64,000 nt of DNA, from NCBI RefSeq assembly GCF_003590775.1, contig NZ_QYUM01000003.1, positions 436,501 through 500,500 on the forward strand, written 5' to 3'. The notes below the pieces were generated by a model. The model did not search any database and was not told the origin of the DNA. It saw only the letters and a program-made list of their open reading frames with translations. Below are positions 1-64,000 of this stretch, piece by piece. How positions within the stretch are numbered: position 1 is the stretch's first letter; each line of letters begins with the position of its first letter. Made by a program: the position numbers and the translations under genes. The stretch comes from Sphingomonas cavernae (GTDB lineage: Bacteria > Pseudomonadota > Alphaproteobacteria > Sphingomonadales > Sphingomonadaceae).

Positions 1-2
1 TT

Positions 3-191
3 CGTCGAAATTTGCGTGATGAGGGTATCGATGCCGCGGATGCGGAAACCGCATTCGAGGTCACCTATTCCGATCGGATCGCGAACTTCCTGACGCTTCA
101 GCCCGATTTGCAACTGATACTCGACCCCGGCGGGGATCGCGGTCGTCAGGCCGCGATCGTATCGGCGCTGCGAATGATCGTCGCGTTCTGA
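3..191 (+). CDS. Unidentified protein, C-terminal fragment
   Basis: An open frame enters from the left edge and stops with TGA at 189-191, leaving 62 residues of the C terminus. The tail is mixed hydrophobic and charged and ends in SALRMIVAF. I recognise no domain, membrane segment or catalytic motif. GC-rich third codon positions and a hairpin with a T-run just downstream support a real gene end. The function cannot be inferred from this fragment. Confidence 0.55.
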   Translation, partial: RRNLRDEGIDAADAETAFEVTYSDRIANFLTLQPDLQLILDPGGDRGRQAAIVSALRMIVAF

Positions 192-223
192 GGCGGCCAA
201 AACCGCGACTACGCCATACCCCC

Positions 224-254
224 AAAAAGCCTTGCTTGGCTGAGGCCTTTTTTG
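224..254 (+). terminator. Rho-independent terminator candidate
   Basis: A short stem (aaaaagcc at 224-231 with ggcctttttt at 244-253) ends in a run of six T. It sits 33 bases after the stop of the partial gene and just ahead of cysK, so it probably ends the upstream transcript. Confidence 0.5.
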
Positions 255-270
255 CGCTTAGCTAGGGGCC

Positions 271-1263
271 ATGACGATCATTCCCGACACGCTCGCGCTC
301 ATCGGCAACACCCCTCTGGTCCGGCTGAAGGGGCCATCGGCAGATACGGGCTGCGAGATTCTCGCCAAGTGCGAATATGCCAATCCCGGTGCGTCGGTGA
401 AGGACCGCGCGGCGCTCTACATAGTGCAGGACGCCGAGGAGAAGGGACTGATCGGGCCAGGCGGTACGATCGTCGAGGGGACCGCGGGCAATACGGGCAT
501 CGGGCTCGCGCTCGTCGCCAATGCCAAGGGCTACAAGACGATCATCGTCATGCCCGAGACACAGAGCCGCGAAAAGATGGACACGCTGCGCGCATTGGGC
601 GCCGAGCTCGTGCTCGTCCCCGCCGCGCCCTATTCGAACCCCGGCCATTTCGTGCACACGTCCCGGCGTATTGCGGAAGAGACCGAGAACGCGCTCTGGG
701 CCAACCAGTTCGACAATATCGCCAACCGCAAGGCGCATATCCTGGGCACCGCCGAGGAGATCTGGGCGCAGACCGGCGGCAGGGTCGACGGCTTCACCTG
801 CACTGCGGGCACGGGCGGCACGATTGCGGGGGTCGGCATGGGGCTCAAGGCCAAGAACGAGGACATCGTCATCGCGCTCACCGATCCATATGGCGCCGCG
901 CTCTACAGTTATTATGCGTGCGGTGAACTGAAAGCGGAGGGATCTTCGGTCGCGGAAGGCATCGGGCAGGGGCGGATCACCGCCAATCTGGAAGGCGCGC
1001 CGATCGACACGCAGTTCCGAATTTCGGACGCCGAAGGGCTCGAATGGGTGCACCGGCTGCTTGAGGAAGAGGGACTTTGTCTCGGGCTTTCCTCGGGGAT
1101 CAATGTCGCCGGTGCGGTTGCGCTGGCGAAGCAGATGGGACCGGGCAAGACGATCGTGACGATCCTGGCGGACACGGGATTCCGCTATCTTTCGACGCTC
1201 TACAATGCCGATTGGCTCGATGCGAAGGGCCTGAAGGTACCTGCATCGCTGAGGGCGGGATAA
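271..1263 (+). CDS. cysK: Cysteine synthase A (O-acetylserine sulfhydrylase)
   Basis: PLP-dependent beta-replacement enzyme that makes L-cysteine from O-acetylserine and sulfide in the cytoplasm. It has 330 residues, within the family range. The PLP lysine lies in NPGASVKDR (Lys44). The substrate loop reads EGTAGNTGIG (residues 69-78), and the glycine-rich phosphate loop AGTGGT is near residue 180. The loop form EGTAGNTG, rather than EPTSGNTG, is seen in one subgroup of bacterial cysteine synthases close to cystathionine beta-synthases, so a CBS-like activity cannot be excluded. The ATG at 271 begins directly at the conserved IGNTPLVRL core, which supports this start. The gene appears monocistronic, with a 336-base gap downstream that holds a palindromic element. 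Confidence 0.9.
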   Translation: MTIIPDTLALIGNTPLVRLKGPSADTGCEILAKCEYANPGASVKDRAALYIVQDAEEKGLIGPGGTIVEGTAGNTGIGLALVANAKGYKTIIVMPETQSREKMDTLRALGAELVLVPAAPYSNPGHFVHTSRRIAEETENALWANQFDNIANRKAHILGTAEEIWAQTGGRVDGFTCTAGTGGTIAGVGMGLKAKNEDIVIALTDPYGAALYSYYACGELKAEGSSVAEGIGQGRITANLEGAPIDTQFRISDAEGLEWVHRLLEEEGLCLGLSSGINVAGAVALAKQMGPGKTIVTILADTGFRYLSTLYNADWLDAKGLKVPASLRAG

Positions 1264-1353
1264 GCCTCCCTGCGCGCTGACACGTCCCGCGATCGCCATA
1301 GGGATCGGGCCGAAAGTCGCGAAAGTTGCGCGTGTGGACCCGATGGCGGACGC

Positions 1354-1484
1354 CAGTTCCTCCCCGGTACGGGGAGGTGGCAGCCCGGAGGGCTGACGGA
1401 GGGGCTGCGCCGAATTGTCAGGTTTCGCGCCAGCCCCTCCACCACGCTTCGCGTGGTCCCCCTCCCCGTACCGGGGAGGAACTG
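1354..1484. repeat. Paired palindromic element, CCTCCCC family, intergenic
   Basis: A perfect 24-bp inverted repeat (1354-1377 and 1461-1484) flanks about 83 bases that carry a further pair (ggaggggct / agcccctcc). Each arm is itself palindromic (ctccccggtacggggag). The element fills much of the 336-base gap 1264-1599, where I see no gene. Confidence 0.85.
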
Positions 1485-1599
1485 AACGGCAGAAAACCAC
1501 GCCATCCCGGACCTCCGCGCTTATCGTTGAACGGCCCGGGCGTACCGACTTTCCTAGCTTTTTCGAAAGGTTCGACAAGCGCCATCACCTTCGTTAATA

Positions 1600-1917
1600 A
1601 TGTCCTCCGTGAACTCGGGTCCGCAAGAGAGTGACAAGCAGGAGCGGCTGCAGCGCGTGCGCATCGGCGTCACGGGGCTGGCGGCGGTGTTCCTTGTCGT
1701 GCTGAGCGCTGGCGCGATCATCAGTTCCGCAAGCGACGAGGCGCCCGTCCAGCAACAAGCCAATGTCGAGGCGCCGATGGGGCTTCCCGACATCGTTGGA
1801 GACAATCTGGCGCAGGAGCCGCTGCCGCAGGAGCCGCTCGCTGAACTGGGCGTTGCGCCCTCCACGGCATCCAACGAAAGCGGCGTCACCGCCGACGCGG
1901 CGGGCAAAGGCCCCTGA
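1600..1917 (+). CDS. Small single-pass membrane protein, unknown function
   Basis: A 105-residue protein with a charged, Gln/Arg-rich N terminus, one membrane helix at about residues 22-44, and an acidic Pro/Ala/Glu-rich tail (LAQEPLPQEPLAELG). The topology suggests a short cytoplasmic head and a periplasmic tail. I recognise no family. Its stop overlaps or abuts the coding region of the following GldG-like gene, so the two probably form one transcription unit. Confidence 0.6.
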   Translation: MSSVNSGPQESDKQERLQRVRIGVTGLAAVFLVVLSAGAIISSASDEAPVQQQANVEAPMGLPDIVGDNLAQEPLPQEPLAELGVAPSTASNESGVTADAAGKGP

Positions 1918-1979
1918 TCGGGCACGCGCTTCCGCGCATTCTGCTATGGGCCGGCCTGCTGGCGCTGGTCGAACTGCTC

Positions 1980-3209
1980 GTGGGCGCGGTGATGGGACCA
2001 CTCGCCAATGGCCGTGCCGAGCCCGGCGCCTTTCTGGCGGCGCGATCCTGGTTGCTGCTCATCCTCGTCTTCTGGTTGCGGCCCGAGCGCTGGCCTGTCC
2101 GCTGGGCGGCGGGCGTGCTGGGGATCGTGCTCGCGATTGCGGGACAGGCGCTGTTTCTCGGGCTGCTCGGCGCGCCGCTGTCCGGCGAGGCGGTGCTGCG
2201 GCAGGCGGGACGCGCGCTGCTCGTACTGCTGGTGCTCGATCTCGTCATTCAGGTGGGGCAACTCGTCTGGCTCAAGGCGGGTGGTCTGATCGGCGGGGTG
2301 GCGGCCGTTGTGCTGGTGGCGTCGCTTGGCCCCGTCGCGCTGATCGGAAAGCCCAAGGTCGACAAGGACATGATCGCGCTGCGCCCGTCGTTGGCGCTGG
2401 TCACGGGCCTCCCGCTGGTGTGGGGCGAAGGGGACATCAACGCGACGTTGCGCGGCAGCCGCGGCCCCGCCCAATCCTATCGCTGGCTCGAGCAGAACTT
2501 CGCGATATCGGTGCTTGACCGGATCGACCAAGAAGCCCTCAAGCGCCACAGTTTGCTCCTGCTCGCCCAGCCGCGCGCGCTGCAACCCGAAGAACTGGTC
2601 GCGCTCGACGCATGGGTGCGGGGCGGGGGCAAGGCACTGGTGCTCGCTGATCCCTCGCTGCGCTGGCCGAGCCAATATTCGTCGACCGATCCGCGCGCGC
2701 CGCCCGCGGTTTCGCTGCTCGATCCGTTGCTTGATCATTGGGGGCTGCGGCTCGACCTGATCGACGTGCACCGTAACAGGCAGGTCGAGACGGTCGAAGT
2801 GGCGGCCGCCGGCAATCGCTGGAAACTTTCGGTGCTGGCGCCGGGACGTTTCGTGCTGACCGGAAAACTGTGTACATTGCAGCAGGAGGGGCTGTTCGCA
2901 CGATGCGCGATCGGTAAAGGCAAGGCGCTCCTGATCGCGGATGCGGACCTGATGGCGGATCCGCTCTGGGCGGGCGAGGGCGCTGATGGCATTTCACGCG
3001 AAAGGCGCTCGGCAGACAATGCGCCGCTGCTCGGAATGCTGCTCGATGAGCTTTCGGGGATTTCGCGGGACATGAGCGGGGAATGGGTGCCATGGATCTG
3101 GACCCCTGGCACTCCGCTGGTTGCGTTGTTTGCCGGCGCAATACCCGGCTTGATTAGCCTTTCATTTGGCTTGGGCAGGGTTTTTCTTGTTCGGAGTCGC
3201 CGGGTTTGA
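1980..3209 (+). CDS. DUF4350/GldG-like membrane protein
   Basis: A 409-residue protein with several hydrophobic helices in the first 120 residues, then a globular domain with a GATase-like fold pattern (SLLLLAQPRALQPEELVAL, GGGKALVLADPSL), and a final C-terminal membrane helix. This layout matches DUF4350 proteins and the extracytoplasmic partner (GldG type) of some ABC transporters. No ATPase gene lies next to it. The first ATG is at 1980, but the same frame continues upstream with an uninterrupted hydrophobic segment to a CTG at 1914 that overlaps the previous stop (CTGA), and a GTG lies at 1968. The real N terminus may therefore be up to 22 residues longer. Substrate and role are unknown. 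Confidence 0.65.
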   Translation: MGAVMGPLANGRAEPGAFLAARSWLLLILVFWLRPERWPVRWAAGVLGIVLAIAGQALFLGLLGAPLSGEAVLRQAGRALLVLLVLDLVIQVGQLVWLKAGGLIGGVAAVVLVASLGPVALIGKPKVDKDMIALRPSLALVTGLPLVWGEGDINATLRGSRGPAQSYRWLEQNFAISVLDRIDQEALKRHSLLLLAQPRALQPEELVALDAWVRGGGKALVLADPSLRWPSQYSSTDPRAPPAVSLLDPLLDHWGLRLDLIDVHRNRQVETVEVAAAGNRWKLSVLAPGRFVLTGKLCTLQQEGLFARCAIGKGKALLIADADLMADPLWAGEGADGISRERRSADNAPLLGMLLDELSGISRDMSGEWVPWIWTPGTPLVALFAGAIPGLISLSFGLGRVFLVRSRRV

Positions 3210-3335
3210 CTTGACCGCGACTCCGGGAACTTGCCCATCAACTCTGGAACATAGTATGAACTCTTGGGGTTGGGCGGGTGTACGTAGAATTTCACGCCAT
3301 AATTTATCTAATAAAATCAATGCACTATAAGCTAT

Positions 3336-3380
3336 CCCCAAAAATCCCCATAAAACCCCTTTATTCCCCGCGGCTCCCCT
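3336..3380. promoter_or_regulatory. MraZ operator: five CCCC blocks with a 10-bp period
   Basis: CCCC begins at 3336, 3346, 3356, 3366 and 3376, each separated by six mostly A/T-rich bases. On the other strand this is GGGG repeated every 10 bp. MraZ of E. coli binds TGGGN direct repeats with 5-nt spacers (10-bp period) upstream of its own gene, so this array 123 bases ahead of mraZ is very likely its operator. A TATAAG at 3326-3331 just upstream could be the -10 of the dcw promoter. Confidence 0.75.
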
Positions 3381-3502
3381 GATACCTAAAAGGGCGCAAA
3401 GGCGGGCGTTTCCCACTGCAAATCGCGAATCCCGAAAGATTGGCGAAGGCCGTTTTTCGGGCTGGGGAAACGTGCGCCTGAAATGGGGCGGAATACAGGG
3501 AC

Positions 3503-3988
3503 GTGAACACGAGGCGGACATATCGCGGTTTCGGGCTGAGTGGCATCGACGGCAAGGGCCGCGTCGCCATCCCCGCAAAGCTGCGCGCCACGCTCGAGGT
3601 CAATTCCAACAACGAACGTGTCATCGCCCTCTCGCGCAGCCGGACCTCGCCTTGCCTTACCGGCTATGACCTGCCCTTTGCCGATATGCTGCCCGATGTC
3701 CTCGCCCAGGAAATGACGGAGCAGGAAGGCGGCGCCAAGCTCAGCCGCGAGAACCTCAACCGCATGGCCTTTGGCGTGGTCGAGGACGTGCCCTATGACG
3801 CGAGCGGCCGGCTCGTCATCCCGCCCTTCATGCGCAAGCTCGGCCAATTGGAAGACCTCGCCTTCTTCCACGGCTCGGGCCACATCATCGAGATCTGGAA
3901 CCCGCATGTGCTGCTGAAGGCCGATGACGTGCCGCCGATGCTTGTCGAGCTCGTCCAGTTCCTGCTCGAAGAAAAGGGCATGAAATGA
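3503..3988 (+). CDS. mraZ: Transcriptional regulator MraZ
   Basis: A 161-residue DNA-binding protein of the AbrB-like double-MraZ fold, the conserved first gene of the dcw cluster. It normally assembles as a ring and represses its own operon. The first copy of the fold shows the signature [15 protein letters not shown] near residue 14. The second shows [15 protein letters not shown] near residue 97. The start is a GTG at 3503, with AGGG just upstream. The next ATG would cut off the first fold. It overlaps rsmH by four bases (ATGA). The array of five CCCC blocks at 3336-3380 is its probable target. Confidence 0.93.
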
Positions 3989-4929
3989 GCGCCGCGCCGC
4001 ACATTCCTGTCCTGCTCGATGAAGTGATCGCGGGGCTCGCGATCCAGCCGGGCGAGGTGCATGTCGACGGCACCTTCGGTGCGGGCGGCTATACGCGCGC
4101 GATACTGGCGAAGGGCGCCAGGGTTTACGCTTTCGACCGCGATCCGGATGCGATCGCGGAAGGGGAGGCGCTCGTGGAGGAGGCGAAGGGACAGCTCAGC
4201 CTCGTCCCCGAGCGCTTTTCACGCATGTTTGAAGCATTGGCCGAGCGGGGGGTCGGCGCGGTCGATGGGGTCACGCTCGACATCGGGGTATCCTCGATGC
4301 AGCTCGACCGCGCCGATCGCGGTTTTTCCTTCCAGGCTGACGGTCCGCTCGACATGCGGATGGAGCAGGAGGGAGAAACCGCGGCGGACTTTGTGAATGG
4401 CGCCGACGAGGCCGCGATCGCCGACGTGCTTTATCATTTCGGCGAGGAACCGCGTTCGCGCCGCGTGGCGCGCGCGATCGTCGCAGCACGCCCGATCACG
4501 CGAACCGGCGAGCTGGCGAATGTCGTCCGCAAGGCGCTGGGCCACAAGCCGCACGACAAGAAGGATCCCGCCACGCGGACCTTCCAGGCGATCCGCATTC
4601 ATCTGAACCGCGAGCTCGGCGAACTCGAGGACGGCCTTCAGGCCGCCGAGCGCGTGCTGAAGCCTGGCGGACGGCTTGCGGTCGTCACCTTTCACAGCCT
4701 CGAGGACAGGCTGGTCAAACGATTTCTGCGCGAGCGGAGCGGCGCAACGCCGCAAGGGTCGCGCCATTTGCCCGAAGCGTCGAAGGAACGGCAGATGCCG
4801 ACCTTCGACCGGGTCGCGAAGCCGGCGCGTGCGGGGGAGAGTGAGGTCGCGCGTAACCCCCGCGCGCGCTCGGCAACCTTGAGAGTGGCGCACCGCACGG
4901 CGGCCGCGCCGAAGGGAGGGGCGGCATGA
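3985..4929 (+). CDS. rsmH: 16S rRNA (cytosine-1402-N4)-methyltransferase RsmH
   Basis: SAM-dependent methyltransferase that modifies C1402 of 16S rRNA (formerly MraW). It has 314 residues, typical of the family. The SAM-binding motif [10 protein letters not shown] is at about residues 28-37. The internal region [18 protein letters not shown] and the C-terminal [17 protein letters not shown] are family hallmarks. It is translationally coupled to mraZ (ATGA at 3985) and to ftsL (ATGA at 4926). Confidence 0.95.
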
Positions 4930-5618
4930 TCGCCAACAGATTCAAATCGGTCGGGCGCGTTCTTGGCGGCGCAGTCGCCGCGATGGCGCTGTATCTGATC
5001 ACCTCGCAGGTCGCCGCCGAACGCACCGAGCTTGAGCGCGTCAATCGCCAGATTCTGTCCGCCAAGAAGGACATCCGCCGGCTTCAGACCGAGCTCGCGA
5101 CGCGCGCCAATCTGCGACAGCTAGAGCGCTGGAACGGCGAGGTTCTGGCGCTGACCACGCCCGATGCCGACCAGTTCCTCTCGGGCGAAGTGCAGCTTGC
5201 CTCGCTCGATCGTTCGGGCATCACGCCGGGTCCGCGCTATGCGCCGACGACGATGGTGACCGCGATGGTGTCGATCCCCGATGAGGTGCTGCCCGCGGCT
5301 GCACCTGCCAAAAGCGATGCGGCCGAGCGGCGAGAGATGGCGGCCGAAGCGGTCAAGCCCGAGAAGAAGCCCGCTTCGAACGAGCAAGCAAAGAGTACCC
5401 CGGCGAAGGCCGGGGTCCAGCGTGCAGGGACTCCCGTACCCCGGCCTTCGCCGGGGTACGCCGAACGGAAAACTTCATCTGCGCCCAAGGCCGACCCCAA
5501 AAAGGCCGAGAAGGAAAAGAAGCTGGCGAGGCTTGAAGACAAGCTGCTCGACGACCGGCTGATGGGTGAGATCGCGAAAAAGGCGCGCGCCGAGGGTGGC
5601 GGGAGACGTAGCCAATGA
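4926..5618 (+). CDS. ftsL: Cell division protein FtsL-like, with long C-terminal extension
   Basis: By position between rsmH and ftsI, and by an N-terminal membrane helix (about residues 11-31) followed by a short coiled coil with heptad-like Leu/Ile ([20 protein letters not shown]), this is the divisome bitopic protein FtsL. It forms a complex with FtsB and FtsQ and activates FtsI/FtsW. Typical FtsL has about 90-120 residues, while this one has 230. The extra C-terminal 130 residues are Lys/Ala/Glu/Pro rich. Residues about 157-178 are encoded by a paired palindrome (5395-5459), so part of the extension is repeat-derived. Overlaps of four bases on both sides indicate translational coupling. 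Confidence 0.8.
5395..5459. repeat. Paired palindromic element, GTACCCCGG family, inside ftsL
   Basis: A perfect 22-bp inverted pair (5395-5416 and 5438-5459) lies wholly within ftsL and is read in frame (STPAKAGVQ ... RPSPGYAER). The same element occurs in murD (11489-11554) and before murB (16799-16879). Confidence 0.9.
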
Positions 5619-7309
5619 CAACCCTCGTCGCCCGGCCGAATCGCGTTCGCGACGCCGGGCAACGGTATCAGTGGCTGGCGACTGCGCATCTGCGCCTGAT
5701 GGTGCTGATGCTCGTCTTTTTGGGTGTTGGCAGCCTGATCGGGCTGCGCCTTACATGGCTCGCGGCCTTCGGCGATCCGCCGGCGACTACCTATACCGGC
5801 ACAAGCTATATTCCCGTGCGCGGCGATATCGTCGATCGCAACGGCGTCACGCTCGCAAGCACGATGGATGCCTGGTCGGTGGGCGTGCATCCCGGCCGTC
5901 TGCTCGGGGATCCCGAGGATCTCGCGCCCAAACTCGCTGCGCTCATGCCCGAACGCAGCGAGGCCGAATATCTGGCGATCCTGCGCTCCGGGCGCAGCTT
6001 CACCTATCTGCGCCGGCGCGCGATGCCCGAACTGGTTGCGCAGGTGAATGCGCTGGGCGAACCCGCCATGGCATTCGCGCGCGAGCCCGAGCGGCTCTAT
6101 CCGCAGACGACATTGGCCGCGCATGTGCTGGGTTATACCGATTTCGACGGTCGCGGGGTGACGGGGGTCGAGCGCGCGCTCAATGCGCGCCTGACTGACC
6201 CGGTCAAGCGCGCCGACGCGGTCGCGCTCTCGATCGACAGCCGCGTCCAGGCCGCGATGGAGAGCGAACTCTTTGCCGCGATGACCAAGCACAGCGCTAT
6301 GGGAGCGACGGGGCTGGTGCTCGATGTCGACAGCGGTGAGGTTCTTGCGCTGGCGTCGCTGCCGGTGTTCAATCCCAACAAATTCGGCAAGTCACCCGCC
6401 GAGGCGCGGCGCAACAACGTGACGCAAAGCGTCTATGAACTCGGCTCGACATTCAAGCCGTTGACGATCGCGCAGGCCATGGACACCGGGATCGTGACCT
6501 CGATGGCCAAGCGCTACGACGCGACCGCGCCGCTCGCGATCGGCCGTTTCCGGATCAAGGACGATCACCCGCTCGGTCGCTGGATCACGGTGCCCGAGAC
6601 GCTGGTCCACAGCTCCAACATCGTGACCGCGCGGATCGCCGACGAGATGGGGCAGGCGCGGATGGAGGATCTGTTCCGCAAACTGGGCTTCAACGAACCG
6701 CCGCATATCGACCTGAAGGAAAAGGGGCGCACCCTCTGGCCGCATAATTGGGGGCGCTCAACGACGCTCACCACTTCCTATGGTCATGGTATCGCGGTGA
6801 CCCCGCTGCACCTCGCCAGCGCTTATGCCGCGCTGGTCAACGGCGGTATCTGGCGTCCCGCGACGGTGATGAAGCTTGAAAAGGGATCTGCGCCCGCCGG
6901 GCGCCGTGTGTTCACCGAAGCGACGAGCATTCGCATGCGTCAGTTGCTGAGGCTGATCGTCACCGAGGGCACCGGCCGGCGCGGCGATGCCGCGGGCTTC
7001 CGCGTGGGCGGCAAGACCGGCACCGCCGAGAAACCCGGTGCTGGTGGCTATTCGCGCAGCGTCAACGTCTCGACCTTTGCCGCGGCTTTTCCTATGGACC
7101 GCCCGCGCTACGTCGTGATCGCGATGCTCGATGCGCCGAAAGGAACGTCCGACACGTTCGGCTTCACCTCGGCGGCATGGACCGCGGCGCCCGTGGTGTC
7201 CAAGGTGATCGCGCGGACGGGGCCGATGCTCGGCGTCATCCCCGATGCGCACAAGGATGTCGATCTCGCGGACCTCGCGCCGCTTATCAAAACCGACAAG
7301 GAGGAATGA
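5615..7309 (+). CDS. ftsI: Peptidoglycan D,D-transpeptidase FtsI (PBP3)
   Basis: Septal class B penicillin-binding protein that crosslinks peptidoglycan in the periplasm with FtsW. It has 564 residues, with one N-terminal membrane helix (about 26-48), a PBP dimerisation domain (YIPVRGDIVDRNG at 65-77), then the transpeptidase domain. The active-site motifs are complete: STFK at 278-281 with catalytic Ser278, SSN at 333-335, and KTGT at 467-470. It overlaps ftsL by ATGA at 5615 and overlaps the murE start at its own stop. Confidence 0.95.
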   Translation: MTTLVARPNRVRDAGQRYQWLATAHLRLMVLMLVFLGVGSLIGLRLTWLAAFGDPPATTYTGTSYIPVRGDIVDRNGVTLASTMDAWSVGVHPGRLLGDPEDLAPKLAALMPERSEAEYLAILRSGRSFTYLRRRAMPELVAQVNALGEPAMAFAREPERLYPQTTLAAHVLGYTDFDGRGVTGVERALNARLTDPVKRADAVALSIDSRVQAAMESELFAAMTKHSAMGATGLVLDVDSGEVLALASLPVFNPNKFGKSPAEARRNNVTQSVYELGSTFKPLTIAQAMDTGIVTSMAKRYDATAPLAIGRFRIKDDHPLGRWITVPETLVHSSNIVTARIADEMGQARMEDLFRKLGFNEPPHIDLKEKGRTLWPHNWGRSTTLTTSYGHGIAVTPLHLASAYAALVNGGIWRPATVMKLEKGSAPAGRRVFTEATSIRMRQLLRLIVTEGTGRRGDAAGFRVGGKTGTAEKPGAGGYSRSVNVSTFAAAFPMDRPRYVVIAMLDAPKGTSDTFGFTSAAWTAAPVVSKVIARTGPMLGVIPDAHKDVDLADLAPLIKTDKEE

Positions 7310-8724
7310 TGCGGCTTGGTGCGCTTACCGGCGGGAATGAGGATTCGGTCGTCACGGGTTTCGCGATCGATCACCGCAAGGTTGCGCCTGGCACGGTCTT
7401 CGGCGCCTTTCAGGGCGCCGCCTTCAATGGCGAGGATTTCATCGAACAGGCCGTCGCCGCGGGGGCGGTAGCGGTGGTCGCGCGGCGCGCGGCGCGTGTG
7501 GATGGCGCGGTCCACATCGTCGCCGACGAGCCGCGCGCCACCTTCGCGCAGCTTGCGGCAAGGTTCTTTGCGCCGTTCCCCGAAACGGTGGTGGCGGTGA
7601 CGGGTACCAACGGCAAGACTTCCACCGTCGAACTCGCTCGCCAGCTCTGGCGGATGACGGGCAACAATGCCGCCTCGATAGGAACGCTGGGCGTCACCAC
7701 CGCCGACGATCAGGTCACGACGGGGCTGACCACGCCCGACGTCGTGACCTTTCTGTCCAACGTTGCGGGATTGAAGCGCGAAGGCGTTACGCATCTCGCC
7801 TTCGAGGCGTCGAGCCACGGACTTTCTCAATATCGCACCGAAGGGCTGCCCGTCGCCGCGGGCGCCTTCACCAATCTCAGCCGCGATCATCTCGACTATC
7901 ACGGCGACATGGCGGCGTATTTCACTGCCAAGCTTCGCCTGTTTTCGGAGGTGATCAGCGACGGCGGGGCCGCGGTCATCTGGGCCGATGACCCTGAATC
8001 CCCAAAAGTGTTCGATCTGGCTCGAGAGCGGGGGCTCCGAGTGCTGGGTGTGGGCGAGCGTGGAGACCTTCTCCGGTTGATCTCGCGGTCCCCCACTCAG
8101 TTAGGTCAGGTCCTGACGGTTGAGGCGGCGGGCCAGTCCCACCGCCTCAATCTTCCCCTGATCGGAGCCTATCAGGCCGCCAATGCGCTGACCGCCGCTG
8201 CGCTGGTGATCGCTTGCGGTGGCGATATCGAGCAGACGCTTTCCAATCTGCAGCGCGTTCAGGGGGTGCGCGGGCGCCTCGAGCGCGCCGTCATCACCAG
8301 GGCGGGCGCGCCCGTCTATGTCGATTATGCGCACACGCCCGACGCGATCGCCGCGGCGGTCGAGGCACTGAGGCCGCATTGCAAGGGGCGACTGATCCTC
8401 GTCTTCGGCGCGGGCGGCGACCGCGATCAGGGCAAGCGTCCCGCCATGGGCAAGATCGCGGTCGAAATGGCCGACCATGTGATTGTGACCGACGACAACC
8501 CGAGGACAGAGGACCCCGCGGCTATTCGCCGCCAGGTGCTCGATGGCGCGATGGGCGCGGTCGAAATCGGAGGGCGGCGCGACGCGATCGCGGCCGCAAT
8601 CGCCGAGGCCGGCCCCGACGATCTCGTGTTGCTCGCGGGCAAGGGGCACGAGCAGGGCCAGATCGTGGGCGATATGGTGCTGCCTTTCGATGACGTTCAG
8701 GTCGCGCGCGAGTGTGCGGCATGA
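7306..8724 (+). CDS. murE: UDP-MurNAc-L-Ala-D-Glu:meso-diaminopimelate ligase MurE
   Basis: ATP-dependent cytoplasmic ligase that adds meso-DAP, the third residue of the stem peptide. The start is ATGATG at 7306/7309, overlapping the ftsI stop, with GAGGA just upstream. Longer in-frame starts would run into ftsI. This gives 472 residues. The ATP loop is VTGTNGKTS (about 99-107). The DNPRTED sequence in the C-terminal domain is the recognition motif for meso-DAP rather than lysine. It is followed by a 154-base gap containing a palindromic pair, the first break in the tightly packed cluster. Confidence 0.95.
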   Translation: MMRLGALTGGNEDSVVTGFAIDHRKVAPGTVFGAFQGAAFNGEDFIEQAVAAGAVAVVARRAARVDGAVHIVADEPRATFAQLAARFFAPFPETVVAVTGTNGKTSTVELARQLWRMTGNNAASIGTLGVTTADDQVTTGLTTPDVVTFLSNVAGLKREGVTHLAFEASSHGLSQYRTEGLPVAAGAFTNLSRDHLDYHGDMAAYFTAKLRLFSEVISDGGAAVIWADDPESPKVFDLARERGLRVLGVGERGDLLRLISRSPTQLGQVLTVEAAGQSHRLNLPLIGAYQAANALTAAALVIACGGDIEQTLSNLQRVQGVRGRLERAVITRAGAPVYVDYAHTPDAIAAAVEALRPHCKGRLILVFGAGGDRDQGKRPAMGKIAVEMADHVIVTDDNPRTEDPAAIRRQVLDGAMGAVEIGGRRDAIAAAIAEAGPDDLVLLAGKGHEQGQIVGDMVLPFDDVQVARECAA

Positions 8725-8748
8725 GCAGTTCACATCTATCTCAAAATA

Positions 8749-8836
8749 CGTTCGGGCTGAGCTTGTCGAAGCCCTGTCCTTCCTTGGCGTCGGGGAAAAA
8801 AGGAAAGGCAGTCCTTCGACAAGCTCAGGACGAACG
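8749..8836. repeat. Paired palindromic element, CGTTCGGGCTGAG family, murE-murF gap
   Basis: The left arm (cgttcgggctgagcttgtcg, continuing to about 8783) and right arm (cgacaagctcaggacgaacg, ending 8836) are inverted copies. The same family is found inside murD at 12106-12195. It occupies over half of the gap between murE and murF. Confidence 0.85.
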
Positions 8837-8878
8837 GGGGTTGAATATCTGCGCCGCTTTCTTTGATGGTGACGCTGC

Positions 8879-10270
8879 ATGAGCGTCCTCTGGACATCAG
8901 AGGCCATCGCGGAAGCGACGGGGGGATCCGCTTCGGCGGATTTTTCTGTTCAAGGGGTCGCGTTCGACAGCCGCGAGATCGGGCCGCGTGACCTCTTCAT
9001 CGCGATGAAAGGCGAGGCGACCGACGGCCACCGTTTCATCGACCAGGCGTTCGCCAGCGGCGCGGCCGGTGCGATCGTCAGCGAGGCGATCGACTATCCC
9101 CACATTCTCGTCGCAGACACGACCGCGGCGCTGGGCGCCCTCGGGGTTGCTTCGAGAGCCAGAACGTCCGCGAAAATTGCGGGCGTGACCGGTTCGGTGG
9201 GCAAGACCGGGACGAAGGAAGCCTTGTTCGCAGCGCTCGATCGCTTCGCTCCCGGCCATGTCCATCGTTCGGTGAAGAGCTACAACAATCACACGGGCGT
9301 GCCGCTCAGCCTTGCACGCATGCCCGAGGACACGCAGTTCGGCATCTTCGAGATGGGGATGAGCGCGCCCGGCGAACTGGCCGCGCTGACGCGGCTGGTG
9401 CGCCCGCATGTCGCGGTCGTTACCGCGATAGCGCCGGCGCATCAAGCCTATTTCGACAGCATCGAACAGATCGCCGATGCCAAGGGCGAGATCTTTCAGG
9501 GCCTCGAGCCGGGGGGCACGGCGATCGTGCCCTTCGACAGTCCTTATCGCGATCGGCTGATCGCCGCCGCCGAGCCATATGCCGCAAAGATCCTGACCTT
9601 CGGGCATGGCGAGGGCGCCGATGTGCGCGCGCGCGATGTGGTGCGCGCAGCCAATGGCGGATCGCTGGTCACCGCGAACTTCCCCGACGCCGAATTGTGT
9701 TTCACCGTCGCCTTTCCCGGTGAGCATTGGGTGTCCAACGCGCTTGCGGTGCTCGCCGCGGTCGAGGCGCTGGGCGGCGATCTGGCGCAAGCGGGGCTTG
9801 CGCTCGCTGACCTCGAAGGGCTTGCCGGGCGCGGTGCGCGCCACCGTGTGCCGGTGAAGGACGGAACCGCGCTCGTCATCGACGAGAGCTACAACGCCAA
9901 TCCGGCGTCAATGGCCGCCACCATTCGTCAACTCGGCAAGGAAGAGGCGGAGCGGCGCATCGTGCTGCTGGGGTCTATGCGCGAACTGGGGCGCGAGTCC
10001 GACCGCTATCACGCCGAGCTGGTCGAGCCGCTGGCCGCGGCGAACGTCGATTTTGCACTGCTCATCGGAGACGAAATGCGCCCGCTTGCAAAGGCGCTTG
10101 AAGGCCGGATCGAGTTCGTGCACAGGCCCGACGCCGCAAGCGCGCTTGAGCGACTTTCCAAAATTCTCGAACCGGGTGACGCGGTCCTCATAAAGGGGTC
10201 TAATGCAATCGGGCTTTCCCGCGTCGTCGACTCTCTGGTTTCCGGCGCGCTGGGGGGCAGGACGGACTGA
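8879..10270 (+). CDS. murF: UDP-MurNAc-tripeptide D-alanyl-D-alanine ligase MurF
   Basis: Cytoplasmic ligase that adds the D-Ala-D-Ala dipeptide to complete the pentapeptide precursor. It has 463 residues, normal length. The N-terminal domain carries [20 protein letters not shown]. The ATP loop is [13 protein letters not shown] near residues 103-115. The C-terminal domain has [12 protein letters not shown] near residue 335. The start ATG at 8879 follows the palindromic element. It overlaps mraY by one base (TGATG). Confidence 0.95.
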
Positions 10271-11340
10271 TGCTCTATTTAATCGCAGAACAGCTTGGCT
10301 TTCCCGGTATCCTCAACCTGATCCGCTACCTGAGCTTCCGCGCGGGTGGCGCGGTGGCGACGGCGCTGCTGATCGGGCTTATCATCGGGCCGAAGTTCAT
10401 CGGCTGGCTGCGCGTGCGTCAGGGCAAGGGGCAGCCGATCCGCACCGACGGGCCGCAGACGCATCTCGCCAAGCGCGGCACGCCGACGATGGGCGGGCTG
10501 ATGATCCTGACGTCGGTCACGCTCTCGCTGCTGTTGTGGATGGACCTCAGCAACATGTTCGTCTGGGCGTGCCTTTTCGTGACGCTGGGCTTCGGCGCGA
10601 TCGGCTTTCTCGACGATTATGACAAGGTCCGCAAAGCCAGCCACAAAGGCGTTTCGGGCAAGGTTCGACTTGCGGGCGAGTTCGTGATCGCGGGGCTGGC
10701 GAGCTGGATGATCATCTCGCAGGTCGGCACGCATCTCTATGTGCCCTTCATCAACTATCCGCCGCTCGATCTCGGCTGGTTCTATATCGTCTTCGCGGCC
10801 TTCACGATTGTGGCGTTCGGCAATGCGGTGAATCTGACCGACGGTCTCGACGGGCTCGCGACCTTTCCGGTGATCATCGCGAGCCTCGCGTTCATGCTGA
10901 TCGTCTATCTGGTCGGCAACGTGAAGTACGCCGAATATCTGGGCATCCCGCACATTCCGGGTGCGGGTGACCTCACCATATTGTGCGGCGCCATGATCGG
11001 CGCAGGCCTCGCCTTCCTGTGGTTCAATGCGCCGCCCGCCGCGGTGTTCATGGGCGACACCGGCAGCCTTGCGCTGGGCGGGGCGCTGGGGACGATCGCG
11101 GTCGCCTCGCAGCACGAGATCGTGCTCGGCATCATCGGCGGGCTGTTCGTCGTGGAAGCCATGTCGGTGATCATCCAGGTCTTCTTCTACAAGCGGACGG
11201 GCAAGCGCGTGTTCAAGATGGCGCCGATCCACCACCATTTCGAGCAGATGGGATGGTCCGAGCCGACCGTCGTCATCCGCTTCTGGATCATCAGCATCGT
11301 GCTGGCATTGGCCGGCCTGTCGACGCTGAAGCTGCGGTGA
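10270..11340 (+). CDS. mraY: Phospho-N-acetylmuramoyl-pentapeptide transferase MraY
   Basis: Integral membrane enzyme that moves phospho-MurNAc-pentapeptide to undecaprenyl phosphate, forming lipid I. It has 356 residues with about ten membrane helices. The Mg and catalytic motifs are present: [10 protein letters not shown] near residue 114, [13 protein letters not shown] near 186, and [14 protein letters not shown] near 318. Its stop overlaps the GTG start of murD (GTGA). Confidence 0.95.
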
Positions 11341-12776
11341 TCGTCTCCCCAGCCTTTGCGGGCAAACGATTTGCGGTGCTTGGGCTCGCGCGCTCGGGCC
11401 TCGCGACCGTTGGCGCGCTTGTTGCGAGCGGCGCGGAGGTTGTTGCTTGGGACGACAAGCCGGAGGCGCGCGCGGCAGTCGCTGCAATGTACCCCGGCGA
11501 AGGCCGGGGTCCAGATTCGGAGCAAGCGCTGGACCCCGGCCTTCGCCCGGGTACTCTGAGCGTTGCCGATCCGCTGACGATCGATCTCGACGGTTTCCAC
11601 GGCGTCGTCGTCTCGCCGGGCGTGCCGCTCAACCGCCACCCGATCGCGCAAAAGGCGCGCGAGGCGGGTGTACCGGTGATCGGTGACATTGAACTGTTCG
11701 CGCAGGCGCGGGCGAGCCTGCCGCCGCACAAGGTGGTCGGGATCACGGGCACCAACGGCAAGTCGACGACGACCGCGCTGATCCACCATATCGTCGAGAC
11801 CGCTGGCATTCCGACGAGGATGGGCGGCAATATCGGGCTGCCGATCCTTGGCCAGGAGCCGCTGTCCGCGGGTGGGGTCTATGTGCTCGAGCTGTCGAGC
11901 TACCAGATCGACCTGACCTTCAGCCTCGACTGCGATGTGGCGGTGCTGCTCAACATCACGCCTGACCATCTCGATCGCTATGACGGATTCGAGGCGTATG
12001 TCGCGTCGAAGGCGCGGTTGTTTGAGATGCAGTCGGAGGACAAGATTGCGATCGTGGCCGTCGAAGACGAACCAACGCGCACAATTGCCGCTGATCTCAA
12101 AAATTCCGTTCAGGCTGAGCCTGTCGAAGCCCTTATTTCTTCTTTCCGCACGGCAGAAGGAAGCGAAGGCCTTCGACAAGCTCAGGCCGAGCGGGTTGAG
12201 CGACTGGTTGAAGTGTCGTCAACAGATGTGCGGGGGCAGGATCGCTGGCCCTCGCTGCAGGGGCCGCACAACGCGCAGAATACTGCCGCAGCAATCGCCA
12301 CAGCGCGCGCGCTGGGCATCGACGATGCGGGGATCTTCCGCGCGCTCGAAACCTATCCCGGCCTGCCGCACCGTATGGAGCGCGTCGCCGAGAAGCATGG
12401 CGTGCTCTACGTCAATGACAGCAAGGCGACCAATCCGACCTCGACCGCGCCCGCGCTCGCGGCTTACCCCGCGATCCACTGGATCGTCGGCGGGCGCGCC
12501 AAGACCGACGAGCTTGACGCGTGCACCGCCTTTTTCGGGCATGTTCGCGCGGCCTATACGATCGGCGAGGCGGGCGAGATGTATGCGCGGCTGCTGGCGC
12601 CGCACATGGCCGTCAGCCAATGCCGTGACCTGAAGACCGCGGTCGCGCGCGCAGCGGACGTGGCGCGCGCAGGGGAGACGGTGCTGCTGTCGCCTGCCTG
12701 TGCGTCCTTCGACCAGTTCAGCGATTATGAGGCGCGGGGCGAGGCCTTTCGCGTCGCGGTGGAGGCGCTTTCCTGA
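11337..12776 (+). CDS. murD: UDP-MurNAc-L-alanine:D-glutamate ligase MurD, with two in-frame palindromic inserts
   Basis: Cytoplasmic ligase that adds D-glutamate to UDP-MurNAc-L-Ala. The start is the GTG at 11337 overlapping the mraY stop. It places the conserved [12 protein letters not shown] at residues 10-21. The ATP loop is [11 protein letters not shown] (135-145). Family residues LSSYQ and [10 protein letters not shown] follow. The protein has 479 residues, longer than the usual 430-460. Two stretches come from palindromic elements: about residues 51-73 in the N-terminal UDP-binding domain and about 257-286 in the central domain. Both keep the frame, and all conserved blocks around them are intact, so the enzyme is probably functional. 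It overlaps ftsW (TGATG). Confidence 0.93.
11489..11554. repeat. Paired palindromic element, GTACCCCGG family, inside murD
   Basis: A 26-bp inverted pair with one mismatch (11489-11514 and 11529-11554). The 66-base unit equals 22 codons and is translated as [13 protein letters not shown]...LRPGT. Confidence 0.9.
12106..12195. repeat. Paired palindromic element, CGTTCAGGCTGAG family, inside murD
   Basis: The left arm starts at 12106 (ccgttcaggctgagcctgtc) and the right arm ends at 12195 (cgacaagctcaggccgagcg). The 90-base unit equals 30 codons, read as [10 protein letters not shown] ... [11 protein letters not shown] within the central domain of MurD. Confidence 0.85.
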
Positions 12777-14005
12777 TGGCTTCGATTCCCGGCAATGTGC
12801 AGGTTCCGCGCCCCAAGGCGAAAAAGCCGAAAAAGGCCAAGGTGCTTTCGCGCTTCGGCCGCGACAACCATTCGCCGATGAGCATCTGGTTCTGGGAAAT
12901 CGACCGGGTGCTGCTGCTGTGCGTGACGCTGCTGATCTCGATCGGGCTGATCGCGGTCGCCGCCGCCTCGCCGGCGGCTGCCGAGCGCTATTCAGACGGC
13001 GCGACGCGTTTCGATGCGCTGCACTATTTCTGGCGCCAGCTCGCCTGGGTTGTGCTGAGCGTTCCGGTGATGCTGATCGTGTCCGCCATGCCCAAGGAAA
13101 TGGCGCGGCGGCTCGCGCTGATCGGCGCGGCCATTTTCGCGGTCTGCCTTGCGGTGGTGCCCGTGATTGGCGCGGAGGTGAACGGCGCCCGGCGCTGGAT
13201 CGGGATGGGGATCGCCCAGTTCCAGCCTTCAGAATTCCTCAAGCCGTGTTTCGTCGTCGGCATGGCATGGCTGTTGTCGCTCCGCGTGCACGACAAGACC
13301 TTGCCCGTCGTGCCGATCTCGGCGTTGGGGACCGCGCTTGTGGCGCTGTTCCTGATGCGTCAGCCCGATTTCGGACAGACCGTAATTTTCTGCGCAATCT
13401 GGCTCACGCTGCTTCTGCTTTCGGGGTTGAGCGTGCGCATCCTCGCCTGGCTGGGCGCGGCGGGCGTCGCTGCGGTGATCAGCGCCTATCTGTTCTATGA
13501 TGTCGCGACGCGCCGCATCAACGACTTCCTCTTCCAGACGGGCGACACCTACCAGACCGATATGTCCCACGCGACACTGACGGCGGGCGGGCTGCTCGGC
13601 ACCGGGCCCGGCGGCGGGAGCATGAAGTTCCGCCTTCCCGAGGCGCATACCGACTATATCTTCTCGGTGATCGGAGAGGAATTCGGGCTGATCGCGTGCT
13701 TCGCGATCGCCGCGCTTTATGTGCTGATCGTCGTCCGCGTGTTCGTGAAGCTTCTCGACGAGGACGATCTGTTCCTGTTGCTCGCCTCGGCGGGCCTTGC
13801 CACGCAATTCGGATTGCAGGCAATGATCAACATGGCGGTCAACACGCAGCTTGCGCCATCCAAGGGCATGACGCTGCCCTTCATCAGCTATGGCGGATCG
13901 TCGATGCTCGCATTGTCGTTCGGCTTCGGGCTGCTGCTCGCCTTTACGCGTCGAAACCCCTATCTCCTTCGCTCGCCTTATGTTGTAAAATGGAGCGGTC
14001 GATGA
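12776..14005 (+). CDS. ftsW: Septal peptidoglycan glycosyltransferase FtsW
   Basis: SEDS-family membrane protein that polymerises lipid II at the septum together with FtsI. It has 409 residues, with a Lys-rich cytoplasmic N terminus (KAKKPKKAKV) and about ten membrane helices. The SEDS signatures are seen: GARRWIGMGIAQFQPSEF near residue 138, GLLGTGPGGGSMKFRLPEAH near 272 and MTLPFISYGGSSML near 365. One-base overlap with murD and three-base overlap with murG. Confidence 0.94.
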   Translation: MASIPGNVQVPRPKAKKPKKAKVLSRFGRDNHSPMSIWFWEIDRVLLLCVTLLISIGLIAVAAASPAAAERYSDGATRFDALHYFWRQLAWVVLSVPVMLIVSAMPKEMARRLALIGAAIFAVCLAVVPVIGAEVNGARRWIGMGIAQFQPSEFLKPCFVVGMAWLLSLRVHDKTLPVVPISALGTALVALFLMRQPDFGQTVIFCAIWLTLLLLSGLSVRILAWLGAAGVAAVISAYLFYDVATRRINDFLFQTGDTYQTDMSHATLTAGGLLGTGPGGGSMKFRLPEAHTDYIFSVIGEEFGLIACFAIAALYVLIVVRVFVKLLDEDDLFLLLASAGLATQFGLQAMINMAVNTQLAPSKGMTLPFISYGGSSMLALSFGFGLLLAFTRRNPYLLRSPYVVKWSGR

Positions 14006-15171
14006 GGATCGTGCGTCATTTCGTTCTCGCCGCCGGGGGTACGGGCGGTCATATGATCCCAGCCCATGCGCTGGCGGGGGAATTGATGTCGCGCGGCCAT
14101 CATGTCGCGCTGATCACCGATGAGCGCGGCGCGCGCATTCCGGGCCTGTTCGACGGCGCACAGACGCATGTTCTGCCAGCAGGCAGGCTCGCGGGTGGGC
14201 CCATGGGCTGGTTCAAGGCGGGGCGATCGATCCTCGCCGGACGCGCGATGGCCGCGCGGCTGTATGAGACTTTCGAGCCGAGCGCAGTGATCGGCTTTGG
14301 CGGCTATCCCGCGCTGCCCGCGCTGCTGGCTGCGACCAGCGCGAAAATTCCGACGGCGGTGCATGAGCAGAATGCGGTGCTCGGCCGCGTCAATCGTTTC
14401 CTCGCGGGCAGGGTCGACGCGATCGTCACCGCCTATCCCGACATCCAGCGGTTGAAGGATGGCTGGCGTCACAAGACGCACCTGCTCGGCAATCCGGTGC
14501 GTGACGAGGTGCTGGCGCTGCGCGACCAGCCATTCCCCGCGCTCAGCGAAGACGGTATCTTTCGGCTACTTGTCACGGGCGGGAGTCAGGGCGCGACCAT
14601 CCTATCCGATGTTGTCCCCGAGGCGCTGGGACTGCTTCCGCTGAATTTCCGCCGCCGGCTGCAGGTGACGCAGCAATGCCGCGTAGAGGATATCGACCGC
14701 GTGCGCGCAACCTATGCCGATCTGGGCATCCCCGCCGACCTCGCCACCTATCTGCCCGACCTGCCCGAGCGGCTGGGCTGGGCGCATCTGGTGATCGCGC
14801 GCGCGGGCGCCTCGACGATCGCCGAACTGACCGCCGCGGGCCGTCCCGCGATCCTCGTGCCGCTGCCTTCGGCGACCGATAACCACCAGACCTATAACGT
14901 ACGCGAGATGGTCGATGCGGGAGGCGCGCGCGCCATCCAGCAATCCGCCTTCACGCCCGTGGAGCTTGCCAAACAGATGCAGAAACTCGCGCTCGAACCC
15001 GGCGCGCTTGCCAATGCCGCGAAGCGCGCCTGGAATTGCGGACGCCCCAATGCCGCGCGCGATCTTGCCGACCTTGTCGAGAATCTCGGGCCGCAGCCCG
15101 TGGGCGGCGAGCCGATCCGCATGCGTCCGGCGCAAGCGCCTGTTATGGGCAGGCAGGGGGCCGTCGCATGA
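14002..15171 (+). CDS. murG: UDP-GlcNAc:lipid I N-acetylglucosaminyltransferase MurG
   Basis: Peripheral membrane glycosyltransferase that converts lipid I to lipid II. The start at 14002 overlaps the ftsW stop (ATGA) and places the diagnostic glycine loop [13 protein letters not shown] at about residues 9-21. A longer in-frame reading would extend far into ftsW. It has 389 residues, slightly over the usual 355-375. Further signatures are GFGGYPALP near 95, VTGGSQGA near 190 and [11 protein letters not shown] near 270, the UDP-GlcNAc pocket. It is coupled to murC by ATGA at 15168. Confidence 0.95.
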
Positions 15172-16586
15172 GGGGCGTGCCCACCGATATCGGGACGGTC
15201 CACTTCATCGGCATTGGCGGCATCGGCATGTCGGGCATTGCGCGCGTGATGAACAATCTCGGCTATAAGGTTCAGGGCTCCGACGCATCCGAGGGTGCAG
15301 TCGTGCAGGCGCTGCGCGAGCGCGGCATCAAGGTGACGATCGGGCACGCGCCCGAGAATCTTGGCGATGCGCGCGTCGTCGTGACCTCGACCGCGATCCA
15401 GCGCGGCAATCCCGAGGTCGAGGCTGCGCTCGAGCGTCGCATCCCCGTGGTACGCCGCGCCGAGATGCTGGCCGAGCTGATGCGGCTTAAATCGACGGTC
15501 GCCATCGCGGGCACGCACGGCAAGACCACGACGACCTCGATGGTCGCTTGCCTGCTCGATGCGGGCGGCTTTGATCCGACGGTGATCAATGGCGGGATCA
15601 TCAACGCCTATGGGTCCAACGCGCGGCTTGGCGCTGGCGACTGGATGGTCGTCGAGGCCGACGAGAGCGATGGCAGCTTCCTGCGCCTCGACGGCACGAT
15701 CGCGGTCGTCACGAACATCGATCCCGAGCATCTCGACCATTATGGCAGCTTCGATGCGGTCAAGGAGGCCTTTGTCGAGTTCGTCGAGAATGTGCCGTTC
15801 TATGGCGCGGCATTGCTCTGCCTCGACCATCCCGAGGTGCAGGCGATCCTGCCCAAGATCCGCGACCGGCGGATCGTGACCTATGGCTTTTCAGCTCAGG
15901 CCGACGTGCGCGCCGAGAATGTGACGCCGGTGCCCGGCGGCAATCGTTTCGATGTCGTGGTCCGTGATTTCGACGGCAACCTGCGCCGGATCGAGAATGT
16001 CGAGTTGCCCATGCCGGGACGGCACAATGTCCAGAACGCGCTCGCTGCGATCGGCGTCGCGCTTGAAATGGGGATCGAGGACGCGAAGATCGCGGAGGGG
16101 TTCCACAAGTTCGGAGGCGTCAAGCGACGCTTCACGCGCGTGGGCGAAGTCGACGGCGTCACCATCATCGACGATTACGGGCACCATCCTGTCGAGATCC
16201 GGGCGGCGCTGTCTGCGGCGCGCGAAGGCGTAGCGGGTCGCGTGATCGCGGTGGTGCAGCCGCATCGCTTTACGCGCCTGCGCGACCTGATGGATGATTT
16301 CCAGCAGGCCTTCAACGATGCCGACATCGTCTATGTCAGCCCCGTCTATCCCGCGGGCGAGCAGCCGATCGAGGGTATCGACGCGGCGGCGCTGGTCGAG
16401 GGGTTGAAGGTGCGCGGCCACCGTGCGGCGAGCGAGATTGCGGGTGCCGACGCGCTGGCGCAGACGCTCGCCGAGGTGTCACGCGATGGCGATATGGTGG
16501 TCTGCCTCGGCGCGGGCGACATCACCAAATGGGCCGCCGGGCTAGCCGATGCGATCCGCGATGTGCGGCAGGAGGTGGCGGCGTGA
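15168..16586 (+). CDS. murC: UDP-N-acetylmuramate:L-alanine ligase MurC
   Basis: First of the four Mur ligases. It adds L-alanine to UDP-MurNAc. The start at 15168 overlaps the murG stop and puts [19 protein letters not shown] just inside the N terminus. It has 472 residues. The ATP loop is [12 protein letters not shown] near 112-123, with DESDGSFL and [12 protein letters not shown] following. It is coupled downstream through GTGA at 16583 to the small ORF of 64 residues. Confidence 0.95.
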
Positions 16587-16777
16587 ATGATCCCTTCGCA
16601 ATCTGGTTCGATCTGTCTCGTCAGACCATCGACGCGCAGCAGGCGCAGGTGAAGGCTGCGCAACAGGCGCTTGGCGCGTTCGACAAGGCAGTCGACGCGC
16701 AGCAGGCCACCGCGAAGGCGGCGAAGGCCAATCTCGAATTGTGGAAGAGCTGGATGAACCTGTGGGGGATAAGGTGA
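16583..16777 (+). CDS. 64-residue helical protein between murC and murB
   Basis: A GTG at 16583 overlaps the murC stop (GTGA), exactly as the other dcw genes are coupled, and the frame runs 64 residues to TGA at 16775-16777. The sequence starts [16 protein letters not shown] and continues with Ala/Gln/Lys-rich repeats, ending [13 protein letters not shown]. It looks like one long amphipathic helix with aromatic ends. There is no membrane helix and no Cys. The start DPFxxWF resembles the opening of phasin-like proteins, but the resemblance is weak. The codon use matches the neighbours. The function is unknown. The position suggests a role with or near precursor synthesis, but that is inference. 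Confidence 0.7.
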
Positions 16778-16798
16778 GCGCCCACATGATCGCACTAT

Positions 16799-16879
16799 GT
16801 ACCCCGGCGAAGGCCGGGGTCCAGGAGTCGCACGCAACGCGTTCCGGCCACTTCTGGACCCCGGCCTTCGCTGGGGTAC
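16799..16879. repeat. Paired palindromic element, GTACCCCGG family, before murB
   Basis: A 26-bp inverted pair (16799-16824 and 16854-16879) with one mismatch. It fills most of the 118-base gap between the small ORF and murB. An ATG created by the element gives murB a spurious longer frame. Confidence 0.9.
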
Positions 16880-16895
16880 GTGGCGGGGGTGCTGC

Positions 16896-17810
16896 ATGAG
16901 CGCAACCATGGCGGCTGCATCGAGCATACTGCCACCGCTCGGCGGCACGATTGCTCCCGGAGGGAGCCTCGCTGATTTCATCTGGTTTCGCACTGGCGGG
17001 CCCGCCGAATGGCTGGTGCGTCCGAAGGACGTGGAGGATCTGAGCCGCTTTCTTGCCGCGCTTGACGCTTCGCTACCGGTACTGCCCGTGGGCGTGGGAT
17101 CGAACCTGATCGTGCGCGACGGCGGCGTGCCCGGCGTGGTTGTGCGGTTGCCCAAGAGCTTCGCCAAGGTCACGATCGAACCGGGAAACCGGGTGCGCGC
17201 GGGTGGCGCGGCGATGGGGATCACCGTTGCGAGCGGCGCGCGCGATGCGGGGATTGCCGGACTTGAATTCCTGCGTGGTATTCCCGGCACTGTCGGCGGC
17301 GCGGTCCGTATGAACGCGGGCGCCTATGGCCGCGAAGCGTCGGATATACTCGTCGAAACCACGCTGGTGCTCCGCGACGGTACGGTCGAGGTGCGGCCGC
17401 TCGAAGCGCTGGGATATACCTATCGCCATTCCGAACTGCCCGAGGGGGCGATTGTTGTCGAGGCGCTGTTCGAGGGCGTCCCCGGTGATCCCAGCGAGAT
17501 TGGCGTGGAGATGGACCGCATCGCCGCCGAACGCGAGGCATCGCAGCCGCTGCGCTCACGCACGGGCGGATCGACCTTCAAGAACCCGCCCGGCGACAAG
17601 GCCTGGCGGCTGGTCGACGAGGCCGGATGTCGCGGCTTGCAGATTGGTGATGCGCAAGTATCGGAGAAGCACTGTAATTTTCTGCTCAATCTCGGTAGCG
17701 CTTCATCGGCGGAAATCGAGGAACTGGGCGAGGAAGTGCGGCGGCGGGTGAAGGCGAAGTCGGGCATCACGCTCGAATGGGAAATCCAGCGGATTGGAGT
17801 TAAGGCGTGA
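16896..17810 (+). CDS. murB: UDP-N-acetylenolpyruvoylglucosamine reductase MurB
   Basis: FAD- and NADPH-dependent reductase that forms UDP-MurNAc. The start ATG at 16896 ([10 protein letters not shown]) was chosen because a longer frame from 16797 is translated palindrome. This gives 304 residues, normal for the type I enzyme. FAD-binding features are [13 protein letters not shown] near 26, [13 protein letters not shown] near 66 and [21 protein letters not shown] near 120. The catalytic Ser lies in [15 protein letters not shown] near 222. It overlaps ddl by GTGA. Confidence 0.94.
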
Positions 17811-18727
17811 GCGACCGGTTGCACATTGCGGTTTTGATGGGCGGCTGGTCTTCCGAGCGCGAGGTTTCGCTGACGAGCGGCAATGGGGTTGCCGAGGCGC
17901 TTGAAAGCCTGGGGCATCAGGTCACGCGGATCGACATGGATCGTAACGTCGCGCAGGTGCTTGCCGGGGTTCGTCCGGACGTCGTTTTCAACGCGCTCCA
18001 CGGCACGCCCGGCGAGGACGGCACGGTACAGGGGATGCTCGATCTGATGCAGATCCCCTATACGCATTCGGGGCTCGTCACCTCGGTGATCGCGATCGAC
18101 AAGGAACTGACCAAGCAGGCACTGGTGCCGCACGGCATCCGCATGCCCCAAGGCACGATCGTCGAGAGCGAACGCCTCTACGAAGCAGATCCTCTGCCAA
18201 GGCCCTATGTGCTGAAGCCGGTCAACGAGGGGTCGTCGGTTGGCGTCGCGATCGTCATGGAGGACGGCAATTACGGTAAGCCGATCGGCCGTGATTCCGA
18301 GGGGCCGTGGAAGCATTTCGACCGACTGCTCGCCGAGCCCTTCATTCGCGGGCGCGAGCTTACCGTGGCGGTGATGGGCGACCGCGCGCTCGCCGTGACC
18401 GAATTGAAGCCCAAGACCGGCTTTTACGATTACGACGCCAAATATACCGATGGCCTGACCACACATATGTGTCCCGCCGAGATCCCCGAGGATATTGCGG
18501 CCGCGGCGATGGATATGGCGCTGCAGGCGCATCGGCTGCTCGGTTGCAAGGGCACGTCGCGGTCGGATTTCCGCTGGGATGACGAGCGCGGAATAGACGG
18601 TCTCTACCTGCTCGAGGTCAACACGCAGCCCGGCATGACGCCGCTCAGCCTGGTGCCCGAGCAGGCGAAATATTGCGGCATTTCCTATGCCGAACTGTGC
18701 GACCGGATCGTGAGGGATGCCTTATGA
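17807..18727 (+). CDS. ddl: D-alanine:D-alanine ligase
   Basis: ATP-grasp enzyme that makes the D-Ala-D-Ala dipeptide used by MurF. It has 306 residues, starting with GTG at 17807 inside the murB stop. Family motifs seen: [17 protein letters not shown] at about 7-23, [15 protein letters not shown] near 66, [12 protein letters not shown]-type loop ([15 protein letters not shown]) near 138, and [20 protein letters not shown] near 268. It is coupled to ftsQ by ATGA at 18724. Confidence 0.95.
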
Positions 18728-19704
18728 GTACGGCTACCATCCGCCGCGGCCAGCCCGCGCGCGCGCGGCCCAAGGTGGGTGCCGGGCGACGCAAGGTTGC
18801 GCCCAAGAAGAAGGGGATGCTCGAGCGGCTGGCCGAACATCTGCCCGTCGGCGTCGAGACGATCCAGCGCTGGATCGGCTATGGCGTGGTTGTGACGGGC
18901 ATTGGGCTGGCGGGCACCGCTGCGACCTTCATGGGGCTGCCCCAGATGGGGGGCGTTGCGCTGGCCGAGATGGTCGGCCGCGCGGGCTTCGAGGTGAAGC
19001 GCGTCGAGGTGATGGGGATCGACCGGATGGACCGGCTGACCGTCTACGCCGTCGCGCTCGACCAGCATTCGATGGCGATGCCGCTCGTCGATCTCGACAA
19101 GGTGCGCAGCGACCTGCTGCGCTATGGCTGGATCAAGGACGCGCGCGTTTCACGCCGCCTTCCCGACACGCTGGTAGTCGACATCGTCGAGCGCAAGCCT
19201 GCGGCGATCTGGCAGAATGCGCGCGCGCTCAGCCTGATCGACCGCGACGGCGTCGTGCTGGAGCCCGTCAAGATCGAGGCGATGCCCGACCTGCCCTTGC
19301 TGATCGGGGCGGATGCAAACAGGCAGGCGCAGGCGCTGGCCGCGCTGATGGAGGCGGCGCCGTCGCTCAAGCCGATGATGGCGGGCGCGAGCTGGGTGGG
19401 CAATCGCCGCTGGGATCTGCGCTTCCAGTCCGGAGAGACGCTGGCGCTGCCCGAGGGCGAAAAGGAGGCAGCCGACGCGCTGGTGAAATTTGCGCGGATG
19501 GACGGCACCGAACGTTTGCTCGGACGCGGCTTTGTGCGCTTCGACATGCGGCTGCCCGATCGTTTCGTGGTGCGCGTGCCGCCGCAGGGTGCGGCGAAGA
19601 AGGTGGCGGCTGGCGGGACGCCTGTGGTCGAGGCGGCCAAGGATAACGGGGATGCCGCGGGGAACAAGGGGAAGGAAGACGGGGATGGCACAAGCACGGG
19701 GTGA
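18724..19704 (+). CDS. ftsQ: Cell division protein FtsQ
   Basis: Bitopic divisome protein that scaffolds FtsL/FtsB. The start ATG at 18724 overlaps the ddl stop. It has 326 residues. A basic N terminus of about 45 residues is followed by a membrane helix (about 56-78), then a POTRA domain (residues about 88-160, EVKRVEVMGIDRMDR ... IKDARVSRRLPDTLVVDIVERKPAAIW) and the beta domain. The last 35 residues are a low-complexity Ala/Gly/Lys/Asp tail. The last 20 bases overlap ftsA. Confidence 0.92.
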   Translation: MSTATIRRGQPARARPKVGAGRRKVAPKKKGMLERLAEHLPVGVETIQRWIGYGVVVTGIGLAGTAATFMGLPQMGGVALAEMVGRAGFEVKRVEVMGIDRMDRLTVYAVALDQHSMAMPLVDLDKVRSDLLRYGWIKDARVSRRLPDTLVVDIVERKPAAIWQNARALSLIDRDGVVLEPVKIEAMPDLPLLIGADANRQAQALAALMEAAPSLKPMMAGASWVGNRRWDLRFQSGETLALPEGEKEAADALVKFARMDGTERLLGRGFVRFDMRLPDRFVVRVPPQGAAKKVAAGGTPVVEAAKDNGDAAGNKGKEDGDGTSTG

Positions 19705-20947
19705 CGGACTGATCACTGCGCTCGATATCGGTTCGTGGAAGGTTTCCGCGCTGATCGCCGAGCGCAGCGAGGGCGGCGAGCTCAACGTGCTCGCCACTGG
19801 CCAGCGCGAGAGCCAGGGCGTCAAGCGCGGCTATATCGCCGACATGCCGTCGACCGAAAAGGCGGTGCGCGAGGCGGTCGAGCAGGCCGAACGGATCGCG
19901 GGCACCAACATCGAGGATGTCTGGGTCAGCTTTTCGGCGGGCGGACTGGTGAGCGACATCGCGTCGGTCGAGGTCGAGCTGGGCGGCCACCGGATCGAGC
20001 AGGAGGACATCAACGAACTGCTCGCCGCAGGGCGCAGCTCGATCGATCCCGATGGCCGGATGGTGCTGCACGCGCAGCCGACGCTCTACACGCTCGACGG
20101 CCTGCGCGGCGTGAAGAAGCCGCTGGGCCTTCATGCCGACCGGCTCGGCGTCGACATCCATGTCGTCGCCGCCGACGGCTCGCCTGTCCGCAACCTCGAT
20201 CTGTGCGTGCGGAGCGCGCATCTGGAAGTGAAGTCGATCGTCGCCTCGCCCGTTGCCACTGGCATGGCGTGCCTCAGCGATGAAGAGCGCGAGCTGGGCG
20301 TCGCGCTGGTCGAGCTGGGCGCGGGCGTGACCAACGTCTCATTGTTCGCGGGCGGGATGCTTGTCGGACTGACCTCGATTCCCTTCGGCGCCGCCGATAT
20401 CACCGACGACATCGCCTCGGCCTTCGGCACGCGGCGCAATCATGCCGAGCGGATGAAGTGCTTCTACGGCTCGGCGACCGCGACGCCGCGTGACAATCAC
20501 GACATGATCGAGGTCGCGCCGATCTCGGCCGATGACGACAGCAGCGAGAGCGCGCGGATCACGCGCGCGCAACTGATCGCGGTCATCCGCCAGCGCCTTG
20601 AACATCTGGTCGGCGAGATCGGCAAGGCTCTGAACGAGCTTGGTTTCACCGGGCCTGTCGGCCGGCAGGTGGTGCTGACGGGTGGCGGTGCGGAACTCAA
20701 AGGCATCGCCGATTACGCGCAGGGCGCGCTCGGTCGCGCTGTCCGGGTCGGTCGTCCGCGCGGGCTCAACGGCCTGCCCGACGCGCACAGCGGTCCGGGT
20801 TTCTGCACGCTTGCCGGGCTCGTCCAATATGCCGCGAGCAACCCGGCCGATCTTCGGACCATCGTGCCTGCCCACCAGATGGTCCATCGTGTCCAGGGTT
20901 CGGGGTTGATCGAGCGGCTGATGGCGGCATTTAAGGCGGGATATTGA
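19685..20947 (+). CDS. ftsA: Cell division protein FtsA
   Basis: Actin-like ATPase that tethers FtsZ to the inner membrane. The ATG at 19685 gives MAQARGDGLITALDIGSWKV, so the phosphate-1 motif DIGSWKV sits at about residues 14-20. It has 420 residues. Phosphate-2 and adenosine motifs follow (VELGAGVTNVSLF, VVLTGGGAELKG). The C terminus ends in an amphipathic helix (GLIERLMAAFKAGY) that matches the FtsA membrane-targeting sequence. It overlaps ftsQ by 20 bases. Confidence 0.95.
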   Translation: MAQARGDGLITALDIGSWKVSALIAERSEGGELNVLATGQRESQGVKRGYIADMPSTEKAVREAVEQAERIAGTNIEDVWVSFSAGGLVSDIASVEVELGGHRIEQEDINELLAAGRSSIDPDGRMVLHAQPTLYTLDGLRGVKKPLGLHADRLGVDIHVVAADGSPVRNLDLCVRSAHLEVKSIVASPVATGMACLSDEERELGVALVELGAGVTNVSLFAGGMLVGLTSIPFGAADITDDIASAFGTRRNHAERMKCFYGSATATPRDNHDMIEVAPISADDDSSESARITRAQLIAVIRQRLEHLVGEIGKALNELGFTGPVGRQVVLTGGGAELKGIADYAQGALGRAVRVGRPRGLNGLPDAHSGPGFCTLAGLVQYAASNPADLRTIVPAHQMVHRVQGSGLIERLMAAFKAGY

Positions 20948-21010
20948 TGGTTACTGGCCGTAAAAAAGTCAGAAGTTAAGAATTTTTGCTTGCGCGTTAA
21001 CTTTTTAGGT

Positions 21011-21023
21011 GATTCGGTGATTC
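21011..21023. promoter_or_regulatory. Two GANTC sites in the ftsA-ftsZ intergenic region
   Basis: GATTC occurs at 21011-21015 and again at 21019-21023, within the 140-base A/T-richer gap before ftsZ. GANTC is the target of the cell-cycle methyltransferase CcrM in most alphaproteobacteria, and in Caulobacter ftsZ transcription depends on CcrM/GcrA. The sites may mark a separate ftsZ promoter here. The regulators themselves are not in this window. Confidence 0.45.
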
Positions 21024-21087
21024 CAGTAGTGCACAAGTGTTCAGGGGCAACTGCTTCGCCCATGACGAAGCTTGGGGAGACAGTAAA

Positions 21088-22524
21088 ATGAGCATCGAAT
21101 TCATGCCGCCCGAAGTCGACGAACTTCGGCCGCGGATCAGTGTCATCGGCGTCGGCGGAGCGGGCGGCAACGCGATCGCGAACATGATGGCGAGCCAGGT
21201 CCAGGGGGTCGACTTCCTCGTGGCAAACACCGACGCGCAGGCGCTCAACGCCTCGCCCGCGGAACGTCGCATTCAACTCGGCCTCAAGATCACTCAAGGG
21301 TTGGGTGCGGGTTCGCGGCCCGAGATCGGTCGTGCAGCCGCTGAAGAAGCCGCCGAGCAGATCGAGCGCGCGCTTGACGGCGCGCACATGTGCTTCGTCG
21401 CGGCCGGCATGGGCGGCGGCACGGGTACGGGCGCTGCGCCTGTGATCGCGAAGGCGGCCAGGGATCGGGGGATCCTGACCGTCGGCGTCGTCACCAAGCC
21501 GTTCAGCTTCGAAGGCAACCGCCGGATGAAGTCCGCCGACGCGGGCATCGCCGAGCTGCAGAAGCATGTCGACACGCTTATCGTCATTCCCAACCAGAAC
21601 CTCTTCCTGATCGCCAATGCGAACACGACCTTCAAGGAAGCGTTCCAGATGGCCGATGAGGTGCTCCAGCAGGGCGTCCGCGGCATCACCGACCTGATGG
21701 TCATGCCCGGCCTGATCAACCTCGACTTCGCCGACGTCCGTTCGGTGATGGGCGAGATGGGCAAAGCGATGATGGGCACGGGCGAAGCCGAAGGCGACGG
21801 CCGTGCGATCGAAGCTGCGGAGAAGGCGATCGCCAACCCGCTGCTCGACGGCGTGAGCATGAAGGGCGCCAAGGGCGTCATCATCTCGATCACCGGCGGC
21901 GAGGACATGCGCCTGATGGAGGTCGACGAGGCCGCCAACCATATTCGTGAGCTGGTCGATCCCGACGCCAACATCATCTGGGGCTCGGCGTTCAACAACG
22001 ATCTCGAGGGCAAGATCCGCGTCTCGGTTGTGGCGACGGGCATCGAAGCCGAAGCGTCGGCTCAGCCCGAGCCCGCCCGCGTCTTCGCCTTCCCGACCGC
22101 GCGCCAGCCGGCGGCAGAGAAGGTCGAGGAAGTGAAGCCCGTGATCGAGGAAGCGCACGCGCCTGTGCTCGAAGCGCCCGAACCTGTCGAGGTCGAGGCC
22201 GAGGCTGTAAGCTTCGAGGATGATGCGGTTGTGGCTGAGGCCGACGAGCTGGTGCTCGACGCAGGTCGCATCGTTGACGAGCCGGTGGCGGAGGAGCCGC
22301 TCGATCTCAAGATCGAGGCGCCCGAGGAGCAGGCGAAACCCGAATGGCTGGGCGCCAGCGACGACGAGCAGCGCGCACCGCGCGTCTCGACGGGCGGTGG
22401 CACGCTGTTCGAGCGGATGTCGAACATCGCGCGCGGCGCGGCACGCCGGGACGAAGAGGACGCGAGCGGCAAGTCCGATCCGCTCGATATCCCGCGATTT
22501 CTGAACCGTCAGAACAACCAGTAA
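21088..22524 (+). CDS. ftsZ: Cell division GTPase FtsZ
   Basis: Tubulin-like GTPase that forms the Z ring. The start ATG at 21088 has a good GGGGAG ribosome site 8-14 bases upstream, preferred over the in-frame ATG at 21037. It has 478 residues. The GTPase domain shows [16 protein letters not shown] (about 18-33) and the tubulin signature [10 protein letters not shown] near residue 110. A Pro/Glu/Val-rich linker of about 150 residues follows. The C-terminal peptide [12 protein letters not shown] matches the conserved FtsA/anchor-binding tail. Confidence 0.96.
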
Positions 22525-22543
22525 CAGCATCTGGAAAATTGCG

Positions 22544-22580
22544 ACGGTGCCGCCGGCTCATCTCCGGTTGGCACCGTTTC
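22544..22580 (+). terminator. Hairpin after ftsZ, end of dcw cluster
   Basis: An 8-bp inverted repeat acggtgcc (22544-22551) and ggcaccgt (22570-22577), with additional pairing inside (gccgg / ccggt), lies 20 bases after the ftsZ stop. The trailing T-run is short, so termination efficiency is uncertain. Confidence 0.5.
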
Positions 22581-22641
22581 GCCGTTGTGGCGGCTTGCCA
22601 TTCACGCGCGCTTCATCGATCAAGCAGTGCATCGACCTGTC

Positions 22642-24459
22642 ATGACAATTGCCGTATCCCTCCCACGATGGCGCCTGCTCGCGGCGACCGCGCTGCTTTG
22701 GACATTGCCGCTCCCCGCCCTCGCGCAGGTAGGCGGGCCCGACGACCGAAATGCTGCCGGACGCGCGCTCAACGAGGCGCTCAACACGCTGGCTGCGGAC
22801 ACCCACAATGTGCGCGCGCTGATCGGTGCAGGCGATGCCGCGCTGACGCTCGACGATCCCAATGGCGCGATCGGCTTTTACGGGCGCGCCGATGAGATCG
22901 ACCCGCGCAACGGCCGGGTGAAGGCCGGGCTCGCGCGGGCGCTGCTGATGCTCGAAAGGCCGCGCGAGGCGCTCAAGCTGTTCGATCAGGCGACCAGCAT
23001 GGGCGTGTCCGAGATCGAGGTCGCGCGCGACCGCGGGCTCGCCTACGACCTGCGCGGCGACCAGAAGCACGCGCAGCGCGACTATGCGCTGGCGATGCGA
23101 CGCGGCGACGATCCCGAAGTGACGCGCCGCATGGCATTGTCGCTGGGGATTTCGGGCGATCGCGAAGCCGCGATCAAGACGCTCAATCCGCTGCTCTACA
23201 AGCAGGACAAGGCGGCGTGGCGCGCACGCGCGTTTATCCTGGCGATGAACGGCGATGTCGATGGCGCCAACGGCATTGCGCGGCAGGTCATGCCCGGCAA
23301 TCTCGCGCGTCCGATGGGCTATTTCTTCGCACGGCTGGGCGGGCTGTCGCCCGCACAAAAGGCGGCGGCGGTGCACTATGGCCAGATGCCCTCCGATGGC
23401 AGGTCCGATGGCTTGACCTATGCTCAGGCGGACGTGGCGGAACGGCAAGCCGGAACAGTCGATGGCGCTTTGATCCCCGCGGGCGCACCGCTCGGACCGG
23501 TTGTCTCCGACGCCGCGGTGAAGCCTTCGGCCAGGCCGTCCAAGGAGCCGCGCAGGCGCCCGGGCCGGAATGAGCCGCAGCAGCTCGCCTCGATTGCCGC
23601 GGCACAGACGTCGCCCGTCGTTTCGACCAACACCGCGCCACAACCGGCGCGCGTCGCGGCGGCGCTGCCCAGCCCGACCGCAACCACGATCGTGCCCCCG
23701 GTTCGCGCGCAGCAGAAACGTATCGGGGAGCGGCTCGACACACGCATAGGTCCACCGCCACCAAGGACGGAGCAGTCGCTGGCTTCCGCCAGTGCAAAGC
23801 CTGTGCTGGTGACGGGGATGACCGCACTGCCGCCGCCTTCTGGCGCCCCCCTGGTTACAAGTTCGGAAACGGTTGTGCCGGCGTATGCCGCCGCGGCCGT
23901 AACGGCGCCGACGCCTGTGGGTCCCGACTCGCGCCTTGGCAGCCAGCCATCGCCCGCGGTTCAAGCTCCACGGCCAACTGGTCCGACGCTGGCGGATATC
24001 ATCGGCAAGCTGGAACTCGAAGAAGCGGTGATCGTGCCTCCGCCCGTGCCGGCGCCGCGCAGGGCAGTGGCCGTCGAAGCGCCGCCCGCGCCCGGCGCCA
24101 AGGCTGTAGACCCGAAAAAACCCGAAACGAAGAAGCCAGAATCCAAAAAGCCAGATCCGAAAAAGGCGGCGAAGCCCGACCCCAAAAAGACCGAGCCCTC
24201 GCGCATCTGGGCACAGATCGCGACGGGCAGCGACAAGGCGGCACTTGGGCGCGATTATCAGAAGATGGTGAAGAAGGCACCTGCCGCATTCAAGGGCAAG
24301 TCCGCCTGGACCGCATCCTATCGCGCGTCGCGTCGTCTGCTTGTCGGCCCCTTCGACAGTCAGAAACAGGCGCAGGATTTCCTCGGCAAGGCCAAGGTGA
24401 CGGGTTTTGCCTGGACCAGCGCCGCCGGTGAAGCGGTCGAGAAGCTTCCGCTAAAATGA
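22642..24459 (+). CDS. Exported TPR and SPOR-domain protein
   Basis: A 605-residue protein with a signal peptide (residues about 1-30, ending LPALAQ), TPR-type repeats (about 35-230, [30 protein letters not shown]), a long Pro/Ala/Lys-rich linker, and a C-terminal SPOR domain (about 525-605: [20 protein letters not shown] ... [16 protein letters not shown]). SPOR domains bind denuded septal glycan, so a role in envelope constriction next to the dcw cluster is plausible. The start at 22642 was chosen because it gives a clean signal peptide. It is coupled to dgt by ATGA. Confidence 0.8.
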
Positions 24460-25619
24460 CGCTGGCGCGCTATGCCAGCCATGCCGACCAAAGCCGCGGG
24501 CGGCTTCATGCCGAAGACGGCGGCGCCGCGCGGGGGCCTCGCGATGCCTTCCAGCGCGATCGCGACCGGATCATCCATTCGATCGCCTTTCGTCGGCTGC
24601 GCCATAAGACGCAGGTCTTCATGGCCCCCGATGGCGACCATTTCCGGGTACGGCTCACGCACAGCCTTGAAGTCGCGCAGATCGGGCGGACGATCGCGCG
24701 TGCTCTCGGGCTCAACGAGGATCTGACCGAAGCACTCTGCCTGGCGCACGACATCGGCCACCCGCCCTTTGGCCATGCGGGCGAAGACGCGCTGGAGGCC
24801 GCGATGCTCAAGGCGGGCGGGTTCGATCACAATGCGCAGACGCTGCGCACATTGATGAAGCTCGAGACGCCATATCCGCGCTGGGACGGGCTCAACCTGT
24901 CATGGGAAATGCTTGAGGGGCTTGCCAAGCATAACGGGCCGATCTTCGCGCCGGGCTGGGCGCTCGCGGAGGCCGATGCCCAGTTCCCGCTGGAGCTGCA
25001 GGGCTGGTCGTCGCTGGAAGCGCAGGTGGCGGCGCTTGCGGACGATATCGCCTATGACAATCACGACATCGACGACGGGGTGCGTGCAGGGCTGCTGACG
25101 CTCGATCAGTTGATGGAGGTGCCACTGGTCGCACAGGGCTGGACCGAGGTCACCGCACGCTGCGAGGGGACGAGCGCGGCACGGCTGCGCTCCGAACTCA
25201 TCCGCTCGCAGATCGGACTGATGGTCAACGATCTGCTCGCCGAGACGCGGCAACGTATCACCGGCGCGCGCATCGAAAGCGTCGATGATGTCCGCGCGGC
25301 GGGCCGCGCGCTAGTGGGTTTTTCGGACGCGATGCGCGACGCCGAGCGTGGGCTGAAGCGCTTCATGTACGCCAATCTCTATCATCACCCCAGCCAGCTC
25401 GCCGCCGCCGAATTCGCGCGGCGGATCGTGGCGGGCGTGTTTGCCGCCTATGCTGCCGATCCCGCGTTGTTGCCCGAGGGCTGGCGCGCGGCGCTGCCCG
25501 CAGACGAGCCCGGTCGCAGCCGCCATATCGCCGATTTCATCGCGGGGATGACCGACCGCTATGCGATTGCGCGCTATCGCGAACTGGTGGGACCGATCGA
25601 TCTGCCCGAAGGCTTCTGA
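24456..25619 (+). CDS. dgt: dGTPase-like HD-domain dNTP triphosphohydrolase
   Basis: A 387-residue HD-superfamily metalloenzyme that splits dNTPs to nucleoside and triphosphate. Metal-binding motif: [13 protein letters not shown] with His near residue 68, then [15 protein letters not shown] (HD pair near 98-99). The N-terminal [22 protein letters not shown] is the hallmark of the dGTPase type 2 family. The exact nucleotide preference cannot be read from the sequence. The start overlaps the preceding stop. Confidence 0.88.
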
Positions 25620-25659
25620 GATCCGCGGTATCCGCGGCGCTTGAAGAGGAGAGAGCGAC

Positions 25660-26127
25660 ATGAACTGGCTTTCGATCGCACAGCTTGTGGCGGCGCTCGG
25701 ATGCGCGCTGATCGCGGGCACCTTCTTTGCCTTTTCGACCTTCGTGATGCAGTCGCTGGCCAGCCGTCCGCCTGTCGAGGGCATGGCGGCGATGCAGGCG
25801 ATCAACCAGATCATCCTGCGCTCGGCCTTTCTGTCGGTCTTTCTCGGGACCGCGCTGCTCTGCGCGGCACTGGCGGTGTACGCGCTGATTGCGCGCGACG
25901 CGCACGCAACGCGTATCGTGGCGGCGTCGTTCTTCTACGTCGTAGGGACGTTAGGGGTGACGATGTGGGCCAATGTCCCGCGCAACAATGCACTGGACCG
26001 CGCGGACCCTGTCGCACGAGAAAGCGTCGGCCTGTGGCAGCGTTATGTGCGCGAATGGACCTTGTGGAACCACGTCCGAACCATCGCGGCCACCATCAGC
26101 ACCGCGCTTTTCATCGGGTGGCCTTGA
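25660..26127 (+). CDS. DUF1772 (anthrone oxygenase-like) membrane protein
   Basis: A 155-residue protein with four predicted membrane helices (about 5-27, 50-72, 83-103, 135-153). The motif FAFSTFVMQSL near residue 22 and NVPRNNALDR near 106 are typical of DUF1772. Members include fungal anthrone oxygenases, but bacterial ones are uncharacterised. GAGGAGAG at about 25647 provides the ribosome site. Confidence 0.75.
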   Translation: MNWLSIAQLVAALGCALIAGTFFAFSTFVMQSLASRPPVEGMAAMQAINQIILRSAFLSVFLGTALLCAALAVYALIARDAHATRIVAASFFYVVGTLGVTMWANVPRNNALDRADPVARESVGLWQRYVREWTLWNHVRTIAATISTALFIGWP

Positions 26128-26128
26128 A

Positions 26129-26171
26129 GCGGGCCCGCCCGCATCGTTGCGGACGAGCCCCTTTTATTTTG
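26129..26171. terminator. Bidirectional terminator candidate
   Basis: A GC-rich hairpin (gggcccgcccgca / tgcggacgagccc) is followed by cttttatttt at 26161-26170. It lies between two convergent genes. Confidence 0.6.
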
Positions 26172-26187
26172 ATCAGGCGCGGCGCGA

Positions 26188-26481
26188 TCAGCGAACGGCG
26201 AGCTGTTCGCCTGAATCGAAACGCTCGACCTCGCTCAGCTTGAACGAGACGGGCCTGCCGTCGGAAATGCCACTTACGCGATCGCCGTTCACGACGAGGC
26301 GGAAAGGCGAATTGCCGGGAAAGCGGTGGCCGGTGATGATCTTGCGTCCCGCGCTTTCCCTGGTCTTGTAGACATAGCTATAGCCGTCATGCTCGAAGCG
26401 CGTTGTGGCGGGCTCGCCGGCAATGGCAGGTACACCGGTCAGAACGGCGGCGGTTGCGGAAATGGTAAGCAGCATTCGCAT
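26188..26481 (-). CDS. Small secreted protein, unknown function
   Basis: A 97-residue protein with a signal peptide (MRMLLTISATAAVLTG ... AIAG), then a compact basic/aromatic domain (FEHDGYSYVYKTRES, NSPFRLVVNGDRVSG). The start at 26481 has GGGAG 7-12 bases upstream. The longer frame to 26574 lacks both this site and a signal peptide at its N terminus. I recognise no family. Confidence 0.65.
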   Translation of the reverse strand: MRMLLTISATAAVLTGVPAIAGEPATTRFEHDGYSYVYKTRESAGRKIITGHRFPGNSPFRLVVNGDRVSGISDGRPVSFKLSEVERFDSGEQLAVR

Positions 26482-26698
26482 GGTGGTTCTCCCTTGCTGA
26501 ATGCCGTTCAGGTCCCCCGAGGCTTTGCCTTCTCCTGAAAAGATGTTGCACTGCAATAAAATAGACAAACGCAAAGCGCGTTGCGGTGATTGCAGGAATG
26601 TAAATCGTGATCTCGGGGCGGACGCCGCTCTGCCCGCTTCAAATCGCGGTTCCGTTAAGCTACAGCGCCGCGTTCCCGCTTGTCATCGGAAAGCTAAC

Positions 26699-28426
26699 GT
26701 GACCCTTTACGCCCGTTTCGCCGCGCATATCGACGCGGTGCTCAACAGTCTTGTTGCCGCCGGAGAGCTGCCCGGGGATCTCGATCGCAGGAATGTGACG
26801 GTCGAGCCGCCACGCGACGCCTCACATGGGGATCTGGCGACCAACGCGGCGATGGTGCTGGCCAAGCCCGCGGCAACCAATCCGCGCGCACTGGCCGAGA
26901 AGATCGCGGCGGGCCTGGAGGCGATCGACGAGGTCGCCTCGGTCGAGGTCGCGGGACCGGGCTTCATCAACATGCGCCTGACCGACGACACCTGGCGTCG
27001 CGAGCTGTCGGCAATTGATGACGATGGCGCGAATTACGGCCGCTCGACGACCGGTACGGGCCACATCGTCAATGTCGAATATGTTTCGGCAAATCCTACC
27101 GGCCCGATGCATATGGGGCATTGCCGCGGCGCGGTGGTGGGCGATGCGCTCGCCTCGCTGCTTGAATATGCCGGGAACAAGGTGATCCGCGAATATTATG
27201 TCAACGACGCGGGCGGGCAGGTCGATGTGCTCGCGCGCTCGACGCATCTTCGCTACCGCGAAGCACTGGGCGAGGATATCGGCGCGATCCCCGAAGGGCT
27301 CTATCCGGGCGACTATCTGGTACCGGTGGGACAGGCGCTCGCGACCGAATTCGGCGACACATATGTCGGCGCACCCGAGAGCGACTGGCTCAAGCTGTTC
27401 CGGACGCGCGCCGTCGCCGCGATGCTCGAGATGATCAGGGCCGATCTCGCGCTGCTCGGCATCCATCACGATCTGTTCTCGTCCGAGGCCGAGCTTCAGG
27501 CCGCGGGCAAGCCCGAGGCCGCCGAAAAGTGGTTGCGCGAAAAGGGCTTCGTCTATGACGGCGTGCTCGATGCGCCCAAGGGGGAGACTCCCGAGGATTG
27601 GGAGCCCGTTGAGCTGCCGCTGTTCCGCGCGACGCAGTTCGGCGACGATCAGGACCGCCCGATCAAGAAATCCGACGGAAGCTGGACCTATTTCGGCGCC
27701 GACCTCGCCTATCATTTCCAGAAGGCGCAGTCGGCCGACCAGCTCATCGACATATGGGGCGCCGACCACGCCGGGACCGTCAAGCGCATCCAGGCCGCGG
27801 TCGCCGCGCTGACCGAGGGCAAGACGCGTTTCGACGTCAAGCTCGTTCAGATGGTGCGGCTGCTGCGTGCGGGCGAGCCCGTCAAGATGTCCAAGCGTTC
27901 GGGCAATTTCGTGACGCTGGCGGATGTCGTGAACGAGGTCGGCAAGGACGTCGTGCGCTTCACCATGCTGACGCGCAAGGCCGACGCGCAGATGGATTTC
28001 GATTTCGCCAAGGTGGTTGAGGCGTCGAAGGACAATCCCGTCTTCTATGTCCAATATGCACATGCGCGGATCCGCTCGGTGCACCGCAAGGCGGCCGAAG
28101 CGGGCATTGTGTGCGAGAGCGCCGATCTGTCGCTGCTCGATGCTGAAGAGCTCAAGGTGGTAAAACTGGCCGCCCAGTTCCCGCGCATTGTCGAAAGCGC
28201 CGCCGCGGCGCGCGAGCCGCACCGGATCGCCTTCTACCTGTTCGATCTGGCGGCCGCCTTTCACGCGCTGTGGAACATGGGCAATGACGCGCCCGAGCGC
28301 CGCTTCCTTGTGGTGAATGATCCGGCGACGACCTGCGCAAGGCTTTTCCTTGCCAACGCGATCGGGCAGATTGTCCGCAACGGGCTGGCGATCATGGGGG
28401 TAGCCGCCGTCGAGGAGATGCAGTGA
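26699..28426 (+). CDS. argS: Arginyl-tRNA synthetase
   Basis: Class I aminoacyl-tRNA synthetase that charges tRNA-Arg. The start is a GTG at 26699 ([15 protein letters not shown]) with GGAAAG upstream. It has 575 residues, normal for the family. The N-terminal tRNA-binding Add1 domain comes first. The HIGH-type motif is in [13 protein letters not shown] near residue 132. The C-terminal half has KMSKRSGN near 397, followed by the DALR anticodon-binding domain. It is coupled to the following SPOR gene. Confidence 0.94.
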
Positions 28427-29175
28427 TGAGCGATGCGCAGCGCGGGGGACTGGACCTTCGCGACGAGGACCGGTTGCCCTGGCTCGAGGCGGTCGAGGAT
28501 GTTGGCGCCGACCGTCCCGCAGTCTCCTCGATGAAGCTTGTGGGCGGCGTCGTCGCGGCGCTTGCGGCGCTGGGAATCGTGATCGCCGGCGCATCGTGGA
28601 TCAGCAATCGCGACAGCGGCACCGAGGGCGACGGTTCGCTGATCCAGGCGCCCGCGGGCAATTACAAGGTCAAGCCCGAAGCGCCCGGCGGGATGAAGGT
28701 CGAGGGGCAAGGCGACACCAGCTTTTCGACGAGCGAGGGCGCGGAAGCCACGGGCAAGATCGATACAAACGCGCTGCCCGAGGCCCCCGTCCAGGGACAG
28801 GTGGTCAAGACACCCGCGCAGCGCACCGAGCGTGCCGCCGCTCCGGTCGCAACGGTCAAGGTAGCCGACGGCGGCAAGCTGCCCGCGCCTTTGCCCGCCA
28901 GGTCCTCGATGCCGCTCCCCGTTGGCGTCGGCCCCGGAGGTTCGCTGATCCAGCTCGGCGCCTATGCCAATGAAGCCGTTGCCAATGCTGCGTGGACGCG
29001 GATGACCAAGCGTTTTCAGTTTCTGGCGGCGCTGCCCAAGTCGATCGTTCCGGTGAAGATTGGCGAAAACACGCTGTACCGCCTGCGCGCCAACGCAGGA
29101 TCGAGTGGACAGGCGGCCGAGCTTTGCGGCAAGCTGAAGGTGGCGGGGGAGAATTGTCTCATCGCGGCCAATTGA
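28426..29175 (+). CDS. SPOR-domain inner-membrane protein
   Basis: A 249-residue bitopic protein: cytoplasmic N terminus, one membrane helix (about 37-58), an Ala/Gly/Pro-rich periplasmic linker, and a C-terminal SPOR domain (about 170-249, GGSLIQLGAYANEAVANAAW ... LYRLRANAGSSGQAAELCGKL). The architecture matches FtsN/DedD-like septal proteins. The start is ATG at 28426 overlapping the argS stop, or the GTG one codon earlier. With nagZ downstream, the context is cell wall turnover. Confidence 0.8.
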   Translation: MSDAQRGGLDLRDEDRLPWLEAVEDVGADRPAVSSMKLVGGVVAALAALGIVIAGASWISNRDSGTEGDGSLIQAPAGNYKVKPEAPGGMKVEGQGDTSFSTSEGAEATGKIDTNALPEAPVQGQVVKTPAQRTERAAAPVATVKVADGGKLPAPLPARSSMPLPVGVGPGGSLIQLGAYANEAVANAAWTRMTKRFQFLAALPKSIVPVKIGENTLYRLRANAGSSGQAAELCGKLKVAGENCLIAAN

Positions 29176-29190
29176 CGGGATCACCCTCCC

Positions 29191-29277
29191 GTCACCCTGA
29201 ACTTGTTTCAGGGTCCATGCGACGCTTCCGCGACCGTCGGCGTTTTCGTATAGATGCTGAAACAAGTTCAGCATGAC
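29191..29277. repeat. Paired palindromic element, CCCTGAACTTG family
   Basis: Left arm 29191-29219 (gtcaccctgaacttgtttca...), right arm 29252-29277 (...gctgaaacaagttcagcatg). Each arm folds on itself: CCCTGAA/TTCAGGG on the left, GCTGAA/TTCAGC on the right. It lies between the SPOR gene and nagZ. The family recurs at 43043, 57177 and 63946. Confidence 0.9.
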
Positions 29278-29304
29278 GGCTGGTGAAAAGGTGGTGGCGT
29301 TTCA

Positions 29305-30309
29305 ATGAAGCCGGTGATTTTCGGGCTGTCGGGCGAGGTTCTGACCGACGACGAGCGCAGATTCTTCAAGGAAGCTGATCCCGCCGGCTATATCCTGTTC
29401 AAGCGCAACGTGGTTGATCGCGATCAGGTCAGGCGGCTTACCGACGATCTGCGATCAATCGCAGCGCGCGATGATCTCGCCATCCTGATCGACCAGGAAG
29501 GCGGCCGCGTTGCGCGGATGCAGTCACCGGTCTGGCCAAAATTTCCCGCGGGTGAGCCGTTTGGCGCGCTCTACGACAAGGCGCCCGCCTCGGCGATCGA
29601 GGCGGCGCGCGCCAATGCCGAGGCGATCGCGCTGACGCTCTCCGAGGTCGGGATCACCGTCGATTGCCTGCCGTTGCTCGACGTCCGCCAGCCGGGCGCG
29701 AGCGACGTGATTGGCGACCGGTCTTTTGGCAGCGATCCGATGCGCGTCGCGGCGCTTGGCCGCGCGGTGCTCGATGGCCTCAGGCGCGGCGGGTGCGTCG
29801 GCGTGGTCAAGCATATGCCGGGGCATGGCCGCGCGCTGGTCGACAGCCATCTGAAGCTGCCCGTGGTCGATGCGAGCGACGAGGAACTGGAAAGCGACAT
29901 CGCGCCGTTCCGCACATTGAAGGACGCGCCGATGGGGATGAGCGCGCACATCGTCTACAAGGCCTGGGATCCCGAGCGTCCGGCGACGCTCTCGCCGATC
30001 GTGATCGAGGAAATCATCCGCGGCCGCATCGGCTTCGACGGGCTGCTGATGACCGACGATATCGACATGAAGGCGCTTGTCGGGTCAGCGGGCGAAAAGG
30101 CCGCAGCTGCTGTGGCCGCGGGCTGTGACATCGCGCTCGATTGCTGGGGGCGGATGGACGAGATGGTCGACATCGCCAGTTCGCTGGGTGAAATCCGGCC
30201 TGAATCGCGCGCGCGGCTCGATCGCGCGATGGCGACAATCGCGGCGGAGCCCAAAGGCGATTTCGCAGCGCTGGTCGAGAAGCGTGATGCGCTTCTCGCC
30301 TATGCATGA
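29305..30309 (+). CDS. nagZ: Beta-N-acetylhexosaminidase NagZ
   Basis: GH3 cytoplasmic enzyme that removes GlcNAc from anhydro-muropeptides in cell wall recycling. It has 334 residues. The family signature VVKHMPGHGRALVDSH is at about 167-182 with the catalytic His-containing loop. The nucleophile lies in MTDDIDMKAL near residues 249-257. IDQEGGRVARM near 62 is also diagnostic. It overlaps scpA by four bases. Confidence 0.94.
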   Translation: MKPVIFGLSGEVLTDDERRFFKEADPAGYILFKRNVVDRDQVRRLTDDLRSIAARDDLAILIDQEGGRVARMQSPVWPKFPAGEPFGALYDKAPASAIEAARANAEAIALTLSEVGITVDCLPLLDVRQPGASDVIGDRSFGSDPMRVAALGRAVLDGLRRGGCVGVVKHMPGHGRALVDSHLKLPVVDASDEELESDIAPFRTLKDAPMGMSAHIVYKAWDPERPATLSPIVIEEIIRGRIGFDGLLMTDDIDMKALVGSAGEKAAAAVAAGCDIALDCWGRMDEMVDIASSLGEIRPESRARLDRAMATIAAEPKGDFAALVEKRDALLAYA

Positions 30310-31070
30310 ATCACGAGCTGTTCTTCGAGGAGGATGCGCCCGAACTTGGTGGAGAACGGCTGACGCTTCACCTGGATAGCTGGGAGGGGCCGCTCGATCT
30401 GCTGCTGTCGCTCGCGCGCGTCCAGAAGGTGGATTTGCGCGAAATCTCGATCCTTGCGCTGGTCGAGCAATATCTGGAATTTCTGAACGAGGCCAAGGCG
30501 CTCAAGCTCGAGATCGCGGCAGACTATCTCGTGATGGCGGCGTGGCTGGCCTATCTCAAATCCTGCCTCTTGCTGCCGCGCGATGTCGAGGCCGATCCCT
30601 CTCCCGAGGAGCTTGCGCTCAGGCTTCAGTTGCGTCTTCAGCGACTGAGCGCGATGCGTGAAGCGGGCGCGCGACTCGTTGGCCGCGACCGGCTGGGGCG
30701 CGACGTCTTTCAGCACGGCGCGCCCGAGGGACTCAGGACGATCCGCAAGAGCCTGTGGCAGGCCGATCTCTACGAACTGATCGCGGCTTACGGTGTGGTC
30801 AAGGCGAGGACCCAGCCCGCGTGGCACCAGGTCCAGCGCCGCCCCGTCATGACGCTCGAAGCGGCGCTGCACCGCGTGGAGCGGCTGATCGGGGAGCGCA
30901 TCGACTGGGCCGAGATCGCCACGTTCCTGCCCGACGGCTTGAGTTCGGAGCTACGGCGCTCGGCGCTTGCATCGAGTTTTGTTGCGGCGCTTGAACTCGC
31001 CAAGCAGGGGCGCGTCGCGCTAAAGCAGGAGGAGGCTTTCGCGCCACTCTATATCCGGAGCACATCGTGA
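30306..31070 (+). CDS. scpA: Segregation and condensation protein A
   Basis: Kleisin subunit of the Smc-ScpAB condensin. It has 254 residues. The N-terminal LDSWEGPLDLLLSLARVQKVD (about 23-43) is the conserved Smc-binding segment, with WLAYLKSCLLLP near 79. The C terminus has a winged-helix-like segment. ATGA overlaps link nagZ-scpA-scpB. Confidence 0.93.
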   Translation: MNHELFFEEDAPELGGERLTLHLDSWEGPLDLLLSLARVQKVDLREISILALVEQYLEFLNEAKALKLEIAADYLVMAAWLAYLKSCLLLPRDVEADPSPEELALRLQLRLQRLSAMREAGARLVGRDRLGRDVFQHGAPEGLRTIRKSLWQADLYELIAAYGVVKARTQPAWHQVQRRPVMTLEAALHRVERLIGERIDWAEIATFLPDGLSSELRRSALASSFVAALELAKQGRVALKQEEAFAPLYIRSTS

Positions 31071-31645
31071 ACCCTCCCGACGACAGGCTGCGTGCGGTGG
31101 AGGCAGCGCTCTTTGCTGCCGAACAGCCACTGACTCTGGCCGAAATCCAATCGCATGTCGGCCCTGCAGCCGATGTGAAGGCCGCGCTTGCGCAATTGCA
31201 GGAAGACTATGCGGGGCGCGGCATCGAACTGGTCGAGCGTGGCGGGCGCTGGCATTTCCAGACTGCGGCCGATCTGGCGCACATCCTGCGCCGCGAGCGT
31301 GAGGAGCCGCGCAAGCTGACGCGCGCGGGGATCGAGACGCTGGCGATCATCGCCTATCACGAACCCGTCAGCCGCGCGGAGATCGAGGCGATTCGCGGCG
31401 TCCAGATCTCCAAGGGGACGCTCGACGTGTTGATGGAGGCAGGCTGGGTACGTCCCGCAGGGCGACGCGAGGTGCCGGGGCGACCACTCATCTATGCGAC
31501 CACGCCCGATTTCCTCTCGCATTTCGGGCTTGAGAGCCGGCGCGACCTGCCCGGCATCGACGATTTGCGCGCCGCAGGGCTGCTTGATCCGGTCGATCTC
31601 GCAATCGCAGAGCTTGAACTGGAAAGCCCCGACGATAGCGACTAG
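31067..31645 (+). CDS. scpB: Segregation and condensation protein B
   Basis: Winged-helix partner of ScpA. It has 192 residues. Signatures: VEAALFAAEQPLT at the N terminus, ETLAIIAYHEPVSRAEIEAIRGV near 94-116, and GRPLIYATTPDFLSHFGL near 141. It overlaps scpA by ATGA. Confidence 0.93.
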   Translation: MNPPDDRLRAVEAALFAAEQPLTLAEIQSHVGPAADVKAALAQLQEDYAGRGIELVERGGRWHFQTAADLAHILRREREEPRKLTRAGIETLAIIAYHEPVSRAEIEAIRGVQISKGTLDVLMEAGWVRPAGRREVPGRPLIYATTPDFLSHFGLESRRDLPGIDDLRAAGLLDPVDLAIAELELESPDDSD

Positions 31646-31734
31646 ATAGGATCGGTGATTGTCATCGTTTTTGCATGATCCTGTCGCAAAGCGCCGCGTC
31701 GCTTTCGGCGAATCGTGCTTCGAGGAGAAAATAA

Positions 31735-31983
31735 ATGGGTGGTCTGAGCCTTTGGCATTGGCTCGTGGTCGGCGTGGTTATCTTGCTGCTTTTCGGCAAG
31801 GGTCGCTTCTCGGACATGATGGGTGACGTCGCAAAGGGCATCAAGAGCTTCAAGAAGGGCATGAGCGAGGACGAAGAGGCGCCGAAACCCGTCGCCACGC
31901 CGCGAATCGAGACGCAGAAGACCGTCGAGCCGACCGTGGAGCATGAAGCCCGTCCCGTGAGCGAGGATCGTCCGGCCAACTGA
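31735..31983 (+). CDS. tatA: Sec-independent translocase subunit TatA
   Basis: Pore-forming subunit of the twin-arginine export system. It has 82 residues: an N-terminal membrane helix (about 5-20), the FGKGRFSDM hinge, an amphipathic helix, and a polar tail. GAGGAG lies just upstream. First gene of tatABC. Confidence 0.92.
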
Positions 31984-32030
31984 GCCGACGACGCCTCCCG
32001 CTTTCGCGCCTGTAGGATTACCGGGCCCGC

Positions 32031-32447
32031 ATGTTCGATATCGCCCCGACTGAATTGCTGCTGTGCGCCATCGTCGCACTACTGGTGATCGGCCCCAAGG
32101 ATCTGCCCAAGGCAATGCGCACGGTTGGTCATTGGGTTGGCCGTGCGCGCGGTGTAGCGCGCCATTTTCGCGCGGGCTTCGACACGATGGTGCGCGAGGC
32201 AGAACTCGAGGAAATGGAAAAGAAATGGCGTGAGGAAAACGAGCGCATCATGCGTGAGCATCCGCCAGGGCCATCCGCGGACGAGGGTGCGCCACAGTTG
32301 ACGCCGCAGCCCGAAATCGTCGATGCGCCCGAAATGACGCCGCCGCCTGCGTCCGCCGAGGACGCGAGCGAGGCTGAGGCGAAGAAGAAGCCGGCGAAGC
32401 CTGCGGGCCAGCTCGATTTCGGGCTCGATGCGGACACGCCGCAGTGA
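32031..32447 (+). CDS. tatB: Sec-independent translocase subunit TatB
   Basis: Substrate-receptor subunit of the Tat translocase. It has 138 residues: [26 protein letters not shown] has the TatB helix and Glu8, followed by a long amphipathic helix ([19 protein letters not shown]) and an acidic Pro/Ala tail. It overlaps tatC by four bases (GTGA). Confidence 0.92.
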
Positions 32448-33205
32448 ACGACATCGACGACACCCGCGCTCCGCTGCTTGAGCACCTGATCGAATTAAGA
32501 CGGCGGCTGCTCTGGTCGGTGGCGGCACTTGGGCTCGCCTTCATCGTGTGCTTCTATTTTGCGCGGCCGATCTTTTCATTTCTCGTCCAGCCGCTTGTCG
32601 CGGCGGGCCAGGGCAAGATTATCTACACCCAGGTGTTCGAGGCGTTCTTCGTCCAGATCAAGGTTGCGCTGTTTGCGGCCATGATGGTCGCTTTCCCCGT
32701 GATCGCGAGCCAGCTCTGGCAGTTCGTTGCGCCCGGACTCTATCGTCAGGAGAAAAAGGCGCTTCTGCCCTTCCTGATCGCGACGCCGGTCTTGTTCATT
32801 GCGGGCGCCTCGCTTGCCTATTTCTTCGCTGTCCCCGTGGCGCTGCGCTTCCTGCTGAGCTTCCAGGGGGATCTGGGCGGCATCGAGCAGGAGGCGTTGC
32901 CGGCAGTCGGCAACTATCTTTCCTTCATCATGCAATTCATCATGGCCTTCGGGATCGCCTTCCTGACCCCGGTGCTGCTGATGCTGCTCGAACGTGCGGG
33001 GATCGTGACGCGCCAGCAACTCGTGGGTGCCCGGCGTTACATGATCGTCGTTGCTTTCGTCATAGCAGCGGTGTTCACGCCGCCCGACGTCGTCTCGCAA
33101 CTGATGCTCGCCGTCCCGTTGGTGCTGCTCTATGAAATGACGCTTGTGACGATCTGGATCACCGAAAAGCGCCGCGCGCGTCAAGGCGCTATCCCCGAGA
33201 AGTAG
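32444..33205 (+). CDS. tatC: Sec-independent translocase subunit TatC
   Basis: Six-helix membrane core of the Tat system that recognises the twin-arginine signal. It has 253 residues. [17 protein letters not shown] at 9-25 holds the conserved N-terminal Glu/Arg motif, and [14 protein letters not shown] near 94 is the first periplasmic-to-cytoplasmic loop signature. Start GTG at 32444. Confidence 0.94.
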
Positions 33206-33240
33206 GAAAGGGCCGCCCGCAAGGTGCGGCCGACCCTTTC
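33206..33240. terminator. Bidirectional terminator between tatC and the entericidin-like gene
   Basis: gaaaggg (33206-33212) pairs with ccctttc (33234-33240), and an inner ggccgc/gcggcc stem extends the hairpin. It immediately follows the tatC stop. A/T runs on both sides suit both converging transcripts. Confidence 0.65.
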
Positions 33241-33256
33241 ACTTACGACCGATCGA

Positions 33257-33385
33257 TCAGTCGATCGCGTCTTCGCCGGCTTCGCCAACCGATTTGATGT
33301 CCTGGCCAGCGCCTTGAACGGTGTTGCACGCAGATACGAGCAGGCCGCTCGCGATCATCATCAACGCCAGATATTTGCGGATCAT
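33257..33385 (-). CDS. Entericidin A/B-like small lipoprotein
   Basis: A 42-residue protein too short for usual ORF cut-offs. Signal peptide MIRKYLALMMIASGLLVSAC ends in the lipobox VSAC. The mature part NTVQGAGQDIKSVGEAGEDA is characteristic of the entericidin (EcnA/EcnB) family. GGAGG lies 7 bases upstream of the ATG at 33385. An EcfG-like promoter (GGAAC-N17-CATT) lies about 50 bases upstream. Such lipoproteins are often stress-induced envelope components. The specific role is unknown. Confidence 0.85.
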   Translation of the reverse strand: MIRKYLALMMIASGLLVSACNTVQGAGQDIKSVGEAGEDAID

Positions 33386-33431
33386 GTCGTCCTCCGAATG
33401 AAGCCGCGTCACTAGCGGCCTTCAGGGGGAC

Positions 33432-33457
33432 AATGCGCGAAAAGCCGAATCGGTTCC
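33432..33457 (-). promoter_or_regulatory. EcfG-like promoter for the entericidin-like gene
   Basis: On the - strand, GGAAC (33457-33453) is followed after 17 bases by CATT (33435-33432). The general stress sigma factor EcfG of alphaproteobacteria reads GGAAC-N16/17-CGTT, so this has one mismatch in the -10. Confidence 0.5.
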
Positions 33458-33483
33458 GAAACGACGAGGCGGGATGACGGGAA

Positions 33484-33586
33484 TAAAATGAGGCCCGAAC
33501 ATGCCACCGGGGGGGAGGGGGTTGGCATGTCCGGGCCCTTGTCTTGGATAGCGAGAGCGGGGGGGCAAAAGGTCACTATCCAAGAT
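33484..33586 (-). ncRNA. Candidate stress-induced small RNA with two C-rich loops
   Basis: No ORF is present on either strand. On the - strand, two hairpins follow each other. Hairpin 1 has a 10-bp stem, TCTTGGATAG (from 33585) with CTATCCAAGA, and a loop carrying seven C in a row. Hairpin 2 has a 15-bp stem (GGCCCG.ACATGCCA with one G-U pair) and a loop reading CCCCCTCCCCCCC, followed by TCATTTTATT, a terminator-like tail. A perfect EcfG promoter lies directly upstream, placing the start near 33586 and giving an RNA of about 100 nt. C-rich loops can pair with Shine-Dalgarno sequences of mRNAs, as in the cuckoo RNAs of Rhodobacter and sX13 of Xanthomonas. It may belong to an already reported sphingomonad RNA family such as SuhB. 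I cannot check this. Confidence 0.65.
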
Positions 33587-33590
33587 CAAA

Positions 33591-33615
33591 AACGGGCGGC
33601 GGCGGCTTTGGTTCC
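33591..33615 (-). promoter_or_regulatory. EcfG promoter for the candidate small RNA
   Basis: On the - strand, GGAAC (33615-33611), a 16-base spacer, then CGTT (33594-33591): an exact match to the EcfG consensus GGAAC-N16/17-CGTT. It lies downstream of the phyP stop, outside any gene. Confidence 0.7.
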
Positions 33616-33677
33616 GTGTTGGCGCAAAATTTTTTGGGCAAACCGTTCGGAGGAAAAATGCGTTTAGTGGCCAATAT

Positions 33678-35276
33678 TTAGAGACGGGGCGTCTCGTCGC
33701 TGGTTGCCAGGATAAGCGAAAATTCGCCGATTCTTGTGTCGCGAGCGAGGGGTGAACGAAGCTGTCGGGAAAGACCCTCAATGACGCGACCGAAACGGTC
33801 CGCCAGGCGTGCATCAAGCGCCGCGCTTTCGATCAACGCGGACGAACAAACGGACAAACGCGCGCTTCCCGCATCGACTGGGCGCAGCGTGATCGCGATG
33901 CGGGCACGCGCATCGCAGCTCATTGCGAGTTCGATCAGTTCGGTCAGCAGAAAGGCTACCGGCACCGCGACATCCTGGGTGACATAGCAGGTCGCCAGGT
34001 CGAGCGTGATGATGGGGCCGTGTTCGCCTTCGGGTACGGATGCACGCAGATTCTGGGCCAGTTCCCCCACCAGCTTGCGCAGCTCAACGCCGCGACTCTC
34101 TTCCAGTTCGGCATAATGATTGCGGTGGACCACAGAGAGCGCGTCGACACGGCGCTGGATCGAGGCATAAGCGCGCGCGACATCCGGGGCATTGGCGCCG
34201 CGTGCGTGCAGGTTGATCAGGCTGGCGATGACCTGGAGATTGTTCTTCACGCGGTGATGCACCTCGCGGGTCAGGCGCGTCTGACGCGCGAGCCCCTCGG
34301 CAAGCTCGGCTTCGTGCGTGGAGATCATGCGGGTGATCGTGTGGAAGGTCGAACCGAGCTGACGCAACTCGTGCGCCGATGTCGGTTCCTGGATGGGTTC
34401 GAGGATCTCGCCCGGCTGGTAGGCTGAAACCTCTCGCTCGAGCCGGCGCAGCGGTCGGATGAGCAGCCGGTCGACCACCAGCCAGCCGATCGCGGCAGCC
34501 GCGGCCCACATCACGAGCGGCAGGAGGATCGCGACGATCTCGGCAGCGCTGAACGGCTCGCGCGCGACGGTCATTTCGGCGGAAAGACCGGTGGTGCCAA
34601 CCGGCGCAGACAGCGTTTCATAGCCGGCAAGGCCGGGCTCGCCGGTATATTCGATCAGCGTCAGGCTCTCGTCTGGTCCGACAAGCGCCAGCGCGTAATC
34701 GACCGTGAAGCCCCCGGGCGCGCCAACAGCAGCCAGCGCTTCACGCGAATATACGATGACGCCAGCATGCGACGTGCTGCTCCCGACCACGATCTCGAGT
34801 CGTCCGTTCTGCAACTCGATCCGGGGCACGCCAGTGGCCGGCAGCGACAAGGTGCTCGGCCTGCGGGGCGCAAAGGCAGGCGTGGCGCATATGGGGGTGG
34901 AAGCGGGGCCGAATATCGCGAAGGGCGCGGCCGAGCCGCCCTGCGCGGACATGATCCCCGACAGTCGCGCGCAGATCGCGGGATCTTCCGACTGGTCGCC
35001 GAGTGCTTCCATGGCGACACGTGTCGCCGAAATGTCGGAGGCGATCGTCGCCGCAAGCTTCCGCGTGCTTTCAGTCAGGGCGATTCGCATTTGCGCCTGG
35101 TTTTCGAGATCAGCGGTGCGACTCGACTGCAGGGTGGCGAAAAAGGCGATCAGGCCAAGGGGCAGAAGCGCGAGGCTGAGGATCAGGAAGAGCTTGAAGC
35201 CCGTCGACAGATTCGCAAGACGCGGCTCTCGCAGCGCCATGCGGGCTGCGTTAGCGCCGGAATCGCGCGGCTTCAC
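33678..35276 (-). CDS. phyP: PhyP-like HisKA_2 sensor protein, negative regulator of the general stress response
   Basis: A 532-residue membrane sensor. It has a membrane helix at about 27-50, a periplasmic domain (51-245), a second helix (246-270), a HAMP-like linker, and a HisKA_2 dimerisation domain with REVHHRVKNNLQVIASL (His pair 340-341). The ATPase domain looks degenerate: where the N-box Asn should be, the sequence reads ELIELAMSC, and I find no DxGxG motif. In Sphingomonas Fr1, the kinase encoded next to nepR (PhyP) dephosphorylates PhyR and keeps the response off, and this gene fits that description. It starts with GTG at 35276, six bases after nepR, so the two are co-transcribed. 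Confidence 0.8.
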   Translation of the reverse strand: MKPRDSGANAARMALREPRLANLSTGFKLFLILSLALLPLGLIAFFATLQSSRTADLENQAQMRIALTESTRKLAATIASDISATRVAMEALGDQSEDPAICARLSGIMSAQGGSAAPFAIFGPASTPICATPAFAPRRPSTLSLPATGVPRIELQNGRLEIVVGSSTSHAGVIVYSREALAAVGAPGGFTVDYALALVGPDESLTLIEYTGEPGLAGYETLSAPVGTTGLSAEMTVAREPFSAAEIVAILLPLVMWAAAAAIGWLVVDRLLIRPLRRLEREVSAYQPGEILEPIQEPTSAHELRQLGSTFHTITRMISTHEAELAEGLARQTRLTREVHHRVKNNLQVIASLINLHARGANAPDVARAYASIQRRVDALSVVHRNHYAELEESRGVELRKLVGELAQNLRASVPEGEHGPIITLDLATCYVTQDVAVPVAFLLTELIELAMSCDARARIAITLRPVDAGSARLSVCSSALIESAALDARLADRFGRVIEGLSRQLRSPLARDTRIGEFSLILATSDETPRL

Positions 35277-35282
35277 GCCGCT

Positions 35283-35471
35283 TCAACCGAGCTTGCCCAG
35301 AAGATCGAGCATTTCGGAAGGGACGGCCTCATCTACGGTTTTCTGGTACACGGAGCGGAGGGCCTGCCCGACGTCGCGGCTATTGGCCGGACGGGTCGAC
35401 CCTGCCCGCTTTTCCTTTCTGGCGCCTGCGGAAGACGGGTCCGACTTTTTTACTTTATCTTTTGTCGACAC
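35283..35471 (-). CDS. nepR: Anti-sigma factor NepR
   Basis: Small protein that binds EcfG under normal conditions and is pulled away by phosphorylated PhyR. The C-terminal half has the NepR motif DVGQALRSVYQKTVDEAVP followed by EMLDLLGKL. I chose the GTG at 35471 (62 residues), which has GGGGGA 10 bases upstream. A TTG at 35504 would add 11 residues but has no ribosome site. It is followed closely by phyP and divergent from phyR. Confidence 0.85.
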   Translation of the reverse strand: MSTKDKVKKSDPSSAGARKEKRAGSTRPANSRDVGQALRSVYQKTVDEAVPSEMLDLLGKLG

Positions 35472-35590
35472 CGGCGGTGAATCCCCCTGCACAGCTACTT
35501 GCAAAGCCCGAACACAGGCACCTCTCTGGCCGAAAACCCCTCGTCAATCAAATGGCAAGACGCGTGCGGCGTATTTGATGATTGGTGGAT

Positions 35591-35617
35591 GAAACAAAAA
35601 ACTCGCTGGTTGGTTCC
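35591..35617. promoter_or_regulatory. Overlapping divergent EcfG-like promoters, nepR-phyR region
   Basis: On the - strand, GGAAC (35617-35613) is followed after 16 bases by TGTT, facing nepR. On the + strand, GAAAC (35591-35595) is followed after 16 bases by GGTT, facing phyR. Each has one or two mismatches to GGAAC-N16-CGTT. The -35 of one lies on the -10 of the other. Confidence 0.4.
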
Positions 35618-35719
35618 AGACTGTTACGCATCTGTATCCGCTTTGCGCGTAAGGGGAAGCCTTGTCATAGGTCGCCGCCCGCCGCACAACAACCGTTCGA
35701 TCATAGGAGCATCGCATCA

Positions 35720-36514
35720 ATGTCGCTTGGTCAGCAACTGGCGCCGCATCTGCCCTTCCTTCGCCGCTATGCGCGCGCCCTTACGGGCAGCCAAAGCCAC
35801 GGCGACACTTATGTCCGTGCGACGCTCGAAGCCATCGTCGATGCTCCCGAACAGTTTCCGCGCGACGTCGATCCGCGGCTCGGTCTCTATCGGACCTTCC
35901 AGGCGATCTGGTCGTCGACCAATTTTGATGGTGAGGGACCCGTAACCGAAGGTCAGCAGCATGAAACTATCGCTCAGGCGCGGCTGGCGCAGATTACTCC
36001 GCTGTCGCGGCAGGCGCTGCTGCTCACCTCGATGGAGGGTTTCACCACCGAGGATGCAGCCTATCTGATCGACTCCGACACGGAGGAGGTCGATACGCTC
36101 GTCGCCGAGGCTTTGGCCGAAATCGAGCGCCAGACGCGCGCCGATGTGCTCATCATCGAAGACGAGCCGATCATCGCCATGGATATCGAGACGATCGTGC
36201 GCGATCTTGGGCATGACGTGACGGGCGTCGCGGTTACGCGCGACGAAGCCGTGGCGCTGGCGAAGGCACGCCGGCCCGGGCTGGTGCTGGCGGATATTCA
36301 ACTCGCCGACGACAGCAGCGGCATTGACGCGGTAAAGGACATATTGCGAGAGTTCAGCGTGCCGGTGATCTTTATCACGGCCTTTCCCGAACGCCTGCTG
36401 ACGGGCGAGCGGCCAGAGCCGACCTTTCTCATCACCAAGCCGTTTCAGCGCTCCACGGTGAAGGCAGCGATCGCGCAAGCGCTGTTCTTCGACCAGGCGA
36501 CTGTCCCTGCATAG
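35720..36514 (+). CDS. phyR: Response regulator PhyR (sigma-like plus receiver domain)
   Basis: Anti-anti-sigma factor of the general stress response. It has 264 residues. The N-terminal half (1-135) resembles an EcfG sigma factor (LPFLRRYARALTGSQSHGD ... LTSMEGFTTEDAAYLI) and captures NepR. The C-terminal receiver (about 141-264) has the acidic pair Glu147/Asp148, the phosphoacceptor Asp192 in LVLADIQLAD, Thr in FITAFPE and Lys in ITKPF. The start ATG at 35720 has AGGAG 10 bases upstream. Divergent from nepR. Confidence 0.95.
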   Translation: MSLGQQLAPHLPFLRRYARALTGSQSHGDTYVRATLEAIVDAPEQFPRDVDPRLGLYRTFQAIWSSTNFDGEGPVTEGQQHETIAQARLAQITPLSRQALLLTSMEGFTTEDAAYLIDSDTEEVDTLVAEALAEIERQTRADVLIIEDEPIIAMDIETIVRDLGHDVTGVAVTRDEAVALAKARRPGLVLADIQLADDSSGIDAVKDILREFSVPVIFITAFPERLLTGERPEPTFLITKPFQRSTVKAAIAQALFFDQATVPA

Positions 36515-36530
36515 TCTTCGATACGGCGAC

Positions 36531-36555
36531 GGAACTGCGATGGCGTTCCCGCGTT
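36531..36555 (+). promoter_or_regulatory. EcfG promoter upstream of the 44-residue ORF and ecfG
   Basis: GGAAC at 36531-36535, 16-base spacer, CGTT at 36552-36555: an exact EcfG consensus match. It implies positive autoregulation of ecfG through a short two-gene operon. The likely transcription start is near 36562. Confidence 0.75.
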
Positions 36556-36592
36556 GAATTCATTCAGGATCGTAACGCAGGGCCGCGACTCC

Positions 36593-36727
36593 ATGGCTGA
36601 TGACAAGCAGGTTCACATCGATACCGAGGACGCACGGGCCGGCTGGACGCCGCACGTCACGCGCTATGTTCTCGGCATTTCGCTGGCAGCCGTGGTAATC
36701 CTTTTTGCCATCATTGTTCTGCTCTGA
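36593..36727 (+). CDS. 44-residue single-pass membrane protein upstream of ecfG
   Basis: The ATG at 36593 starts a 44-residue frame too short for the usual cut-off. It has an acidic/polar head (MADDKQVHIDTEDARAG), then a membrane helix of about 20 residues (VLGISLAAVVILFAIIVLL) to the C terminus. It lies 38 bases after a perfect EcfG promoter and 99 bases before ecfG. The function is unknown. The context points to a stress-induced membrane microprotein. Confidence 0.65.
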   Translation: MADDKQVHIDTEDARAGWTPHVTRYVLGISLAAVVILFAIIVLL

Positions 36728-36826
36728 CTCCACGTATTTCGGGGATTTCGTTGGCCGCTGCGGCGGAGCGGTGCTAATTTTGCACGTACGGAGGCGGCGA
36801 TTCGCTGAATCGACCGAGCCGGGGAC

Positions 36827-37492
36827 ATGATGGGCAAGGACATAACTCAAACATTGACGGACCATTCCGACAGCGACGCGGACCTGGACTCGCCGGCTCC
36901 GGAGCACGTGTCCCTGGGGGACGACGAGTTCAAAACCGAACTTGGCGCTGTCATTCCCCACCTGCGTGCCTTTGGCCGATCTCTCTCGGGCAATGCCGAT
37001 CTTGCCGACGATCTGGTTCAGGAAACGCTGATGAAGGCCTGGGCGGCGCGCAAGCGCTTTCAGGCGGGCACCAATATGCGCGCCTGGACCTTCATCATCC
37101 TGCGCAATCTCTATCTCTCGCAGATGCGCCGCGCGCGCTTCAAGGGGGAGTGGGATGATCTCACGGCGGACAAGATCCTGGCGGCGCCTGCAAGCCAGGA
37201 TCGGCATGTCGAACTGGCCGACATGCACCGCGCGCTTATGCTGCTCCCACAGCCTCAGCGAGAGGCCCTGATCCTCGTCGGAGCGGGCGGCTTCGCCTAT
37301 GAGGAGGCGGCCGAAATTTGCGGCGTCGCGGTGGGCACGATCAAAAGTCGTGTCGCGCGGGGGCGTGTGGCGCTCGAGCAGATCATGCAGGACAATACGC
37401 TCAGCCCGCGCAGCGAGCACGAGGGCGATACCGGGCGTTCGGCGCTTGAGACGATCATGGAACAGGTGGACGAACTCAGCCGCGATCGCTGA
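36827..37492 (+). CDS. ecfG: General stress sigma factor EcfG
   Basis: ECF15-type RNA polymerase sigma factor. It has 221 residues. After an acidic N-terminal extension of about 40 residues, region 2 (LRAFGRSLSGNADLADDLVQETLMKAWAA, about 46-75) and MRAWTFIILRNLYLSQMRR are seen. Region 4 (LPQPQREALILVGAGGFAYEEAAEICG, about 140-170, with GTIKSRVARGR) completes the sigma factor. It is held by NepR and released by PhyR-P. ATGATG start, with GGGGA just upstream. Confidence 0.94.
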   Translation: MMGKDITQTLTDHSDSDADLDSPAPEHVSLGDDEFKTELGAVIPHLRAFGRSLSGNADLADDLVQETLMKAWAARKRFQAGTNMRAWTFIILRNLYLSQMRRARFKGEWDDLTADKILAAPASQDRHVELADMHRALMLLPQPQREALILVGAGGFAYEEAAEICGVAVGTIKSRVARGRVALEQIMQDNTLSPRSEHEGDTGRSALETIMEQVDELSRDR

Positions 37493-37551
37493 CGCGGGGC
37501 TTCGAGCCTGATTTACATTTCTGGTTGGTTCAGCCTGAAACGATCAGCGTC

Positions 37552-37716
37552 CTAGCGTATCCTGTCCAGCAACGCGCGCATATCGGCGGGGGGCTGATCC
37601 ATGCGCTCGCGAAATGCGGCGCGCAACGCCTCACCGACGCCGTCGGTCCGTCGTGGGCGTGCTACCAGCGTCGGGTGGCCGTTTACGCTACAATCCTGGT
37701 CCCTTCTATCACGCAT
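37552..37716 (-). CDS. Second NepR-like small protein
   Basis: In the 300-base gap between ecfG and glnE the - strand encodes a 54-residue protein (ATG at 37716, TAG at 37554-37552). Its C-terminal half GVGEALRAAFRERMDQPP followed by DMRALLDRIR aligns with NepR of this locus (DVGQALRSVYQKTVDEAVP, EMLDLLGKL): VGxALR, an aromatic, an Asp, a Pro and the MxxLL end are shared. The first 23 residues are basic and unlike NepR. No clear ribosome site precedes the ATG, so the exact start is uncertain. It is probably a paralogous anti-sigma factor. It could also be a decayed copy. Confidence 0.6.
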   Translation of the reverse strand: MRDRRDQDCSVNGHPTLVARPRRTDGVGEALRAAFRERMDQPPADMRALLDRIR

Positions 37717-37792
37717 GCACTCACAACGCGGCTGAGCGCGGCTGGTTGCGTGCCGGCTGTCTTTTGAAGAACGGTGCCGTTAAGGCAGTTGC

Positions 37793-40495
37793 ATGGATGC
37801 AACACATGCGATTGCCGATGCGCTGACCCGTGCCGAAGAACACGCGCCTTTCCTGCGGCTTATGCTTGAACGACACTCCGAGCTCGCGAACGCGATGCGC
37901 GACAAGGGCATCGGTGCGGCATTGGCGTTGGCGCGTACAAATGCGGCCGCTGAGCCCGATGTCGCGCGCGCGCTGCGCATTGAGCGGCAGGGATTGGCGC
38001 TGACGCTGGCGATAGGCGATCTTGCGGGCCTGCTGAGCTTTGAAGAGGTGGTGACGCACCTTTCCGATCTTGCTGATCGCGCGCTCGACCGCGCAATTAC
38101 GGCGGCGATCGCGGAGCGGACGCCCGGAGAGGAGCCGCGCGGCTTTGCGGTTCTCGCGCTCGGCAAGCATGGCAGCCGCGAGCTGAATTATTCCTCGGAT
38201 ATCGATCCGATCCTGATCTTCGATCCCGAAACGCTGCCGAGGCGTGCTCGCGAGGAGCCGGTTGAGGCCGCGGTCCGCATCGGGCGCCGTGTCGTCGAGC
38301 TGCTCCAGGCGCGCGACGCCGACGGCTATGTCTTTCGTGTTGACCTGCGGCTGCGTCCGTCGCCGGAGGCGACGCCGATCGCGCTGCCGCTCAATGCCGC
38401 GATTTCCTATTATGAATCGAGCGCACTGCCGTGGGAGCGCGCTGCCTTTATCCGTGCGCGCGCCTGTGCGGGCGATATCGCGCTTGGCACGCAATTCCTC
38501 GACGCGATCCGGCCCTTTGTATGGCGCCGCGGGCTCGACTATGGCGCGATCAGCGAAATTCGCGGCATTTCCCGCCGAATTCGCGACCATCACGCCCGGG
38601 GCCAGATTTTCGGGCCCGGCTATGATCTGAAGCGCGGCCGCGGCGGTATCCGCGAGGTGGAGTTCTTCGCGCAGATTCATCAACTCATATATGGGGGACG
38701 CGAGACGGAACTGCGTGTCCCCGCGACGCTCGACGCGCTTGCCGCGCTCGGCGCTGCCGGACGGATAGAGCGCGACGTGGAGGATGTGCTCGCCACCTCC
38801 TATCGCCTCTACCGTACGATCGAGCACCGGTTGCAGATGGTCGATGATCAGCAGACGCATAGCCTCCCGCGCGACGCTGCCGCGCTCGACAATGTCGCGC
38901 GGCTCCACGGTCTGGATGACGGCCGCGCGCTGATCGATCTGCTCTCCGGCCCGGTCGAGACGGTGGGGCGGATCTACGATCACCTCGACGATGATGGTGA
39001 CGAGACGCGCAGACTTCCCGGCGACGTCGATCTGCTTGAGCGGCAGCTTGCCGAGGCGGGATTCGCCGACGCGCAGGCGGCGCTGGCGCGCATCCAGAAA
39101 TGGCGCAACGGATCGATTCGCGCACTGAGAACGGATACCGCACGCTCGGCACTCGAAGGCGTGTTGCCGGGGCTGATCACCGCGCTGGGCCATTCGCCAG
39201 ATCCCAATGGCGCGCTCAACCGGCTGGACGACATCATTCACCGGCTGCCCAGCGCGATCAATCTGTTCCGCCTGCTCGATGCGCGTCCGGCGCTCGCTCG
39301 CCTTCTTGGTGACATTTTGAGCTATGCGCCGGCGCTCGCTGAACAGCTCGGGCGACGTCCCGAACTGCTCGACGGCCTGATCGATGCCACCGCGCTCGAT
39401 GCCGCGCCTTCGGTCGAACAACTCGCCGCGGAGTTCGCGCGCGTGGAGCGCGGCGCGGACTATCAGCAAATGCTCGATTCGGTTCGGCAGAAGGTCAACG
39501 AACGCCGCTTTGCGATGGGCGTGCAGATCGTCGAGGGTGCGGGCGATCCGCTCGAGGTGGCGGCGGGCTATGCGCGCGTCGCGGAAGCCGCAATCAACGT
39601 GCTTGCCGATGCAGCGATCGCGGAGTTCGAGACGGCACACGGCCGCGTTCCCGATAGCGAGATGGCGATCATCGGGCTGGGGCGGCTTGGTGGCGGCGCG
39701 CTGACCCATGCCTCCGACCTCGACCTGATCTATGTCTTCACGGGAAGTCATGAGGCCGAGTCGGATGGACCCAAGCGGTTAGGTGCGGTCCAATATTACA
39801 ACCGGCTTGCGCAGCGGATCAGCGCCGCGCTGTCGGTGCCCACCGCATCGGGCCCGCTTTATGAGGTGGATACACGGCTCAGACCTTCGGGCGCGCAGGG
39901 ACCGCTTGCGGTCTCGCTGACGGGTTTCGAGCGTTATCAACGCGAAAGCGCCTGGACCTGGGAGCACATGGCGCTGTGCCGCGCGCGCCCGGTCTTCGGA
40001 TCGAAAAATGCGCGTGCAGCGCTGGCGGCGAGCATCGCCGATATCCTTGATCGGCCGCGAGATGCGGCCAAACTGCTCGCCGATGCTGTCTCGATGCGTG
40101 CCGAAATGGCCAGGCACAAACCTGCCTGCGGGCCTTTCGACGTCAAGCTGATCGAGGGCGGGCTGGTCGATCTGGAATTCTGCGTCCACACAACGCAGCT
40201 TCGCAATCGGACAGGGTTCGACACCCGTTTGGCGCGCGCGATCGATGCGCTGACAACCGCAGGGCATTTGCCTGCGGAGCTGACGGATGCCTATGAGCTG
40301 CTCGCGCGCATGCTGGTGACGCTCAGGCTGGTTTCGCCTTCGTGCGACGCGCCCGAAGAGGCAACGCGTCGACTCGTCGCGCGCGCCTGCCGCCAGGAAA
40401 ACTGGGATGCGCTGCTCGACGCCTATGCCGCCGCGCGTGCCACGGTTACGCAAAGCTGGCAGCGTGTTGTTGCCGAAACCGAGGAGGTCAGTTGA
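37793..40495 (+). CDS. glnE: Glutamine synthetase adenylyltransferase/adenylyl-removing enzyme
   Basis: Bifunctional enzyme that adds AMP to or removes it from glutamine synthetase under the control of PII. It has 900 residues. Two nucleotidyltransferase domains: the N-terminal deadenylylase (GKHGSRELNYSSDIDPILIFD near 125) and the C-terminal adenylylase (GLGRLGGGALTHASDLDLIYVF near 624), each with the metal-binding DxD-type pattern. It overlaps bcp by one base (TGATG). Confidence 0.94.
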   Translation: MDATHAIADALTRAEEHAPFLRLMLERHSELANAMRDKGIGAALALARTNAAAEPDVARALRIERQGLALTLAIGDLAGLLSFEEVVTHLSDLADRALDRAITAAIAERTPGEEPRGFAVLALGKHGSRELNYSSDIDPILIFDPETLPRRAREEPVEAAVRIGRRVVELLQARDADGYVFRVDLRLRPSPEATPIALPLNAAISYYESSALPWERAAFIRARACAGDIALGTQFLDAIRPFVWRRGLDYGAISEIRGISRRIRDHHARGQIFGPGYDLKRGRGGIREVEFFAQIHQLIYGGRETELRVPATLDALAALGAAGRIERDVEDVLATSYRLYRTIEHRLQMVDDQQTHSLPRDAAALDNVARLHGLDDGRALIDLLSGPVETVGRIYDHLDDDGDETRRLPGDVDLLERQLAEAGFADAQAALARIQKWRNGSIRALRTDTARSALEGVLPGLITALGHSPDPNGALNRLDDIIHRLPSAINLFRLLDARPALARLLGDILSYAPALAEQLGRRPELLDGLIDATALDAAPSVEQLAAEFARVERGADYQQMLDSVRQKVNERRFAMGVQIVEGAGDPLEVAAGYARVAEAAINVLADAAIAEFETAHGRVPDSEMAIIGLGRLGGGALTHASDLDLIYVFTGSHEAESDGPKRLGAVQYYNRLAQRISAALSVPTASGPLYEVDTRLRPSGAQGPLAVSLTGFERYQRESAWTWEHMALCRARPVFGSKNARAALAASIADILDRPRDAAKLLADAVSMRAEMARHKPACGPFDVKLIEGGLVDLEFCVHTTQLRNRTGFDTRLARAIDALTTAGHLPAELTDAYELLARMLVTLRLVSPSCDAPEEATRRLVARACRQENWDALLDAYAAARATVTQSWQRVVAETEEVS

Positions 40496-40959
40496 TGTTG
40501 AAACCAGGCGATGCCGCGCCCGATGTCATGCTCACAATGCCCGATGGGAGCGCGAAGAGCCTGTCCGACTGGCGCGGCAAGTCGCTCGTGCTCTATTTCT
40601 ATCCCAAGGACGATACCACCGGTTGTACCGCCGAGGCGCAGGCCTTTACCGAATTGATCGGCGATTTCGACGGTGCGGGCGCCGCGGTACTCGGCGTTTC
40701 CAGGGACACGCCGGCGAAGCACGGCAAGTTCATCGCCAAATATGACCTCAAGGTCGCGCTCGCTACTGACGCGGATGACAGCGTGTGCGAGGCGTTCGGC
40801 ACCTGGGTCGAAAAGAGCATGTACGGCCGCAACTATATGGGGATCGAGCGCGCGACCTTTCTGATCGACAAGGACGGCAGGATCGCGCGGATCTGGCGCA
40901 AGGTGAAGGTGAAGGGGCACGCCGAGGAAGTCCTGGCCGCGGTGAAGGCGCTGGGCTGA
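40495..40959 (+). CDS. bcp: Thioredoxin-dependent peroxiredoxin (Bcp/PrxQ)
   Basis: Atypical 2-Cys peroxiredoxin that reduces hydroperoxides. It has 154 residues from ATG 40495. A longer in-frame reading would run into glnE. The peroxidatic Cys44 lies in YPKDDTTGCTAEAQ. The resolving Cys five residues on is absent (Ala/Glu/Ala here), so it may work as a 1-Cys form or use another Cys. The ending IWRKVKVKGHAEEVL is typical. Confidence 0.92.
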   Translation: MLKPGDAAPDVMLTMPDGSAKSLSDWRGKSLVLYFYPKDDTTGCTAEAQAFTELIGDFDGAGAAVLGVSRDTPAKHGKFIAKYDLKVALATDADDSVCEAFGTWVEKSMYGRNYMGIERATFLIDKDGRIARIWRKVKVKGHAEEVLAAVKALG

Positions 40960-40962
40960 ACG

Positions 40963-41742
40963 ATGCAGAGCGTAAGCGCGGCGATCCGCGGCGTGCTGCT
41001 CGCTGACGTGCCTGCCGATAAGGTTCGGGTGGCGCGCCGGGTAGCGCGCGACTGGCGCATGGGCCGATTGGCGCACGATTTTTCGGTGGCCATGCCCGAT
41101 CGGCCGGCGCGGCCTGAGCGCCCCGAACTGCTGCCGCCCAATCGCATGCCCAAGCGCGGCAGGGGCGGCTCCGAACGAGGGCGCGTGGCCATGCTTCATG
41201 CGCTCGCGCATATCGAATATGTCGCGATTGATCTCGCATTCGACATGGCCGGGCGCTTCGGAAGCGAGTTCCCTCGAGGCTTTGTCGATGACTGGATGAA
41301 GGTCGGCGCAGATGAGGCGATGCACTTCGCGTTGCTCGACCGGCGCCTGCGAACGCTCGGCAGCGGATATGGTGCGCATCCTGCACATGACGGTCTGTGG
41401 GAAGCCGCTGGAGAAACCGCGCACGACGCAATGGCGCGTCTGGCGGTGGTGCCGATGGTGCTCGAGGCGCGCGGGCTCGACATCACGCCGATGACGATCG
41501 AGCGTTTTCGCAGTGCCGGCGACGAGCCCTCCGCACGCATCCTCCAGCGCATCATGACCGATGAAATTGTGCATGTCTCGGCGGGCACGCGCTGGTTCAA
41601 CTGGGCGTGCGTTCGCGACGATTCGGACCCGGTTAACAAATGGAAAACGCTGGTAAACCGCCATTTTCGCGGCGTGCTGAAACCCCCATTCAACGACTCA
41701 GCGCGGGCGGCTGCCGGTCTAACGCAAGATTTTTACTTATGA
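40963..41742 (+). CDS. DUF455 ferritin-like protein
   Basis: A 259-residue protein. The helical pattern with HALAHIEYVAIDLAFD (near 77), DEAMHFALLDRRL (near 119) and DEIVHVSAGTRWF (near 200) supplies Glu/His pairs of a di-iron four-helix bundle, as in the DUF455 family. Its substrate is unknown. The gene follows bcp after three bases, so a link to oxidative stress is possible. Confidence 0.8.
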   Translation: MQSVSAAIRGVLLADVPADKVRVARRVARDWRMGRLAHDFSVAMPDRPARPERPELLPPNRMPKRGRGGSERGRVAMLHALAHIEYVAIDLAFDMAGRFGSEFPRGFVDDWMKVGADEAMHFALLDRRLRTLGSGYGAHPAHDGLWEAAGETAHDAMARLAVVPMVLEARGLDITPMTIERFRSAGDEPSARILQRIMTDEIVHVSAGTRWFNWACVRDDSDPVNKWKTLVNRHFRGVLKPPFNDSARAAAGLTQDFYL

Positions 41743-41869
41743 CTTGTAGAAAGCGCCCGGGCTTTTCAGAAAGGCTGGGCATCAGAAAGGGCGGGGCAAG
41801 CCCGATGTAAGAACAAACGAAACCACGCTGGTCGCGATCGGCGTTTACAAGCCGATCTCTGGGGGTCGC

Positions 41870-42634
41870 ATGGGCGTGAATATGTATTTCAAGAACGTAT
41901 TTTCGATGGGCGGGTTCCGTATTACCTCGCGCATCCCAGAAATTCTTGCCATTGCCGCAGCGCTGGTCGCCGCGCCTGCTGCGCAGGCCGCCGATGCCGA
42001 GACCGCAGCAAGCGCCAATGCAGCCGTTGCCGCCCTTTCCACCCCCGCAACCGGGGGTGTTTTTGAAAAGGCGTCGCCGCGCGAGGCCGCAGCCGATCCG
42101 CAGTACCGCTCGCTCTTCCTGTCGTGGAAGAAGCTCGATCAGGTCGGGATTCAGGGCAGCGTTTCGATCCCGTCGCAAAAGCCGGTTTCCGAGCTCGCCT
42201 TCACCAGCAATTTCGGTTTCCGTTCAGACCCGTTCCGCGGCAGCCGTGCAATGCACGCGGGCGTCGACATCCCGGGGCCGCTCGGCACCGCGATCTACGC
42301 AACCGCCGACGGCGTCGTTGGCCGCGCTCAGCGCCTTGGCGGTTATGGCAATTATGTCGAGATCGAGCACGGCCAGGGCATCCAGACCCGTTATGGCCAT
42401 CTCTCGGCAATCCTCGTTGCGCCCAATACGCGCGTGAAGCGCGGCCAGTTGATCGGGCGTATGGGCTCGACGGGCCGCTCCACGGGCAGCCATCTCCATT
42501 ATGAAGTCCGTCTGGACGGCCGCGCGGTTAACCCGATGCCGTTCCTCCAGTCGTCGGATTATCTGGTTGCGCTCCAGCAGCGCGAGAACACCGGAACCAC
42601 CCGCATCGCGATGGGCGGACCGGACAAGGAGTAA
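41870..42634 (+). CDS. M23-family peptidoglycan endopeptidase
   Basis: Exported LytM-type metallopeptidase. It has 254 residues. A signal peptide ends at about AAQA (residues 34-38). The catalytic domain (about 108-235) has the full zinc set: HAGVD (HxxxD) and HLHYE (HxH). FTSNFGFRSDPF precedes the first motif. Intact motifs suggest an active D,D-endopeptidase rather than a degenerate EnvC/NlpD-type activator. The 127-base gap upstream shows no other gene. Confidence 0.88.
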   Translation: MGVNMYFKNVFSMGGFRITSRIPEILAIAAALVAAPAAQAADAETAASANAAVAALSTPATGGVFEKASPREAAADPQYRSLFLSWKKLDQVGIQGSVSIPSQKPVSELAFTSNFGFRSDPFRGSRAMHAGVDIPGPLGTAIYATADGVVGRAQRLGGYGNYVEIEHGQGIQTRYGHLSAILVAPNTRVKRGQLIGRMGSTGRSTGSHLHYEVRLDGRAVNPMPFLQSSDYLVALQQRENTGTTRIAMGGPDKE

Positions 42635-42698
42635 GCGGAGAGGAAAGGGGTCGGCGCAACATGTTGCAGCCGGCCCCACCGCTCACTATCTGGGTTCC

Positions 42699-43034
42699 AT
42701 GAGCGAACCGCTTCCTATCGAAATCACCCCCTCTGCCGCAGCGCGCGTCGCAGCCATTGCTGTGCGTCAGGGCAAGCCCGCGATTCTCAGGCTCGCGGTG
42801 GAAGGCGGCGGATGCTCGGGCTTCCAGTATCGCTTCGGCCTTGCCGACAACATCGAGACTGAGGACATCACGGTTTCGCGTGATGGCGTCCAGCTTGTCG
42901 TCGATCCGGTCAGCCTCGACCTGGTGCGCGGCTCGGCGGTCGATTTTGTCGAATCGCTTGGCGGCTCGGCCTTCCGGGTGACCAATCCCAATGCGGCTTC
43001 CGGCTGCGGCTGCGGATCGAGTTTCTCGATCTGA
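42699..43034 (+). CDS. erpA: A-type iron-sulfur carrier (ErpA/IscA family)
   Basis: Iron-sulfur insertion protein of the HesB/IscA family. It has 111 residues from ATG 42699. Cys39 in GGGCSGFQY and Cys103/Cys105 in SGCGCGSSF form the conserved triad. There are no suf or isc genes nearby, so a stand-alone ErpA role is likely. Confidence 0.9.
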   Translation: MSEPLPIEITPSAAARVAAIAVRQGKPAILRLAVEGGGCSGFQYRFGLADNIETEDITVSRDGVQLVVDPVSLDLVRGSAVDFVESLGGSAFRVTNPNAASGCGCGSSFSI

Positions 43035-43042
43035 CGCGAAGC

Positions 43043-43135
43043 GTCACCCTGAACTTGTTTCAGGGTCCATGAACACGATATTGTCAGAACTTGGGCCGCC
43101 TGTGTTCATGGATGCTGAAACAAGTTCAGCATGAC
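43043..43135. repeat. Paired palindromic element, CCCTGAACTTG family
   Basis: Left arm 43043-43075 and right arm 43103-43135. The inner ends tgaaca/tgttca also pair. It occupies the erpA-xthA gap. Confidence 0.9.
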
Positions 43136-43167
43136 GGGGCGCGCATTAGCGGCTAATCCTTCGCCCC

Positions 43168-43944
43168 ATGAAAATCGCGACATATAACGTCAACGGCATC
43201 AAGGCGCGGTTGCCGCGGCTGCTCGAATGGCTCGACGAAACCAGGCCCGACATCGCCTGCCTGCAGGAGCTCAAAAGCTCCGATGAGACCTTTCCCGAAG
43301 CCGACATCCGCGGCGCGGGATACGGCGCGGTGTGGCACGGGCAAAAGGGCTTTAACGGTGTCGCAATCCTCGCGCGCGGTGTCGATCCGGTCGAGGTGCA
43401 GCGCGGGCTGGATGGCGAGCCCGAGGATGAGCACAGCCGCTATATCGAGGCGGATGTGATGGGGCTGCGCGTCGCGTCGATCTATCTGCCCAACGGCAAT
43501 CCCCAACCGGGACCAAAGTTCGACTACAAGCTGCGCTGGCTGAAGCGGCTTCAGGACCGCGCGCGCGCCGTGCTTGCCGAGGAGGTGCCCGCGGTGCTGG
43601 CGGGCGACTATAACGTCATCCCCAATGACGACGACGTCTTCAATCCACAGGCGATGATGAACGATGCGCTGATGCAGCCCGAGAGCCGCGCCGCCTTTCG
43701 CACGCTGTGCTTTCAGGGCTGGACCGACGCGATCCGTACGCGGCACCCCAATGGCGGGGTCTGGACCTTCTGGGACTATCAGGCGGGCGGCTGGCAGCGC
43801 GACGCAGGCTTTCGCATCGATCACCTGCTGCTGAGTCCACAGGCGGCCGATCGCCTTGTCGACGCCAATGTCGACAAGGCGCACCGCGGTCGGGAAAAGG
43901 CGAGCGACCACGCCGCGACCTGGACGATCCTGCGCGACATGTAG
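43168..43944 (+). CDS. xthA: Exodeoxyribonuclease III
   Basis: AP endonuclease and 3'-5' exonuclease of base excision repair. It has 258 residues. MKIATYNVNGIKARL at the start, CLQELKSSDETFP (catalytic Glu near 35), GDYNVIPNDDDV (Asp/Asn near 150) and the C-terminal RIDHLLLSP and SDHAATW complete the Mg-dependent active site. Confidence 0.94.
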   Translation: MKIATYNVNGIKARLPRLLEWLDETRPDIACLQELKSSDETFPEADIRGAGYGAVWHGQKGFNGVAILARGVDPVEVQRGLDGEPEDEHSRYIEADVMGLRVASIYLPNGNPQPGPKFDYKLRWLKRLQDRARAVLAEEVPAVLAGDYNVIPNDDDVFNPQAMMNDALMQPESRAAFRTLCFQGWTDAIRTRHPNGGVWTFWDYQAGGWQRDAGFRIDHLLLSPQAADRLVDANVDKAHRGREKASDHAATWTILRDM

Positions 43945-43995
43945 GAAAGTAGGTTAGGGAAGGTGAGGCCAAGGCCGGGCGTTCGTCGATAAATT

Positions 43996-44030
43996 TACCC
44001 GGATAATATTGACGGATTTTTATCCGGGTA
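43996..44030. promoter_or_regulatory. Inverted repeat TACCCGGATAA upstream of the DUF2239 gene
   Basis: TACCCGGATAA (43996-44006) and its exact complement TTATCCGGGTA (44020-44030) are separated by 13 bases, 28 bases before the gene. The A/T-rich flanks suggest a promoter overlapping an operator. The cognate regulator is not identifiable here. Confidence 0.6.
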
Positions 44031-44057
44031 ATATATGGGCGTCCGAAAGGATGACCC

Positions 44058-44570
44058 ATGGACAGCACGTGCACCGCCTTTGTCGGCGATATCTGGATCG
44101 CAAGCGGCGCGCCCGACGAGGTTCGCGATACGATGCGCAGTTTCGACAATGATCGGGCGGCGGGCGCGCTGCTCGTGTTCGACGACGAAACCGGCCGCCA
44201 GATCGATCTCGACATGCGGATGGAGGAACCCGCGCGCGCGCGCGGCCGGCCAAGGCTGGGCGTGATCGCGCGCGAGGTAACGCTGCTGCCGCGCCATTGG
44301 GAGTGGCTGCGCACGCAGCAGGGCGGGGCGTCGGTGACGCTGAGGCGGCTGATTGACGATGCGCGCAAGCACCAGGGTCGCGATCCGCGCACGGCGCGTG
44401 ATGCGACCTATCATTTCCTGTCGGCGATCGCGGGTGACAAGCCGGGCTTCGAGGAGGCGATCCGCGCGCTCTACGCGGGCGACGAGGCGCGATTCAATGT
44501 GCTGGTGGGCGATTGGCCCGTGGGCATACGGGATCACGCGCGTTCGCTTGCAGAGGGCGCCTGGAGTTAG
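44058..44570 (+). CDS. DUF2239 family protein
   Basis: A 170-residue soluble protein: CTAFVGDIWIASG at the N terminus, RGRPRLGVIAREVTLLPRHWEWL near 68-90, and ATYHFLSAIAGDKPGFEEAIRALYAGD near 115. These are typical of DUF2239. The central LGVIAREVTLLPRHWEWL with GGASVTLRRLIDDAR resembles a short ribbon-helix-helix-like DNA-binding segment, so it could regulate itself through the upstream palindrome. That is inference. Confidence 0.75.
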   Translation: MDSTCTAFVGDIWIASGAPDEVRDTMRSFDNDRAAGALLVFDDETGRQIDLDMRMEEPARARGRPRLGVIAREVTLLPRHWEWLRTQQGGASVTLRRLIDDARKHQGRDPRTARDATYHFLSAIAGDKPGFEEAIRALYAGDEARFNVLVGDWPVGIRDHARSLAEGAWS

Positions 44571-44590
44571 GCACATTCAACACACAAAAG

Positions 44591-44620
44591 GGCCAGCCGG
44601 CATCAGCCGCGCTGGCCTCT
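44591..44620. terminator. Bidirectional terminator candidate
   Basis: ggccagc (44591-44597) pairs with gctggcc (44611-44617), with aaaag before and ctctt after. It lies between the convergent DUF2239 and bfr genes. Confidence 0.6.
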
Positions 44621-44640
44621 TGCGTGCGGATGTGCCGTGC

Positions 44641-45120
44641 TCAATCGTCTTCGGGCTTGGACTGTAGCTGGATGTAGTTCTGCAGGCCCATGCGCTCGAT
44701 CATGTCGAACTGCTTTTCCAGCACGTCGACATGCTCTTCCTCATTCTCGAGGATCTCGGCAAGCAGGTCGCGGCTGACATAGTCGCGCACGCTTTCGCAA
44801 TGCGCGATCGCGTCGCGCAACAGCGGGATCGCCTCATTCTCCAGCGCAAGGTCAGCCTTCAGGATTTCCTCGACGGTCTCGCCGATCTTGAGGCGGCCGA
44901 GAAGCTGGAAATTGGGTAGCCCGTCGAGAAAGAAGATGCGCTCGGACAGCTTGTCCGCATGCTTCATCTCGTCGATGGACTCGTGACGTTCGAAATCGGC
45001 AAGCCGGCTGACGCCCCAATTGTCGAGCATGCGGTAGTGGAGCCAATATTGGTTTACCGCGGTCAGCTCGTTCTTGAGAGCCTCGTTCAAATATTCGATG
45101 ACCTTGGTATCGCCCTTCAC
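44641..45120 (-). CDS. bfr: Bacterioferritin
   Basis: Heme-containing iron storage 24-mer. Start GTG at 45120, with AAGGAG 8 bases upstream. This gives 159 residues, exactly the family size. All ferroxidase ligands are present (Glu18, Glu51, His54, Glu94, Glu127, His130), as is the heme ligand Met52. It is preceded in the same direction by bfd, which releases its iron. Confidence 0.95.
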
Positions 45121-45228
45121 TGTATGCTCCTTTGTCGGGAAGCCATGAATATACGCCCGAACAGGCATTCAGTGAAGCAAAAAAGCGGCGGATTTCTGCG
45201 GTTTATTCGGCGAAACTAGTCGCTATTG

Positions 45229-45402
45229 TCAGGCGGTCGCAAGCTCGGACTTGATAATGCTTTGCGCGAACGGAATGCATTGTCCGCAGCGCGTACGGCG
45301 GCCAAGCGCGGCATAGGCGCTGCACGCATTGCGTCCCCCGCCGCTGCGCACCGTTTCGCGCAAATCCTTTTCCCGAATGGCATTGCAGACGCAGACGACC
45401 AA
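45229..45402 (-). CDS. bfd: Bacterioferritin-associated ferredoxin
   Basis: A 57-residue [2Fe-2S] protein that reduces the core of Bfr to mobilise iron. The Cys set is VVCVCNAIREKDL (two Cys at 4 and 6) and RCGQCIPFAQSII (Cys39 and Cys42). NACSAYAALG is between them. The start is a TTG at 45402 with a strong GGAGG 7 bases upstream. No ATG or GTG is available in frame near it, which explains why it is easily missed. It forms an operon with bfr 108 bases downstream. Confidence 0.88.
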   Translation of the reverse strand: MVVCVCNAIREKDLRETVRSGGGRNACSAYAALGRRTRCGQCIPFAQSIIKSELATA

Positions 45403-45428
45403 GGCGAATCCTCCGATTATGATTCGGA

Positions 45429-45446
45429 GATAAGGATAATGATAAT
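45429..45446. promoter_or_regulatory. Fur-box-like site upstream of bfd
   Basis: Three tandem hexamers GATAAG, GATAAT, GATAAT at 45429-45446 lie 27-44 bases upstream of the bfd start. Over 19 bases they match 15 positions of the classical Fur box. Iron control of bfd-bfr is well known in other bacteria. Confidence 0.65.
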
Positions 45447-45516
45447 GGATCGCAATATAGAAATGACGTTCGGGTTGTTTCAGCCGGCGCGATGCGACGA
45501 ACCGAGCCAGGGTATA

Positions 45517-46773
45517 TCAGTTCGCTGAGCGGCGCATCGGCTGAAGACGGCCGCGCGCGAGCGATCGCCATAGCCATTCGAAGGGCCCATAGGCGAAGCG
45601 ATCGAGCCAGGGCTTGGACCATAGCAGCATCAACACCCAGACGGCGACCACGAACAGGTACACATTTGCGCGCGAAACCGTGCCGAACAGACCCAGCCCA
45701 TAGCCATAGAACAGCGTCGTCATGACAATGCTGGTGCCCAGATAGTTGGTGAAGGCCGCGCGCCCCGCCGCTGCGATCCGGGCGACGATCGGGCTGGCGG
45801 CAAAGTGCTGGAGAAGCCAGATGCCGAGCGCGGCATGTGCGATGACGAGCACGATGCGGAAAGGCGCCGCCCAGACGAACACCGCCCCGAATGTGGTCAG
45901 CGCATCGAAGCCGCTGAGCATGCACCACGCGCACAGCAAGATCATCGGCGGCAGCCCGATCAGGTAGAATCGCATCGCGGTCGCGCGGTAGCGTTCGGGA
46001 GCCCACCCGCCCGTCAGAAAGCCGTTCCTGAGCAGCGCCATCCCCAGCAGCATGAGGCCGAGCGTCTCCACCCCCGACATCAGGATCATCAGCAGCGGGC
46101 CCGTGACGCGATCGCCAGTGCGGTACCCAAGGATCCCGGCATAATCGCTGCGATATACCGCGATTTCCTTCGCAATCGCGGCGCTTCCCGGAGCGCCGAG
46201 CCCTTCGCGCATTGCCTGAAAGCTGGCGATCGCTTGCGCCGTCGCGTCTGGCGCGCTGGCCGCCATCTGCATCAAGATCATCATCGCCAGCATGAAGACC
46301 CACAGAAAGAAGCTGAGCGCGATGAAGATGATCCCCCATTTGATGAGGTTCATCGGTTCGCGGTCGCTGAATAGCCAGGCGATGCAGCCGACCACCGCGT
46401 AGAGCACGAGAATGTCGCCGAACCAGACCAGATAATAATGCGCCAGCCCGAACAGCAGCAGCCACAGCATGCGCCGTGCATGCACTTTGCCGCCATCCTC
46501 GCCCCGGGCCTCGGCACGGTCGACGACGAGGAGCATGCTCGCGCCGAAGAGCAGCGAGAACAGCCCGCGCATCTTGCCGTCGACGAGCACGAAATTGACC
46601 GCCCAGACGCCGAGGTCGATCGGGCGCGTGCCCCCCCAGGCGAGCGGGTTGATATAGGCCTGCTCGGGCATGGTGAAGGCGATGACGTTCATCACCAATA
46701 TGCCCATGACCGCAACGCCGCGGATCGCGTCGAGCGTCAGCAGCCGGGGTGGTGGGGCGCTCGTGCTGTGCAT
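45517..46773 (-). CDS. DUF418 family membrane protein
   Basis: A 418-residue protein with about ten membrane helices. Signature RLLTLDAIRGVAVMGILVMNV near the N terminus, then GKMRGLFSLLFGASM near 76. The C-terminal DUF418 region ends with PLEWLWRSL-type sequence (GPFEWLWRSLARG). The start at 46773 rather than 46776 gives proper spacing to GGGGAGGA. Transport or acyl-transfer roles have been proposed for the family, but none can be assigned here. Confidence 0.8.
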   Translation of the reverse strand: MHSTSAPPPRLLTLDAIRGVAVMGILVMNVIAFTMPEQAYINPLAWGGTRPIDLGVWAVNFVLVDGKMRGLFSLLFGASMLLVVDRAEARGEDGGKVHARRMLWLLLFGLAHYYLVWFGDILVLYAVVGCIAWLFSDREPMNLIKWGIIFIALSFFLWVFMLAMMILMQMAASAPDATAQAIASFQAMREGLGAPGSAAIAKEIAVYRSDYAGILGYRTGDRVTGPLLMILMSGVETLGLMLLGMALLRNGFLTGGWAPERYRATAMRFYLIGLPPMILLCAWCMLSGFDALTTFGAVFVWAAPFRIVLVIAHAALGIWLLQHFAASPIVARIAAAGRAAFTNYLGTSIVMTTLFYGYGLGLFGTVSRANVYLFVVAVWVLMLLWSKPWLDRFAYGPFEWLWRSLARGRLQPMRRSAN

Positions 46774-46868
46774 CATTCCTCCCCGCGATCGTCTGCGGGA
46801 TGTGGACCGTGACCATGCGGTTTGGCAAGTGCTTGCGGCTCCCTCAGGTTTGCGCGACACCGGGCGCG

Positions 46869-47645
46869 ATGACCGAGGGCAGCAACCAAACCGCGTTTTC
46901 CGCCACGCTGGCCGGCGGCGGAGCCAGCGACGTGTCGCGCGGCGTCGCGATCGAGGCGCCCGTGGCGATCGAGTTCAACGGCCTTGGCTATGCCGTGATG
47001 ATGGCGACGCCCGCGTATCTCGAGGATTTTGCCTATGGCTTCGCGCTGTCCGAACGGCTGATCGAGGGCGCGGTCGATATCCTTGATGTGGATATGCACG
47101 ACACCGGTAGCGGCACGATCCTGCGCGTCCAGCTTGTCGAGGCGCGCGCCGGGCTTGTTGTCGAGCGGGTGCGCCACCGCGTCTCAGAATCGAGCTGCGG
47201 GCTGTGCGGGATCGAGAATCTGGAGCAGGCGCTCAGGCCGTTGCCGAAGGTGGCGGGCAGAACCCCTGATCCACAGGCGGTGTTCGCTGCGCTCGGCGCG
47301 CTGGGGGAGCATCAGCCGCTCAGCCACGCGACAGGTGCGGTGCACGGCGCGGCGCTCTGCGGCGCGGACGGGACGATCCGGCTGGTGCGTGAGGATGTCG
47401 GCCGGCACAACGCCTTCGACAAGCTCAACGGGGCGATGCTGCGTGCGGGGCTGGGCTGGGACGGAGGTTTCGCGCTGCTGACCGCGCGTTGTTCCTATGA
47501 ACTTGTCGAAAAGGCCGCGCTGGCAGGATGCCCGGCGCTGGTGACGATCTCGGCACCGACTTCGCTGGCGCTGGAACGCGCCGAAGCGGCGGGGCTGGTG
47601 CTGCTGACGCTGGCGCGGCCGGACAGCTATCTGGTGGTGGCATAG
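46869..47645 (+). CDS. fdhD: Formate dehydrogenase accessory sulfurtransferase FdhD
   Basis: Transfers sulfur from a cysteine desulfurase to the bis-MGD molybdenum cofactor of formate dehydrogenase. It has 258 residues from ATG 46869. The essential pair is Cys110 and Cys113 in SESSCGLCGIENLEQA. VREDVGRHNAFDKLNG near 175 is diagnostic. Its client FdsA is encoded about 3 kb away. Confidence 0.93.
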   Translation: MTEGSNQTAFSATLAGGGASDVSRGVAIEAPVAIEFNGLGYAVMMATPAYLEDFAYGFALSERLIEGAVDILDVDMHDTGSGTILRVQLVEARAGLVVERVRHRVSESSCGLCGIENLEQALRPLPKVAGRTPDPQAVFAALGALGEHQPLSHATGAVHGAALCGADGTIRLVREDVGRHNAFDKLNGAMLRAGLGWDGGFALLTARCSYELVEKAALAGCPALVTISAPTSLALERAEAAGLVLLTLARPDSYLVVA

Positions 47646-47694
47646 AGGAGAGGCGGGGCCACTTTCGATGCGTCTCGCCTGCCGTCGGCAATCG

Positions 47695-48927
47695 CTATCC
47701 CGCCGGAACAGCCCCGTCCACTCGGCGAAGAATGTCGCTCACGCGTTCGCGAAGCTCCCCCACCGACGTGTCGACCGCGCCGCGGTTCGCATCGAGCGGC
47801 TCAAGCGGCATCTCGGTGTACATCACTCTTCGTTCGGCGAAGACGGGTGGCCGGGATTCGTGCAGCGTGCAGGACAAATGCACCGTCAGGTCGCCCGGCT
47901 CGGTCGGCAGCGCCACGACTGGCAGATAGGGCTCAGTCTTGGCGATCTCCACTGGCATGGCGACACGATGCGAGCCCGCGACGACGCGAAGGAGGCCGTT
48001 CGCCTCGCTTGTCGGCGTGAGCGCGATCCCGACCGTCATCCGGGCGCAGACATAGGCATGCCGCCCCAAGTGACAGTCGCGGTGAAAGGATACGTCGGAC
48101 GGTCCGGACTTTACGCCGACCGGCTTGAACAGCGCCTCGATGATGCGACCCTCCACGGGCACGTGCGCGAGCCGGTTTTGGCCGGCGACGATCTGCCGCA
48201 TGCGCTGCCATGCATCGCTCGACAGGATCCGCGCTGTGGTCGGGGAGTGCTCGATAAATTCCTGGAGCCGGACGCATCGCCGCGAGCCATCGTTCATTCC
48301 GGCCCACCAGGATTTTCCGTCGCCCTCGGCATAGTGCGGAAGCGCGCGGTCCATATCCGCCGCGATGGCAGCCATGTCCGCAGGATCGAACCAGCCCCGC
48401 AGATGCAGATATCCTGCCTCGCGGAGGAAATGCGCGATCTCGGCCGGGTCGTCCCGGGACGTGAAGGAAGCATTGAGATCGAGGGGCGCGCCCGACCGAT
48501 CGAGAAAGACAAGCCCCGCTTCTACCGTCGGCCAACCCTCGAGCATCGTTATCCACAGCGAATCCCAGATCGAGATATCGCGAAGCGTGCCGCCTCGGAA
48601 CTGAAGCGTCCGGGCGACAAGCAAGCCGTTGAAGGTGATCTGGTTCTGGGCCCAGTCCGAAAACTCGGCCGGGGACAGGGTCACGACAAGGGCGTCCTCG
48701 ACAGTGCCGGGGCGCGCGCAGACGGTCGCGCCGTCCCGCAGGATCGTCCAGACCGATCCATCAACGTCGAGGGAGAGCGGAGGAGCGCTGAGCGCCGCCA
48801 TCCCGGCAGCCGTCATTGACCCATGTTCGGCGGCCAGCCGCGCGAACTGGCTCGCGAAGAAATCCTGTGCCTGGACGGCTCGCCGCTCGGAATCCCTGCG
48901 TGTGCGACGGTCGAGCTCAAAGGTCAT
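47695..48927 (-). CDS. SCP2-like plus phytanoyl-CoA dioxygenase (PhyH) fusion
   Basis: A 410-residue protein. Residues about 50-140 resemble an SCP2 sterol-carrier fold (VTLSPAEFSDWAQNQITFNGLLVA, TLQFRGGTLRD). Residues about 160-400 match the PhyH family of Fe(II)/2-oxoglutarate dioxygenases. The iron ligands are His282 and Asp284 in FHRDCH and His356 in CTLHES, with Arg359 for 2-oxoglutarate. A lipid-binding domain fused to an oxygenase suggests a hydrophobic substrate. It lies 54 bases downstream of a TetR gene in the same direction. Confidence 0.75.
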   Translation of the reverse strand: MTFELDRRTRRDSERRAVQAQDFFASQFARLAAEHGSMTAAGMAALSAPPLSLDVDGSVWTILRDGATVCARPGTVEDALVVTLSPAEFSDWAQNQITFNGLLVARTLQFRGGTLRDISIWDSLWITMLEGWPTVEAGLVFLDRSGAPLDLNASFTSRDDPAEIAHFLREAGYLHLRGWFDPADMAAIAADMDRALPHYAEGDGKSWWAGMNDGSRRCVRLQEFIEHSPTTARILSSDAWQRMRQIVAGQNRLAHVPVEGRIIEALFKPVGVKSGPSDVSFHRDCHLGRHAYVCARMTVGIALTPTSEANGLLRVVAGSHRVAMPVEIAKTEPYLPVVALPTEPGDLTVHLSCTLHESRPPVFAERRVMYTEMPLEPLDANRGAVDTSVGELRERVSDILRRVDGAVPAG

Positions 48928-48981
48928 GGCGATCTTTCCTGATTGGGCTGTTCATGACAATGCTTCCTGGCGCGAGCCGAT

Positions 48982-49629
48982 CTATGATGCTGTGGATTCC
49001 CGTTCCTGTCCGCCGGGCTGGGTGCGCGCCGGAAACAGGGCTGCAACGGTGTCGTCCCACACTGAGACCAGATCGAAAGCGCCATCCACTCGCAGCCACT
49101 GCTGGGCCAGCCCATCCAGCAGCGCCAGGATCTGGCGCGCCACAACACGAGGATGCTCGACATGCGGCGCAACCATCCGGGAGAATTCGTCGATCACCAT
49201 GGCTTCGCGCCGCAGGAAAAAATCATGTGCCGGATGGGCTGGGTCCAGCGCTTCGGCCTGCAGCACCGCGAAGAGACGGAGCAATTCCGGCTGACCCACC
49301 TCGCGTTCGACGATGATGCGGAACAGCTTGCGCACGCGAGCGAGCGACAGCACGCCTTGCTGGCTTTCCTCCTGCGTCAGCTCGGCCGTCGCATGTACGA
49401 TCACCGACTCTCGTCGATCGCGCTCTTCCAGAATCGAGATCAGCAGCCGCTCCTTCGATCCGAAATAATAGAGCAGGCCGCCATTGGTGAGGCCGCAGCG
49501 CGCAGCGAGCTCCTGGATCGTGAAACCATGGTATCCGCGCTGCCCGATTACCTGGATGGCAGCGTCGAGGATCTGCTGCCGCCGGACTTCGGGATCTTCG
49601 CGGAGCTGCTTGCGAGCGCGACGTGACAT
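48982..49629 (-). CDS. TetR family transcriptional regulator
   Basis: A 215-residue repressor. The N-terminal HTH is RQQILDAAIQVIGQRGYHGF, followed by IQELAARCGLTNGGLLYYFGSKERLL (about residues 17-62). The C-terminal ligand domain is divergent. The start at 49629 was chosen because it begins just before the charged lead-in to the HTH. It precedes the dioxygenase gene and probably controls it. A palindromic operator sits 19 bases upstream of its own start. Confidence 0.88.
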   Translation of the reverse strand: MSRRARKQLREDPEVRRQQILDAAIQVIGQRGYHGFTIQELAARCGLTNGGLLYYFGSKERLLISILEERDRRESVIVHATAELTQEESQQGVLSLARVRKLFRIIVEREVGQPELLRLFAVLQAEALDPAHPAHDFFLRREAMVIDEFSRMVAPHVEHPRVVARQILALLDGLAQQWLRVDGAFDLVSVWDDTVAALFPARTQPGGQERESTAS

Positions 49630-49647
49630 GCATATCGTTCCAGTGAC

Positions 49648-49661
49648 TGACCAATTAGTCA
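49648..49661. promoter_or_regulatory. TetR operator candidate
   Basis: TGACCAATTAGTCA is a 14-bp imperfect palindrome (TGAC-yAATTr-GTCA) upstream of the TetR start. On the - strand the site begins TTGACT, so it could overlap the -35 box of this promoter. Confidence 0.6.
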
Positions 49662-49792
49662 ATAAGACGCGCGCGGGAGACTGTCAACCGTGGAGGACAT
49701 GGATCAGGGCGAGAATCGATGAAGGCCACTTTCAAATCGGACAGGCGGCCGGACACTTCGGGCCGCTCCGATGTCAACCGGCGCAATCCGGA

Positions 49793-50119
49793 TCAACGGT
49801 CGCACTGGCTCCAGTCGCCGCGCTCGCATGCAGCTACCCTGCGTCGCCAGGCGGCCATCTGGGCTTCGTAGCGCGCGCGGGCCTTGGCATTCGAGCTGCC
49901 ACGGGCGTTGAGCTTGGCCCGGTCGCGAGCGCCCGTCGATCTGGCCTGTGCGGCGTTGAGTTCGGCGACCCGCTTTCGATCGGCGAGCTTTGCAGCGCGC
50001 TGCGGATCGTCGGGCGCAGGATCGGGTGTGCGGGTAACCAGACCCCCGGCGTGCGCGGGTTCTGCGGATGGTGCGAAGGATGCGGCGAGGACAAGCGCCG
50101 CCAGCGCAAATCGTGACAT
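49793..50119 (-). CDS. Small secreted Arg/Ala-rich protein, unknown
   Basis: A 108-residue protein: signal peptide (MSRFALAALVLAASFAPSAE ... AHA), then an Arg/Ala/Lys-rich helical part and a C-terminal CERGDWSQCDR with a possible disulfide between its two Cys. I recognise no family. It is separate from the fds operon, with a 115-base gap. Confidence 0.6.
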   Translation of the reverse strand: MSRFALAALVLAASFAPSAEPAHAGGLVTRTPDPAPDDPQRAAKLADRKRVAELNAAQARSTGARDRAKLNARGSSNAKARARYEAQMAAWRRRVAACERGDWSQCDR

Positions 50120-50234
50120 TGATGAACCCCTTTTTGCGAGTCAGCCATGCGACAGTACGCGCTATCGGGGCAAGTGTCCGGGGCGGGGCAGGAGAGGCGA
50201 GCTGCACCGCCGGCAAGCCCGGCCGAAAGCGGGT

Positions 50235-50444
50235 TCAGGCGGGCTGGCGGATCTGCTCGATCGCGGCGCGCGCGATCGCGTCGAGCGCGTCGCCATCATA
50301 GGCGAGGATCATCGCCTTCATGCGCGGGTCCCAATATCTGAGGATGTGATCGGCGGTGGCGTGCGCCGCCTCGTCGGGGCCTTGGGTCGCCAGATTGCGC
50401 GCGATCTGGTTGGCCATGTAGATCAGGCGTTCGAGGCTGTTCAC
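50235..50444 (-). CDS. fdsD: NAD-dependent formate dehydrogenase subunit delta
   Basis: A 69-residue subunit/chaperone of the soluble molybdenum formate dehydrogenase. LERLIYMANQIARNLATQG and HILRYWDPRMKAMILAY are characteristic of FdsD. It helps insert or protect the cofactor in FdsA. It overlaps the fdsA stop (ATGA). Confidence 0.92.
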   Translation of the reverse strand: MNSLERLIYMANQIARNLATQGPDEAAHATADHILRYWDPRMKAMILAYDGDALDAIARAAIEQIRQPA

Positions 50445-53296
50445 TCGGCCGCCTCCGCGCCGGCGATGCGACGCGAGCGTTCGCTGAGCGCCTCATAGTC
50501 CTCCTGCCAGTCGGTCGGGCCGTTGGAGGGGATCACCTGCACCGCGGTCACCTTGTATTCGGGACAGTTGGTGGCCCAGTCCGAATAGTCGGTCGTGACG
50601 ACATTGGCCTGCGTCGCGGGATGGTGGAAGGTCGTATAGACCACGCCGGGGGCGACGCGATCGGTGATAAGCGCGCGCAAGGTTGTTTCGCCCGAGCGGC
50701 TGGCGAGGCGGACCCAGTCGCCATCGCGCACGCCCCGATCCTCGGCATCCTGCGGGTGAATCTCCAGCCGGTCCTCGGGATGCCATGCGGTGTTGGCGGT
50801 GCGCCGTGTCTGCGCGCCGACATTATAGTGGCTGAGGATACGGCCCGTGGTGAGCAGCAGCGGGAAGCGCGGACCCGTCTTCTCGTCGGTCGGCACATAA
50901 TCGGTGACGACGAACTTACCGAGCCCACGCACGAAACCGTCGATGTGCATCACGGGCGTGCCCTTGGGCGCAGCATCATTGGCGGGCCACTGGATCGAAC
51001 CGAGTTCGTCGAGCCTGGCGAAGCTGACGCCGGCGAAGGTTGGGGTGAGGCGCGCGATCTCGTCCATGATCTCTGACGGGTGGGCGTAATTCCAGTCGAG
51101 GTCTAGCGCGCGCGCGAGCTCCTGCGTCACCTCCCAGTCGGCCAGGCCGTTCAAGGGCTCCATCACCTTGCGAACGGGCTGGATGCGGCGCTCGGCATTG
51201 GTGAAGGTGCCGTCCTTTTCGAGGAAGGTCGAGCCGGGCAGGAAGATGTGCGCGTAGTTGGCGGTCTCGTTGAGGAAGAGATCGTGGACGATCACGCATT
51301 CCATCGCGCTCAGGCCGGCGGCGACGTGCGACGTGTTGGGATCGGACTGGAGGATGTCCTCGCCCTGGATGTAGATCGCCTTGAATACGCCATCGACTGC
51401 GGCGTCGAGCATGTTGGGGATGCGAAGTCCCGGCTCGGAATCGAGGTGAACGCCCCAATCCTGTTCGAAGAGCCGTCGTGTTTCGGCGTCTGAGATATGG
51501 CGATAGCCCGAAAGCTCGTGCGGGAAGCTGCCCATGTCACACGCGCCCTGGACGTTGTTCTGGCCGCGCAGGGGATTCACGCCAACTCCGGGGCGGCCGA
51601 TGTTTCCGGTCGCCATGGCGAGGTTGGCAATCGCCATCACCGTGGACGAGCCCTGCGAATGCTCGGTGACGCCGAGGCCGTAATAGATCGCGGCATTGCC
51701 GCCCGTCGCATAGAGCCGCGCAGCGTCGCGCAGCTCGGCCGGATCGACGCCCGTGACGGGCGCTAGGAATTCGGGGCTGTGCTGCGGCCGGGAGACGAAA
51801 TCGGCCCAGTCCTGATACTCGTCCCAGTCGCAGCGTTCGCGGATGAACGCCTCGTCGGCGAGGCCTTCGGTGACGATGACATGTGCCATCGCCGTCAGCA
51901 CCGCGACATTGGTGCCGGGGCGAAGCGGCAGGTGGTGCGCGGCCTCGATATGCGGGCTGTGCACCATGTCTATGCGGCGCGGGTCGATCACGATCAGCTT
52001 CGCGCCCGCTTGACCGTTCTTGGCGCGCAACCGCTGCTTCATCCGGCTGGCGAAGACGGGGTGGCCGTCGGTGGGGTTTGCGCCGATCACGAGCATGACG
52101 TCCGCATGCTCGACGCTGTCGAAATCCTGCGTGCCGGCCGAAGTGCCGAAGGTGGTCTTCAGCCCGTAACCCGTGGGCGAGTGGCAGACCCGCGCGCAGG
52201 TATCGACATTATTGTTGCCGAAGCCCTGCCGGACGAGCTTCTGGACGAGGAAGGTCTCCTCATTGGTGCAGCGCGACGAGGTGATGCCGCCGATCGAGAG
52301 GCGGCCGTACTGCGTCTGTATGCGCTTGAGCTCGGAAGCGGCATACGCAAAGGCTTCTTCCCACGACACCTCGCGCCAGGGCTGGTCGATGCTTTCACGG
52401 ATCATGGGATTGAGGATGCGCTCGCGGTGCGTCGCATAGCCCCAGGCGAAACGGCCCTTGACGCAACTATGCCCGCGATTGGCCTTGCCTTCCTTCCACG
52501 GCACCATGCGGACGAGCTGATCGCCCTTCATTTCGGCGCGGAAGGTACAGCCGACGCCGCAATAGGCGCAGGTGGTGATGGCCGAACGATCGGGCGCGCC
52601 GATCTCGGCCACCGCCTTTTCCTGAAGCGCGCCCGTAGGGCAGGCCTGCACGCAGGCACCGCACGAGACGCACTCGGAAGACAGGAAATCATCATCGGCA
52701 GTGCCCGCCGAGACCTTCGACTTGAAGCCGCGCCCTTCAATGGTTAGCGCGAAAGTGCCCTGCACCTCGTCGCACGCGCGCACGCAGCGCGAGCAGACGA
52801 TGCACGCGGCGGGATTGAAGTCGAAATAGGGGTTGGTGCAGTCGAGCGGCACCTCGAGATGATCGGCGCCGGGGCCGTAGCGCACGGTATCAACGCCCGC
52901 GGCCTGCGCTTGTCCACGGATCTCGCATTCGCCCGTCGTGCAATCGGGGCAGTCGGCCGGGTGATCGGAGAGATAGAGTTCCATCACGCCCTTGCGAAGC
53001 TGCTGGAGCCGGGGCGTGTGGGTGTGGACGACCATGCCCTCGGCAACGGGCGTGGTGCATGAGGCGGGAGTGCCGCGCGCGCCGTCGATCTCGACGAGGC
53101 AGAGGCGGCAGGAGCCGAAGCTCTCCAGGCTGTCAGTGGCGCAGAGTTTGGGAATGTCGGTGCCGTTCTCGGCGGCGGCGCGCATCACGCTGGTGCCTGC
53201 GGGCACCGTGATCGCGCGGCCGTCGATGCTGAGCGTGACGGTCTGCTCAGCGTTCGAGGCGGGCGTGCCGAAATCGGCCTGTCGCGTGTAGGTCAT
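50441..53296 (-). CDS. fdsA: NAD-dependent formate dehydrogenase subunit alpha
   Basis: Molybdenum-containing catalytic subunit that oxidises formate to CO2. It has 951 residues: N-terminal [2Fe-2S] domain (Cys52, 63, 66, 80), a His/Cys-type cluster (CPDCTTGEC near 116-124), two [4Fe-4S] ferredoxin motifs (CIVCSRCVRAC, CVSCGACVQACP), a further cluster (CAYCGVGC near 243), then the bis-MGD domain. The Mo ligand is probably Cys371 in DTCARVCHSPTG, so it is not a selenocysteine form. It overlaps mobA by four bases. Confidence 0.95.
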   Translation of the reverse strand: MTYTRQADFGTPASNAEQTVTLSIDGRAITVPAGTSVMRAAAENGTDIPKLCATDSLESFGSCRLCLVEIDGARGTPASCTTPVAEGMVVHTHTPRLQQLRKGVMELYLSDHPADCPDCTTGECEIRGQAQAAGVDTVRYGPGADHLEVPLDCTNPYFDFNPAACIVCSRCVRACDEVQGTFALTIEGRGFKSKVSAGTADDDFLSSECVSCGACVQACPTGALQEKAVAEIGAPDRSAITTCAYCGVGCTFRAEMKGDQLVRMVPWKEGKANRGHSCVKGRFAWGYATHRERILNPMIRESIDQPWREVSWEEAFAYAASELKRIQTQYGRLSIGGITSSRCTNEETFLVQKLVRQGFGNNNVDTCARVCHSPTGYGLKTTFGTSAGTQDFDSVEHADVMLVIGANPTDGHPVFASRMKQRLRAKNGQAGAKLIVIDPRRIDMVHSPHIEAAHHLPLRPGTNVAVLTAMAHVIVTEGLADEAFIRERCDWDEYQDWADFVSRPQHSPEFLAPVTGVDPAELRDAARLYATGGNAAIYYGLGVTEHSQGSSTVMAIANLAMATGNIGRPGVGVNPLRGQNNVQGACDMGSFPHELSGYRHISDAETRRLFEQDWGVHLDSEPGLRIPNMLDAAVDGVFKAIYIQGEDILQSDPNTSHVAAGLSAMECVIVHDLFLNETANYAHIFLPGSTFLEKDGTFTNAERRIQPVRKVMEPLNGLADWEVTQELARALDLDWNYAHPSEIMDEIARLTPTFAGVSFARLDELGSIQWPANDAAPKGTPVMHIDGFVRGLGKFVVTDYVPTDEKTGPRFPLLLTTGRILSHYNVGAQTRRTANTAWHPEDRLEIHPQDAEDRGVRDGDWVRLASRSGETTLRALITDRVAPGVVYTTFHHPATQANVVTTDYSDWATNCPEYKVTAVQVIPSNGPTDWQEDYEALSERSRRIAGAEAAE

Positions 53297-53955
53297 GCGG
53301 CCAATCCTTGCTGGGCCAAGTATAGCGCCAAATCCTCAGGCGTGTTGAGATTGTGGAATATGATGTCGCAGGAAACCTGTCGCACGCCGCTCACGGCGAA
53401 CCAGCCACGCATCGAACGATCGGGCTGACTAGCGAGATGCCGGTCAAGCGCATCGGCGAGCGATGCGGGCCAGAGACCGAAGATATGCTGGCCTTCGAGG
53501 ACACAAGCCCCTCCCTTCCAAGGGAGGGGTTGGTGTGGGTGGCGAGCGGAGCGAGCCTCGTTGGCACAAAAAATGGCTTTGCCAGCCGGCGCCGTGGCGC
53601 CGGCACCCACCCCTTGCCCCTCCCTTGGAAGGGAGGGGTTGAGCAGGGAAAGCAGATCAGTGGGCACCGGCAGCGTGTCGCACCCAGCGGTGAGCACGGC
53701 GTCAAAGCCATTGTCGGCGGCGTAACGCAACGCGGCGCAAAGGCCACCCAAGGGCCCCTGATCGGGAGCGGGCCGGTCGGGGATTGAGATCAGCCCCGGC
53801 CATTCGCGGCCGCAGATGATCAGTGCGTCGGTCTGCGCGGCGAGGGCTTCTGCGACATGATCGAGCAGCGTCTTGCCTCCGATCCTGGCGAGCGCCTTGT
53901 CACTGCCAAAGCGGCGTGACTGCCCGCCGGCGATGATCGCGCCCAGCACCTTCAC
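53293..53955 (-). CDS. mobA: Molybdenum cofactor guanylyltransferase, with in-frame palindromic insert
   Basis: Adds GMP to molybdopterin to form MGD, needed by FdsA. It has 220 residues. The GTP-binding AGGQSRRFGSDKAL is at 9-22, with GPLGGL and AGCDTLP following. Residues about 106-151 are encoded by a paired palindrome (53505-53640) and separate DLLSLLN from HIFGLWPASLADAL, which are normally joined by a short loop. The conserved C-terminal FHNLNTPEDL is intact. It overlaps both fdsA and fdsB, showing it is part of the operon. Confidence 0.9.
   Translation of the reverse strand: MKVLGAIIAGGQSRRFGSDKALARIGGKTLLDHVAEALAAQTDALIICGREWPGLISIPDRPAPDQGPLGGLCAALRYAADNGFDAVLTAGCDTLPVPTDLLSLLNPSLPREGQGVGAGATAPAGKAIFCANEARSARHPHQPLPWKGGACVLEGQHIFGLWPASLADALDRHLASQPDRSMRGWFAVSGVRQVSCDIIFHNLNTPEDLALYLAQQGLAA
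53505..53640. repeat. Paired palindromic element, CCCCTCCCTT family, inside mobA
   Basis: Left arm 53505-53540 (aagcccctcccttccaaggg...), right arm 53605-53640, an almost exact inverted copy. It is read in frame on the - strand as PSLPREGQG ... HPHQPLPWKGG. Confidence 0.9.
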
Positions 53956-55484
53956 CGGAAATCCTCCGGGAAATGATGCAGCGCGCTCAGCACCGGATAA
54001 GGCGTGAAGCCGCCCAATGCGCAGAGCGAGCCCGATTTCATCGTCTCACACAGATCCTCGACCAGCGCGATATTGGCGGCGACGTGCTCGCCCGCGATGA
54101 TGCGATCGATCGTCTCGGCGCCGCGCGTGGAGCCGAGACGGCAGGGGGTGCATTTGCCACAGCTCTCGATCGCGCAGAATTCCATCGCGAATTTTGCTTG
54201 GCGCGCCATGTCGACGCTTTCGTCGAACACCACTACACCACCATGGCCGATCAGCCCGTCGCGCGCGGCGAAGGCCTCATAGTCGAAGGGTGTATCGAAC
54301 AGCGCGCGCGGAAAATAGGCGCCCAGCGGACCACCGACCTGCACCGCGCGAACGGGGCGCCCGCTTTCGGTGCCGCCCCCGATCTCGTCGACCAGCTCGC
54401 CCAGTGTGACGCCGAAGGCGGTCTCGAACAGTCCGCCGTGCTTGATATTGCCCGCGAGCTGTATCGGCATCGTCCCGCGTGAACGACCCATGCCGTAATT
54501 GGCGTAAGCCTCGGGCCCTTCGGCGAGCACGAAGGGGACGGCGGCGAGCGTCAGCACGTTGTTGATGACGGTCGGGCAGCCGAACAGACCCTTGTGCGCC
54601 GGAAGTGGGGGTTTGGCGCGGACCTCGCCACGTTTGCCCTCGAGCGAATTGAGCAGCGACGTCTCCTCGCCGCAGACATAGGCGCCCGCGCCGACGCGGA
54701 CCTCGATATCGAAGGGTGCGACGATCGCGCGACTGCGCTCGATCGCAGCCTGTATCTTCGTGATCGCGTGCGGATATTCGGAGCGGATGTAGATGAAACC
54801 CTTCCGCGCACCAGTGGCGAGTCCAGCGATCGCCATGCCCTCGATCAGGACATAGGGGTCGCCCTCCATCAGCATCCGGTCGGCAAAGGTGCCGCTGTCG
54901 CCTTCATCGGCGTTGCAGACGATATACTTGCGTGTTCCCTGGGCTTCGAGAACGGTCTTCCACTTGATGCCCGCCGGAAAGCCCGCGCCGCCGCGGCCGC
55001 GCAGGCCCGAGGCGGTGACTGCCTCGACGATTTGCACTGGCGTCATCGCCTGTGCTGCGCGAAGGCCCTTCCAGCCGCCGGTCGCCTCATAGTCCGCGAG
55101 GTCGAGCGGGCGGGTCCTGCCCGCGCGCGCGAAGGTCAGGCGCGTTTGCGCCGTGATGAAGGGGTGGTCGGCTATGCGACCGATCGACAGCCTCTCAATG
55201 TCATCCCCGTGAAAACGGGGATCCAGTTGGGCATCTGAGCGCGCACCAGCGTCGTCTGGATTCCCGCTTTCGCGGGAATGACACTGGATAATTGCCTCAA
55301 CGTCCGTCGGCGTCATCGGGCCGTAGCCGATGCCGTCGATCTCGACCAACGGTTCGAGCCAGTGCATGCCCCAGCTCGATACGCGGACGATCTCGGCATT
55401 GGGAGCGGCGTAGGCGAAGGCTTCGGCCACCGCATCGGCACCGCAGGCGAGCGCAAGCGCGTCGTCGGAGATCAGGATGCGCAT
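53952..55484 (-). CDS. fdsB: NAD-dependent formate dehydrogenase subunit beta, with in-frame palindromic insert
   Basis: NuoF-like FMN and [4Fe-4S] subunit that passes electrons from FdsA to NAD. It has 510 residues from ATG 55484 (MRILISDDALALAC). The NADH/FMN region is GLRGRGGAGFPAGIKW and CNADEGDSGTFADR. The cluster motif is ESCGKCTPCRLGSTRG near 440. Residues about 68-95 (CHSRESGNPDD ... LDPRFHGDD) come from a palindromic pair at 55200-55282, in the N-terminal thioredoxin-like extension. It overlaps fdsG and mobA. Confidence 0.93.
   Translation of the reverse strand: MRILISDDALALACGADAVAEAFAYAAPNAEIVRVSSWGMHWLEPLVEIDGIGYGPMTPTDVEAIIQCHSRESGNPDDAGARSDAQLDPRFHGDDIERLSIGRIADHPFITAQTRLTFARAGRTRPLDLADYEATGGWKGLRAAQAMTPVQIVEAVTASGLRGRGGAGFPAGIKWKTVLEAQGTRKYIVCNADEGDSGTFADRMLMEGDPYVLIEGMAIAGLATGARKGFIYIRSEYPHAITKIQAAIERSRAIVAPFDIEVRVGAGAYVCGEETSLLNSLEGKRGEVRAKPPLPAHKGLFGCPTVINNVLTLAAVPFVLAEGPEAYANYGMGRSRGTMPIQLAGNIKHGGLFETAFGVTLGELVDEIGGGTESGRPVRAVQVGGPLGAYFPRALFDTPFDYEAFAARDGLIGHGGVVVFDESVDMARQAKFAMEFCAIESCGKCTPCRLGSTRGAETIDRIIAGEHVAANIALVEDLCETMKSGSLCALGGFTPYPVLSALHHFPEDFR
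55200..55282. repeat. Paired palindromic element, GTCATCCCCG family, inside fdsB
   Basis: Left arm 55200-55226 and right arm 55256-55282 are inverted copies with a few paired changes. The same family lies between eda and edd (61996-62077). Confidence 0.9.
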
Positions 55485-55906
55485 CACAGCGCCTCGATCA
55501 GCGCGCCGAGCTTTTGCTCGTCGAGCCGCGCGTGGAGATCGGTTCCGATCATCGCATTGGGGCCGACCGAACAGAGGCCAAGGCAATAGACGGGCTCGAT
55601 CACCACGCGGTCACGTGCTTTATCCATGGCCCACTTGGCGAGTCGTTCGCTGCCCCGCGCCTGGCAGGCCTCGGCGCGGCAGAGCTTGAGGACGGGGCGT
55701 GGCTCGGGCACGGTACGGAAATCATGGTAGAAGCTCGTGACGCCATAGACTTCGGCGCGGCTGAGGTTCAGCGCCTGCGCGATCGCGCGGATCGCATCTT
55801 CATCGACGCAGCCGAATGCATCCTGCACATCATGAAGGATCGGAAGCAACGGGCCTTCGCGTTTCCCGTGACGGGCAATGATGCGGTCGAGTTCGTCTGC
55901 GTTCAA
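55484..55906 (-). CDS. fdsG: NAD-dependent formate dehydrogenase subunit gamma
   Basis: NuoE-like [2Fe-2S] subunit. It has 140 residues. Cluster ligands: Cys in LCRAEAC and VYCLGLCS. The N-terminal LLPILHDVQDAFGCVDEDAI and VYGVTSFYHDF are typical. Its stop overlaps fdsB, and its start overlaps the fghA stop, so the formate dehydrogenase is co-expressed with the enzyme producing formate. Confidence 0.94.
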   Translation of the reverse strand: MNADELDRIIARHGKREGPLLPILHDVQDAFGCVDEDAIRAIAQALNLSRAEVYGVTSFYHDFRTVPEPRPVLKLCRAEACQARGSERLAKWAMDKARDRVVIEPVYCLGLCSVGPNAMIGTDLHARLDEQKLGALIEAL

Positions 55907-56739
55907 CCAAGCCGCTCCGCGTGCCAGCGCACATGGTCTTCCATGAAGCTGGAGATGAAGAAGTAGCTGTGATCATAGCCCGGCTGCATGCGGAGCGTGA
56001 GCGGAATCCCGGCCTTGTCGCACGCGGCCTTGAGCAGCGCGGGCTTGAGCTGATCGGCGAGGAAGGTGTCGGCATCGCCTTGATCGACGAGGATTCCGGG
56101 CACGCGAGCGCCGCCCTCGATGAGCGCGGTGCTGTCATATTGCCGCCAGTCGGCGCGGTTGGCGCCGATATAGCCCGTTAGCGCCTTTTCGCCCCAGGGA
56201 CAGTTGAGTGGCGAGGAGATCGGCGCGAAGGCGGAAACGCTCTTGAAGCGATCGGGATTCTTGAGCGCGATGGTGAGCGCGCCATGTCCGCCCATCGAAT
56301 GGCCGGTGATGCCCTGCCGGTCCATGTCGGCCGGGAAGTTCGCGGCGATGATGCCGGGCAGTTCGCTGGTGATGTACGAATACATCCGGAAATTGGCGGA
56401 CCAGGGATCCTCGGTGGCATCGACATAGAAACCGGCGCCTTTGCCGAAGTCATAGCCCTCTTCGTCGGGAACGTTTTCGCCGCGCGGGCTCGTGTCGGGG
56501 CAGACGAAGATCACGCCCATCTCGGCGCAGATCCGCCGATATTCGCCCTTTTCCATGACATTGGCATGGGTGCAGGTGAGCCCCGAAAGATACCAGAGCA
56601 CTGGCAGCTTCGCGCCCTCCGCATGCGGCGGGACATAGACCGCGAAGACCATGTCCGTACCCGTTTCGGCGGAGGCGTGGGCGTAGACGCCCTGCACTCC
56701 GCCGAACGCCTTGTTCGTCGATACCGTATCGAGCGTCAT
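55903..56739 (-). CDS. fghA: S-formylglutathione hydrolase
   Basis: Esterase-D type serine hydrolase that splits S-formylglutathione to glutathione and formate. It has 278 residues from ATG 56739. The nucleophile is Ser in GHSMGGHGA near 148. LSGLTCTHANVMEKG near 51 and QGDADTFLADQLKP with GYDHSYFFISSF supply the Asp and His. It sits between the VOC protein and fdsG. Confidence 0.95.
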   Translation of the reverse strand: MTLDTVSTNKAFGGVQGVYAHASAETGTDMVFAVYVPPHAEGAKLPVLWYLSGLTCTHANVMEKGEYRRICAEMGVIFVCPDTSPRGENVPDEEGYDFGKGAGFYVDATEDPWSANFRMYSYITSELPGIIAANFPADMDRQGITGHSMGGHGALTIALKNPDRFKSVSAFAPISSPLNCPWGEKALTGYIGANRADWRQYDSTALIEGGARVPGILVDQGDADTFLADQLKPALLKAACDKAGIPLTLRMQPGYDHSYFFISSFMEDHVRWHAERLG

Positions 56740-56741
56740 GC

Positions 56742-57125
56742 TCACTGCGCCGGACGGAACAGCCCGCAGAGCTTGTTGCCCGCGGGATCGCGCAGATAAG
56801 CGAGATAGAGCTTGCCGAAGCCGCCCTCGCGCATGCCCGGCGCGTCCTCGCAAGTGGTGCCGCCATTGGCAACGCCTGCCGCGTGCCACGCGTCGACCTG
56901 TTCGGGGGAGGCTCCCGCGAAACCGACAGTGCCGCCATTGGCATGGCACGCGGGTTCGCCGTTGATCGGCTTCGAGATCATGAACAGCCCGCCATTGTGC
57001 ATGTAGATCACGCGGCCCTTGTCATCGACCATGCCGGGTTTCGCGCCCAGCGTGCCGAGGACGGCGTCATAAAAGGCCTTGGACTTTTCGATGTCGTTCG
57101 AACCAACCATCACATGTGAAAACAT
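56742..57125 (-). CDS. VOC-family (glyoxalase/bleomycin resistance-like) protein
   Basis: A 127-residue protein from ATG 57125. One vicinal-oxygen-chelate unit pair: MFSHVMVGSNDIEKSKAFYDAVLG at the start and FGKLYLAYLRDPAGNKLCG at the end. The position between adhC and fghA suggests a glutathione-related or formaldehyde-related role. The chemistry is unknown. Confidence 0.82.
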   Translation of the reverse strand: MFSHVMVGSNDIEKSKAFYDAVLGTLGAKPGMVDDKGRVIYMHNGGLFMISKPINGEPACHANGGTVGFAGASPEQVDAWHAAGVANGGTTCEDAPGMREGGFGKLYLAYLRDPAGNKLCGLFRPAQ

Positions 57126-57176
57126 GGCATCCTCTCCCTTGTCAGCCGCTACTTCTGCGGCATCTACCACTCAATC

Positions 57177-57269
57177 GTCATGCTGAACTTGATTCAGCAT
57201 CCACGAACACCGTCTCGTCATGTCCTGCACCGCCTATGTTCATGGACCCTGAAACAAGTTCAGGGTGAC
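57177..57269. repeat. Paired palindromic element, CCCTGAACTTG family, reversed orientation
   Basis: Left arm 57177-57203 (gtcatgctgaacttgattca...) and right arm 57243-57269 (...cctgaaacaagttcagggtg). It is inverted relative to 29191 and 43043. It separates adhC from the VOC gene. Confidence 0.9.
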
Positions 57270-57292
57270 GGTCCGGGGAGGCTCGACGCTGT

Positions 57293-58405
57293 TCAGTAAA
57301 CCACGACGCTGCGGATGCTCTCACCCGCATGCATCAGATCGAAACCCTTGTTGATCTCTTCGAGCGTCAGCACATGCGTGATCATCGGGTCGATCTCGAT
57401 CTTGCCATTCATATACCAGTCGACGATCCTGGGCACGTCGGTGCGGCCCTTGGCACCACCGAAGGCGGTGCCCTTCCACACGCGGCCGGTGACGAGCTGG
57501 AAGGGGCGCGTCGCGACCTCTTTGCCCGCTTCGGCGACGCCGATGATGATGCTCTCGCCCCAGCCGCGATGGCAGCATTCGAGCGCGGTGCGCATCACCT
57601 CGGTATTGCCCGTCGCGTCGAAGCTGTAATCGGCGCCGCCATCGGTGAGCGCCAGAACCTCGGCGATCACATCCTCGCGGCTCTTGCCCTTGCCGTTGAT
57701 GAAATGCGTCATGCCGAACTTGCGGCCCCATTCCTCACGGTCGGGGTTGATATCGACGCCGACGATGACGTCCGCGCCCACCATCCTGGCGCCCTGGATC
57801 ACGTTGAGGCCGATGCCGCCCAGCCCGAAAACGACGACCTTTTCACCCACCTGCACCTTCGCGGTGTTCACCACCGCGCCGACGCCGGTGGTGACGCCGC
57901 AGCCGATATAGCAGCTCGTCTGGAAGGGCGCGTCGTCGCGGATCTTCGCGACCGCGATCTCGGGCAACACGGTGAAGTTGGAGAAGGTCGAACAGCCCAT
58001 ATAGTGGTAGATCGGCTGCCCCTTGTAGCTGAAGCGCGTCGTGCCGTCGGGCATCAGGCCCTTGCCCTGCGTCGCCCGGATCGCGGTGCACAGGTTGGTC
58101 TTGCCCGAAAGGCAGCTTTTGCACTGGCGGCATTCGGGGGTGTAGAGCGGAATGACGTGATCGCCGGGCTTGACCGAGGTGACGCCGCTGCCCACCTCTC
58201 GCACGATCCCCGCGCCCTCATGGCCGAGGACTGATGGGAAGATTCCCTCGCTGTCGAAGCCGTCGAGCGTATAGGCGTCGGTGTGGCAGATGCCCGTCGC
58301 CATGATCTCGACCAGCACCTCGCCGGCCTTGGGGCCTTCCAGATCGAGTTCGACGATTTCGAGCGGCTTCTTCGCCTCGAACGCGACGGCGGCGCGGGTC
58401 TTCAT
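57293..58405 (-). CDS. adhC: S-(hydroxymethyl)glutathione dehydrogenase / class III alcohol dehydrogenase
   Basis: Zinc-dependent dehydrogenase that oxidises the formaldehyde-glutathione adduct to S-formylglutathione (also named frmA or flhA). It has 370 residues from ATG 58405. Catalytic zinc: ICHTDAYT near 40 and GHEGAGIV near 62. Structural zinc: [16 protein letters not shown] near 92-107. The NAD fold has [20 protein letters not shown] near 190. First gene of the formaldehyde pathway on this strand, and divergent from the FAD oxidoreductase. Confidence 0.95.
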
Positions 58406-58573
58406 GGGCGCGGGTCCTTTCGGATGGAATGAGGTTTCCCGCTGCTTGCCGCCAATGGGGTATACTTGGCAAGAGCGGAACCCGGATTTTATACAGTCGT
58501 ATAACAAGCGCGGGCAGGGGGTGCGTCCTGCTCGGCCTTGGCGTGTGCGCCGTCAGCCTTTAGGGGGGCGTGC

Positions 58574-60196
58574 ATGCTTCGTCTTTCCGGACTCGCCCTG
58601 CCGCTCGATCATGCTACTGAGGCGATGCCTGAGGCGATCTGCAATCGGCTGGGCATCGCGCGTGATGAACTGCGCGGCTGGACGGTCTTCAAACGCGGCA
58701 ACGACGCGCGCCGCAAGAATGCGATCCAGCTCATCTATACGCTCGATATCGAGCTTGCCGACGAGGCGGTGGTGCTTGCGCGTTTTGCGGGCGACAAGGA
58801 TGTGCGCTCCACGCCCGATATGCGGTACCGCTTCGTGACGCATGCGCCCGAGGGGTGGTCGGGGCTTCGGCCCGTGGTGATCGGCGCCGGGCCGTGCGGT
58901 CTTTTCGCCGGACTGATCCTGGCGCAGATGGGTTTCCGCCCGATCATCCTCGACCGCGGCAAGATCGTGCGCGAGCGGACCAGGGACACCTGGGGCCTGT
59001 GGCGTCGGGCCGAGCTCAATCCCGATTCCAACGTGCAGTTCGGCGAGGGTGGCGCGGGCACCTTTTCGGACGGAAAGCTCTATTGCCGGGTGAAAGATCC
59101 GCGCTTCCTCGGCCGCAAGGTGCTGGAGGAATTCGTCAAGGCGGGCGCGCCCGACGACATCCTCTGGGAAGCGCATCCGCATATCGGCACCTTCCGCCTC
59201 GTCACCATGGTCGAGAGCATGCGGCGGACGATCGAGGAACTGGGCGGCGAATATCGCTGGCAGACGCGCGTCGACGATCTGGAACTCGAACGGTTGGCCG
59301 ACGGAAAGCAGCGGTTACGGGGTTTGCAACTGCACGACGGCAGCTTCCTCGAGGCCGATCATGTCGTGCTCGCGGTCGGCCACAGCGCGCGGCCGACATT
59401 CGAGATGCTGCACCGGCGCGGTGTTCATATGGAGGCCAAGCCCTTTTCGATCGGTGTCAGGATCGAGCATCCGCAGAGCTGGATCGATCACGCGCGCTTC
59501 GGCAATTGCGTCAATCATCCCGATCTGGGCGCGGCGGCCTATAGCCTGTCGCACCACTGTGAAAACGGGCGGACGGTCTACAGCTTTTGCATGTGCCCCG
59601 GCGGGCGCGTGGTCGCGGCGACCTCGGAAGAAGGGCGCGTCGTCACCAACGGCATGAGCCAATATTCGCGCGCCGAGTTCAACGCCAATTCGGGGCTGGT
59701 CGTCGCGATCGATCCGGCGCGCGACTATCCCGATGGACCACTGGCGGGCATCACCCTTCAGCGGCATTGGGAGGATCTGGCCTTCATTGCCGGCGGCTCC
59801 TCCTATTGGGCGCCGGGACAGAAGGTGGGTGATCTGCTTGCGAGCCGTCCGTCCACCGAACTGGGTGAGGTGATCCCCTCCTATAAGCCCGGCGTGACGA
59901 TGACCGATCTGTCGCAATGCCTGCCGCCCTTCGTGATCGAGGCGTTTCGCGAGGCTTTGCCCGTCTTTGGCCGTAAGATCGCGCGCTATGACCATCCTGA
60001 TGCGGTGATGACGGGGGTGGAGACGCGGACCTCGTCACCCGTGCGGATCACGCGCGGGGAGGACTTCCAGAGCCTCAATGTCGAGCAACTGTTCCCCGCG
60101 GGCGAGGGCGCGGGCTATGCCGGCGGTATCCTTTCGGCGGCGATCGACGGCATCAAGGCGGCCGAGGCGGTAGCGCGCAGCATCATGGCACGATGA
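58574..60196 (+). CDS. Uncharacterised FAD-dependent dehydrogenase (COG2509 type)
   Basis: A 540-residue flavoprotein. An N-terminal RNA-binding-like or ferredoxin-like domain (about 1-95) precedes the FAD fold with VVIGAGPCGLFAGLILAQMG near 101. NVQFGEGGAGTFSDGKLYCRV, SFCMCPGGRVVAATSEEG and FPAGEGAGYAGGILSAAIDG are hallmarks of the family. The start ATG at 58574 gives the N-terminal fold directly. The physiological substrate is unknown. Confidence 0.85.
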   Translation: MLRLSGLALPLDHATEAMPEAICNRLGIARDELRGWTVFKRGNDARRKNAIQLIYTLDIELADEAVVLARFAGDKDVRSTPDMRYRFVTHAPEGWSGLRPVVIGAGPCGLFAGLILAQMGFRPIILDRGKIVRERTRDTWGLWRRAELNPDSNVQFGEGGAGTFSDGKLYCRVKDPRFLGRKVLEEFVKAGAPDDILWEAHPHIGTFRLVTMVESMRRTIEELGGEYRWQTRVDDLELERLADGKQRLRGLQLHDGSFLEADHVVLAVGHSARPTFEMLHRRGVHMEAKPFSIGVRIEHPQSWIDHARFGNCVNHPDLGAAAYSLSHHCENGRTVYSFCMCPGGRVVAATSEEGRVVTNGMSQYSRAEFNANSGLVVAIDPARDYPDGPLAGITLQRHWEDLAFIAGGSSYWAPGQKVGDLLASRPSTELGEVIPSYKPGVTMTDLSQCLPPFVIEAFREALPVFGRKIARYDHPDAVMTGVETRTSSPVRITRGEDFQSLNVEQLFPAGEGAGYAGGILSAAIDGIKAAEAVARSIMAR

Positions 60197-60268
60197 CGCG
60201 GGTGGCCCGCCGCTCCGCGTAGGCAGAAGCGACGGGCATTTGGGTAGCGTGATGCTCACGCCGCCCGG

Positions 60269-61219
60269 TCAACGCTCTGCGGCGCTATGTGGCTCGGCCA
60301 ACATCAGCAGGTGCGTCGCATGATCGATGAAGTGCGGATCGGTGCTGTAGGCGTGCTCGAGTTTTTCGAGATCGGCATGAAAGGGATCGGCCTCTGCGCC
60401 CTCCTCGGGATTCCAGCGCGGATCGGGCGCGAAGCGGCTATGGAACAGGTCGAGGCCGCACAGCCGGGTGATGCCAATGTGCGGTGCGAACAGCATGTCG
60501 AGTTCGTGTGCCGCGAAAAGGTGCGAGCTGAACTCGATATGCTGCCCGTCGGCCAGGTCGATCGCGAGCCGGTTGGTGCGATGGTCCTGACGGAATGTGA
60601 TGGCACGTTCGACATGGTCGACGAAAATCGAGGGCTGGCTGCCTACGGTGCGCACGCTGACCAGCAGCGCACCACGCGTGACGCGCGCGAGTTCGGCGGA
60701 CACTGCAGGCTGGTGTTCCATCTCGACATGGTTGAGCACGCCGTTGAGGCACAGGCACAGGTCTACCGATCCCGTCGCTTCGGGGAGCGGATCGGTCATG
60801 TCGGCGGTTTCGAAGCGCAGGCGTAGGCCCGCATAGTCTCGCAGATCATTGGCGCGCATCCGCGCAATCGCGATCTGCTCGCCCGAAATGTCGAAACCGC
60901 GCGCCTCGATTTGCGGAATGCCGAGCGCCCAGGCGCGCGCGACGACGCGGCGCAACCAGGTGCCGGGTCCGCATCCTACGTCCAGTACGCGCAGCGTTTC
61001 GCAGCCCGCCTCGGCAAGCGCGACGAGCCGCGCTTCGATCGCCGTCCAGATCCTGCGGTCGCCATAGGAATAGCGCCCGCCGAAATCGAACAGGTCGCGC
61101 CCTGGCCCGTCGGCATAGGTGAGATAATGGACGCCGGCACTATCATATGCGCGGGCAATTTCGGCATGCACCCCCGATTTGCGGCGCGAAGTCAGGGTGA
61201 GAACTGAGTGGGAAGCCAT
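60269..61219 (-). CDS. Class I SAM-dependent methyltransferase
   Basis: A 316-residue protein. The SAM-binding motif I RVLDVGCGPGTWLRR lies near residue 76, motif II around RGFDISGEQIAIAR, and FETADMTDPLP near 135. The C-terminal part is specific and includes a histidine-rich stretch (FIDHATHLL). The start at 61219 has GGAG 7 bases upstream, better than the ATG at 61240. The substrate is unknown. Confidence 0.8.
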   Translation of the reverse strand: MASHSVLTLTSRRKSGVHAEIARAYDSAGVHYLTYADGPGRDLFDFGGRYSYGDRRIWTAIEARLVALAEAGCETLRVLDVGCGPGTWLRRVVARAWALGIPQIEARGFDISGEQIAIARMRANDLRDYAGLRLRFETADMTDPLPEATGSVDLCLCLNGVLNHVEMEHQPAVSAELARVTRGALLVSVRTVGSQPSIFVDHVERAITFRQDHRTNRLAIDLADGQHIEFSSHLFAAHELDMLFAPHIGITRLCGLDLFHSRFAPDPRWNPEEGAEADPFHADLEKLEHAYSTDPHFIDHATHLLMLAEPHSAAER

Positions 61220-61360
61220 AGGATACTCCACAATTGGCATTGGCCGCATGGAGTTAGGGCTGGTCCGCATTTTGGCTCAAGATGTGCGGAACACGGCTGG
61301 CATATGGATTGCGTAGGATTCGGGGCCGGGCGCGGCCCGGCCAATGTGGAGCAGAAGCGT

Positions 61361-61972
61361 TCAAGCCAGCGCTGCGGCCGTTTTCGCATTGGCGGTGATC
61401 TTCGTGACGTCGGGTGCGCCCTGGGGCACGATCCAGCTTCCGCCGACGCAGAGCACCTGATCGATCGAAAGCCAGTCGGGCGCGGTCGCTTCGGTGATGC
61501 CGCCGGTAGGGCAGAAGCGGCAATTGCCGAACACCGCGGTCAGGCTCTTGAGCGCGGGGGTGCCGCCATTGGCCATGGCGGGGAAGAATTTGAAATGCGT
61601 CAGCCCGAGATCGAGGCCGCGCATCACATCGCCGGCGTTCGCGGTGCCGGGAAGGAAGGGGATGCCGCTCGCGACAGCGGCCTTGCCGAGATTTTCGGTG
61701 AGGCCGGGCGAGACGATGAACTGCGAACCCGCGTCGATCGCGGCCTTCAGGTCGTCGGGATTGAGCACGGTGCCCGCGCCGACGATTGCGCCTTCTACCT
61801 TCGCCATTTCCTTGATCGCATCGATCGCGCATTCGGTGCGCAGCGTGACTTCGAGCACCCTGAGCCCGCCTTCGACCAACGCCTCGGCGATCGGCCGCGC
61901 ATGCGCGATGTCCTCGATCACGAGCACGGGTATGACAGGCGCGGTGCGCATGATGGTTTCGATGGGCTTCAT
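61361..61972 (-). CDS. eda: KDPG aldolase (2-dehydro-3-deoxy-phosphogluconate aldolase)
   Basis: Class I aldolase of the Entner-Doudoroff pathway. It splits KDPG to pyruvate and glyceraldehyde 3-phosphate. It has 203 residues. The catalytic Glu is in VLEVTLRT and the Schiff-base Lys in LTHFKFFPA. FCPTGGI follows. It lies downstream of edd in the same direction. Confidence 0.95.
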   Translation of the reverse strand: MKPIETIMRTAPVIPVLVIEDIAHARPIAEALVEGGLRVLEVTLRTECAIDAIKEMAKVEGAIVGAGTVLNPDDLKAAIDAGSQFIVSPGLTENLGKAAVASGIPFLPGTANAGDVMRGLDLGLTHFKFFPAMANGGTPALKSLTAVFGNCRFCPTGGITEATAPDWLSIDQVLCVGGSWIVPQGAPDVTKITANAKTAAALA

Positions 61973-61995
61973 GGTGTCAGGGCTCCTGCTTTGAT

Positions 61996-62077
61996 GTCAT
62001 CCCCGCGAAAGCGGGGATCCAGAGACGTCCGTGCGGGCGCCAGTCATCGTCTGGATTCCCGCTTTCGCGGGAATGAC
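61996..62077. repeat. Paired palindromic element, GTCATCCCCG family, eda-edd gap
   Basis: Left arm 61996-62022 and right arm 62051-62077. It fills the 128-base space between edd and eda. Confidence 0.9.
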
Positions 62078-62100
62078 AGGAAAGGTTTTGGCGGCGTTGG

Positions 62101-63924
62101 TCACAATTCGGCGAGCGCGAGCATCGCCGAACCGCCACGTTCGGCCTCATCGGCGCCGTGGCGCATCAGCGCGAAGAGCTCGCGTCCGGTGCCCATCTCG
62201 ACGGGCGGACGCGGCGCGGGCTTGCGGGCCTGCCAGATCTCGTCGTCGACCAGAGCCTCGATCTCGCCGGTATTGGCGCTGACGCGGACGATATCGCCGT
62301 CGCGCAGCAACGCGATCGGACCATCGCACCAGCCCTCGGGGGTGAGATGGATCGCGGCAGGCACCTTTCCGCTCGCGCCCGACATGCGGCCGTCGGTGAC
62401 GAGCGCGACGTTGAAGCCCTTGTCCTGCAATACGCCAAGCGCCGGGGTGAGTTTGTGGAGTTCAGGCATGCCATTGGCCTGCGGGCCCTGGAAGCGGACG
62501 ACGACGACGACATCGTGTTCGAGCTCGCCCGCCTTGAAGGCCGCAAGCACCTGATCCTGGTCGGAGAAGACACGGACTGGCGCTTCGATCGTCCAGCGCG
62601 CCTCGTCGACCGCGCTCGTCTTGATGACCGCGCGGCCGAGATTGCCCTGCAGCAGCCGCATACCGCCATCGCGGCGGAAAGCGCTGGCGGGTGGGCGCAG
62701 CATCGTGTCGTCGCGCGTCTCGGCGGGGGCGTCGATCCAGGTGAGCGCGTCATTCTCCAGCGCGGGTTCCTGACCATATGGATCGAGCCCGCCCGTCCAG
62801 ACGGTCATGATGTCGCGGTGAAGCAGACCCGCGGCGAGCAGCTCTCGAATCACGAAGCCCATGCCGCCCGCGGCGTGGAAATGGTTCACGTCGCCCGCGC
62901 CATTGGGATAGACGCGCGCAACGAGCGGCACGACCGCGGACAGGCGGTCCATGTCCTCCCAGTCGATGATGATCCCCGCCGCACGCGCTATAGCGGGGAG
63001 GTGGATGGCGTGGTTGGTCGATCCGCCCGTCGCGAGCAGGCCGATCGCGGCATTCACGACCGCCTTTTCATCGACGCAGTGACCCAGCGGGCGATAGTCA
63101 TTGCCGTCCCAGCCGATCTCGGTGACGCGGTGGACCGCAGCGCGCGTCAGTTCCTGGCGGAGTTTCGTGCCCGGATTGATGAAGGCGGCGCCGGGTACGT
63201 GGAGCCCCATCATCTCCATCATCATCTGGTTGGAATTGGCGGTGCCGTAGAAGGTGCAGGTGCCCGCGCCATGATAGGATGCGGCCTCGGCTTCGAGCAG
63301 TTCGTCGCGGCTCGCCTTGCCTTCGGCATAGAGCTGGCGGACGCGCTGCTTTTCCTTGTTGGCGAGGCCCGAGGGCATCGGGCCCGCGGGGATCAGGATC
63401 ATCGGCAGATGGCCGAAGCGCAGCGCGCCGATCAGCAGGCCGGGGACGATCTTGTCGCAGATGCCGAGCAGCGTCGCGCTTTCGAACATGCCGTGGCTGA
63501 GCGCTATTGCCGTACCCATCGCGATATTGTCGCGGCTGAACAGTGAAAGCTCCATGCCGAGCTGGCCCTGCGTCACCCCGTCGCACATTGCTGGAACGCC
63601 GCCCGCGACCTGCGCGGTCGCGCCCTTTTCACGCGCAAAGACCTTCATCTGCTCGGGATAGCGACCATAGGGCTGATGCGCCGAGAGCATGTCGTTATAG
63701 GCGCTGACAATGCCGATGTTCATCGCCTTGCCGCTGCGGATGACAGCCTTGTCATCTGCCGCAGCCGCGAATCCGTGGGCGAGGTTGCCGCACGAGAGCG
63801 TGGGACGGTGGACGCCCTTTTCGCGTTCACGATCGAGCAGCTCGAGATAGGCGGTCCGCCCTTTTTTCGAGCGGCTGATGATGCGGTCGGTGACCGCCGC
63901 GATTTCGGGGTGGATCTTGGTCAT
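62101..63924 (-). CDS. edd: Phosphogluconate dehydratase
   Basis: [4Fe-4S] dehydratase of the IlvD/Edd family that converts 6-phosphogluconate to KDPG. It has 607 residues, normal length. Cluster Cys residues lie in [19 protein letters not shown] and [27 protein letters not shown] near 510 is the conserved C-terminal loop. With eda it completes the pathway's two unique steps. Upstream genes are outside the window. Confidence 0.95.
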
Positions 63925-63945
63925 TTCGGCCCCCCCGCACCATCG

Positions 63946-64000
63946 TCATGCTGAACTTGTTTCAGCATCCATGCGCACGCCGTGCCGTGGATGCGGTTTT
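63946..64000. repeat. Partial palindromic element, CCCTGAACTTG family, cut by the window end
   Basis: The left arm (gtcatgctgaacttgtttca...) matches the arm at 57177. The right arm is beyond the window. Confidence 0.8.

Follow-up and report, generated by a model that had tools for sequence, protein, structure and literature searches.

A candidate EcfG-driven small RNA with C-rich loops in the general stress locus of Sphingomonas cavernae

Work on the alphaproteobacterial general stress response (GSR) relies on sphingomonads as one of its main models. The sequence-only reading of the window (the whole stretch of 64,000 nt that was analysed) had proposed a small RNA under EcfG control whose two C-rich loops are functional, located in the general stress locus on the same strand as nepR and phyP. 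The placement is confirmed: the locus order is ecfG-phyR on the + strand, nepR-phyP-RNA-entericidin on the - strand, and a convergent tatC. The proposal itself is strongly supported at the level of sequence by conservation, covariation, and fixed promoter spacing. The stretch is probably a gene in its own right that encodes a regulatory small RNA of about 105 nt in Sphingomonadaceae; it would be driven by EcfG, and the C-rich loops of its RNA would pair in trans with G-rich mRNA sites. The RNA and its parts are as follows; the ends of the RNA are estimates based on promoter spacing, the model match, and the terminator.

33591..33615, - strand: EcfG-type promoter of the small RNA, GGAAC-N16-CGTT (sequence; conserved in homologous copies)
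33481..33586, - strand: predicted small RNA, about 105 nt (model match 114 bits; fold z = -7.6)
33542..33585, - strand: 5' hairpin, or hairpin 1 (fold; 9 of 9 stem pairs with double changes among diverged members)
33559..33565, - strand: C7 run of loop 1, a presumed pairing site (6-9 C in all listed copies)
33491..33538, - strand: 3' hairpin, or hairpin 2, with a C-rich loop, presumed intrinsic terminator stem (plain MAFFT alignment: double changes in 15 of 16 pairs)
33509..33521, - strand: CCCCCTCCCCCCC (C5-U-C7) in loop 2, another presumed pairing site (almost all copies C-rich here)
33481..33490, - strand: T-rich tail 3' of hairpin 2, presumed terminator (sequence; terminator scan)

The promoter claimed at 33615-33591 is present: direct reading of the - strand gives GGAAC at 33615-33611 and CGTT at 33594-33591, with 16 nt between them. 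The motif alone was discarded as proof, as GGAAC-N16/17-CGTT has 30 matches in the 4.24-Mb genome vs 61 for the reversed control, i.e. no enrichment. It is significant because it is conserved in 152 of the 153 distinct copies listed by hairpin-pattern searches that did not use the promoter (there are at least 153 such copies). In 149 of these 153 listed copies the promoter ends exactly 9 nt upstream of GGATAG, and in 133 it does so in the form GGAAC-N16/17-CGTT. According to the position-wise comparison of aligned copies, conservation is 0.86-0.99 across GGAAC and 0.87-0.99 across CGTT; promoter and RNA positions are conserved, the promoter spacer and the upstream sequence are not. A study of the EcfG regulon in Sphingopyxis granuli likewise gives GGAAC-N16-CGTT (PMC7083833). 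From the known EcfG consensus we infer that transcription of the RNA would depend on EcfG.

Folding bears out the earlier description of a stretch of roughly 100 nt with two strong hairpins. The minimum free energy is -52.4 kcal/mol vs -27.7 ± 3.3 kcal/mol for shuffles (z = -7.6), and none of 200 shuffles is as low. Loops of seven C and CCCCCTCCCCCCC and the T-rich tail, all three part of the same description, were also found in place. In the predicted ensemble the C bases of both runs are mostly unpaired (all but the first C in the loop 1 run). Among the 165 listed copies, the loop 1 run has 6-9 C in every one and exactly 7 C in 145, while loop 2 takes the form C3+TC4+ in 120 and is C-rich in nearly all. 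Hairpin 2 is followed on the - strand by CATTTTATT (direct sequence reading), and a terminator scan reports a terminator-like site at the tail, 33481..33490, with a chance mean of 0.5.

Relatives of the RNA are found by BLASTn in the genus and the family. A 36-base pattern of hairpin 1, with the promoter excluded, matches 43 of 298 genomes of the order and has 0 control matches. A looser pattern, applied to the named genome collection, gives at least 120 stretches, and the genera among the matches listed are Sphingomonas, Sphingomicrobium, Sphingosinicella, Stakelama, Hephaestia, Parasphingopyxis, and Sphingorhabdus. The sequence-only reading had named conservation of the stems and C-rich loops in related genomes as a check; it was run and passed, with both hairpins covarying. 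In the plain MAFFT alignment of 27 sequences, double changes occur in 16 of 27 pairs, with 59 double-change cells vs 15 in shuffled and at most 9 in slid controls; here hairpin 1 is nearly invariant and the covariation sits in hairpin 2. Among 30 diverged members, double changes occur in 26 of 27 pairs (slid controls 9-12), with 168 double-change cells vs 40 shuffled and at most 33 slid; this alignment, however, was fitted to the structure, and the MAFFT result is the unbiased one. Antisense model matches are palindrome artefacts and were excluded from A4. The aligned copies show selection on both stems and on the C-rich loops.

The same alignments bear on what kind of product is made. Open reading frames of 45-131 aa mechanically cross the region, and the RNA might thus encode a small peptide, as a coding or dual-function RNA. 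This hypothesis fails, however, because the C-runs differ in length between copies (6-9 in loop 1, at most 16 in loop 2) and hairpin 2 varies by compensatory change. The sole widely shared start-like triplet, TTG (152 of 165 listed copies), directly precedes the variable C-run, and no reading frame is conserved across the 165 listed copies, so that a peptide is extremely improbable.

The 36-nt core of hairpin 1, GGATAGYGA...GCCCCCCCGCTCTCGCTATCC, is nearly invariant among copies, including the stem and the GCUC beside the C-run, which is beyond the needs of a simple seed. Such constancy would suit an RNA that acts via a protein, its C-rich hairpins binding or titrating an RNA-binding protein instead of pairing with mRNAs. 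In diverged members, however, the entire stem is replaced along with the loop flanks around a retained C-run, a pattern better suited to base pairing, and no candidate protein is known; action via a protein is therefore considered unlikely, and pairing with mRNAs is preferred. Stem 1 is replaced by GAGCAGCG/CGCTGCTC in five of these relatives (L229-L231, L233, L234), by GGACGGCA/TGCCGTCC in L232 and L235, and by CAGAATGGCA/TGCCATTCTG in L236 and L237, with the C-rich loop 1 and an EcfG-type promoter kept in each case. Except for L232 and L235, they also keep the entericidin-tatC neighbourhood. Three further copies lie downstream of tatC in seemingly negative genomes (L248, L264, L271).

The neighbouring features of the window are the following.

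33257..33385, - strand: entericidin-family small lipoprotein gene (PF08085, 26.9 bits with a cut-off of 23.3)
33432..33457, - strand: separate EcfG-like promoter of this downstream gene, GGAAC-N17-CATT (sequence; usual in relatives)
33678..35276, - strand: phyP-type HWE/HisKA_2 histidine kinase, upstream neighbour (domain match)
35283..35504, - strand: nepR anti-sigma factor (PF18557)
35720..36514, + strand: phyR response regulator (PhyR models of Pfam and NCBIfam)
36827..37492, + strand: ecfG-type sigma factor (Sigma70_r2 and r4_2; position in the phyR-nepR locus)

Since the RNA sits between the phyP and entericidin genes on their strand, it might be merely untranslated sequence, namely the 3' end and terminator of the nepR-phyP transcript or an entericidin mRNA 5' leader. 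It has, however, its own promoter at a fixed spacing, and its 5' hairpin is conserved far beyond the needs of a terminator. The RNA is not a phyP 3' end because other loci (L224, L225, L229-L237) have no phyP nearby upstream. It is not a leader either, because in Sphingomicrobium-type loci (L048-L066) no gene follows it on its strand and the convergent 3' end of tatC comes directly next, 99-192 nt from the RNA start. Moreover, in 99 of 108 listed loci a second EcfG-like promoter, usually with CATT, lies between the RNA and the entericidin gene, past the terminator. An untranslated-sequence origin is thus very unlikely: the RNA gene is independent of the neighbouring genes. As for the entericidin-like lipoprotein, the recurrence of this promoter across loci suggests that it may be a core EcfG target beside the RNA.

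Regarding distribution, model R2 at E <= 0.01 finds the RNA in 135 of 299 genomes of the family and 51 of 96 genera, and at E <= 1e-6 in 39 of the 96 genera sampled. The latter is the safer number because weaker matches without an EcfG promoter are mostly look-alikes; among 21 weaker matches inspected, ten have the EcfG promoter, though it is absent from the model. Roughly half of the sampled family genomes have no model match (the many-genome model searches use strict filters, and weak copies may be missed), and the RNA is thus not essential to the stress response. No EcfG-linked copy was found outside Sphingomonadaceae when models R1 and R2 were run on 289 and 385 genomes sampled from the class; the 385 class genomes outside the family gave three weak model matches, all without an EcfG promoter. 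Likewise, no C-rich EcfG RNA was found within about 1.5 kb of nepR in other class genomes, a span that would be too small for the present RNA too. The genome of the window carries a single copy. Two EcfG-driven copies each are present in G016, G009, and G718, although for the stronger copy of G718 the promoter was not read; the second copies, or sibling RNAs, are L300 and L301 (G016), L308 (G009), and L304 (G718).

Model matches without an EcfG promoter (L238-L240, L243, L297-L299, L305-L307, L309-L311, L315-L318) were not counted, being regarded as terminators or as C-rich RNAs of other kinds. Among them, L297:1501-1599, an RNA from another alphaproteobacterial family, has two hairpins with loops of C7 and C5 and is a possible analogue. 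Four sequences of Sphingomonadaceae (L305, L306, L310, L311) also have two hairpins and are C-rich, and perhaps belong to further C-rich RNA families.

Searches of Rfam 15 at curated scores gave no match in the window, nor did the RNA of ten related loci have one. Among studied RNAs the nearest analogue, not named in the sequence-only reading, is GsrN of Caulobacter crescentus. This EcfG-dependent RNA is often encoded close to the GSR locus; its C6 5' loop pairs with a G-rich katG leader and raises KatG, katG activation being its best-studied effect (PMC5869019). Its authors proposed relatives in Caulobacteraceae and Rhizobiales, used proximity to ecfG-nepR-phyR as a criterion outside Caulobacteraceae, stated that Erythrobacter litoralis has no apparent gsrN-like gene, and covered no Sphingomonas (PMC5869019). 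Both RNAs are about 105 nt long and have an EcfG/SigT-type promoter; each exposes a C-rich loop towards the 5' end and has a 3' hairpin of the intrinsic-terminator type. Processing into a stable 5' isoform and Hfq dependence also belong to the description of GsrN. Both also lie near ecfG-nepR-phyR, the present one in most loci, although some relatives have it at tatC, away from phyP. In contrast to GsrN, the terminator loop of the present RNA is also C-rich, complementarity to the katG leader is not seen, and its models have no EcfG-linked match outside Sphingomonadaceae in the two class samples of 289 and 385. On the best reading, the RNA would work in the manner of GsrN, which it resembles in promoter, position, and the C-rich loop on the 5' side; it is likened to GsrN by the latter's description and is not filed as an ortholog because homology could not be established.

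The comparison with SuhB that had been suggested for this RNA was negative. The suhB family (RF00519) has no match at the site even at E = 10, and is a separate family with two members elsewhere in the same genome (G000:C2:690272-690347 and 1396083-1396160, L041 and L042, 47 bits each). SuhB of Sphingopyxis granuli, 61 nt long and elevated at high growth rate (PMC6563040), resembles the present RNA as a trans-acting small RNA in sphingomonads. Scr3202 of Streptomyces (RF02833) also has two hairpins with C-rich loops, and matches weakly (31.5 bits, E = 0.011); membership was rejected, the score being below the curated 52 and the phylum distant, and the likeness is read as convergence. C-rich hairpin loops, as in the present RNA, are further known from the Rhodobacter CcsR 'cuckoo' RNAs and Xanthomonas sX13, to which no Rfam match at curated scores connects it. 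The CcsR RNAs form an array downstream of a small DUF1127 protein gene under RpoHI/RpoHII control, whereas the present RNA is a single copy with an EcfG promoter.

As for the mode of action, firing of the PhyR-NepR switch would lead EcfG to transcribe the RNA, which the 3' hairpin and T-rich tail would terminate. The exposed loops, with the invariant GCCCCCCCGCUC in loop 1 and CCCUCCCC-type sequences in loop 2, would then pair in trans with G-rich mRNA sites, probably around ribosome-binding sites, mostly lowering translation. Repression of translation is the putative effect; stabilisation or activation of targets is possible instead, as for GsrN with katG.

No conserved target was found among those compared (katG and ftsZ). 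The ftsZ gene, proposed as a possible target in the sequence-only reading, found no backing: G-rich ftsZ sites also occur, mostly weaker, in genomes without the RNA, and among 46 crude gene starts of the window ftsZ does not rank in the best 12. Its GGGGAG is kept in close relatives, with duplex energies that overlap those of RNA-less genomes and are confounded by kinship. The G-rich site before the DUF418 gene, the other possible target named in that reading, was located in the window. As a conserved target, katG was rejected, since its leaders lack a G-run in most RNA-bearing relatives and share none; in G000, G003, G004, and other genomes no run of at least 4 G precedes the katG start, whose assignment is uncertain in some of them. 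A perfect 10-nt complement of the invariant loop 1 core, GCGGGGGGGC, lies at 63929-63938 (- strand), just ahead of edd, the phosphogluconate dehydratase gene, which starts at 63924. In nine relatives edd is absent from stretches of up to 20 kb at the expected distance. GCGGGGGGGC may derive from an upstream repeat element.

The literature searched on the sphingomonad general stress response covers the protein side only. It describes no EcfG-dependent small RNA in sphingomonads, a provisional result as subscription papers are mostly outside it, and the searched text of two sphingomonad GSR transcriptome studies mentions no such small RNA. The RNA represents a real family of a known functional kind, apparently undescribed so far. 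More doubtful, and offered tentatively, is the wider reading that it is the founding member of an undescribed family that serves the sphingomonad general stress response as its post-transcriptional arm, in which two anti-Shine-Dalgarno-like C-rich loops would brake many mRNAs with G-rich ribosome-binding sites and EcfG-driven paralogs would act as siblings in some genomes. With a widely conserved EcfG-wired RNA, if true, the sigma factor would have a means of lowering gene expression as well. The generality of a GsrN-like RNA arm in Alphaproteobacteria becomes directly testable, and a covariance model is ready for a family absent from Rfam 15.

Finally, a minor observation concerns L248, one of the copies downstream of tatC, for which no correspondence with the published Zymomonas small RNAs was found. 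Its genome is probably that of a Zymomonas, and small-RNA data already in print might include the transcript. In this 2.1-Mb genome a CRISPR array (2418-2747) lies between tatC and the entericidin-RNA pair (3566-3667).
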